Assembly: GCA_016203935.1 (NCBI GenBank)
Contig: JACQLU010000038.1
Span: 1 to 41,714 of the forward strand
DNA: 41,714 bases
Reading direction: 5' to 3'
Origin: Parcubacteria group bacterium
GTDB taxonomy: Bacteria; Patescibacteriota; JACQLU01
The stretch's first letter is position 1. Each line of letters starts with the position of its first letter. Position numbers and translations under genes: made by a program. Below are positions 1 through 41,714 of the stretch, piece by piece. Under the pieces are notes generated by a model. That model saw nothing but the letters and a program-made list of their open reading frames with translations. It did no database searches and had not been told where the DNA came from.

Positions 1-111
1 CCAATGCCCTATGGGAGTATCAGCGTTTTCGCGGTGCTTAAGGAAATGAATCGGTTGATGGGGAACTACGTAAAGATAGCGCTTACTAACAATATGGAGC
101 CCATACCTTAG
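1..111 (+). CDS. C-terminal fragment of an upstream CDS (36 codons, hypothetical)
   Basis: Frame 1 is open from base 1 to TAG at 109-111 (PMPYGSISVFAVLKEMNRLMGNYVKIALTNNMEPIP*); followed by a terminator-like hairpin. Confidence 0.45.
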   Translation, partial: PMPYGSISVFAVLKEMNRLMGNYVKIALTNNMEPIP

Positions 112-143
112 CGGAATAGAATCCTAAGGAAAGGGCTCCTTTT
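97..143 (+). terminator. Rho-independent terminator-like nested hairpin
   Basis: ggagccc...gggctcc outer stem, ccttag...ctaagg inner stem, followed by tttt. Confidence 0.45.
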
Positions 144-172
144 CAATCTGAAAAACGCACGGAGTAAGATAC

Positions 173-201
173 TTGTCAAATCTTTTTGACCCTGCTATAG
201 T
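173..201 (+). promoter_or_regulatory. sigma70-like promoter TTGTCA-N17-TATAGT
   Basis: TTGTCA 173-178, 17-nt spacer, TATAGT 196-201, upstream of an RBS-preceded ATG at 233. Confidence 0.55.
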
Positions 202-232
202 GCGGAGGAAGTTTAGCGGAGGAGGGAAAGTC

Positions 233-721
233 ATGACCGAGGTCGTGGGTGTAATTTGTACTTCGCAGGAAAGCATCAAACGACTCAGGGAAGGCATAAA
301 AGAAGGGAGATTCCCTTACCGGATAGCGAACCTCGTGAGTCCAGGTGGTCCGGAGGATGTGTGCGACATCATTCGATCCCAGGCACCATTCCATGGAGAG
401 GAGAAGGTGGGTACAGTTCTCCCAGCGGCAAAACTCGCATGGTTAAGAGACACTCACTGCGTACACTGCCAAAGCTTCAAGATGTTGCGTAGGTGGGTAA
501 TCTTAGAATCGCCCGGCCTTGTCAGAAAAGTCCTTCTCGTCGGCAATCGTAAGGGTCGGTACTCCGATGTTAACTACTCCGCCATTTATCGTGCCTTGGA
601 GGGAGTAACGATCGTCGAAGTAGGGCCCCCTAAGTACTTCATGGGGCAGAGATTCGCTATCGAAGTTGAAGAGAAGGGGGATCAGCAGGAATTATTAGTT
701 CCCGCACCTGCGGCGGGATAG
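233..721 (+). CDS. Hypothetical protein
   Basis: Track ORF 173-721; ATG at 233 preceded by ggaggaggga RBS. The track start (TTG at 173) overlaps the -35 box. Confidence 0.7.
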   Translation: MTEVVGVICTSQESIKRLREGIKEGRFPYRIANLVSPGGPEDVCDIIRSQAPFHGEEKVGTVLPAAKLAWLRDTHCVHCQSFKMLRRWVILESPGLVRKVLLVGNRKGRYSDVNYSAIYRALEGVTIVEVGPPKYFMGQRFAIEVEEKGDQQELLVPAPAAG

Positions 722-726
722 TTTCG

Positions 727-775
727 CTAAGTCGCAAGACTTAGAACCCCACGTTCTACGTGGGGCACTTCTTTT
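727..775 (+). terminator. Two hairpins, the second a Rho-independent terminator
   Basis: ctaagtc-gcaa-gacttag (727-744) and ccccacg-ttcta-cgtgggg (747-765) followed by cacttcttttt. Confidence 0.7.
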
Positions 776-819
776 TGAAAAGTGTTCATTACTTTTGATT
801 TTTTACTTTTGAATTTTTC

Positions 820-2163
820 CTAGTGTATATACCCCCACGTCTGTAACTTATCCGAATCCTGATACCAGCGTAGACCAATATCGGTGCGGTAGAATTTATT
901 AAGGAGAATCACATTATAGACCCGTTGATAGGTCTGTTTTCGCGCCTGTTCGACCGTGGTGCCGGAGCCGGTGACGACGAGCACGTAGCCGCTATCGCCC
1001 GCCACGTGCCAATCGCCATCAATAAACTTCACGTCGCCGAGGTGTACCCCATCGAGGTCACCGTTGAAACCGCGAAAGATGATAGAGCTATCTTGGTAGA
1101 TACGCGTGGTTTCTTCGTCGGAGAAGGGGAAGGGCGGTATGGCGATGACTACTCCAATTTGAAAGCCACGCTTCACCTTGAGGGTGAAGGCTTCTTTGGT
1201 GACCATCTTCCAAAAAAATTCGCCAATGGGCATAGTGATCCCCTCCATCTGAATGCTCATGGTAGGATACCCAAAGCGCGAGGTGAACTCCAAGGGATAA
1301 ATACCCTTGCCGTTCACAATGCAATTAAGATCGATATACCCCACGTATCCCGATTTCTGAAGATCGGGAAGCATCCGCGCCAATGTTGCTTTAAAAATGT
1401 CGTTGGGTTCGGACCAATACATCAGAGTCCCCATCTCGCCGGTGAAGGGACCTACCTCGCCCGGAAAGAGGCGTTTGTGTTCGAAGTTGACGTTGATGGG
1501 ATAGATAAAATCATTGCCGTTAAAGAATGCGCCGACGCCAATCTCAACCCCCGTGGCCACCTTCTGGAGTTGAAACGACGCGATCTTTTTCCCCCAGGCC
1601 TTTTTGTTATGACTAAGCACCTCGAGGAGATCCTTGCCGTCATCCTCGCTGCCAATAAAGAGGAGGTCTTTTTGTTCTTCCGCAACGAATTGTGAGGGCT
1701 TAAATACGTAGCGGTCGGGGTTCTTCTCGATAAACTCAATCGCGTCGTCAAATTTGGAAAAACTCCACTGGGGAAGCACATTCATTCCCAGTCGTTCCAT
1801 CTCTTCCTGGCCAAAGGCGCGGTCCATTTCAAGCCGATCGGTATAGAGACTTCCGCCGATGACGAGTTTTCCCTTCGCGCGCAGCTCATCAGCCTCTTTG
1901 CCAAAGTCGATATCGTCAAAGACAATCACATCCGCCCACTCAATATGTTTTTTCCAATCATCTATTTTCTCCAAAATTCCATCATAGACATCGGCATCCT
2001 CCTTGCGTTTAATCGAGGCGCGCACCTCGTGACCCTCGCGCTTTAACGCCCAGCCGACATCGCCACTCAAACTTTCCAGTGAAACAAAGAGCCATTTTTT
2101 GGTTGGTAATTTCTCGTTACCGTTTGGCATGGGAAATAAAAAAGAATCTCTCCTCTTAATCAT
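820..2163 (-). CDS. ATP-grasp protein, phosphoribosylamine-glycine ligase (PurD)-like
   Basis: 447 aa; motifs YVFKPSQF, IGVGAFFNG, GPFTGEMGTL, YPLEFTSRFGYPT match GARS/ATP-grasp organisation. Confidence 0.7.
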   Translation of the reverse strand: MIKRRDSFLFPMPNGNEKLPTKKWLFVSLESLSGDVGWALKREGHEVRASIKRKEDADVYDGILEKIDDWKKHIEWADVIVFDDIDFGKEADELRAKGKLVIGGSLYTDRLEMDRAFGQEEMERLGMNVLPQWSFSKFDDAIEFIEKNPDRYVFKPSQFVAEEQKDLLFIGSEDDGKDLLEVLSHNKKAWGKKIASFQLQKVATGVEIGVGAFFNGNDFIYPINVNFEHKRLFPGEVGPFTGEMGTLMYWSEPNDIFKATLARMLPDLQKSGYVGYIDLNCIVNGKGIYPLEFTSRFGYPTMSIQMEGITMPIGEFFWKMVTKEAFTLKVKRGFQIGVVIAIPPFPFSDEETTRIYQDSSIIFRGFNGDLDGVHLGDVKFIDGDWHVAGDSGYVLVVTGSGTTVEQARKQTYQRVYNVILLNKFYRTDIGLRWYQDSDKLQTWGYIH

Positions 2164-2245
2164 AACAGGAGAGAGAAAAAGCGCAAGGGAAATTTTTTAA
2201 AATATTTATTGCCATGCTACAATGAGACAAACTACACTGACCATT

Positions 2246-2848
2246 ATGGAGCGAAAACATCCATTCATCAATCCCGTCGTCAAAACTCTCATCTATTCTG
2301 ACGTGGTGCTCCAGTTCGGGTTTGGACTCATGGAGCCGTTTTTGGCGATTTATTTTAAAGAGGGTCTCACGGGAGGATCATTCTTTGGTATCGGTATTGC
2401 GTCGGCGATTTTTCTCGGTACGAAGGCTCTCTTTCAGCCTTTTATTGCGAAGATGAATGATCGGGCGCCGGGGTTTCTCTATGAGAAACGCTCGCTTCTC
2501 ATTGGCATGCTTATTACCTCTACAATCCCGTTCTTTTACCTTGCGATCACCCACATCTCACAGGTTTACTTCTTGCAGCTTCTCTACGGAATCGGATCTT
2601 CCTTCTCGTATCCCGCGTGGACCTCGCTCTTTACCCACCACGCTGATCGCGAGCGGGTAGGCTATGAATGGAGCGTCTACGATGTCTCGATTGGCATCTT
2701 TATGGCGCTAGCGTCGCTTCTGGGAGGCTTTATTGTAGAACAGTATAGCTTCAAAGTAATTTTTGTGCTGGTTGGCATCGTCTCGCTTCTCGCAACATTT
2801 GCTACATTTATTCTGCTACGGAAAGACTTTCGCGGGGAATCCTCTTAG
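2246..2848 (+). CDS. MFS-type membrane protein, half-size (about 6 TM)
   Basis: About 200 aa with six hydrophobic segments; MFS-like N-terminal half. Confidence 0.6.
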   Translation: MERKHPFINPVVKTLIYSDVVLQFGFGLMEPFLAIYFKEGLTGGSFFGIGIASAIFLGTKALFQPFIAKMNDRAPGFLYEKRSLLIGMLITSTIPFFYLAITHISQVYFLQLLYGIGSSFSYPAWTSLFTHHADRERVGYEWSVYDVSIGIFMALASLLGGFIVEQYSFKVIFVLVGIVSLLATFATFILLRKDFRGESS

Positions 2849-3876
2849 TTGCTCTCAAGGAACTCCGCCACTCGTGGCACGAGCGCGTGTGTATCGTCGA
2901 ACCATTCAATCTTTTTATTCTTCCGAAACCATGTGAGCTGCCGCCGCGCATACGCGTGGGTAGCATACTTGAGCCTCTCGATGGCGTGGGCGAGCGTCAA
3001 GCCTCCGCGAAGATACTGACCGATCTGTCGATACCCTAACCCTGACATGCTCGGTATATCCCATCCATAACGCAGAGCCAAGTTTTTCGTCTCTTCGATA
3101 AGACCATCCTTGATCTCTTGATCTACGCGCGCATCAATGCGGCGGTAGAGTTCCTCGCGAGGAAGGGAAAGACCAATCTGGAGCACCTCAAATGGCGGCT
3201 CTTCTTTTGTTTTTTGGGCAGAAAATGGAAGGTTGGTTGTGCGAATCACTTCGAGTGCGCGAATGAGCCGCCGTTTATTGTGGGGGTCTATTACGCGCGC
3301 GGTTTCGGGGTCGTATTTTTCTAATTCTAGGAGAAGCTCCTCGTTGGTCCATTGTGAAAGTTCGCCGCGTAGGGTTGATTGTGGAGGAACTTTTGGAATT
3401 GTGAGTCCTTCTACGACTGATTGGATATAAAGTCCAGTGCCACCGACTAAAAGAGGAGGCACCTCGCTGGGCAATACGGTCAAAAGCGCCGTAACAATCT
3501 TATGGTACTCGGCAACGCTAAAGCTTTCATCCGGACGTACCACATCGATCATGAAGTGGGGAATGCTAAGTGGGGACGGTCCTCCCAAGGCAGGTTGGGT
3601 GGAGACAATGAAAACTCCGCCGCAATGGAACTGATCAATAATTGTGTACAGTTTAGCATTAGTGAATACATTTTTGTATACAGGTGCTCCGCTCATGAAC
3701 TCATTTGTTGTTCTCCACTCGCCTTTGGGTTTATCGGTTCCGATATCCATGCCGCGATAAACCAACCGCGAATCGGCGGAGATGACAATGCTGTTAAATC
3801 GCTTGGCAAGTTCAATACCAAGCACAGTTTTGCCAGAGGCGGTGGGACCAACGATGGCAACCAATTTAGATATCAT
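2845..3876 (-). CDS. miaA: tRNA dimethylallyltransferase
   Basis: VAIVGPTASGKTVLGIELA P-loop, ISADSRLVYRGMDIGTDKP, IPHFMIDVVRPDESFSVAEYH, GGTGLYI, TRQLTWFRKN-like C-terminus. Confidence 0.93.
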   Translation of the reverse strand: MISKLVAIVGPTASGKTVLGIELAKRFNSIVISADSRLVYRGMDIGTDKPKGEWRTTNEFMSGAPVYKNVFTNAKLYTIIDQFHCGGVFIVSTQPALGGPSPLSIPHFMIDVVRPDESFSVAEYHKIVTALLTVLPSEVPPLLVGGTGLYIQSVVEGLTIPKVPPQSTLRGELSQWTNEELLLELEKYDPETARVIDPHNKRRLIRALEVIRTTNLPFSAQKTKEEPPFEVLQIGLSLPREELYRRIDARVDQEIKDGLIEETKNLALRYGWDIPSMSGLGYRQIGQYLRGGLTLAHAIERLKYATHAYARRQLTWFRKNKKIEWFDDTHALVPRVAEFLESN

Positions 3877-3924
3877 ATTTGAGCTTCATTAGCTTTTTAG
3901 CTTCGTTAGTTTTTTTGCCCTGTG

Positions 3925-3954
3925 TTGACAAAAGGCTCTCATATTTAGTATACT
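3925..3954 (+). promoter_or_regulatory. sigma70-like promoter TTGACA-N18-TATACT
   Basis: TTGACA 3925-3930, TATACT 3949-3954. Confidence 0.65.
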
Positions 3955-3965
3955 TTTCGTAAATA

Positions 3966-4064
3966 CTAGGAGGGAGTGTTTTTGTTTTTCAGTTTTTCCC
4001 TCCTAGAAGGAGGTAGGGATATGAGGGTATCCTGAGGTCACAACATCGTCGGCAATACCTCAGG
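3966..4064 (+). ncRNA. Structured 5' leader or small RNA candidate (two hairpins)
   Basis: Perfect 10-bp stem ctaggaggga/tccctcctag (3966-3975/3997-4006) and 8-bp stem cctgaggt/acctcagg (4031-4038/4057-4064), followed by a T-rich stretch. Confidence 0.4.
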
Positions 4065-4096
4065 GATTCTTGTTTTTATTGCTGGAAAGGAAGGCC

Positions 4097-4297
4097 ATGG
4101 CGAAGAACGGGAATGGTGCTCGTACTGTCGGGTGGAATAACTACTGCAGAGGTGACTCCAAGCCAGGACTGCGTGAGAAGAGACGGGAGCTTATAACTAA
4201 GAGAAAACAAGAGAACCCGTCTATGATCCCCCCGGTTTCCCTTTCGCCTAGAAAAAGGAGGTTGGGCTACGTAAACAAGCAGGCCGATCTGCGATAG
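4097..4297 (+). CDS. Small basic hypothetical protein (66 aa)
   Basis: ATG at 4097 after ggaaaggaagg RBS; promoter upstream, terminator hairpin downstream. Confidence 0.6.
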   Translation: MAKNGNGARTVGWNNYCRGDSKPGLREKRRELITKRKQENPSMIPPVSLSPRKRRLGYVNKQADLR

Positions 4298-4339
4298 ATT
4301 CATTGCAGCTCGGAGTAACACAGGGTCCGGAGATCATCA

Positions 4340-4370
4340 CGGCGGTGGAACTTCCACCGCCGAATTTTAT
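4340..4370 (+). terminator. Rho-independent terminator-like hairpin
   Basis: cggcggtggaa/ttccaccgccg near-perfect inverted repeat followed by aattttatt. Confidence 0.6.
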
Positions 4371-4487
4371 TATGATCTAACTCCCCCCACCCCTCTTACT
4401 CTATGAGGGGGGGGTAAGGCGACACCTCCTCTTTCCGCCAGAGGCGGATCCTCCTTAAGCGGAAAGTTAAGAGGAGGAAAGGAGGAG

Positions 4488-6245
4488 TTATGCGCGATTT
4501 TTTATTTCTTCTTTGATCATGCGGATAAAGTCGTCAAGTTGCACGCTCCCTTTGTCACCCTGATCGCGGCTATTGACGGCGACGGTCTTGGCCTCACTCT
4601 CCTTTTTCCCGATCACTAACACATATGGCGCTTTACCAAGTTTCGCATCACGCAGCTTTTTGCCTAATGTTTCGTTTTGATCGTTAAGTTCCACGCGGAT
4701 TCCATTGGTGGCAAGCGCATCTACCACCTCGCGCGCATAGGGAATATACTCATCGGCGATAGTGAGCACCGAAACCTGCACCGGCGAAAGCCAAGTGGGG
4801 AATTTGCCGGCGTAGTGTTCAATGAGGATAGCCATAAACCGTTCCACTGCGCCACTAATCGCGCGGTGGATCATTACGATTCGCTCTTCCTTTCCCTCTT
4901 CGTTTACACAGGTCAAGTTGAATCGTTCTGGCAAATTGAAGTCAAGTTGAATCGTGGCGAGCTGCCACGCACGGCCGATGGCATCGCTCGCAATAAAATC
5001 AATTTTAGGCCCGTACATGGCGGCTTCTCCCGCTCCATCGATCACGTCGGTGGCGCCTCGTTTTTCGATGATGCGCCGCATCTGATCTTCAGCCTCTTTC
5101 CATATCGCGGGAGTTCCTAAATACTTCTCAAAGTGATCGGGGTCATGCCGCGAGAAGCGCACGGCAAGCGGCATCTTAAACGGCGCATAAAAGCCATCCA
5201 CAATATCCCATACCTTCATAGCCTCTTCTTCCACTTGATTCATGCGGCAGAAGACGTGGGCGTCGTCTTGAGTGATCATCCGCACCCGTGAGAGACCAGA
5301 AAGTTCGCCGGTCTGTTCGTCGCGATAGACCGCGGTTACCTCGGAGAAACGGAGCGGAAGCTCGCGATAGCTTCGCTTGCGGCTCGCATAGATCTGGGTG
5401 TGGTGGGGGCAATTCATGGGTTTCACTGCAAACTCATGTCCTTCGCGTGAAGTGATCTTAAAGAGTTCATCCTTAAATTTCTGCCAATGCCCCGAGGTTT
5501 CGTAGAGTGCTTTCTTGGTAATGTGGGGAATTCGCACCCGCTGGTATCCCATGGGAACCTGAAGCGACTGTACAAAATTTTCGAGTTCCTCACGGATGAC
5601 GGTGCCGCGCGGCGTAAAGAGCGGAAGCCCCGGGCCGACGAGGTCCGAGAATGTAAAAAGGTCAAGTTCGACTCCCAATTTACGATGATCGCGTTTCTCG
5701 GCTTCCTCGCGTTGCTTTAAGAAAGCATCAAGTTCCTCCTGGGTCGCGAACGTGGCGCCATAAATACGCTCTAGTTGCTCACGTTTCTCATCGCCGCGCC
5801 AGTAAGCACCCGCGATGGAGAGGAGTTTCACTACACCAATATCTTTGGTTGACTCAACATGCCCGCCGCGACAGAGATCGGTAAAGACCTCGCCGGTTTT
5901 CTCAAGGCCGAGTTCAGTGGCGCCCTCTCTCACGAAGTCGTCGATTAGTTCAAGTTTAAATGGCTGGTCTTTCTTTTCAAAGAAGGTTTGTGCGGTCTTA
6001 GGACTTACCTTTTCGTGCGTAAAGGGAAGATCCTTCGCAATGATCGCCCGCATGCGTTTCTCAAGCTCGGCAAGATCCTCGGGAGCGAGCGCACGAGGAA
6101 GCAAGAAGTCATAATAGAAGCCTTCCTCAATGGCGGGGCCCACTCCCAACTTCGCGTCAGGAAACAACTCTAACACCGCCATGGCGAGGACGTGAGCGGC
6201 AGAGTGACGGCGAGATTCTAAAGAGAAAGGTTGATTTCTAGTCAT
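4488..6245 (-). CDS. thrS: Threonyl-tRNA synthetase
   Basis: RHSAAHVLAMAVLELFPDAKLGVGPAIEEGFYYDF, motif 2 region LPLRFSEVTAVYRDEQTGELSGLSRVRMITQDDAHVF, IHRAISGAVERFMAILIEHYAGKFPTWLSPVQV. Probable start MTRNQ at 6245 (track start 6287). Confidence 0.96.
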   Translation of the reverse strand: MTRNQPFSLESRRHSAAHVLAMAVLELFPDAKLGVGPAIEEGFYYDFLLPRALAPEDLAELEKRMRAIIAKDLPFTHEKVSPKTAQTFFEKKDQPFKLELIDDFVREGATELGLEKTGEVFTDLCRGGHVESTKDIGVVKLLSIAGAYWRGDEKREQLERIYGATFATQEELDAFLKQREEAEKRDHRKLGVELDLFTFSDLVGPGLPLFTPRGTVIREELENFVQSLQVPMGYQRVRIPHITKKALYETSGHWQKFKDELFKITSREGHEFAVKPMNCPHHTQIYASRKRSYRELPLRFSEVTAVYRDEQTGELSGLSRVRMITQDDAHVFCRMNQVEEEAMKVWDIVDGFYAPFKMPLAVRFSRHDPDHFEKYLGTPAIWKEAEDQMRRIIEKRGATDVIDGAGEAAMYGPKIDFIASDAIGRAWQLATIQLDFNLPERFNLTCVNEEGKEERIVMIHRAISGAVERFMAILIEHYAGKFPTWLSPVQVSVLTIADEYIPYAREVVDALATNGIRVELNDQNETLGKKLRDAKLGKAPYVLVIGKKESEAKTVAVNSRDQGDKGSVQLDDFIRMIKEEIKNRA

Positions 6246-6400
6246 AGCATCAGAAATAAGAAGAAGCCTCGGCAAGAAGGGATACAACAGCCGATCCTAA
6301 TCTCCAAATAGATCCGAATGATCCTAACTATTGCTACAAATATAATTCGGGGATTCCATTCGGGGCATTCGGATGTAATTCGTAGTATTCGGATCGCTGT

Positions 6401-7540
6401 TTAAAGACTTGGCGGATTTTTGACGACTACCCGAATGCGATTCTTGACGAAGGGTGTAAGGGGAAGCCAGCGCGGCGAAGTGACTACGGTAAAACGCTCG
6501 ACGTCGCTCCGGCTTTGAAAGAGCGTGGCGAGTCCCGCTTTATTCTTTGCGGCGAGCGCCTTGCCCGGAAAATCTTCCGCGGTAAGACGCGGTCCCGTCG
6601 CTACGGTGACCGTCACATGAATCGTTGCGCCGGTTTCATTCTGCGTAAGTATCTTGACCGCGATCGTCTCTGGTTGATAGGTAAGAATGGAATCCTTATC
6701 AGGAAGATCAGTGCCGGCGAGAAGGATGGCCGTCCGCGTAAGCTCGCCGAGGTCAACCGCGTACCCGGTTACGGTCGCCGAAAGGCGATATTGGCTACTC
6801 TCCTGTGATACACTATCAAGCGTTTCATCGTCAATAGTGACGGCGAGGGTTTCGGCGAGAAGCTTTTGGCGTGGCGAGAGCGTGCGACTCAATTCTTCCG
6901 TAGCTGATCGTTTCGCTTGCGCAATCAGTCGTTCCCGTAAGGCAGCAAGCTCCGCTGGTACGATCTCTTCTTCACCCCCGCCGCGGAAGGGCGCCTCAAT
7001 CTCGGCATAGAGACGATCTTTAAGATACGCGAGTGCGGTGAAAAAGAGTCGCCCCTCATTGAGATCACCTGTACTGCCCGCCTGATCGGCAACGACATGC
7101 ACGTCTGGTTGCGACTTACCGGCGGGGATAGTAGACGGTGCCTGGGTACGGAAGATGACACCCGCTTCATTTTGGAGACGCGAGCCGGCGACGATCGTTT
7201 GCTCGCGCGTCTGCGCATTCACAATGGTCACGGATCCCTCGGCGCGCCCCTCATGCGGAATGCGCGGAAGGTTACTTACATTCTCACTCACCGCGATTTG
7301 AGTCGTAAGCGGTGTAGCCGTGATTAGCTGTGGGTCGATGGGAGAGGGGTCGGTGGTGATCGTGAGGGTACGTTCAATCGCCCGGGGGACAAGTTTAGGA
7401 TAGACCGTGATCGTGGCCGAAGCAAAGGCAAAGAAGAGCACGACGAGAAAGAGAGACGTTGCGGCAATAAAAAAGGTGATCGCGAAGACGCGGAAGGGAA
7501 GAGGCGGGAGATGACTTTTTGGAGTTTTACGCCGAGACAT
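6401..7540 (-). CDS. Baseplate J-like domain membrane protein
   Basis: N-terminal TM; GSVTIVNAQTREQTIVAGSRLQNEAGVIFRTQAPSTIPAGKS is typical of CPR baseplate-J-like proteins. Confidence 0.6.
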   Translation of the reverse strand: MSRRKTPKSHLPPLPFRVFAITFFIAATSLFLVVLFFAFASATITVYPKLVPRAIERTLTITTDPSPIDPQLITATPLTTQIAVSENVSNLPRIPHEGRAEGSVTIVNAQTREQTIVAGSRLQNEAGVIFRTQAPSTIPAGKSQPDVHVVADQAGSTGDLNEGRLFFTALAYLKDRLYAEIEAPFRGGGEEEIVPAELAALRERLIAQAKRSATEELSRTLSPRQKLLAETLAVTIDDETLDSVSQESSQYRLSATVTGYAVDLGELTRTAILLAGTDLPDKDSILTYQPETIAVKILTQNETGATIHVTVTVATGPRLTAEDFPGKALAAKNKAGLATLFQSRSDVERFTVVTSPRWLPLTPFVKNRIRVVVKNPPSL

Positions 7541-7588
7541 AGTTTCTCTTTGTTTTTATTCTATCACTCTCGAATACGCATTGACTAC

Positions 7589-10500
7589 TTATGTATGAGT
7601 GGCCATAGAGGTACGCCCACGCACTACGGCCGTACCCGTTCCGGTCAGTCTCTCAATCTCGGTGCTAAGATCCTCGCTTACCGTGATGCGCGCCGTCGTT
7701 CGTATCCGTTCTGGCGCCTCGCGGGCACGTTCGATTTCCAAAAGTACCGGCGTCGTCCCCTTGTGTCTTTCAAATAATGTTTTTAAAGCGGAGAAGATAG
7801 CTTGTCCGCATGTTGCAGGGATGGTAACGACATACTCGTTAGTATCAACTGTCTCGGAAGATGGCGGGAGCAAAGGTGCCTTCTTACTTGTGGGTGTAGA
7901 TGGTGGTTGTGAAGCAAATGCCGTGCCTTGAGCCTTGAGCTCTGAGCTTTGAGCATGGTTGAAAAATCCGTTTCCATTCCTCACCTCGTACATGAGAAGT
8001 TCCCGATTCTCCGTCACCTCTTTGGCGTCGCTTACGAGAAGCTTAGACGTTCCGTCGCGGAAGGTAATTCGGCCAGCCGCTACCACCACTTCGTCCTCAC
8101 GCCAGAGTGCCGCGGTGCGGGTGAGAACCGAGGGAAAGATGACCGCTTCAAGCTTCCCACTCACATCCTCCAGCGCGACGAAGAGCATCGGGTTACCTTC
8201 ACGAGTTATTTTCCGGGTGATGGTGGTGATAACACCTCCAACCGTGACTCGCCGTCCTTCATGAGCCTCGCTATCCAATTGGTGGATAGGAATAGTGGTA
8301 AGGCGTAGGCGCTCGGCGTGGGCGCGCACAGGGTGATCGCTGATGTAGAAGCCGATGAGTTCCTTCTCCCAGCGTAATCTCTCGTTCCCGGTTGCCGGAC
8401 TCACCTTAGTAAGGGTGAGGGTCTCGGCTTCGGCAGTCGCCGCAAAGAGCCCGGCCTGACCCACAACACTATCTTTTTGTACGCGCCGCGCATAGATGAG
8501 GATGCGTTCGATATCATGGAGGATCGAGCGCCGCTCGCCGAGTTCGTCGAGTGCTCCGCACTTGGCGAGACTTTCGAGGGACTTACGGTTGAGAGCCTTG
8601 GTGCGGACGCGCGCCAAGAAATCACTCAGGGAGCGAAAGGGGCCCTGCGCGGTGCGCTCGCGAACGACCGCATCCACCAAGTCGCTTCCCACATTCTTGA
8701 TCGCCGAAAGACCGAAACGGATCGTGGCATTGTCCACCACCGTAAACTGTTCGCGACTCTCGTTGACCGCGGGCGGCAGGACACGGATAGCAAGGTTTCG
8801 GCATTCATCCACTTCAATCGTGATCCGGTCGCTATCTACTACGTCCCCGGTCATGAGGCTCGCCATAAATTCGGCCGGGTAATTAGCCTTCAGGTACGCC
8901 GTCTCATACGCAATCATGGCGTAGCAGGCGGCGTGGGCTTTATTAAACCCATAGCGGGCAAACGGTTCGATAAAATCCCAGACCTTCTTTGCAAGTGGCT
9001 CGCGGTGACCCTCGCGGACCGCGCCGTCAATGAATTTTTTCTTCTGTTCATCCAAGAGACTCTTAATCTTCTTCCCCACCGCTTTACGGAGGATGTCGGC
9101 TTCGGCATAGGTGAATCCAGCGAACCTGCGGGCAATCTCAAGTACCTGATCCTGATAGACGATCACGCCGTAGGTATTCTTGAGAATCGGTTCAAAGACG
9201 GGGTGGAGGTACGTCACTTGGCGACGGCCGTGTTTGGCATTCACAAAATCGGGGATCGCCTCCATGGGGCCGGGTCGGTACAAGGAGATCATCGCGATGA
9301 TATCTTCGAGCGTGGTGGGGGCGAGTTGTTTCAAGTACCTTCGCATTCCCGCCGACTCCAGTTGGAAGATACCAGTGGTGTTGCCGGCACGAAGGAGCGC
9401 AAAGGTCTTTTCGTCGTCAAGCGGAAGTGTCGCAATATCGATGGCGACGCCGTGGCGGGTTTGGATAGTAGCGAGGGTATTTTGGATTACCGTGAGGTTA
9501 CGTAATCCCAGAAAATCCATCTTAAGGAGTCCCAGGCTTTCGACCGCGTGCATTTCGTACTGGGTAATGATCGTTTCGTCATCCTGCGAGGAGTGCTGGA
9601 GTGGTACATATTCGGTGAGGGGTTCTTTGGTAATGACGACGCCGCAGGCGTGGGTTGAGGCGTTTCGTGCTACTCCCTCGAGTTTCCTCGCCATCGTGAT
9701 GACCCGTGTGGCATCGGCGTCGTTCGCATGGCGTTCCTTGAGCTCGGGGTTCTTCTCGAGTGCTTCGGTGAGTGACATACCAAACGGGATCATCTTGGCG
9801 AGTTGGTCACAGAATGAGTAGGGAAGACTCATGGCACGACCGGCGTCGCGGATCGCCGCGCGCGCCGCCATGGTACCAAAGGTGATGATCTGGGCGACAT
9901 GGTCGTGGCCGTACTTTTGGGCTACATAACGAATCACCTCATCGCGGCGGTCGTCGGCAAAGTCGAGGTCGATATCCGGCATGCTGATGCGCGCCGGATT
10001 TAAGAAACGCTCAAAGAGGAGCCCGTAGGCGAGCGGATCGACGTCGGTAATGTTGAGGAGGTAGCTTACGATGCTTCCCGCGGCCGATCCACGCCCCGGG
10101 CCCACGCTGATCTTTTGAGTTTTCGCCCAATTGACGAAATCCTGTACGATCAGAAAATAGGAAGCAAAGCCGGTCTTGGCGATCACCGAGAGTTCGTAGT
10201 CAATGCGTTCGCGGATAGTCTTCGCTTCGTCCTCACTCGTCTTGGGATAGCGCTTGGCTACACCCGCGAGGGTGAGCGTACGCAAGTAAGAATCGCTGGT
10301 TTCGCCGGCGGGCACGGTGAAACTGGGAAGTACGTTTTTGCCGAGCGGTATCTCGAGATTCACGCGCCGTGCGATTGCGCCGCTATTCGCGATCGCTTCC
10401 GGAAGATGTGCAAAGTATTGCTCCATGGTCTCACCGGAGGCGAGCGAAAAATCTTCATGCTTCATAGAGAGTCGATCCTCCTCGGCAACCTTGCGATTGG

Positions 10501-11197
10501 TTTGGATGGCGACTAATACGTCCTGCGCCTCGGCATCATCTGGGGAGAGGTAATGGACATCGTGGGTGGCGACGAGCGGTAATCCCAACTCGCGCGCGAG
10601 CGAGACCATCGCCTCATTCACGGTCAGCTGCTCTTTGATATTGGGTTTATGTTGTAGTTCGAGGAAGAAAGAATCGCACCCAAAGATCTCGGCGAGCATC
10701 TGGGCGCGCTTTGTGGCTTCGGATCTATTGCCGGCAAGCAGCGCACGTGAAAGCGGTCCATTAAGACAGGCCGAGAGCGCGATAAGTCCCTCATGCGAGG
10801 CACGTAAGTGATCGAGGGTAAAACGCGGTTTGTAATAGAAACCCCGTAAGTGCGCTTCGGTAGTAAGTTTGATGAGATTTTTGTAGCCCGCGTAGTTTTC
10901 GGCAAGGAGGAGAAGGTGCATGGGGCGTTCCTTAAGCGAAGGTGCTTCGTATTCCGGGTGCGCGTGAGCACCAAATGCATCCTCGGCGAGATACCCTTCG
11001 ATGCCGATGATTGGTTTTATGCCTGCCTCCTTGGCGCGCTGATAAAATTCGATCGCACCATAAAGCGCGCCGTGATCGGTAAGGGCCAGAGCGTTCATAT
11101 CGAGTGCTTTGGCGCGCGCGATAAGCTCCGGGATTTTAGGAAGCCCGTCGAGGAGCGAGTAGTGCGAGTGGACGTGGAGATGGACAAAATCACTCAT
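7589..11197 (-). CDS. dnaE: DNA polymerase III subunit alpha
   Basis: PHP domain FVHLHVHSHYSLLDGLPKIPELI; VGPGRGSAAGSIVSYLLNITDVDPL; PDIDLDFADDRRDEVIRYV; KLVGKKI-like; OB fold VTVGGVITTITRKITREGNPMLFVALEDVSG. Confidence 0.97.
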   Translation of the reverse strand: MSDFVHLHVHSHYSLLDGLPKIPELIARAKALDMNALALTDHGALYGAIEFYQRAKEAGIKPIIGIEGYLAEDAFGAHAHPEYEAPSLKERPMHLLLLAENYAGYKNLIKLTTEAHLRGFYYKPRFTLDHLRASHEGLIALSACLNGPLSRALLAGNRSEATKRAQMLAEIFGCDSFFLELQHKPNIKEQLTVNEAMVSLARELGLPLVATHDVHYLSPDDAEAQDVLVAIQTNRKVAEEDRLSMKHEDFSLASGETMEQYFAHLPEAIANSGAIARRVNLEIPLGKNVLPSFTVPAGETSDSYLRTLTLAGVAKRYPKTSEDEAKTIRERIDYELSVIAKTGFASYFLIVQDFVNWAKTQKISVGPGRGSAAGSIVSYLLNITDVDPLAYGLLFERFLNPARISMPDIDLDFADDRRDEVIRYVAQKYGHDHVAQIITFGTMAARAAIRDAGRAMSLPYSFCDQLAKMIPFGMSLTEALEKNPELKERHANDADATRVITMARKLEGVARNASTHACGVVITKEPLTEYVPLQHSSQDDETIITQYEMHAVESLGLLKMDFLGLRNLTVIQNTLATIQTRHGVAIDIATLPLDDEKTFALLRAGNTTGIFQLESAGMRRYLKQLAPTTLEDIIAMISLYRPGPMEAIPDFVNAKHGRRQVTYLHPVFEPILKNTYGVIVYQDQVLEIARRFAGFTYAEADILRKAVGKKIKSLLDEQKKKFIDGAVREGHREPLAKKVWDFIEPFARYGFNKAHAACYAMIAYETAYLKANYPAEFMASLMTGDVVDSDRITIEVDECRNLAIRVLPPAVNESREQFTVVDNATIRFGLSAIKNVGSDLVDAVVRERTAQGPFRSLSDFLARVRTKALNRKSLESLAKCGALDELGERRSILHDIERILIYARRVQKDSVVGQAGLFAATAEAETLTLTKVSPATGNERLRWEKELIGFYISDHPVRAHAERLRLTTIPIHQLDSEAHEGRRVTVGGVITTITRKITREGNPMLFVALEDVSGKLEAVIFPSVLTRTAALWREDEVVVAAGRITFRDGTSKLLVSDAKEVTENRELLMYEVRNGNGFFNHAQSSELKAQGTAFASQPPSTPTSKKAPLLPPSSETVDTNEYVVTIPATCGQAIFSALKTLFERHKGTTPVLLEIERAREAPERIRTTARITVSEDLSTEIERLTGTGTAVVRGRTSMATHT
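7926..7953 (+). repeat. Four consecutive heptamers inside the dnaE linker
   Basis: CCTTGAG CCTTGAG CTCTGAG CTTTGAG read directly. Confidence 0.85.
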
Positions 11198-11404
11198 AGA
11201 TATCATGGATATTCGGTCGCCTTGGGCAACCGATACTCATAGATACTCGTAGATACCCTTTGTTTTTTCCTATTCATTATACGGAATGGGAAGACGCACG
11301 ACAACCGTACGCTTCGATTCATGCACAAACTATGATAGGATGTAGTCGTTGCTACTCGTCGATAGTTATAGTTACTGTACCTACAGAGCGAATATCTACC
11401 GTGT

Positions 11405-12172
11405 ATGGCGTTTCGCCACGTAGAGAAACAAATTGTGGTGATTATTATCTTCTTGGCAATACTCGCCACACCGGTGATCGCGTATCGTGGCTATGTGAGT
11501 ATTACCACAACACCAACTCCCACGCCCACCCCTCCGCCGTACCGCGAGCTTGAGGTGAGCGAGGAAGCGCGTTTCTTTCTCTCCGAGGAGGCTGGCTTTT
11601 ATGATGCGTGGGTGAGAATCAAAAATCCCAATCGCGACTTTGGGGTCGATCGCCTCTCGTATCGCTTTGAATTCTATGACGCCGCGGGCACCCTGCTTAC
11701 TACCGAACGCGCCGAAAGCTTCATCCTGCCCTCCGAGGAGAAGTATTTTGTCGCGCCGGGCGTACGGATTATTGAAGAAGGCGTGCCGACCCGCGTGAAA
11801 TTTATGATCACCGACGCTCTGTTTGTGAAGGTGACGGGGGTTCCTACGCTCACCCTGCGCATCTTTAATCAGCGTTACGAGCCGGGGAAACCGCGCGCGG
11901 GCGAGACGCGACTCTCAGCCGAGATCGAAAACGGTACCTTTTTTCACATCAAAGAAGTATCCGTGGAGGTGCTCCTCTTTAATGAAGCGAACGAAATAGC
12001 CGCGGTGAATGCGACCCGCATTGGTGAACTTATCCCTAATGAGCGACGCGCTTTCTCGGTCCATTGGAATGCGACGTTGCCGCGAGAGTTTCGGCCGCTC
12101 GTAATTTTTGCGGTGAATCCCTTAAGGCGTGGTAACGTAGTGCCGGTCTTTGAAGAGCGCCCCGGGAGATGA
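11405..12172 (+). CDS. Membrane-anchored hypothetical protein with TPTPTPTPP linker
   Basis: N-terminal TM IVVIIIFLAILATPVIA then TTTPTPTPTPPPY and a soluble domain. Confidence 0.75.
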   Translation: MAFRHVEKQIVVIIIFLAILATPVIAYRGYVSITTTPTPTPTPPPYRELEVSEEARFFLSEEAGFYDAWVRIKNPNRDFGVDRLSYRFEFYDAAGTLLTTERAESFILPSEEKYFVAPGVRIIEEGVPTRVKFMITDALFVKVTGVPTLTLRIFNQRYEPGKPRAGETRLSAEIENGTFFHIKEVSVEVLLFNEANEIAAVNATRIGELIPNERRAFSVHWNATLPREFRPLVIFAVNPLRRGNVVPVFEERPGR

Positions 12173-13299
12173 GTATGCACTTTTTTCGTGCCCTCTGGGC
12201 AGGGATTCGCGAGTACGATCTTCTCCTCGTAAGCACCGTGGTAGTGCTTACGTTGATTGGCGTAACGATGGTGGGAAGCGCTACCTTGGCCTCGTTTGGC
12301 GATGTCAGTCAGGCCGAACGGCAGCTCATCTTTGTGGTAGTAGGGTTTCTTACTTTGGCGATCGTAGCCCGGCTCGATTACCGTATCGTAAGCTCGCTGG
12401 CAATTCTTTTCTATCTTGGCACCCTCGTTCTTCTGGTGCTGCTTTTGGTGCGCGGCGAGACCGTGCGGGGTACCGCAAGCTGGCTTAGCTTTGGGTTTTT
12501 GTCGCTGCAGCCCTCCGAATTTGGCAAGGTAAGTCTCGTGCTGCTCCTGGGATCTTACCTCGCCCGCTATACCGAGGAGCTTTTTTTGTTACGGCACCTT
12601 ATCATTACACTTCTCCTTACGTTGATTCCCATGATCCTTACGATTCTCGAGCCAGACTGGGGGAGCGCCTTGGTGTTTCTGGCGATCTGGTTTGTAATGA
12701 TCGCGGCGAGCTCGATGCCCCGGATCCGTATCGTCGCCGTGGTCGGCAGCGCCATCGTGGTGGCGGTGGTCGCGTGGTTTACTCTCCTCGCCCCGTATCA
12801 AAAGGAACGTATTCTCACCTTCCTTGATCCCTCTCGCGATCCCTACGGAGCAAGTTACAATGTACTCCAGTCGATATCCGCCGTGGGGTCGGGAGGACTT
12901 TTCGGGAAAGGCCTCGGACGGGGGCCGCAGAGTCAACTCAATTTTTTGCCGGCGCGCCACACCGATTTTATCTTTGCCGTGATCGCCGAAGAGCTTGGGT
13001 TTTTGGGAGCGGCAACCGTGCTCTTTCTCTTTAGTCTCCTCTTTGTGCGCATCCTTTTGGTCGCACGTCACGCGCGCGATTCCTTGGGGTGGTATCTTAC
13101 GATGGGCGTGCTCGCACTCATTGCGACGCATACCATCGTTAATATCGGGATGAACGTGGGGCTCTTCCCCGTGACCGGCATTCCGCTTCCCTTTATTAGT
13201 TATGGCGGAAGTTCCCTGGTGAGTACCCTTATCGCCCTCGGCATCGTGCTCTCTATTCAGCGTAAATCACCCAAGGGGGCGATGGGCCTTGCGCCCTAG
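12169..13299 (+). CDS. rodA: RodA/FtsW/SpoVE family peptidoglycan glycosyltransferase (RodA-like)
   Basis: LSFGFLSLQPSEFGKVSLVLLLGSYLAR, LEPDWGSALVFLAIW, GKGLGRGPQSQLNFLPARHTDFIFAVIAEELGFLG, GIPLPFISYGGSSL. Confidence 0.95.
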   Translation: MSMHFFRALWAGIREYDLLLVSTVVVLTLIGVTMVGSATLASFGDVSQAERQLIFVVVGFLTLAIVARLDYRIVSSLAILFYLGTLVLLVLLLVRGETVRGTASWLSFGFLSLQPSEFGKVSLVLLLGSYLARYTEELFLLRHLIITLLLTLIPMILTILEPDWGSALVFLAIWFVMIAASSMPRIRIVAVVGSAIVVAVVAWFTLLAPYQKERILTFLDPSRDPYGASYNVLQSISAVGSGGLFGKGLGRGPQSQLNFLPARHTDFIFAVIAEELGFLGAATVLFLFSLLFVRILLVARHARDSLGWYLTMGVLALIATHTIVNIGMNVGLFPVTGIPLPFISYGGSSLVSTLIALGIVLSIQRKSPKGAMGLAP

Positions 13300-13329
13300 T
13301 TCTTTGTCTCTGGTTACTGTGCGATCCGT

Positions 13330-14076
13330 ATGACAAGCGAAGCAATGCTTGAGGTACAAAATCTTACCAAACACTACGACGGCGAGATCGGGATCGCCGA
13401 CGTTTCGTTTGCAGTGAGGAGTGGTGAAATTGTGGGACTTTTGGGACCGAATGGAGCAGGGAAGACCACCACCATAAATATCATCCTTGGCGTACTTGAA
13501 AAGGATTCGGGGACACTTTCCATATTAGGAAGAGATCCGCGTATAGAGCGCGAGAAAGTCTTGACCCAGATGAACTTTGCCGCGGTCTATGCGCAACTAC
13601 CCGGCAATCTCACCGTATGGCAAAATCTCTATATCTTTGGGCTTCTTTATCAGGTCGAGAAGCTTACCGAGCGCATTACTCAGCTTATGAAGACATTTGG
13701 ACTTAGTGGGTTACGCGATACCACCACGGGAGTGCTCTCCTCGGGTGAGCAGACGCGGGTAAATCTTACCAAGGCACTCTTAAATAGCCCCAAACTTCTT
13801 TTGCTCGACGAACCAACTGCCTCGCTCGATCCGCATATCGCCCACGATGTCCGTGCCACCATTAAGGCCTATGTTGTAGAAAGTGGCGCGGGGGTGCTTT
13901 GGACCTCGCATAATATGCATGAGGTTGAAGCGATCTGCGATCGGGTGCTTTTTCTCTCGCACGGACGGATTCTCCTCGAAGGCGATCCTAAGAAACTTCC
14001 TCAAGAACGTGGCAAACAGAATCTCGAGGAACTATTTATTAGTGTGGCCAAAGAACCGCCGACGATTTTTGCGTGA
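13330..14076 (+). CDS. ABC transporter ATP-binding protein
   Basis: Walker A GLLGPNGAGKTTT, LSSGEQTRVNLTKALLNSPKLLLLDEPTASLDP. Confidence 0.95.
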   Translation: MTSEAMLEVQNLTKHYDGEIGIADVSFAVRSGEIVGLLGPNGAGKTTTINIILGVLEKDSGTLSILGRDPRIEREKVLTQMNFAAVYAQLPGNLTVWQNLYIFGLLYQVEKLTERITQLMKTFGLSGLRDTTTGVLSSGEQTRVNLTKALLNSPKLLLLDEPTASLDPHIAHDVRATIKAYVVESGAGVLWTSHNMHEVEAICDRVLFLSHGRILLEGDPKKLPQERGKQNLEELFISVAKEPPTIFA

Positions 14077-14101
14077 ATTCGCGTATAGGTAAGTTACCTC
14101 C

Positions 14102-14902
14102 ATGAACCTTGAGCGAATCTATGCCATCATGTTACGCCAGTGGTTTCTCATTCAGCGCAATAAAGTGCGCTATCTTAACATTTTTGGTTGGATTGCGATC
14201 GACATCATTCTCTGGGGGTTTATCACCCGCTACTTGGACCTAGTGGGCTCGTCGGCTTTCAGTTTCACCACCGTCCTCCTGGGTGCTGTGGTGCTTTGGA
14301 ATTTTCTCGTGCGGGTGCATCAAGGGGTGATCGTCGCCTTCTTTGAGGATATGTGGTCGCGGAATTTTCTTAATCTCTTCGCCTCACCGCTCTCGATCAA
14401 AGAGTACGTAGTCGGGCTCATCGCGACGAGCATTGTGACGAGCCTTGCGGGACTGACACTTATGTTCTTCATCGCATATCTACTCTTTGCATTTAGTATC
14501 TTCCAATTAGGCATGATTGTGGTACCGTTCCTTGCCATCCTTATGATTTTTGGCTGGGCGCTTGGGATTTTCACTACGGCGCTTGTGTTGCGATTCGGTC
14601 CGCCCGCCGAGTGGTTTGGCTGGATCATTCCGTTTGCGTTAAGCCCTTTTGCCGGCGTCTTCTATCCGATTGCGTCACTTCCCCATGGGTTACAGGTCGT
14701 TGCCCGTTTCCTGCCACCCTCCTATGTATTTGAAGGGATGCGGGCGGCGCTCACCTCGGGAGAATTTTTAACGGGAGAGCTCTTTATAGGGCTTGGTATC
14801 GCGGCGGTGTATCTCTCCCTTGCGTATCTCGTCTTTCTTGCGACCTACCGCGTCATCCTTAGAAAGGGCCTCATCACCCGCTTCACCGCGGAGAATGGGT
14901 AA
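14102..14902 (+). CDS. ABC-2 type transporter permease
   Basis: Six-TM hydrophobic protein directly after the ATPase; LPHGLQVVARFLPPSYVFEGMRAAL. Confidence 0.85.
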   Translation: MNLERIYAIMLRQWFLIQRNKVRYLNIFGWIAIDIILWGFITRYLDLVGSSAFSFTTVLLGAVVLWNFLVRVHQGVIVAFFEDMWSRNFLNLFASPLSIKEYVVGLIATSIVTSLAGLTLMFFIAYLLFAFSIFQLGMIVVPFLAILMIFGWALGIFTTALVLRFGPPAEWFGWIIPFALSPFAGVFYPIASLPHGLQVVARFLPPSYVFEGMRAALTSGEFLTGELFIGLGIAAVYLSLAYLVFLATYRVILRKGLITRFTAENG

Positions 14903-14942
14903 AGGCACCATGACTTTTCGAGCTGTGTTCATCCGTTAGTGG

Positions 14943-14978
14943 GGGACACTCAATTTTCGATCGAAAATTGAGTGTCCC
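14943..14978. repeat. 36-bp perfect palindrome
   Basis: gggacactcaattttcga|tcgaaaattgagtgtccc. Confidence 0.95.
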
Positions 14979-15062
14979 TTTGCAAAAATGCTTTGCTATC
15001 CCACCCGCTGATCCATGTGCAGATTTGTTGGTACACTAGATGTAGTTTCTTCATACGTTGAA

Positions 15063-16205
15063 ATGAATCTTCTCTCTTTGCTTCGTGATTTCAAGCGCTC
15101 TTTCTCCTCCTACCGACCGTTGGTAGAGGTTTTGATTTATAGAGAACGGTTGCTTTATAACCTTCGCGAGTTCGAAAGGCGGTATCCTAAGCTTGCGATT
15201 GCGCCGGTGCTAAAGAGCAATGCCTACGGACACGGGCTTAGTACGATTGCAAGAATTTTGGATGGAGAAGATCTCCCTTTTTTGATTGTTGATTCTCTGT
15301 TCGAAGCCCGACTACTCCGTCATGAAGGAATCCGCACGCCGATTCTCGTCATTGGCTATACGACAATCGAGAATATACATAGGAGCAACCTACGCAATAT
15401 TGCTTTTACGATCACGGGATTTACACAACTCGAAGCTGTCGCCGATTCGCTGCCGCGTCCCACGATGTTTCATCTTAAGATCGATACTGGCATGCATCGG
15501 CAGGGAATTATGCCGAGTGAGGTTACGCAAGCAGTGCACCTTCTTAAACAGAACCGCCAGCTCAAACTTGAAGGAGTATTCTCGCACTTTGCCGATGCTG
15601 ATAGTCCCGATTCCGCGTTTACCCTCAAGCAGATTGAGCGATGGCACGAAATGGTCTCTTTATTCAAGAAGGAATTCTCCACGATACGTTATTACCATCT
15701 TTCGGCGACCGCCGGCATGCGCTACGCCGATCGGATCGAGGCGAATATGGCACGGATCGGGAGAGGGCTCTACGGCATCGATCCTGTTGGTACCTCGGAC
15801 TTCGAACTACAGCCGGTCTTAGAGATGAAGACAATCGTCAGCGCAGTAAAGGAATTGGCGGCTCGCGATTATGTCGGCTATGGTCTTACGTTTCGGGCAG
15901 AGAAGCCTATGAAGATCGCGGTGGTATCGGTAGGATACTTTGAAGGAGTGGACCGTCGACTTTCCAATCGCGGCGTTTTTAAAATTCACGACCAGTTTTG
16001 CCCCATTGTGGGGCGGGTGAGTATGAATATCACCACAGTTAATGTCTCTTCGCTACCGGATGTCAAAGAAGGGGACGAAGTGACAGTGATTAGTAAAGAG
16101 CGCGAGGATCCCAACTCAATTGAGAGTATTGCAAAAATTTGTGATACCATCCCCCACGAAATCCTCGTCCATATTCCCCAGCATCTTCGGCGTACGGTTG
16201 TCTGA
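15063..16205 (+). CDS. alr: Alanine racemase
   Basis: PVLKSNAYGHGLSTIARIL (PLP lysine motif), HLKIDTGMHRQGI, ARIGRGLYGIDP, VGRVSMNITTVNV. Confidence 0.93.
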   Translation: MNLLSLLRDFKRSFSSYRPLVEVLIYRERLLYNLREFERRYPKLAIAPVLKSNAYGHGLSTIARILDGEDLPFLIVDSLFEARLLRHEGIRTPILVIGYTTIENIHRSNLRNIAFTITGFTQLEAVADSLPRPTMFHLKIDTGMHRQGIMPSEVTQAVHLLKQNRQLKLEGVFSHFADADSPDSAFTLKQIERWHEMVSLFKKEFSTIRYYHLSATAGMRYADRIEANMARIGRGLYGIDPVGTSDFELQPVLEMKTIVSAVKELAARDYVGYGLTFRAEKPMKIAVVSVGYFEGVDRRLSNRGVFKIHDQFCPIVGRVSMNITTVNVSSLPDVKEGDEVTVISKEREDPNSIESIAKICDTIPHEILVHIPQHLRRTVV

Positions 16206-16228
16206 AATTTGATAGTGTTGATGTCATC

Positions 16229-16260
16229 GCGCATAATTCCGCCATGGCGGAATTATGCGC
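16229..16260. repeat. 32-bp perfect palindrome
   Basis: gcgcataattccgcca|tggcggaattatgcgc. Confidence 0.95.
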
Positions 16261-16300
16261 TGCTTAAATTCTCTTGATAGAGGAGAAGTCTATTTAAGCA
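16261..16300. repeat. Second hairpin adjacent to the palindrome
   Basis: tgcttaaat...atttaagca 9-bp stem with an inner ttctc/gagaa stem. Confidence 0.75.
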
Positions 16301-16375
16301 ATGCAACGGGGGAGAATGCGATCATTCTTTCCTTTTTAGTATGGATATGCTAAGAATGCCGCGAGGAGGGTAATC

Positions 16376-17059
16376 ATGGAACTTCAGAAGTTGATGGAAC
16401 ACTTCTTCCATCTTTATGGACCTAGAAATCGTATCCATCTGCCCGGGTTGCGTGAACGACTAGATTTTCTTAATCTTGGCATCGGGAATCTGGGTGATGC
16501 CATACGTATGGGCATCCAGGGCAAACTGCTGAGGGAGCAACTCGCCAGAGTGGTTGCGCGCATCTTCTGTATTGCCGAACACTTTCGCAATCTTCCCCTA
16601 GTGGAAGTGATGGCGAGAAAATATCCAGCCGCTCATTGCAGTTATTGCCTGCAACTTCCGTGCGTGTGTCCCGAGCGACGGCCAGATCCGCAACTTGCAC
16701 ATACCGTCCATCAAGAACAACTCGCATGGAGTCTCACCGCGTGGTCACATCATTGTGCTATTCTCTATGGAGAGAAAAACAGAGCGCGGGGGATTAACTA
16801 TGTCTTAAACCGGCTTTTCAAAGAAGTGTGTGAATTGCTAAGGCTTCTCGTAACCATCCCTCGGTCAAAGAGTCCGCCAAGTAAAATTGAAGAGGAATTC
16901 GCCCTAGAACTTGCCGATACTCTGGCTTGGACTATTGCGGTGGCGAATTTACTGGAACAGGATTTAGATGCGGCGGTCTGGGAACGGTATGGCAAGGGCT
17001 GTTCGTGGTGTCATAAAAATCCCTGTGTGTGTACCGACCTGTGGGGCAGTATAGGGTAG
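16376..17059 (+). CDS. Tandem MazG-like protein with two Cys-rich knuckles
   Basis: Second half has ExxE...ExxD (KEVCELLR...EFALELADTLAW) plus GKGCSWCHKNPCVC; first half ends in HCSYCLQLPCVC. Confidence 0.6.
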   Translation: MELQKLMEHFFHLYGPRNRIHLPGLRERLDFLNLGIGNLGDAIRMGIQGKLLREQLARVVARIFCIAEHFRNLPLVEVMARKYPAAHCSYCLQLPCVCPERRPDPQLAHTVHQEQLAWSLTAWSHHCAILYGEKNRARGINYVLNRLFKEVCELLRLLVTIPRSKSPPSKIEEEFALELADTLAWTIAVANLLEQDLDAAVWERYGKGCSWCHKNPCVCTDLWGSIG

Positions 17060-17241
17060 TTGCATCTATGAGACGTCGCAAGGGTACGGATCGGAATCTC
17101 CGAGAACCGGCCCTTTTCTTTGTAGAGAAGACTAGTGGGTCGCAACTTCTTCAATTTTCTCAAGCGAAGCCTTCCGCAGTGAATCTCTGGTTTTCACGAA
17201 GCCCCCCACCGGGAGCTTCTTTATATCGGCGAGAGTGGAGA

Positions 17242-17272
17242 TTGTCCCTACTTTAGGGATAGGGGGTATAAT
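17242..17272 (+). promoter_or_regulatory. Promoter TTGTCC-N19-TATAAT with inverted repeat in the spacer region
   Basis: TCCCTA-CTT-TAGGGA at 17245-17259; TATAAT at 17267-17272. Confidence 0.4.
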
Positions 17273-17296
17273 GGAATCGTTCAGTACATTCCATTT

Positions 17297-17464
17297 ATGT
17301 CTTCGAAAGCAATCATTTGGATTGGAGTTATTGTGGGGTCCTACCTCGGCGGTTTCCTACCAACCCTATGGGGCACTACCGCCTTTTCATTTGCGACTCT
17401 CATCGGGAACGCCATTGGAGGACTTCTGGGCTTGTGGGTAGCGTATAAAGTAGTAAATTATTAG
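17297..17464 (+). CDS. Small membrane protein (55 aa)
   Basis: MSSKAIIWIGVIVGSYLGGFLPTLWGTTAFSFATLIGNAIGGLLGLWVAYKVVNY*; not in the ORF track because it is short. Confidence 0.65.
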   Translation: MSSKAIIWIGVIVGSYLGGFLPTLWGTTAFSFATLIGNAIGGLLGLWVAYKVVNY

Positions 17465-17500
17465 AACCCTTTTAATTTTTCATACGTAAGGAGATGGAAT

Positions 17501-17755
17501 ATGGCACCGTCACGTAAGAAAAAACAAGAGACCTTCACCATCAAAGGCGAGGAGCTTTTGGCCAAGGTAAAAGCGCTCATCAAAGAGGGGAATGTACGAA
17601 GGATCAGTATCAAAACCAAACAAGGCAAAGTGATTGCCGAGTTTCCGCTTACGATCGGCGTGGTTGGCGTCGTGCTCGCCCCGATCTTCGCCGCGGTTGG
17701 GGCACTTGCCGCCCTTATCACCGAGTGCACGATCACCGTGGAGCGGGAAGAATAG
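17501..17755 (+). CDS. DUF4342 domain protein
   Basis: GEELLAKVKALIKEGNVRRISIKTKQGKVIAEFPLTIGVVGVVLAPIFAAVGALAALITECTITVER matches the DUF4342 pattern. Confidence 0.8.
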   Translation: MAPSRKKKQETFTIKGEELLAKVKALIKEGNVRRISIKTKQGKVIAEFPLTIGVVGVVLAPIFAAVGALAALITECTITVEREE

Positions 17756-17757
17756 AA

Positions 17758-17786
17758 AGGGGGTCTCGCACAGAGCGAAACCCCTG
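17758..17786. terminator. Bidirectional terminator-like hairpin between convergent genes
   Basis: ggggtctcgc...gcgaaacccc between the stops at 17755 (+) and 17794 (-). Confidence 0.45.
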
Positions 17787-17793
17787 ACGGACA

Positions 17794-18213
17794 CTACCGC
17801 GGCTGGTCATTCTGCCACTTATCGGCGAAGAAACGAGTCGCAATTGCCGCCGCCCGGAGAAAGGCAAAGAGATCATCGATTACCTCTCCTTCCGGGGGTT
17901 CAATTCCATCCGCTCGCAGAGCGGCTTTTAGCCGCTCTATCCCAAGATGGCAATTATTGACAGCCCCAGCAAGAGCGACAAAAACTCCATCAGCACATGC
18001 CTGGATCCCTCCCCCAAGTTTCCCGGTTCGCGATTTACATTTCGTCATCGCCGCTCCATGGGCCCAGTCAACAACGCGTGGGATCAACTCGAGCCTGACA
18101 TGCGGCGTCATGGCGTTGACCATGCGTAACGTGGTAGTGCGATCAAACCCCCTCCACATAATATGGTCAACCGCGACCCAATACGGATTTTTCGTGCCTG
18201 CTTTAGTAATCAT
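17794..18213 (-). CDS. Hypothetical protein
   Basis: Start MITKAG at 18213 is preceded on the minus strand by aaggagggaga RBS (track start 18288). Confidence 0.65.
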   Translation of the reverse strand: MITKAGTKNPYWVAVDHIMWRGFDRTTTLRMVNAMTPHVRLELIPRVVDWAHGAAMTKCKSRTGKLGGGIQACADGVFVALAGAVNNCHLGIERLKAALRADGIEPPEGEVIDDLFAFLRAAAIATRFFADKWQNDQPR

Positions 18214-18281
18214 TCTCCCTCCTTCTGCTGGCTCCCATAACAACCGAGGATAGCACAGAAGGAAGCGAGAGACAACTCTTT

Positions 18282-18310
18282 TTGACAAGCAGTATTAAAA
18301 ATAATATCCT
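18282..18310 (+). promoter_or_regulatory. Promoter TTGACA-N17-TATCCT
   Basis: TTGACA 18282-18287, TATCCT 18305-18310; upstream of aaggagggg RBS and ATG 18341. Confidence 0.6.
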
Positions 18311-18340
18311 ACGCTTAATCTCAACGTAAGGAGGGGAATC

Positions 18341-19345
18341 ATGGCAGAGGAAAGGATGTTCTATGCGGATCTCCGCGGACATTTTAGTCCGCCGAGAGAG
18401 CCACTCAAGGTAAATGCCGGTCTAAAGCTTGACTTGGCCGCAATTTGTCTCGTGCCGCCAGAAGTTACCACCATCGAGGAGATCATTAAGGCCCAGCACG
18501 AGGGTCTTAAGGAGCTCCATGGGCAAAAAAATCTGAGGTTAATCCGGTATCCCTCTGATCTCGATAGCATTGGCAACGGGGTTACGGGGGTAGTGTGCGA
18601 ACTTGAGAATCCACCCAAGGATCTCAATATCGGCGAAGAGAACTCAGAGAGGGATAACATCAAAACGAACCTGCAACGTTTGCGTGATGCTGGTATTCTG
18701 ATCATCGCGCTCGCGTATCGGGAACTCAATGCCTTCGGAGGGGGTTATCGTTATCCGTACGCTCGCCTGACCCCGTGGGGTGACCAATTCCTTTCTGTGT
18801 GCAGGCAGGTGGGCATGATCGTTGATCTTTCTGGTGCCGGGCACCAGACCGCTTGGGACGCATTGATTCATCCAACCGGCGTCACATTCATCGCCTCCCA
18901 CGGCGCATGTTACGAGGTGAATGGATGTTACAATCCCCGCAATCTTCCCCGCGCGGTCCTTAGGAAGATTGCGATGGGGGGAGGGATGGTTGGAATCTAC
19001 ACTCGTACCTTTGGTCTTCATCCTTCGCAAGACCTTCTCGCTCACTTTTGTCATCACGTTGAAGCCGCGGTAGAGAGTTGTGGAGTTGATGCGGTGGCCA
19101 TTGGGAGTGATGGGGTATATGTGAAACAAGCGGAGAGCGTCTTGAGGCTAGAGCGTAGCGATCCGGATCGTTGTCCACCGGATCAACTGGGCGATCTCAA
19201 TCGACCCGACCGGATGGAGGTGCTGCGGGAGGAACTATCGAGAAACGATAGAGGAGAGGCACTCGTCTTCTCTCCCGAGGATGTTGCCAAGATTATGGGT
19301 CTTAACATTTTGCGTTTCCTCAAAAGGGCACTGAAGTCCACCTAA
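18341..19345 (+). CDS. Membrane dipeptidase (peptidase M19)-like protein
   Basis: VDLSGAGHQTAWDAL...FIASHGACYEVNGCYNPRNLPRAVLRKIAMGGGMVGI...VDAVAIGSDG is the M19 layout. Confidence 0.75.
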   Translation: MAEERMFYADLRGHFSPPREPLKVNAGLKLDLAAICLVPPEVTTIEEIIKAQHEGLKELHGQKNLRLIRYPSDLDSIGNGVTGVVCELENPPKDLNIGEENSERDNIKTNLQRLRDAGILIIALAYRELNAFGGGYRYPYARLTPWGDQFLSVCRQVGMIVDLSGAGHQTAWDALIHPTGVTFIASHGACYEVNGCYNPRNLPRAVLRKIAMGGGMVGIYTRTFGLHPSQDLLAHFCHHVEAAVESCGVDAVAIGSDGVYVKQAESVLRLERSDPDRCPPDQLGDLNRPDRMEVLREELSRNDRGEALVFSPEDVAKIMGLNILRFLKRALKST

Positions 19346-19360
19346 GGAACACCCGCGCCA

Positions 19361-19390
19361 AAGCTCCCTTTCCGGGAGCTTCTTTAAATT
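19361..19390 (+). terminator. Rho-independent terminator
   Basis: aagctccc-tttcc-gggagctt followed by ctttaaattt. Confidence 0.65.
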
Positions 19391-19533
19391 TAGAGCGGGG
19401 TCTGACCACGCTTTAGCATACTCCGGTCGTAAGGATCCTCGCGCGGCTCACGCGGCAGGGTCTTCTTTTTGTGCCCATGCTATACTGAAAAGTACCGGGA
19501 ACTCACTCCCGATGGCTTATCTATATTTTCTTT

Positions 19534-21780
19534 ATGCAATTTCCCACTGGTAGAGAACGAACCTCCTTCATTCTATTAATAGCAGCGTTTTTTCTCCTCG
19601 CTGTTATGCTTATTATTGTAAGCGGGAAAGGAAGAGAGCTCCTCACCGCCATAAGCGGCACTCAAGCCGTGGTCTCGTGTAGCAGCGACGTTACCTGCGA
19701 TGACGGTTATGCGCTGACCACTGATAGCTGTGTCAATCCCGGTCTTGAGACTTCTTACTGCGCCCACACCGCCAATCGAGGGTTAAGCTACAGTTCCGGC
19801 TTTTCCTATAGTAATCTGTCGGAATGGAACGAGTCCCAACTAATTGATTTTAGCAACATTATTGAAGGGCCGATCAACTTTGCCGACATAGCCCAAAGCG
19901 ACTTCTTTCAGAGTCTCAAAAACCAAGGCAAGATCATGGCGCGCGCGGTGAGCGTGGAGGAGTACTACGGACGCACCAACGACGATATTGCGGCGAATAA
20001 AACCCAGATCATCCAAGCTATTTACGATAAATTGACTCGAATCTACCAGGACGGCTACGACGCCTTTGCCTTCGATGAATTGATCGGCTTTGAGCAGAAC
20101 GATGGCTTTCGAGAACTGATGTCGGCAGCCTCGCTCGCCATCGAGCAGGTGAAGAAAGATTATCCCACCAAGCTTATCTTTGTGTGGGGCTCGCGTTTTA
20201 TCCCTACCTCGGCGATCGGTATCGAGACTATGAAGCGGATCTTTACCTATGCCGATTTCTATCTTCCCGAAGCGTATTATGCGGATGAGCCGTATACCGA
20301 TACAGAGCTTAATGGTTTCATTCATGACGTGAGCCAGCGCTTTGAAAACTTCCATCCCGGCGTGGGACGCAAGATTCTCTTTGGATTAGCGGCTTCGGAT
20401 GTGGAAGATTGGGTGACCGATCAAAACGCCGATCAGGATTTTAGGAAGTTTGCCGACAACGAAGTCTACCTTATCAAGCAAGACGCCACCCAGAATCTCA
20501 ATACCGGTGTCGGCGTCTTCTTCTTTGGCAAAGTCAACCTTGAGACCAAGACGTGGTTTGCTAAACTCTTTAAGCATTACCTCTTTGATAATCAGACATC
20601 GCGTTTTAGTGAACGGAATTATGCACTTTCGTATCTTAAGAATCCCAGTTTTGAGAATGGCACTGCGGATTGGGCAGTAAGCGTGGGGGCAGGTGGCGAG
20701 GTAAAAACCATTACCAAAGCTTCCATTACCCCTGTGCTTGAGATTGTAAGTCCGTGGCAAAAGGTCCCCAGCAAAAATAATGTGCTTTTCCTAAAGCGCG
20801 GCACCACTGCGAATACGGTAACGCAGACGACCGCAAATCTTGTGGCGGGTAAAGAATACATGCTCGAAGTCTATTCCAAAAAGCATTCGGATGATTTCAC
20901 TCGTTCAAATCTGATTACCAGTCTTACTGATTCGGCTGGTAATACCATAAGCGCCGCCTACGAACGCCATACCCTCTTTACCAATCTTAGAGTATTTAGT
21001 TACGACTATACCTTGGCGCAATGCCAGGCGCTAAAACCTAACTGTAGTTACGATAAACATTACTGGACACGCGAGACGTTCGTCTTTACCGCGCCAGCAA
21101 ATCAAGTGCAGGTAGTGACGACTGATGCGAGTGCAGGGAGCGGAGAGATCACGTTGGTTGATTTTGTACAACTACAGGAATACGTGCGTGCCCTTGTCAT
21201 AACTCCCACTCCTACGCCGACACCTACTTCACCCACGCCAACCCCGACGTCGAGTCCGACTCCTACGCCCACCACGACACTCATCGCGAAAGGCGACACT
21301 TGGAAGTATCTCGATAACGGCACCGATCAGAGAACGGCGTGGTGGGGTGTGACCTTTAACGACGCCGGATGGAAGTCAGGGCCTGCACAACTCGGCTATG
21401 GCGATGGCGACGAGCAAACAGTGGTAAGCTTTGGTCCCAATTCGAAAAGAAAATACATCACCACCTATTTTAGGAGAACCTTCGCTGTGCTCGATCCTGC
21501 AAGTTTCTCTAAGCTTGCCCTCAGTCTCTTGCGCGACGATGGAGCGGTGGTGTATCTCAATGGCGTCGAAGTGATGCGAAGCAATATGCCCACCGGTACC
21601 ATTACGTACACTACACTTGCCGCGAGTACGATTGATGGTTCCAAGGAAACGCTCTTTCACTCAGCCGAGCTCAACCTAGGGTTGTTGGTAAGTGGGGCAA
21701 ACGTGGTAGCAGTGGAAATCCACCAGCGCCAGAAAACAAGCAGTGATATCAGTTTTGATCTGGAACTCGTTGCGTTTTAA
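19534..21780 (+). CDS. Large exported protein: N-terminal anchor, possible TIM-barrel hydrolase-like region, (TP)n linker, C-terminal beta-sandwich-like domain
   Basis: 748 aa; N-terminal TM; linker TPTPTPTSPTPTPTSSPTPTPTTT; C-terminal WKYLDNGTDQ...WKSGPAQLGYGDGDE...VVYLNGVEVMRSNMP module seen in secreted bacterial proteins. Confidence 0.65.
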   Translation: MQFPTGRERTSFILLIAAFFLLAVMLIIVSGKGRELLTAISGTQAVVSCSSDVTCDDGYALTTDSCVNPGLETSYCAHTANRGLSYSSGFSYSNLSEWNESQLIDFSNIIEGPINFADIAQSDFFQSLKNQGKIMARAVSVEEYYGRTNDDIAANKTQIIQAIYDKLTRIYQDGYDAFAFDELIGFEQNDGFRELMSAASLAIEQVKKDYPTKLIFVWGSRFIPTSAIGIETMKRIFTYADFYLPEAYYADEPYTDTELNGFIHDVSQRFENFHPGVGRKILFGLAASDVEDWVTDQNADQDFRKFADNEVYLIKQDATQNLNTGVGVFFFGKVNLETKTWFAKLFKHYLFDNQTSRFSERNYALSYLKNPSFENGTADWAVSVGAGGEVKTITKASITPVLEIVSPWQKVPSKNNVLFLKRGTTANTVTQTTANLVAGKEYMLEVYSKKHSDDFTRSNLITSLTDSAGNTISAAYERHTLFTNLRVFSYDYTLAQCQALKPNCSYDKHYWTRETFVFTAPANQVQVVTTDASAGSGEITLVDFVQLQEYVRALVITPTPTPTPTSPTPTPTSSPTPTPTTTLIAKGDTWKYLDNGTDQRTAWWGVTFNDAGWKSGPAQLGYGDGDEQTVVSFGPNSKRKYITTYFRRTFAVLDPASFSKLALSLLRDDGAVVYLNGVEVMRSNMPTGTITYTTLAASTIDGSKETLFHSAELNLGLLVSGANVVAVEIHQRQKTSSDISFDLELVAF

Positions 21781-21809
21781 GCGGCCCCCTCCCCGCTACC
21801 TCCGGTGCA

Positions 21810-21995
21810 AGCAGCATAAAAATAATATCCTACGCTTAATGTCTTTGCATTCTTCAAAAGGGCACTGAAGTCCACCTAAGGAACGCATGCGTCGAAGCTC
21901 CCTTCCCCGGGAGCTTCTTTAAATTTAGAGCGGGGCGTGACTACGCTTTAACATACTCCGGTCGCAAGGATCCTCGCGCGGCAGGGTCTTCTTTT
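21810..21995 (+). pseudogene. Internally deleted remnant of the M19 gene locus (promoter fused to 3' end and terminator)
   Basis: caagcag..aaaaataatatcctacgcttaat matches 18286-18320; tcaaaagggcactgaagtccacctaaggaac...gggagcttctttaaatttagagcgggg matches 19320-19480. Confidence 0.85.
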
Positions 21996-22065
21996 TTGCG
22001 CAGGTTTGTTATAGGTGTGCAGTTATTCTAGAATGAAATTACACACTCGCGATTAACTTTTTCCT

Positions 22066-25000
22066 ATGCACGTTCCTACCGGAAAAGAGCAGGGGCCGTT
22101 TCTCGTCCTCGTCACGGCGTTTGTCGTCGTGGTTGTTATTTTTATTTCGCTTATAGCGGGCGCCGATAAGAAGTTACTTACCTTTATCGGCACCGCGAGC
22201 GTCGCGCCAAGGGGGGCGAACACCACGCTCGATTCTTTTTCGCAGCAGAAAAAGGATGGGTCACAGATTTCTAAGCCAACCGTCACAGTGATACGCGGTC
22301 AAAGGGAGCTATGGCTTCAAAGCCTTTCGAACGAAGAATCAATCTTTTTGGGAAGCGTGGGGAACAATCAGAACTCTGTGAGCTACTATGTTTCACCAAG
22401 AGAACCGCCCCCGGGGTATCGCGAGACGGCTCTTGCGGGAAGCATTATCATTGAGTCTCCGGAGAAGGGTACGCTCGCGAAGAAGAACGCAGAGTTGAAT
22501 CAAGAGATCGAGTCGGTAAAAAAACAACTTTCACGCACGACCGATACGAGGAGTAGGGCGACCATCGAGGCGCGTCTTACTACGTTGATTACCAATAAGC
22601 GATCAACCCTTGTGCGCGAAAAGAGCGTCTTGGAACAAAAACAGACAGCCACGCTCGCTGCCCTGCAAAGAATTGCCCCCACTGTCAGTATTACGCAGAA
22701 ATTTATAACCTCTTTTAACGGGTTTACCGCGACCGCAACCCCCAAGGATACTCAAGCATTGAAACAGCAAGGCTACCGCGTGTGGCGTAACGCGGAAGTG
22801 CACGCATCGCTTACCGAATCAGTCCCTCTTATTAATGCCGACGATGTGTGGGCAACCAAAGACGCCAGCGGCGTCAATGTGACAGGGAGGGGGATACGCA
22901 TCGCCATCATTGATACTGGCATCGATTATCGCCATCCCGACCTTGGCGGTTGTCTGGGAGCGAGTTGTAAAGTAGCCGGCGGCTTCGATGTAATAAATAA
23001 TGATGCCGATCCTATGGACGATATGGGGCACGGTACCCATGTGGCAGCCATCGCCGCGGGGAAAGGCGCTCTCAAAGGGGTGGCGCCCGACGCGTTATTC
23101 TATGCATATAAAGTTTTGGATCGTTACGGATCGGGAAGTTTCTCCTTGGTCATTTCCGGCATCGAACGCGCGCTTGACCCCAATCTCGATGGAGACCTCT
23201 CCGACGGTGCGCACGTGATAAATCTTAGTCTTGGCGGCATCGGTAATCCCGATGATCCACTATCGCAGGCGGTTGATAATGCGGTGCTGGGAGGCGCTGT
23301 GGTAGTGGTGGCCGCGGGGAATAGAGGTTACCCCAAAAGCATATCGAGTCCCGGAACGGCAAGAGACGCAATTACGGTAGGAGCGAGCACCAAAGCAGAT
23401 TTGCTCGCGTGGTTTAGTTCACGAGGCCCCGTGGTATGGAATAACCATACACTCGTTAAACCAGATCTTGTGGCACCCGGCGCAGAAATTTGTGCCGCAC
23501 AATGGGAGAATTGGTTATCCGAGCGTCAGTGTGTCGATGATGGGCATATTCGACTGGATGGAACTTCCATGGCTTCTCCGCACATCGCGGGAGCAGCGGC
23601 GCTCACAAAGCAAGCTCATCCAGAGTGGAGTCCCGCCCAGATCAAAGCCGCCGTCAGGGGTACCGCGGTTCAATTGGGATATACTCTTTTCGATCGTGGA
23701 GCGGGGAGACTCGACGCGTACTCTCCGGTAAGTATTGTGGGATCACCGCCAGTCGCAAAGCTTTCCCCTCTCAATACCAACGGCATTACAAGGCCTGTGA
23801 TGGGTACCGTTGCGAGTGAGAACCTTATGCAGTGGCAGTTATCGTACACGTTGCTCGGGAGTGGAACGAACGGTAATTGGACTGAACTTATTCGTTCTTC
23901 GACACTGCCAACGAGCGCCTCTCTTTTCTCGTGGAATACCAATTTTATCCTTGATGGCGAATATCTCCTTCGTCTCTCGGTGACGCAACAGGATCGTCTT
24001 CAAGCGACCGATTACGGATACTTGGTGATTGATAAACTTCGTATTTCCCACCCACGCGAGTCCGACGTGTTCCGTAGCGGCAGCACAGTGAACGTCGAAG
24101 TCGCTCTTGAGGCTTTGGGCGCTCCCGCCATTCTTCTTGAGTATGGCGTAGGACGTTCGCCCAGCCAGTGGCGAGAAATTTCGCGCAGCCAAAACGTGAG
24201 GCAGACATGGGATACCAGCGGTTTGGCTACTGGGTGGTATACCCTGCGCGCCTCACTCACAGGAAGTACGGCGTCGGCCGATCAAGAAACGAGAATGATC
24301 TACCTCGATGCCACGCTTAAACCGGGCTGGCCCCAACGGCTCGACTTTGATCGATACGACTGTGGTCAATCCGAACCGTGCCCCGCTGCTCATGGTCTCT
24401 TTGAAACCGTGGTAAGCGACCTCGATGGAGACGGCGCGAGTGAAATTATCGTAGTCGCGGGGAAAGTCGCTCCCTATGTGACGGCATATCGCGCTGACGG
24501 CGAGCGTATCTGGACCGCTCATACGAGAATCTATGATAGTCCTGCGTCGTTTTCCTTACCCCTCGTTGAAGATTTGGATAACGACGGCAATAAAGAGGTG
24601 ATCGTGTATGTTGGTCGCGGTTTAAATGATCCCGGGAGACTCTACGCGTTCACTGCGCGAGGTGCGCTAAAATCTGGTTGGCCTTTAGACCTTCCTTATG
24701 ATATTCCCACTATGGTTGCCGCCGACATCAATCGTGACGGAAAGCGGGAACTTATTCTTAAAGGCAATACTGGTCTCCCCGAGGCCATGACCATCGTAAG
24801 CGCCGAAGGCAAGGTTATGTCTCGCTGGAATCTTTCCGATATCGCATGGCTCACGTTTGGTCCTTTAGGGACGCCAGCTGTAGGTAATTTTGATGACGAT
24901 GCTGATCTAGAGATAGTGATCGCACGTCCCGCGCCCCACGCCACCGCGAATACAAATGACGGAGAACTCCATGTGTTCAACTCCGACGGTTCTGAAGTGA

Positions 25001-26358
25001 ATGGCTGGCCTCGTGTCATGCAGGAAGGGTATGCCCTCGGATCATCGCCGGTCGTCGCCGATCTTGATCGCGATGGTCGTGATGATATCGTGGTGGCGCT
25101 ACAGTATGCCTCCGATACATTCCCAGATGTGCGTTACGGAGGCGTCTATGCGTTTGATCGACGGGGCGCGTTGCTTCCCGGATGGCCCGTTGGCAAGGGT
25201 CGGTATTATGCATCGTCGCCATCCATCGGCGATCTCGATGGCGACGGAGACCTCGAAATTGCGGTGAGTAATTACCAAGCCACCACCGAGGTGTATCACC
25301 ATGACGGAAGCATGGTCCAAGGCTGGCCTCAGCGGACTCGCTCCTTTGATCTCTATGCAACCATCATGGGTGATGCGAACGGCGATGGAAAACCTGATGT
25401 GCTCACCGCCACCAGTACCTACATTTTAGAGGGAGGTCTCTATGCTTGGAATGCGCAAGGTTCTCTCCTTCCCGGGTTTCCTAAACATACAGAAATCGAC
25501 GCGGTTGCCTATTACCAGCCCCCTCCCACGCTCACCGACGTGGATGGCGATGGAAGAATCGATTTGGTGGGGAGCACACCGTTTGAGTATGATTTTGCCC
25601 GTGAGCAGTATAAGTGGAGGAGTTCGATTTATGTATGGGATCTCGACGCCCGAACGAATCCTGCGACCATGCACTGGCCGACATTCCATCACGATGCGCA
25701 AAGAACCGGCCGCTATGCGCCGCTTGGTCCTGCTCCCGATACTACTCCTCCCACCGTTTCGATCACATCGCCTACCCAAGGAGCTACCATCTCCGGGGTA
25801 GTCATCTTAAGCGCCTCTGCTGCCGATAACGTAGCGGTCGAGCGAGTTGAATTCTACTATCACAGTCAATTTATCGGCGTCGACTATACCTCACCCTATA
25901 CGACAGAGTGGGATACCACCAAAGTTTCCAATACCTCCTACAACCTTATTGCGAAAGCGTATGATCAGGCGGGCAATATCGGTATCTCCCCAGTGAGGAC
26001 CGTAACAGTGAATAATATTTTGACTCCTACACCCTTACCGACGAAGACAAAAACGCCTACTGACACTACTCCCCCTACGGTCTCTATTACTCAACCAAAA
26101 ACCGGATCCACGGTAAGCAAGGGCGCGTCGGTAACGATTACCGCTACGGCAACTGATAATGTGGCAGTCACCAAAGTCGAATTCTATATTGGTACCTCAA
26201 GTTTGAGTCTTCTCTGTACCGATACGACCGCGCCCTACTCGTGCCTCTGGAAAGCACCCACCATTTCCGTTCGTGAGCCGTACCAGATCGAAGCGCGGGC
26301 GTATGATGCGAAGGGGAATCGCGGCGTCTCGAGTAGAGTATTTGTGGGAGTGAAATAG
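22066..26358 (+). CDS. Subtilisin-like (S8) serine protease with eight FG-GAP/VCBS-like repeats and two Ig-like domains, N-terminal anchor
   Basis: Triad motifs IAIIDTGIDYRHPD, GHGTHVAAIAAG, LDGTSMASPHIAGAAAL; repeated DLDGDGxxEI motifs; DTTPPTVSIT Ig-like modules. Confidence 0.92.
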   Translation: MHVPTGKEQGPFLVLVTAFVVVVVIFISLIAGADKKLLTFIGTASVAPRGANTTLDSFSQQKKDGSQISKPTVTVIRGQRELWLQSLSNEESIFLGSVGNNQNSVSYYVSPREPPPGYRETALAGSIIIESPEKGTLAKKNAELNQEIESVKKQLSRTTDTRSRATIEARLTTLITNKRSTLVREKSVLEQKQTATLAALQRIAPTVSITQKFITSFNGFTATATPKDTQALKQQGYRVWRNAEVHASLTESVPLINADDVWATKDASGVNVTGRGIRIAIIDTGIDYRHPDLGGCLGASCKVAGGFDVINNDADPMDDMGHGTHVAAIAAGKGALKGVAPDALFYAYKVLDRYGSGSFSLVISGIERALDPNLDGDLSDGAHVINLSLGGIGNPDDPLSQAVDNAVLGGAVVVVAAGNRGYPKSISSPGTARDAITVGASTKADLLAWFSSRGPVVWNNHTLVKPDLVAPGAEICAAQWENWLSERQCVDDGHIRLDGTSMASPHIAGAAALTKQAHPEWSPAQIKAAVRGTAVQLGYTLFDRGAGRLDAYSPVSIVGSPPVAKLSPLNTNGITRPVMGTVASENLMQWQLSYTLLGSGTNGNWTELIRSSTLPTSASLFSWNTNFILDGEYLLRLSVTQQDRLQATDYGYLVIDKLRISHPRESDVFRSGSTVNVEVALEALGAPAILLEYGVGRSPSQWREISRSQNVRQTWDTSGLATGWYTLRASLTGSTASADQETRMIYLDATLKPGWPQRLDFDRYDCGQSEPCPAAHGLFETVVSDLDGDGASEIIVVAGKVAPYVTAYRADGERIWTAHTRIYDSPASFSLPLVEDLDNDGNKEVIVYVGRGLNDPGRLYAFTARGALKSGWPLDLPYDIPTMVAADINRDGKRELILKGNTGLPEAMTIVSAEGKVMSRWNLSDIAWLTFGPLGTPAVGNFDDDADLEIVIARPAPHATANTNDGELHVFNSDGSEVNGWPRVMQEGYALGSSPVVADLDRDGRDDIVVALQYASDTFPDVRYGGVYAFDRRGALLPGWPVGKGRYYASSPSIGDLDGDGDLEIAVSNYQATTEVYHHDGSMVQGWPQRTRSFDLYATIMGDANGDGKPDVLTATSTYILEGGLYAWNAQGSLLPGFPKHTEIDAVAYYQPPPTLTDVDGDGRIDLVGSTPFEYDFAREQYKWRSSIYVWDLDARTNPATMHWPTFHHDAQRTGRYAPLGPAPDTTPPTVSITSPTQGATISGVVILSASAADNVAVERVEFYYHSQFIGVDYTSPYTTEWDTTKVSNTSYNLIAKAYDQAGNIGISPVRTVTVNNILTPTPLPTKTKTPTDTTPPTVSITQPKTGSTVSKGASVTITATATDNVAVTKVEFYIGTSSLSLLCTDTTAPYSCLWKAPTISVREPYQIEARAYDAKGNRGVSSRVFVGVK

Positions 26359-26381
26359 GAACTGTCCATTTCCATGTCACA

Positions 26382-26412
26382 AAAGCCCCGACCATTTGGG
26401 GCTTTGTTGTTG
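26382..26412. terminator. Terminator hairpin between convergent genes
   Basis: aaagcccc-gaccattt-ggggcttt followed by gttgttg. Confidence 0.7.
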
Positions 26413-26430
26413 GGAAGATGTCCTCATTGT

Positions 26431-29163
26431 TTAGAGCGGGGTGAACTTAAACCAATCAATATATTCGTACCGATCGATATTGGGTGTGGCGCGTCCTCCG
26501 AAACCGGTGCCGTCCGTCCCCCACAGACTAAAGAGATAGGGAGCCGCGGTTCTTGGCGGATAATCTCGGTGCGATGCCTGTAAGACTCCGTCGACGTAAT
26601 AATCGACTCGATCGGCAAGCCAGACCATTTTATAGTTCTTAAAACCGGTCGACATGCCGGCAAAATTCCAGATCGAAGTATGCTGGCGGCGATCTGGGTT
26701 GACATAATAATTCCATGTCGTAAGTTCGAGCCGCTCGGGGAATTGCCCTTCCACCTCAAAATCGAGTTCAGTTTCCGAGCCGGTCGCGTAATTAAACGCC
26801 GCCGAGACGCTTCCCGAGGGGTTGCAGATGGCTGGCGTTGGTGAACAAGAACCATTGAATGTAGAGGAAGTGGAAGCCATTCGCATTCTAAATTCGTAAG
26901 TGCCGTAGCCAAATCTCGAGGTGGTCGCAACCTCACCGCCTCTTGAAATGACACCTTGCTGTCCCGCAACGGTGACCCCCGGTGTTTGGGTCAAACGAAT
27001 CTTAAGATAGCCGTTCTCAACGGTCACCCTATCAGGCTGCATATAACCATCATGAATAGATGAGGTGCTTAAACCAACCTTAAAGTTTGACTTCGTCCAT
27101 TTACTCGTATCGAAGGTATCGAAATTATCGCAGAGACCTCCCAGTGGTGTCGTACAACTGCTGGTCAAAAGCGGCGACGTGGTGGGGGAAGGTGTGGGAG
27201 TTGGTGAAGGAGTAGGAGTGGAAGCAGGAGCGAGCGCCCACGAGACCTGTGCTACTGCGGCCTCGGTATTTTCATAGTACTGAACTTTAATGCGACGCCT
27301 ACCCGCGGAGACTGCGCGATCGACCGTGTAGGTGGTGGGCGCCTGATCGAACCACTTGTCGAGGATACTCACTCCGTCAAGCCAAACGCGCATCCCATCA
27401 TCGGTCTTCGCGGTGAAACGATACGTCCCGGTTTGCGCAAAGTCCCAATCTCCCTCCCAGCGGACGCTGAAAGTGTCGGCACCCATATTGGCAGCAGGCG
27501 CATTCACATCCCAGTTAAAGTTAAGTGTCGCATCGGTGCGGATGAGCACGAGGTTAGTAAGATCGATATTGTCGTAGTACTGACCCCTAAAGGAATTTAC
27601 AGGGATGCTTGGCGTAGGAGCAGGAGTAGGTGAGGGGGTCGGTGATGGCGTGAGGGTGGGTGTTGCGGTTGGAGTAAGAGTTGGTGTGGGAGTTGGCGAG
27701 GGAGAAGGAGTGGAAGTAGGAGCGAGCACCCACAAGACCTGTGCCACTGCAGCCTCCGTATTTTCATAGTATTCAACTTTTACCCGACGCCTACCCGCGG
27801 AGACTGCGCGATCGACCGTGTAGGTGGTTGGTCCTTGGTCAAACCACTTATCCAAAATGGCGGTTCCATCCAAAAAGATTCTCATCCCATCATCCGTCTT
27901 GGCGGTAAAGCGATACGTCCCGGTTTGCGCAAAGTCCCAATCACCTTCCCAGCGGACGCTGAAGGTATCAGCGGCGATCGCGGGAACGGGTGAACCAAGC
28001 GCCCAATCAAAGTTGATCGCGGGATCGATACGCGTGAGGGCGAGATTGGTAAAATCGCTGTTATCGTAGTATTCGCCCTTAAATGCATTAAGCGGAAGTG
28101 AAGAGGTCAAGTCTTGGAGTGGCGACGGGATTGGTGTCGGAGAGGGACTTACGGACGATGAAAATTTAATCCAATTGAGATTAAAAGAGCTATTCTCGGC
28201 TACGATGCGTACGGTATGAAGACCGGAGCTTAAGGATATTGGGGGCGCTGAGATGGTATTCCATACTTGCCAACCGCCGGTAGTGGGAACGATGAGGGAT
28301 CCAGTTACGCTCGTACCATCCACCTCCATCCGCATAGCAGAAGTACCCCTCGGTTTTCGTGCGATACGAAATTCGGCAAGATACATTCCCGCCGAAGGTA
28401 CATTAATAGAGTAGGTAAGCCACTCGCCGGTCTCGATCCATCCGACGTTATACCTACCGCCCGCGTCGGCGGTCACCTCGATATCGACATCGTCAGATCG
28501 ATATTGACCGCCGCGGTTCCCTTTCGTGGTATCGTGGTAGCTTATTCCCTCGCCGCCGGGGTTGTAATCTTCGGCTTGAATCATACCCGGGATCGCTACC
28601 GCGGATGCTTCTTGAGCATTCCATGCTACTTTGGCGACGGCAGCACCACTCTTTTCATAGTATTCAACTTTGATACCATGGCGGCCTTGCGAAATGGTAG
28701 GAGCAAGTGTGTACGTCGTGGGCGGTTGGTCAATCCATTTATCGAGGATGAGTACACGATCGATCCACACCCGTATCCCATCGTCAGTGGTGATGGTAAC
28801 ACGATACGTGTTGGTCGCCGGAAAATCCCAATTCCCCTCCCAGCGGACGGCAAACGTATCCTGCCCCATCAAGGGACTTGGCGAACCGAGTCCCCAATCG
28901 AAGGTGATCGCCTGATCAATGCGGCTTACGGCGAGATTCGTGAAGTCGCTATTGTCAAAATAATTTCCCCGAAAGGCGTTTAACGGAATTTCAGGGATGG
29001 GAAGGACGACCGAGGAAGAAAGCGGGGACGATTCGTTGCCAATGGAGGTAAGGAGGAATTGTCCGCCACTGGTAAGGAGTATGGTTGCGAGGATAGCAAG
29101 TACACCAAATGTTATTCCTAATACAATCAGCGGCTGTTTGGGAAGTGAAGGGGGAAAAGACAT
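26431..29163 (-). CDS. Exported multidomain protein: three PA14 domains, CBM6-like domain, GH16-like C-terminal domain
   Basis: Three PA14 units (FSVRWEGDWDFAQTGTYRFTAKTDDGMRxxLDG); GMIQAEDYNPGGEGISYHDT CBM6-like; ETELDFEVEG fits the GH16 ExDxE signature. Confidence 0.85.
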   Translation of the reverse strand: MSFPPSLPKQPLIVLGITFGVLAILATILLTSGGQFLLTSIGNESSPLSSSVVLPIPEIPLNAFRGNYFDNSDFTNLAVSRIDQAITFDWGLGSPSPLMGQDTFAVRWEGNWDFPATNTYRVTITTDDGIRVWIDRVLILDKWIDQPPTTYTLAPTISQGRHGIKVEYYEKSGAAVAKVAWNAQEASAVAIPGMIQAEDYNPGGEGISYHDTTKGNRGGQYRSDDVDIEVTADAGGRYNVGWIETGEWLTYSINVPSAGMYLAEFRIARKPRGTSAMRMEVDGTSVTGSLIVPTTGGWQVWNTISAPPISLSSGLHTVRIVAENSSFNLNWIKFSSSVSPSPTPIPSPLQDLTSSLPLNAFKGEYYDNSDFTNLALTRIDPAINFDWALGSPVPAIAADTFSVRWEGDWDFAQTGTYRFTAKTDDGMRIFLDGTAILDKWFDQGPTTYTVDRAVSAGRRRVKVEYYENTEAAVAQVLWVLAPTSTPSPSPTPTPTLTPTATPTLTPSPTPSPTPAPTPSIPVNSFRGQYYDNIDLTNLVLIRTDATLNFNWDVNAPAANMGADTFSVRWEGDWDFAQTGTYRFTAKTDDGMRVWLDGVSILDKWFDQAPTTYTVDRAVSAGRRRIKVQYYENTEAAVAQVSWALAPASTPTPSPTPTPSPTTSPLLTSSCTTPLGGLCDNFDTFDTSKWTKSNFKVGLSTSSIHDGYMQPDRVTVENGYLKIRLTQTPGVTVAGQQGVISRGGEVATTSRFGYGTYEFRMRMASTSSTFNGSCSPTPAICNPSGSVSAAFNYATGSETELDFEVEGQFPERLELTTWNYYVNPDRRQHTSIWNFAGMSTGFKNYKMVWLADRVDYYVDGVLQASHRDYPPRTAAPYLFSLWGTDGTGFGGRATPNIDRYEYIDWFKFTPL

Positions 29164-29241
29164 ACATTTTGGGTTTGGGTAGTGAGAGAGAAGTACTTAA
29201 TTTTCATTATAATGCATTTTCTGTGATACTTTTAATGATCA

Positions 29242-29270
29242 TTGACAATCATTAAGAAAGGTGATATGGT
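29242..29270 (+). promoter_or_regulatory. Promoter TTGACA-N17-TATGGT upstream of capB
   Basis: TTGACA 29242-29247, TATGGT 29265-29270; overlaps the track ORF TTG start, so the CDS probably starts at 29302. Confidence 0.55.
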
Positions 29271-29301
29271 ATGTGTTTCGTGTAAGCCTTTCTTCTTATA
29301 T

Positions 29302-30507
29302 ATGATTTATTTGACAAATCTTCTTGTTGCCTCGGCCTTCGTGTTGTGGCTTGTACGCGAGCGAATCCACCATGTACGGAGACTCGTTTCTATTCCCCAT
29401 CGTATCCATGTCAATGGAACACGGGGCAAATCGAGCGTTACTCGTCTCATTGCCGCGATCCTTAGAGAAGCCGGATTTAAGACCATCGGGAAGGTTACCG
29501 GAAGTGGTACCAATCTTATTGACTTTGACGGAAACGATATTCCGATTGCGCGCAAAGGAGAAGCGAGCGTATTCGAGCAGATCAGCGTGATGAGAAACGC
29601 CCTGCCGAAGGATACCGAGGCGATCGTCTTTGAATGCATGGCGATAAGACCAGAGTTTCAGAAGTTCCTCGAGGAGAAGGTGATGCGCTCGACCATTGGA
29701 GTTATTACCAATGTCCGTGAGGATCACATGGATGAGATGGGATATTCACTTTCAGAAATTGCCGAAAGTCTCGCGACTACCATTCCGTATGGGGGGCATC
29801 TGGTTACCGCCGAGGAGGATCCCGTGCTGCTTGGGATCCTCAAAGACTGCGCTCTTCGCCGGGGAACCCAGGTGCATCAAGCGAACGCGCATTTGGTTGA
29901 TGCACGTTACCTTACGTCGTTCCCGTACCTTGAACACAAGGAGAATATTCTTATTGGACTTGCCGTCGCCGCGATTCTTGGCATTCCCCGTGAGGTTGCC
30001 CTCAAAGGTATGCGGAAGGCGAAACCGGATCCAGGGGTCTTGCAACTTTCTCATCACGAAATCGACGGCAAGAAAATCGTGTGGGCCAACCTTTTCGCTA
30101 TCAATGATAGAGAAAGTGTGATACGAAACGCCCTCGCGATTAAGGCTCGCTATGGTCGCAAAGCATATACGACGGTAGTGATCCTCAATAATCGTGCTGA
30201 TCGGCCCGCGCGCGCCGAACAATTTGCAAAGCTCATGAGCCGCGATCTTAGCTGCGATCTCGTAGTAACCATTGGCGAACTTGAGACTCCGGTGGTACGA
30301 TACCTCGTTCGTCATGGCCGAGTACCCGTAGTGCCACTCGCCATGCGGCGCGACCTCGATGGAGCAGGAATCATTGCCGAGATTCTTAACCGCGTGCGTG
30401 CCTCGCGCATACTCCTTCTGGGGCTTGCCAATATTCACACTACGCAAGCCGAGGCGGTGCTTGAGTATATGAAAAAGCTTCAAGTTTCAGATGAGAGATA
30501 CCTATGA
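29302..30507 (+). CDS. capB: Poly-gamma-glutamate synthase subunit CapB/PgsB-like ligase
   Basis: N-terminal TM then RIHVNGTRGKSSVTRLIAAILREAG, TGSGTNLI, VFECMAIRPEFQ, ITNVREDHMDEMG. Confidence 0.9.
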   Translation: MIYLTNLLVASAFVLWLVRERIHHVRRLVSIPHRIHVNGTRGKSSVTRLIAAILREAGFKTIGKVTGSGTNLIDFDGNDIPIARKGEASVFEQISVMRNALPKDTEAIVFECMAIRPEFQKFLEEKVMRSTIGVITNVREDHMDEMGYSLSEIAESLATTIPYGGHLVTAEEDPVLLGILKDCALRRGTQVHQANAHLVDARYLTSFPYLEHKENILIGLAVAAILGIPREVALKGMRKAKPDPGVLQLSHHEIDGKKIVWANLFAINDRESVIRNALAIKARYGRKAYTTVVILNNRADRPARAEQFAKLMSRDLSCDLVVTIGELETPVVRYLVRHGRVPVVPLAMRRDLDGAGIIAEILNRVRASRILLLGLANIHTTQAEAVLEYMKKLQVSDERYL

Positions 30508-31565
30508 ATATTCTTGACTTTTTCCAAATCCAAAATGGGATCGATCTTGAGGTGATGCGTACCACCTTTCTTTTCTCGCTCGTGATAAGCTATTTCGTCT
30601 ATTACAAGCGAGGTTTTATCCCCGGAGGGCTTATCGTGCCCGGGATCTTGGTACTTCTCCTCGCGACGCCGCTTAAGTTGCTGCTCGTGATAGGAATAAG
30701 CCTTGCGGTAGCTATTACGTATGGGGTGCTGGTAAGGACCCTCGCGCGTGAGCATATTATTCTGCCGGATGAACGACTGCTTATTCTCGTGTTGCTCGCG
30801 CTCTCCTTTGCCTCGCTGGCATCGTGGTTTACTCGAATCGAATGGGAAACTGCCGGGCTTGGCCATCTCACCATGGTAGCGCCGGCACTCATTGCCGAGA
30901 GACTCTCTGAGCGCAACCGGTGGGAGAGCACAAAGGCGTTCCTCGTGGCAGTGGGACTTACCGCAGCATTTCTTTTCTTAGTGCGAATAGTAATCCTGCC
31001 ATATCTTCCTTCTGCGTATGTCTCCTTCATGAACGGGCTCTATAGCTCCTATCATGAAGTTGAGATTATGCCCATAGGGTGGCTCTATTTCTTCTTCGGC
31101 CTTGCCACCTTCATAAGTTATATTCTCTTACGTGTGTTTAAGATAAGGGCGGTGGGGATCCTGGCGAGTGCCTATCTTGGAATGATTGCGAGTGAGCCGC
31201 TTCAGCTTCTCTTTGTGGCAACAGTCGTAGGCCTTGCGGGAATGATGATGGCATTATTTGCTCGCATGCTGATGCTCGCGGGATACCGACGGCTGGTTCT
31301 CACCGCGCTCGTTACTGGAATGGTGTATCCTTTAGTAGAGATGCTTTTTCTTGTGGTGACGCCAAGAAACTTTGTGCCCTTTTTCGGCTTACCTATTGCC
31401 GGAATTATGATCTCTGCGATCGTGGTGAACGAACTTATCCGTCCGCATCGGAGGAAAGTACTTTTAGGAAGCACGGTGATGGGCGGGACGATGGCTCTCG
31501 CCACGCTCGCAATACTCGTGATACGGCATATTCCGGCGTTTGCCGGATTCTCCCTCTTTCGCTAG
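30504..31565 (+). CDS. capC: CapC/PgsC-like membrane protein, apparently with two CapC-like halves
   Basis: YYKRGFIPGGLIVPGILVLLLATPLKLLL...LPDERLLILVLL; second half RAVGILASAYLGMIASEPLQLLF; overlaps capB by 4 nt. Confidence 0.8.
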   Translation: MNILDFFQIQNGIDLEVMRTTFLFSLVISYFVYYKRGFIPGGLIVPGILVLLLATPLKLLLVIGISLAVAITYGVLVRTLAREHIILPDERLLILVLLALSFASLASWFTRIEWETAGLGHLTMVAPALIAERLSERNRWESTKAFLVAVGLTAAFLFLVRIVILPYLPSAYVSFMNGLYSSYHEVEIMPIGWLYFFFGLATFISYILLRVFKIRAVGILASAYLGMIASEPLQLLFVATVVGLAGMMMALFARMLMLAGYRRLVLTALVTGMVYPLVEMLFLVVTPRNFVPFFGLPIAGIMISAIVVNELIRPHRRKVLLGSTVMGGTMALATLAILVIRHIPAFAGFSLFR

Positions 31566-31652
31566 CGGCCACGGTGCCTGGTAGTGAGGTATGCTACACT
31601 AGTAGTGGAATATTGGTCGGGTCTAAGAGATGCCAGGCTTTTATTCAATCCT

Positions 31653-31725
31653 CGGGCTGTGGCGCAGTTGGTAGCGCGCGTGCATGGGGTGCATGAGGTC
31701 GCGGGTTCGAGTCCCGCCAGCCCGA
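31653..31725 (+). tRNA. tRNA-Pro (anticodon GGG)
   Basis: Acceptor CGGGCTG/CAGCCCG, anticodon stem CGTGC/GCATG with loop ATGGGGT, T-arm GCGGG-TTCGAGT-CCCGC; CCA not encoded. Confidence 0.93.
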
Positions 31726-31756
31726 GAATTGAATAAAAGATGAGATCGGGAGTTTC

Positions 31757-31966
31757 CGCCTCATGCCAAAGGAAGATCCGCCTGTGGCGGAAGAGGCGGA
31801 CCCCGTCGAATTTATCCTGTCGGATGACGGGGCAAATCTCCCCACCCCGAGCAGTATGAGAAAAGATGAGGTCGGTCGCCTACGGCGACCGCCAGCCCGA
31901 GGGAAGGCTCTCATCTAGATTCCGGATCCTGGCTCGCCAGCAGGCGGGCAAGTCCGGAATGACAGA
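31757..31966. repeat. Palindrome-rich intergenic element after tRNA-Pro
   Basis: tccgcctc...gaggcgga, ccccgtc...gacgggg, ggtcgcc-tac-ggcgacc, attccgga...tccggaat-gaca. Confidence 0.7.
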
Positions 31967-31981
31967 GGATCTGTTTTCGAG

Positions 31982-32551
31982 ATGACTTCTAAAAAACTAC
32001 AAAGACATCTTAAGAAATTACGGGAGCTATCGTTGCGGGAAGCGAAGACCAAAGGGTATAGCGGCGACCCGCAAAAATTTTTTGATCCATTTTTTCCTTG
32101 GTTTAAAGTGATAGCCTACCGAAAGGGTCCCTACCTCGTCGTCGATCGTTATAGCGGCGAGGAAATGAACGTAGGGCAAACCGTCACATTCTATCGCAAG
32201 CGTCCGATCTACGGATTTAACTACTACGGAATTCTTGTGGGTACAGGAAGGAAATTAGGACCCAAAGTTGTCTTTACGTTTCTTAAAAAAGCATTGCGCG
32301 CAGGCGCAGGAAAAACAACCCATAGAGGGCTGGATGGGTTCCGAGAAGGTAGATTCTTATACAGAAATCGCTTTATCGAGAAGCAGGGATTTGTCGAGGG
32401 AGAAGAGAAAATCTTCTATGGAGATACCCTTGTCTATCGACAGGTCTATCACGGCGGTCCCATCGAAGATACCAGGAGTTACAAAGAATGGTCGAAAAAG
32501 CTTTTGTCATCTTCTGCGTTGAGAGAAAAGTTAGGAAATCTCTTACCATAG
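31982..32551 (+). CDS. DUF5680-like conserved hypothetical protein
   Basis: FNYYGILVGTGRKLGPKVVFTFLKKALRAGAGKTTHRGLDGFREGRFLYRNRF...EEKIFYGDTLVYRQVYHGG. Confidence 0.65.
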   Translation: MTSKKLQRHLKKLRELSLREAKTKGYSGDPQKFFDPFFPWFKVIAYRKGPYLVVDRYSGEEMNVGQTVTFYRKRPIYGFNYYGILVGTGRKLGPKVVFTFLKKALRAGAGKTTHRGLDGFREGRFLYRNRFIEKQGFVEGEEKIFYGDTLVYRQVYHGGPIEDTRSYKEWSKKLLSSSALREKLGNLLP

Positions 32552-32553
32552 CG

Positions 32554-33276
32554 ATGGACATGAAGGAAATAATAGAAAGCCAGCGTTTTAATAACCACCG
32601 CATTGCAACTGCGATCCATGACGCAGGTAGTCACAACATGGTAATCTTCTGTCATGGATTTCGGGGTACGAATATTGGACCACATCGCTTATTTGTAAGA
32701 GTCGCCCGAGAGTTAGCCGGGCAGGGCATTTCTTCTCTACGTTTTGATCAATACGGAAGCGGTAATTCAGAAGGTGATTTTTTCGATTCAAGCTTTAAAG
32801 ACTGGATAGAAACTGCACGAGCGATCGCGCAACACTATCTTAGTCAGGGTTACAAAGTGGCGCTCGTGGGGCAAAGCATGGGTGGAGCGGCGGTCATTGC
32901 CGTTGCTTCCGAGGTACCCGCGCTTACTTCAGTAGTGGCGTGGGCGCCCGATCCGAATGTTGATGATTTTATTTCCTCTGAAAACGGCGTAGTTGAGGAG
33001 AATGGACAGATTATTCAGGCCCAATTCTGGCAAGAAGCCCACAAGGCAAAAATCGCGGATAAACTTCGGTTAGTCAAAGTTCCAATGTATATTGTCCAGT
33101 GTACGGCAGACGAATATGTTGACCAACAGAATCGTGAGGCAATCAGCACAAATGCTCAACCTCATCACAGGGTAGAGAATTTTGAGGGCTACCGACACAG
33201 TAGTTGGACGTTTAAAGAATCCCAAGGAATAATAGGCAAGAGTGTTGATTTCTTAGTAAAGTCTTTTCAGGAGTGA
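32554..33276 (+). CDS. Alpha/beta hydrolase
   Basis: MVIFCHGFRGTNIGPHRLFVRVARELAGQGISSLRFDQYGSGNSEGDF; nucleophile elbow VGQSMGGAA; VQCTADEYVD. Confidence 0.85.
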   Translation: MDMKEIIESQRFNNHRIATAIHDAGSHNMVIFCHGFRGTNIGPHRLFVRVARELAGQGISSLRFDQYGSGNSEGDFFDSSFKDWIETARAIAQHYLSQGYKVALVGQSMGGAAVIAVASEVPALTSVVAWAPDPNVDDFISSENGVVEENGQIIQAQFWQEAHKAKIADKLRLVKVPMYIVQCTADEYVDQQNREAISTNAQPHHRVENFEGYRHSSWTFKESQGIIGKSVDFLVKSFQE

Positions 33277-33347
33277 TTGAGCGGCGCGCCCCATTTTGCG
33301 GGGCACGAGATGCGTCTTGTGAGAGCGTATTTCAAAAATACGTTATC

Positions 33348-33464
33348 TGTCATCCCAGACTCGGTCGCCTGCGGCGACCAGGATCTGGGATCCAGACGCC
33401 GTCCCTGCGAAAGCAGGGAATCAAAGCGAGACCTGGATTCCCGCGTCGCGACGCGGGAATGACA
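33348..33464. repeat. MITE/REP-like composite palindromic element with TGTCAT/ATGACA ends
   Basis: Three hairpins: atcccaga...tctgggat (inner ggtcgcc-tgc-ggcgacc), ccctgc-gaaa-gcaggg, attcccgcgtcg|cgacgcgggaat. Confidence 0.75.
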
Positions 33465-33497
33465 AATGTGATGGAAACTGTTTTTGAGATAAGCTCT

Positions 33498-34196
33498 ATG
33501 GAAAACTTGAATGGGTCTGCAAAAACCCCGATAGAAAATCAAGAAAAGAATTTGAAGTTGGAACAGCTAAAACAAGAAGTAGAGAGTATCGTTGATAGAA
33601 CAGGAAGACCAATAGATGAAGGTATAAGAGAAACCGTAGTAATGTTTAAGGCACACGGATTGCCTACATCTGATTCTTGCGAGGGTCATGTGGAAAGGGG
33701 TTTGCCCGTTCCTTACGTTGAGGTTGCTGCTCCAAATGAGCCAGAAGAACGGTTTGTCGGCCAGAATAAAATCTTTGCGGAAGTGGCTGAAAAATACAAT
33801 CTTACTATTGAAGAGCTTGCTGCCGCAATGATTGACGAAGCCTACTGGGAAGCCATGAGAGAATGTTCGCAGAACGAAGAAACAGAAGGATACAAAAAAT
33901 GGAGAGAAGAAAACGAAAGATTACGCATCGAGGCTGATAGGCTTTTGGAAGCATTTTATAAGGGGAGAAAGGTGGAGCCAGACGTCAAGTTACAAATTAC
34001 AGAAGGGGTGGGGCATTTTAGGGTCCATAATGGCGGAAAAGATTATCAGCCAATCATTGAAACCACACAGCAATTTTCAGAGGAAGAAAAGAAAATGCGA
34101 TCAAAAAAAGTGAAGAAGTATCGCGCGGAAATGAGTGCGTTTACACAATTTTTGAAGGATACCTATTTTGGTTTTTCGTCCAAGGAGGAAAAATAA
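33498..34196 (+). CDS. Conserved hypothetical protein with LPTSDSCEGH motif
   Basis: Downstream ATG of track ORF 33273-34196; upstream codons run through the palindromic element. Confidence 0.65.
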   Translation: MENLNGSAKTPIENQEKNLKLEQLKQEVESIVDRTGRPIDEGIRETVVMFKAHGLPTSDSCEGHVERGLPVPYVEVAAPNEPEERFVGQNKIFAEVAEKYNLTIEELAAAMIDEAYWEAMRECSQNEETEGYKKWREENERLRIEADRLLEAFYKGRKVEPDVKLQITEGVGHFRVHNGGKDYQPIIETTQQFSEEEKKMRSKKVKKYRAEMSAFTQFLKDTYFGFSSKEEK

Positions 34197-34208
34197 AACA
34201 AATTTTCT

Positions 34209-34304
34209 ATGCAAAGCGGGAATCTCGAGATCGCTCTCTTCGGTGGCGGATGCTTTTGGTGCATCCGGGCAAGTAAACCCCGTTACTTGACCACGGGGCA
34301 TTAA
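34209..34304 (+). pseudogene. Truncated 5' remnant of an msrA gene
   Basis: MQSGNLEIALFGGGCFWCIRASKPRYLTTGH*; IALFGGGCFWC matches the intact MsrA N-terminus at 35999. Confidence 0.8.
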
Positions 34305-34380
34305 GAACCCTGTGGCAAGTACAGAAGGGGAACACAGTAACCCTGTAGCGAGACCACAGGGCATCTCAAGTAACGGGGTA
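34270..34380. repeat. Compound hairpin array with 14-bp perfect terminal inverted repeats
   Basis: accccgttacttga (34277-34290) and tcaagtaacggggt (34366-34379), with internal ccctgt/acaggg units. Confidence 0.8.
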
Positions 34381-34492
34381 AAGCGACAAAGTGAAGGAGC
34401 TCGTACGGAATACCCCTAGACGCTTGAATTTATTAAAGATACGTGATATCTTCTACAGAATTTGATCACTATCCTGCAAGGTGCATTTCTTT

Positions 34493-35989
34493 ATGGAATC
34501 TCAGCAATTAAATCCTGCAACATCCGGCCCACAACATAGCTTGGGAAGAAAACCATTCTTTAAGACGACGGTGGGACAACTGGCATTCGTAGGCATTGTT
34601 TCGCTTATACTACTCATTGCGCGGAATGATGGGCCGGTGCCCAAATTGGAACACGCGCAGGAGAAACGCACGATGTCGTCTCCTGTGGTTGAGAATGTTG
34701 GACGAATCCTTGAGATAGGGAAAGAGTTGCAAGATGATATTATGCCATCGCCATCGTTGCCGTCCGTCCCTCCTCAACATTTCTCGGCAACTCCATTAGC
34801 GAAAAGCACGCCCACCTCAATCCCAAGTGCACCACTTGTAATACGCCAAGAGAGTTTCTCTCAAGATCTAGTGATTCCTGTCGACGAGCTCGTTACCGAT
34901 AGCACATCACCCTTTCAAGCGATTATCCTTGCCCAAAAGAGTGGTTATCACACCGTGGTGGTGCGGAGGTCTATGGTGGAGGGCTATGAGACTATCTTGT
35001 TCGAGTATAATGAGAGGATAGAGGGAGACTTTTCGGCGGGTAACCTCTGGGATGCGCTCCCTCCCAATATTGCATTAGCGCCGAACAAAAATCAGATTGC
35101 CTACATCGATGAGGATGGCCTCAAACTTTTTTCTCTCGTTACTGTGCAGCACATCCCACTAATCACAATCATACAGCCACAACCAGAGAACTCTGATGGA
35201 TCGCCTTTATGGTCAGTCGAAGCATTACATGGTACCTATTTTTTGGTTCGTCCTCGCTGGTCAGCTGACAGTCGCTATATTAGTTTCTCACAAGCGCATT
35301 ACGAAGGGGCCTCGTACGGCATGTATGATACAGTAAGTGGCACATACGATTGGATCCGAGGAAAGGACGATGAGCATATAGGACACATTTCCCTTACATG
35401 GTCTCCCGTGGGTCTCTCTGTACTCGAACCAAGTTCAGAAGGCTATCGTCATCCCGGACTCTTTGTTTCCACAGACAATGTTTGGGAGGTAAAAAATCTC
35501 GCTAAAAAGTTTGGCAAACGCGACGCACAATTCTCCGCGGCCAACTTTTCACCCGACGGCACGAAGATCGCCTTTACCTATCGAGATGTCTACGAAGATA
35601 AGGAGAATATCCTCGCGTTTGTAGATAGCAGCGGCCGCAATTTTAGTATCGTGGATGACAAAGGTTGGAAGGAAACTCCTTTCTTTGCTCCCGACGGCTC
35701 ACATATATATTACGTGGTCACCAAAGAAGGACGTGCAACGTTGGTCGCGTACGAGATTGAATCGAAATCTTCATCAGAGGTCTTGCGCTTCCCAACTGAA
35801 TACGATGTGTGGGAAGAACCACAATGGATAGGAAGTTACCTCGTCCTCCAAGGGAATGCACACGGCGTGGATACTACTCTTCGTGATGATGTCAAGAGAC
35901 TTATCATATTGGATTTAGAAAATCGCATCATGGTCTACGCGAGTCCTGCATACGATTACTATACGACCTTCGCTGGCTTTATCAATTGA
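34493..35989 (+). CDS. Membrane-anchored TolB/WD40-like beta-propeller protein
   Basis: N-terminal TM; repeats RPRWSADSRYISFSQ, FSPDGTKIAFTYRD, FFAPDGSHIYYV. Confidence 0.7.
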   Translation: MESQQLNPATSGPQHSLGRKPFFKTTVGQLAFVGIVSLILLIARNDGPVPKLEHAQEKRTMSSPVVENVGRILEIGKELQDDIMPSPSLPSVPPQHFSATPLAKSTPTSIPSAPLVIRQESFSQDLVIPVDELVTDSTSPFQAIILAQKSGYHTVVVRRSMVEGYETILFEYNERIEGDFSAGNLWDALPPNIALAPNKNQIAYIDEDGLKLFSLVTVQHIPLITIIQPQPENSDGSPLWSVEALHGTYFLVRPRWSADSRYISFSQAHYEGASYGMYDTVSGTYDWIRGKDDEHIGHISLTWSPVGLSVLEPSSEGYRHPGLFVSTDNVWEVKNLAKKFGKRDAQFSAANFSPDGTKIAFTYRDVYEDKENILAFVDSSGRNFSIVDDKGWKETPFFAPDGSHIYYVVTKEGRATLVAYEIESKSSSEVLRFPTEYDVWEEPQWIGSYLVLQGNAHGVDTTLRDDVKRLIILDLENRIMVYASPAYDYYTTFAGFIN

Positions 35990-35998
35990 CACCTTGAT

Positions 35999-36544
35999 AT
36001 GGCGCGCATATCTGAAATCGCTCTCTTCGGTGGTGGATGTTTTTGGTGCACCGAGGCGATTTATAATGAACTTAAGGGAGTTACCTCGGTAACTTCTGGT
36101 TACTCGGGTGGCGCCAAGGCAAATCCGTCGTATGAAGAAGTGAGTAGCGGCACCACTGGGCATGCCGAGGTGATTAAAATCGAGTTTGATCCTTCGGTAA
36201 TTTCATACCGAGATTTGCTCTCGGTCTTCTTCTCTTCGCATGATCCCACCACCATGAATCGTCAAGGAAACGATGTGGGTGAGCAGTATCGGTCGGCGAT
36301 CTTTTATACCTCACCAGAACAGAAGCGCGCCGCCGAAGAGTGTATCGCCGAGCTAGGTAAGGACGGCGTCTTTGAAAAACCGATTGTCACGAAGGTGGAG
36401 CCTTTTAACGCATTCTATCCTGCCGAGAAGTATCACGAGCGCTATTACGAACGAAACAGAACCGCGCCCTATTGCCAGCTCGTGATCAATCCAAAACTAA
36501 AGAAACTTAAAGAGCGGCATGCGGCACTTCTCAAAGAGGTATGA
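35999..36544 (+). CDS. msrA: Peptide methionine sulfoxide reductase A
   Basis: ALFGGGCFWCTEAIYNELKGVTSVTSGYSGG...NPSYEEVSSGTTGHAEVIKIEFDP...AEKYHERYYERN. Confidence 0.96.
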   Translation: MARISEIALFGGGCFWCTEAIYNELKGVTSVTSGYSGGAKANPSYEEVSSGTTGHAEVIKIEFDPSVISYRDLLSVFFSSHDPTTMNRQGNDVGEQYRSAIFYTSPEQKRAAEECIAELGKDGVFEKPIVTKVEPFNAFYPAEKYHERYYERNRTAPYCQLVINPKLKKLKERHAALLKEV

Positions 36545-38310
36545 AACGGCTTCTCTTCGCCATTTGGCTTTCACTATTTGTGTTCTTCCCGTTGTCAGGA
36601 AAGGCCGATGAGGGCTGGACCATTACCGATTTTGCGAGTGCGCTTAGTATACAACCCGATGGGACTCTCACGGTAGCCGAGACGATCGCGGTTGATTTTG
36701 GATCACTACAAAAGCACGGCATATTTCGCGATATGCCGTTGTTGTATGAATTACCGAGTAGTGGAAAGGTCTACACCGAGGTTACGGTCCTCGACGTGAC
36801 ACGCGGCGGTACCGCGGAACCGTTTGAGGTTACTAAAAGTCGCGCGAACCTTAGGATCCGCATCGGCGATCCCGATACTACCATTTCGGGGATCCAGAGA
36901 TACCGGATTGAATACACGGTGCGTGGGGTACTGCGATCATTTGAAGGATTTGATGAGCTCTATTGGAATGTTACCGGAAATGATTGGCCGGTGATGATTG
37001 AGCGCGCAAGCGCTTTGGTAAGCTTGCCGCGTGAGGGCATGCGCGAGGGAGCGCTCTGTTTTGTCGGGGTGGTGGGATCGCCAGAGGAATGTGGAGTCGT
37101 GCGCACTTCGAGTAGTGCGGCACAATTTGAAAGCACGCGACCACTCGTAGCCGGTGAGGGTCTCTCGGTGGTTACCGATTTCGCATCGGGGCTGGTGCCG
37201 GTGGTAACTCTTACCCCGCCACGCGGAGTAGAGGAGATGGTTCGTTCTCTGGCAACGCTTCTTAGTTTTTTGGTCACCTTGGGTATTGGGATTTTCTCGC
37301 TTATTCGGCGTTGGTGGCGCCATGGCCGCGATCTTCGCTATACCGAGATTTCGGCGCTGCCCGAATCGTCAGCTATAGAACAAGTTGCTCTCGCTAGCCA
37401 TGAAACGATCGTGGCCGAATACGATCCGCCCGGCACACTGCGTCCCGCCGAGATCGGCGTCCTTATAGATGAACGCGCCGATACCCTTGATGTCTCGGCT
37501 ACGATTGTTGATCTCGCTGTGCGCGGGTATCTTACGATCACTGAAATTGAGAAGAAGTGGATCTTTGGCAAGACGGATTATCTGCTTACGCGGACCGATA
37601 AAGAAACGGGTGATCTTCTTTCCTATGAACAGCTCCTTTTAGATTCACTCTTTGCCACGGGACGCGAGGTCAGGCTCTCGGAATTAAAGAACACCTTTTA
37701 TGACGATCTTGCAAAAGTAAAACGAGCGCTTTACGAGGAGATTACCCAAAGGCAACTCTTTACCAAAAATCCTCATGCGGTGAGGAATCAAACGCTGCTT
37801 ATTGGTGTCATCGTCGCGATTGTGGGTGGCGCGCTACTCATTCTTGGTGGGATCAGTGTTATTGATCTTCTCTTTGGTGGAGGGGCGGCGCTCTCGATAG
37901 TTGGTGTTCTTTTCCTTATCTTCGCCTTTGCCATGCCGAGCCGCACTGCGCAGGGGCGGGAACTCTTTCGACGGGCCAAAGGGTATAAACTTTTCGTGAG
38001 CGGCACTGAGAAATATCGACAGCCGTTCTTTGAACGTGAAAATATCTTTATGGAAGTCTTACCCTACGCGATCGTCTTTGGGGTGACGAAGAGACTCGCG
38101 AATGCCATGTCCGAGATGGGTATAAAGCCTCCGGAACCAGCGTGGTATTACGGCGCATATCCATTCTCGGTTGCTGCCTTTAGTGCAAAGGTTGATAGCT
38201 TCTCACATTCGCTTTCGACCGCGATTGCGAGAGCACCCGGAGGGAGCGGCAGTGGTGGCGGGGGGTTCTCCGGCGGCGGCTTTGGCGGCGGCGGGGGAGG
38301 GAGTTGGTAG
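36541..38310 (+). CDS. DUF2207 family membrane protein
   Basis: Signal peptide, WTITDFASALSIQPDGTLTVAETIAVDFGSLQKHGIFRDMP, C-terminal GGSGSGGGGFSGGGFGGGGGGSW. Confidence 0.9.
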   Translation: MKRLLFAIWLSLFVFFPLSGKADEGWTITDFASALSIQPDGTLTVAETIAVDFGSLQKHGIFRDMPLLYELPSSGKVYTEVTVLDVTRGGTAEPFEVTKSRANLRIRIGDPDTTISGIQRYRIEYTVRGVLRSFEGFDELYWNVTGNDWPVMIERASALVSLPREGMREGALCFVGVVGSPEECGVVRTSSSAAQFESTRPLVAGEGLSVVTDFASGLVPVVTLTPPRGVEEMVRSLATLLSFLVTLGIGIFSLIRRWWRHGRDLRYTEISALPESSAIEQVALASHETIVAEYDPPGTLRPAEIGVLIDERADTLDVSATIVDLAVRGYLTITEIEKKWIFGKTDYLLTRTDKETGDLLSYEQLLLDSLFATGREVRLSELKNTFYDDLAKVKRALYEEITQRQLFTKNPHAVRNQTLLIGVIVAIVGGALLILGGISVIDLLFGGGAALSIVGVLFLIFAFAMPSRTAQGRELFRRAKGYKLFVSGTEKYRQPFFERENIFMEVLPYAIVFGVTKRLANAMSEMGIKPPEPAWYYGAYPFSVAAFSAKVDSFSHSLSTAIARAPGGSGSGGGGFSGGGFGGGGGGSW

Positions 38311-38426
38311 CATCTTCCAGAAGCGGCGCGATTACATCAACCCGCTTCTTTTTATACTGCATAAGTTAAGATACATCTTGCATTCCCTTCGCCAAATCTC
38401 TAAAATAACGCCAAGGAGGACGCACC

Positions 38427-38936
38427 ATGGATGCCACTAGTCATACCCGCGAAGGAATCGAAACTTCCCGTATATCCGTAGGGGAGGAGGTAGAGAGTCT
38501 CGCAACCTACATCGATATGTTCCTCGACGTCCATGTTCGTTCCGAAGGGAGAAGGGAGCTAAGGGGAACACCAGTAGTAGTACCGCTCGGTAACCGAGGA
38601 GGGAAACGGCTTACCAAGGAGGAGTTTGCTCTTCTCAAAGAGCGCTATCGAATAGTGTGGACCGTGGAGCAGAGAAAGTCGGAAGCCGGCACCGATGAGC
38701 TCGTCTTTTCTCCGCTTGAGAGAAAGGGACGATTGCGCCCATGGATCCTGCTTGCACGGGGGAGTAGGTGGTTTCGAAAGCGGGCGCAATTATCGAGAAG
38801 GGCGGTGTTCGTCCGCGACGGCGAGAGAGGAGAGGGGACTTCACCGAATCCTGTTCGTTCAGCGCGAGGGCTCTTACGGTTTTGGCCGTGGAACTCGCGA
38901 CGCGAGCGCGGGGTAAGCAAATCCATCAAAAACTAA
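38427..38936 (+). CDS. Hypothetical protein
   Basis: ATG after aaggagg RBS; terminator hairpin directly downstream. Confidence 0.6.
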   Translation: MDATSHTREGIETSRISVGEEVESLATYIDMFLDVHVRSEGRRELRGTPVVVPLGNRGGKRLTKEEFALLKERYRIVWTVEQRKSEAGTDELVFSPLERKGRLRPWILLARGSRWFRKRAQLSRRAVFVRDGERGEGTSPNPVRSARGLLRFWPWNSRRERGVSKSIKN

Positions 38937-38939
38937 GTA

Positions 38940-38965
38940 GCCCGCAACCGCGGGCATCTTTCTTC
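38940..38965 (+). terminator. Rho-independent terminator-like hairpin
   Basis: gcccgc-aacc-gcgggc followed by atctttctt. Confidence 0.65.
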
Positions 38966-39043
38966 CGGCACATTCGGAATACTTTAGGTAGGTGCTGGAT
39001 TTATTGATTTTAGAGCCATTTTCTGCGATGATGAAAAAAAGAA

Positions 39044-39095
39044 ATCCGCGTCAATCTGCGTATAGATCCGCGCCGATCCGCTTCTATCTCTATCG
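39044..39095. repeat. Decamer-phased degenerate array
   Basis: ATCCGCGTCA ATCTGCGTAT AG ATCCGCGCCG ATCCGCTTCT ATCTCTATCG. Confidence 0.8.
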
Positions 39096-39098
39096 ATG

Positions 39099-39158
39099 AT
39101 GAACCCAGAAAACGTAGTAAAAGGCCGAATCGCCGAGAATGAAAAATGTCATTCCTAA
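39099..39158 (+). pseudogene. Truncated 5' remnant of the PD-(D/E)XK-like gene at 39848
   Basis: MNPENVVKGRIAENEKCHS* versus intact MQLENVVKGRIAETLVNEL. Confidence 0.8.
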
Positions 39159-39173
39159 ACATAATACTCCCCT

Positions 39174-39824
39174 ATGCATTCTAAATTCTTGAGGATCTCT
39201 CTTGGTATAATGATTGTTTCATTAGGTATCCTTGTGACATTGCTTTGGCAGAATCGGGTTAGAAAAGCGCCGAAAGAGGATAATAGAATTTTGAATGTCG
39301 CACAATTTTTAGCAAATCCTAGATTTGACAGAGAGATTCAGTTAATGGGAGAGGTAGGAGCGATCGGTCAACTCCGCTGTCCATGTTTTGAGTTAACATC
39401 GGGAGGTAGGGATATGACAGTTTGGTATGGCGTCCCGGAAGCACCGGCAACCATAGGAGACATTACCAATGGTGGTTCAGTTATTGTGAGGGGACACTTT
39501 CGCATCTCTCCTGCTCAATCAGGGGGAGACTTCTTGGCGTATGCGATCCGTAAACATGAGAGTGCGAAAGAAGCTGTCGCACGTCTTTTTAGTGAGAAGT
39601 ATGGTACGGCAGCAGATGAAGTAAGAGTATCCATTTGGCAGGAGATTCCAAATTATGTCTTTGGAGACGTGGATATTCCGAATGAGTTATATACGCATAC
39701 ATTTCTCGCATCGTATACTGAAGATGAATGGACGATCGTACATGACATCAATGGGGGAATATCCTGTAAGACTAGGTGGGAGCTTGGGTTTCCAGAGCAG
39801 ATTGCTGCCAATTGTGTAGAATAG
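39174..39824 (+). CDS. Membrane-anchored hypothetical protein, OB-fold-like middle region
   Basis: N-terminal TM; REIQLMGEVGAIGQLRCPCFELTSGGRDMTVWYG...SVIVRGHFR; C-terminal DEWTIVHDINGGISC. Confidence 0.65.
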   Translation: MHSKFLRISLGIMIVSLGILVTLLWQNRVRKAPKEDNRILNVAQFLANPRFDREIQLMGEVGAIGQLRCPCFELTSGGRDMTVWYGVPEAPATIGDITNGGSVIVRGHFRISPAQSGGDFLAYAIRKHESAKEAVARLFSEKYGTAADEVRVSIWQEIPNYVFGDVDIPNELYTHTFLASYTEDEWTIVHDINGGISCKTRWELGFPEQIAANCVE

Positions 39825-39847
39825 GATGGAATTTCATTTTTGCCTAT

Positions 39848-40381
39848 ATGCAGCTTGAGAACGTAGTGAAAGGAAGGATTGCCGAGACGCTCGTGAATGA
39901 GCTTCTTCGCCGTGCCAAGTTTCGCGTCTATCGTTTTGGGTACGAGGCGGTACTCCAGAATCTCACACAAATTGAAGAGAACGTGCTAGGAGGATCTGAT
40001 GAGGTGAGTCAACAGATCCGCTCGATCCCGGATTTCCTTATAATCAAAGAAAAGCAGCCATTCTTTGTTGAAGTAAAATTTCTTGCCATTCGCAGGACTA
40101 ACCTTAAGTTTTATACGAAATCAGGAGAGGAACTGGGAGAGCAACTTATAAGAATTAGGGACTTCTGGAAGGCCAAAATAATTATCGTCACCGGCGAACT
40201 CCCTTACTTCAATTTTTTGGAGGATCCTTACTTTAATCCAACGTCGAAGGATCTTTATCTCCAGCCGCTGGAAAAGGAAAGAGATTTAGGAATTACTGAA
40301 GCGATGATAAGAGAATTTAATCGTCTCGTGGAGCAATACTTGAGAGCGACCGTCCTACAAAGTAGTCTTAAAAATCTTTAA
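39848..40381 (+). CDS. PD-(D/E)XK nuclease-like conserved hypothetical protein
   Basis: IPDFLIIKEKQPFFVEVKF fits D-x(n)-ExK; true start probably MQLENVVKGRIAETL at 39848. Confidence 0.65.
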   Translation: MQLENVVKGRIAETLVNELLRRAKFRVYRFGYEAVLQNLTQIEENVLGGSDEVSQQIRSIPDFLIIKEKQPFFVEVKFLAIRRTNLKFYTKSGEELGEQLIRIRDFWKAKIIIVTGELPYFNFLEDPYFNPTSKDLYLQPLEKERDLGITEAMIREFNRLVEQYLRATVLQSSLKNL

Positions 40382-40385
40382 AGCT

Positions 40386-41714
40386 ATGACTACTATTCAG
40401 CAAACGAGGCAATTTGTAACAATTAAAGAAGCGAGTCACTGGGCTAGCCAATTTTTGGGACGCGACATCAGCGAATCAAACATCTCGTATCTGGTTCAAT
40501 ATGGAAAGGTTAAGAAATATAACGGCGGAAATACCGTTCTGATTGATTTGAATGATCTACGAAAATATTATGGATCATATCGTGGACAACGAGAGTTGAG
40601 TTGGAAAAGAAAACTTGGTAAAGATCTAAATTGGGCATTATCTTTTGATCATTTGCGAGAGAAAGACACAACCAAACATGTCCATCGCTTACATCCCTAC
40701 AAGGGCAAGTTTATTCCACAACTTGTTCAGTATTTCATTGACGATCATACGGATGACTTTAAGCAAGATGTTTATTTTAGAGCTGGGGATATTATTCTTG
40801 ATCCGTTTTCCGGCTCTGGCACAACACTCGTGCAAGCACATGAAATGGGTATGCACGCCATCGGCGTTGATATATCGCATTTCAATTGTATGATTACGGA
40901 AACAAAATTACTTCCCTATGATTTTACTTTGCTTGATGACGAGGTAAAAAGGACAAAGCAAGTCATCGCAAGTTATGAAGCAGATAGCAGAATTACAGCT
41001 TTTGAGAGTGAGCTACTGGCACGGATGACTGATTTCAATAATAAGTATTTTCCAAGTCCAGAATTTAAATATAAAGTCCAAAACACGCAGATAGATGAGA
41101 GTAAATATGCGGCGGGAAAAGAAAAAGAATTTCTAATAGTCTACAGTGATCTTGTTGAAAAATACGGCATTGAGCTCAATCATTTTTCCGCCAAAAACTT
41201 TTTGGATAAGTGGTATATCAAAAATGTCCGCAAAGAGATTGATTTTGCATTTGAGCAGATCAGAAAAATCAAAGACATCAAGGATAAAAAGATTCTGGCG
41301 GTAATTTTAAGCCGAACAATTAGATCGTGCCGCGCAACGACACACTCGGATTTAGCCACACTCAAAGAGCCGCAAATAACAACCTACTATTGCTGGAAGC
41401 ACAAGAAAATCTGCAAGCCTCTTTTCTCGATAAAAGCGTGGTTTGATCGTTACGCGATTGATACAGTGTATCGGCTCAAGACCTTCGCAAAATTAAAGAC
41501 AAATTCGCATTATGCCGTTCTTCCGGCAGACTCTAGAACGGTGGATATTTCCAAAGAAGTAGAAAAGAGAAATAAAAAATTCCACGAGATTCTAAAGAAG
41601 CAAAGAATCAATGGTATTTTTACTTCGCCGCCCTATGTCGGCCAAATTGATTATCATGAGCAACACGCTTATGCATATGATCTTTTTGGATTTGAGCGCA
41701 GAGATGAACTTGAG
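40386..41714 (+). CDS. DNA methyltransferase with N-terminal HTH-like region (incomplete, runs off window)
   Basis: MTTIQQTRQFVTIKEASHWASQFLGRDISESNISYLVQYGKVKKYNGG...HRLHPYKGKFIPQLVQYF...ILDPFSGSGTTLVQAHEMGMHAIGVDIS...GIFTSPPYVGQIDYHEQHAYAYDLFGFERRDELE; absent from track because there is no stop. Confidence 0.9.
   Translation, partial: MTTIQQTRQFVTIKEASHWASQFLGRDISESNISYLVQYGKVKKYNGGNTVLIDLNDLRKYYGSYRGQRELSWKRKLGKDLNWALSFDHLREKDTTKHVHRLHPYKGKFIPQLVQYFIDDHTDDFKQDVYFRAGDIILDPFSGSGTTLVQAHEMGMHAIGVDISHFNCMITETKLLPYDFTLLDDEVKRTKQVIASYEADSRITAFESELLARMTDFNNKYFPSPEFKYKVQNTQIDESKYAAGKEKEFLIVYSDLVEKYGIELNHFSAKNFLDKWYIKNVRKEIDFAFEQIRKIKDIKDKKILAVILSRTIRSCRATTHSDLATLKEPQITTYYCWKHKKICKPLFSIKAWFDRYAIDTVYRLKTFAKLKTNSHYAVLPADSRTVDISKEVEKRNKKFHEILKKQRINGIFTSPPYVGQIDYHEQHAYAYDLFGFERRDELE

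Follow-up and report, generated by a model that had tools for sequence, protein, structure and literature searches.

Homology-facilitated illegitimate recombination (HFIR), in which one end of a DNA fragment is joined by homology and the other end is joined illegitimately, is well documented for several competent bacteria as well as for conjugation (PMC3240628). For natural transformation it has been described in Acinetobacter, Streptococcus pneumoniae and Pseudomonas stutzeri (PMC3240628, PMC2884548). It has also been invoked to explain loci that are dimorphic among strains (PMC2884548), and it has been proposed as the origin of effector and Rhs ends found displaced in Vibrio and other bacteria (PMC5361080). 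A second route to duplicated gene segments is insertion with long target duplication, reported by Nobusato et al. (2000) for restriction-modification (R-M) genes of Helicobacter pylori (described in PMC1643837). Our literature search found no paper joining Patescibacteria with illegitimate recombination.

Here we describe a locus in a Patescibacteria genome that resembles the products of these reactions. It lies at the end of the window, by which we mean the whole 41,714-nucleotide stretch of DNA that was analyzed. The locus consists of the truncated start of a nuclease gene, a single unrelated gene and the intact nuclease gene, all in the same orientation and followed by a methyltransferase gene (Table 1). 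Two further loci of related architecture, at msrA and at a dipeptidase gene, are located on the same contig and are included in the table.

Table 1 Coordinates of the three loci on the contig; GC percentiles refer to this genome
Feature	Position	Strand	Remarks
Intact M19 dipeptidase gene	18341..19345	+	Target of the 3'-end case
Gene separating the dipeptidase gene from its 3'-end copy	19606..21780	+	724 aa
Partial copy of the dipeptidase locus	21808..21996	+	Most of the gene body is missing
5' remnant, second msrA allele MQSGNLEIALFGGGCFWC	34209..34270	+	12 nt past the stop of the preceding gene
Inserted gene, msrA locus	34511..35989	+	Anchored PD40/WD40-type beta-propeller; GC 47.8% (9th percentile)
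Intact msrA	35999..36544	+	Starts MARISEIALFGGGCFWC
Dispersed intergenic repeat (aaatccgcgtcaatctgcgtatagatccgcgccgatccgc)	39041..39088	.	Shortly before the remnant; related copies in the genome number about a dozen or more
5' remnant, second PD-(D/E)XK allele	39099..39158	+	13 homologous codons (39099-39137), 6 unrelated codons, stop
Inserted gene ("cargo")	39174..39824	+	216 aa, N-terminal hydrophobic membrane anchor; GC 43.9% (3rd percentile)
Intact PD-(D/E)XK nuclease gene	39848..40381	+	177 aa; E13, P61-D62, E75-x-K77; GC 42.9% (2nd percentile)
Type II-like DNA methyltransferase	40386..41714	+	PDLC03249, 616 bits; runs off the contig; GC 38.6% (0th percentile)

The frame that opens at 39099 translates into 19 aa (MNPENVVKGRIAENEKCHS, then the stop). 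Its 13-codon start, MNPENVVKGRIAE, is homologous to the start of the intact nuclease gene, which reads MQLENVVKGRIAETLV in translation. Counted from the same codon, 10 consecutive residues agree; this block, ENVVKGRIAE, is identical in the remnant and the intact gene, and all nucleotide changes within it are synonymous. When the whole intact gene was searched against the whole genome with tblastn, the remnant match had an E value of 2.6, which corresponds to about 0.002 when scaled to the 0.7 kb in which the remnant is located, before crediting its start at codon 1 and its correct strand. The part retained in the remnant is also the most conserved block of the nuclease family (EN..KGRIAE), and because the match coincides with this block, we regard it as homology and not as chance. 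We also considered whether the palindrome with which the remnant ends, gaatgaaaaatgtcattc, is a relic of a repeat, and rejected this, as it has no close copies elsewhere in the genome. The inserted gene has no Pfam match and no PADLOC match, and the nuclease has no PADLOC match.

These results largely agree with an initial annotation of the window. The remnant, its start codon and the intact gene that it mirrors are as described there, although the stop had been placed five codons too early. The changes within VVKGRIAE are synonymous as reported, the gene between the two copies is indeed single and membrane-anchored, and the second locus that had been noted within 6 kb, at msrA, is real.

The PD-(D/E)XK assignment of the intact gene is based on both sequence and predicted structure. 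Residues E13, P61, D62 and K77 are invariant among 13 aligned sequences of the nuclease family, and the product carries the E...PD...(D/E)xK motif on an alpha-beta core, as judged from these sequences and the predicted core. The fold, predicted with moderate confidence (mean pLDDT 71), is nearest to Hjc resolvases and HincII-type nucleases in the PDB, and the label therefore holds. A search with degenerate peptide/DNA patterns revealed homologs in archaea and a few bacteria. The family is patchy, being present in 6 of 380 same-phylum genomes, and no close relative of the nuclease or its locus was found in 116 relatives. The methyltransferase gene starts 4 nt 3' of the nuclease gene; on the basis of this adjacency and the MTase_II profile, the two genes probably form an R-M pair. 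As both are AT-rich, the piece imported at this locus probably takes in the whole pair.

At msrA, 5-6 kb upstream of the nuclease remnant, the remnant and the intact gene match over 42 nt with 90% identity. The gene directly before the msrA remnant (33498-34196) is a strong AT outlier (1st percentile) and may be imported too. Farther upstream, positions 27191-28988 contain several direct repeats of 140-400 nt with 66-78% identity, apparently a tandem repeat protein or paralogs. The dipeptidase locus differs in that the copied part is a 3' end. Within the partial copy, 21808-21843 matches 18286-18322, a segment before the gene, and 21850-21996 matches 19316-19470, which comprises the 3' end of the gene and its flank. 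Because this copy keeps a piece of the 5' flank and shows no synonymous excess on its own, its sequence is explained equally well by a duplicate that has decayed and by an allele of foreign origin.

To place these loci in the context of the whole genome, we carried out the search for displaced gene starts that had been proposed in the initial annotation and included gene ends of both kinds. The genome comprises 1,000,159 bases in 97 contigs (a draft, 87% complete, with 51.6 kb masked), in which a simple dicodon caller placed 944 genes; tblastn was then run with each protein against the genome. We defined a scrap as a match of at least 55% identity (a cut-off of our own choice) that covers less than half of the gene, has an E value of at most 8, lies at most 4 kb from the parent gene and touches a gene end. 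Eight scraps were found. Three are N-terminal and all lie upstream of the parent gene, five are C-terminal and all lie downstream, and each is on the strand of its gene; in this genome-wide screen, no scrap was found in any other configuration of side and strand. The number of matches in the whole genome predicts 0.25 scraps in these two classes (P ~3e-10). With two abutting scraps on contig C60, which share one junction, counted once, there are seven events (P ~1e-8). The enrichment thus falls on the side and strand predicted for gene starts (three of three), and it extends to a mirror class, 3' ends downstream of their genes (five of five), that had not been foreseen. Loosening the screen to 45-40% identity diluted the signal with tandem paralogs and chance matches.

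The scraps are 12-39 codons long, and most are 70-86% identical to the intact copy. Their targets include the normally single-copy housekeeping genes ychF and fmt and, in a second genome (G005, discussed below), miaA. On contig C2 (789-1395), the cargo is an MNT nucleotidyltransferase with a HepT-like partner, a pair of the toxin-antitoxin type, located next to a ferredoxin gene; a diverged copy of the 3' end of this ferredoxin gene lies at 1400-1505. On contig C60 (28948-32753), a beta-propeller gene and fmt are convergent and each has a 3' scrap; at 31329-31335 the fmt scrap adjoins the beta-propeller-gene scrap across a few shared bases. From their sequence, the abutting scraps have the appearance of the termini of an intergenic segment that was imported, and their contact looks as an illegitimate join would.

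Repeats are frequent between the genes of this genome. The type "atccgcgtnaatctgcgt", which precedes the nuclease remnant, occurs in many other places alongside other palindromic repeat families, and about 12% of intergenic bases have at least two distant copies. We considered dispersed repeats as recombination sites and rejected them: 17.5% of randomly chosen intergenic positions are no farther than 15 nt from one, and repeats are no commoner at remnant borders than chance. Two of the start-type scraps have a repeat at their end and one follows a repeat; none of the end-type scraps borders on a repeat.

The differences between the scraps and their intact counterparts indicate that the two copies are separate alleles. 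When nine remnant/intact pairs are pooled, 64 of the differences are synonymous and 48 non-synonymous, with a pN/pS of 0.22, compared with about 0.55 expected for a freely decaying scrap. The share of synonymous differences is 0.57. Under a model in which a duplicate from the same genome drifts freely and the intact copy is constrained, the expected share is about 0.35, or 0.44 when conditioned on detectable amino-acid identity, and even under that condition the observed value was reached in 0 of 4000 simulations. The excess is carried by ferredoxin, fmt, ychF, miaA, msrA and the nuclease of the window; individually, the dehydrogenase on contig C2 (2 synonymous, 2 not) and the dipeptidase (3 and 5) do not show it.

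The inserted DNA appears foreign to the recipient, as judged from its base composition and from an empty site. Among the nine cargo genes, seven rank no higher than the 9th GC percentile, and most target genes are ordinary in this respect. The empty site comes from one locus, ychF-rpsF. In several relatives from different families (L174, L175, L178 and L188), rpsF follows ychF after about 70-140 nt with no gene between them. In the genome analyzed here, the order is ychF, a cargo gene of 267 aa, the ychF 3' remnant and then rpsF, 149 nt after the remnant. The remnant therefore occupies the place expected for the end of the resident ychF. The earlier suggestion that a foreign allele carrying cargo had been recombined into the genome is thus supported by the directional enrichment, the synonymous excess, the AT-rich cargo and the empty site.

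The second genome, G005, belongs to the same phylum and is gap-free, consisting of one contig of 785,860 bases. It contains one clear case in 0.79 Mb: a miaA start is located 1 kb upstream of the intact miaA, and the two are separated by a 192-aa gene that is read from the opposite strand. G027, a congener of G005, has a single miaA match. The miaA scrap is diverged over about 70 nt, whereas its last ~25 nt are nearly identical to the intact gene, a jump in identity that is compatible with a nearby crossover. A short stretch appears to be duplicated at miaA, unlike in simple one-strand HFIR, and this points to the sister-chromosome or single-crossover variants that have been discussed for transformation-induced merodiploids (PMC3784515). 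Elsewhere in G005 (15919-21365), beside a serine-recombinase-like gene, an inverted fragment of that gene (17759-17896) adjoins an inverted copy of the start of another gene (17891-17938); from its sequence, this arrangement may be an inversion with duplication.

We consider it likely that the nuclease locus is an import scar, in which one end recombined homologously within the target gene and the other was joined illegitimately. In this reading, a foreign fragment that bears a neighboring gene together with another allele of the target gene would enter the cell and pair with the resident gene, where homologous recombination would take place at one end. The unmatched other end of the fragment would then be joined illegitimately near the end of the resident gene. 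The product would be the end of the resident gene (the remnant), the foreign gene and a hybrid intact gene, or the mirror image of this order if the anchor lay toward the 5' side. At the nuclease locus, the remnant would represent the first 13 codons of the resident nuclease gene, and the import would comprise 39174-39824 together with the nuclease-methyltransferase pair. Of the accounts that yield the direction rule, the two alleles, the foreign cargo and an unharmed target gene, one-sided recombination is the simplest. HFIR would be the joining reaction. As to the route of entry, laboratory experiments have demonstrated competence in a few Saccharibacteria. In the genome analyzed here, a profile search identified a ComEC domain (PF03772) on contig C97 (5511-6317, 4.5e-52). 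Patescibacteria are known to undergo natural transformation with linear DNA (PMC10633639), and this is probably the entry route here.

The same pattern could in principle arise during assembly, if two strains were present in the sample and the end of one strain's allele was placed beside the cargo of the other. The genome is a draft of 97 contigs, and mixed alleles would yield the same orientation rule and synonymous differences. However, the gap-free 786-kb contig of G005 shows the same architecture at miaA, which argues that an artifact is not the whole story. The identities of most scraps are also far lower than is usual for strain mixing within a draft, and the contigs have no internal N gaps, the runs of N being whole masked small contigs. 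Moreover, there is no direct join after the msrA scrap; 270 nt of intergenic sequence containing dispersed repeats come next. We therefore regard an assembly origin as unlikely.

An origin within the same genome, by insertion with long target duplication or by tandem duplication and partial loss, would have produced identical copies of which one decayed. It predicts the same geometry of remnant, insert and intact gene, and the probable R-M pair belongs to the gene class for which long target duplication has been reported (PMC1643837). Some pairs are 94-99% identical (C2:3651 and C60:29890) and individually compatible with such an origin, and the 5' flank retained in the dipeptidase copy resembles a decayed duplicate of a whole locus. 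As a general explanation, we judge it quite unlikely. A copy that decays freely cannot account for the pooled synonymous excess. In addition, the msrA starts are unlike in N-terminal sequence and length (MQSGNLEI and MARISEI), and no scraps lie on the wrong side of their genes, although loss of the outer side would have given some.

Some integrated elements bring their own copy of a gene end, as prophage e14 does in icd. An integrase that targets gene ends, with the element later reduced to one gene, would leave the same remnant geometry with synonymous differences. This reading is very improbable for the loci described here, as the cargos examined contain no recombinase, the only two tyrosine integrases found in the genome (contigs C71 and C75) are away from all cases, and targets and borders differ from case to case with no common core sequence. 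Finally, the 19-codon frame has its own start codon and might be functional, for example as a leader peptide controlling the cargo or the nuclease gene, but among the other scraps are 3' ends that lack a start codon and stretches that are out of frame, which makes a shared function unlikely and leaves this idea with hardly any credibility.

The reading as a scar of one-sided import has consequences beyond the individual loci. Tentatively, and with considerable doubt, we suggest that the scraps trace a frequent and possibly favored mode of gene gain in Patescibacteria, in which DNA from relatives would be taken up repeatedly and one-sided allele exchange would place single new genes at housekeeping gene ends. 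If this were true, competence, and not mobile elements, would supply much of the accessory gene content of Patescibacteria. If the scraps are reliable scars of one-sided import, imports could be counted in single genomes without a reference, and cargo could be recognized without strain comparison. The cargo types found here are AT-rich anchored proteins, the MNT-HepT toxin-antitoxin pair and the probable R-M pair. These considerations bear on the natural acquisition of genes by bacteria with very small genomes.

The initial annotation had called the route possibly undescribed, which is not supported: HFIR and the scraps that it leaves have been reported before (PMC3240628, PMC2884548, PMC5361080), as has insertion with long duplication (PMC1643837). 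The proposed mechanism is known; what is new is the recurrence of such scraps at housekeeping genes of a Patescibacteria genome, at an unusual density. Long target duplication (PMC1643837) and our loci have in common a gene insert with a direct copy of part of the target on either side and, probably, the involvement of R-M genes; that model, however, copies resident sequence, whereas the copies seen here differ mostly by synonymous changes and resemble two alleles. Transformation-induced merodiploidy by alternative pairing (PMC3784515) likewise places a partial duplication next to an integrated fragment, but its duplications span 100-900 kb and are tied to long repeats. The displacement scars of T6SS effector-immunity modules in Vibrio and of Rhs/CDI 3' ends (PMC5361080) are similar in that a module is anchored in the conserved part of a gene and the old end is displaced and left behind; they arise at polymorphic toxin loci, where replacement is selected for, in contrast to the unrelated and mostly single-copy genes described here. 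HFIR would share with our loci one end joined by homology, the other joined illegitimately, and foreign sequence beside the anchor gene. It is known from laboratory crosses and has been inferred from strain comparison, whereas here it would be read from the scars in one genome, mostly at housekeeping genes.
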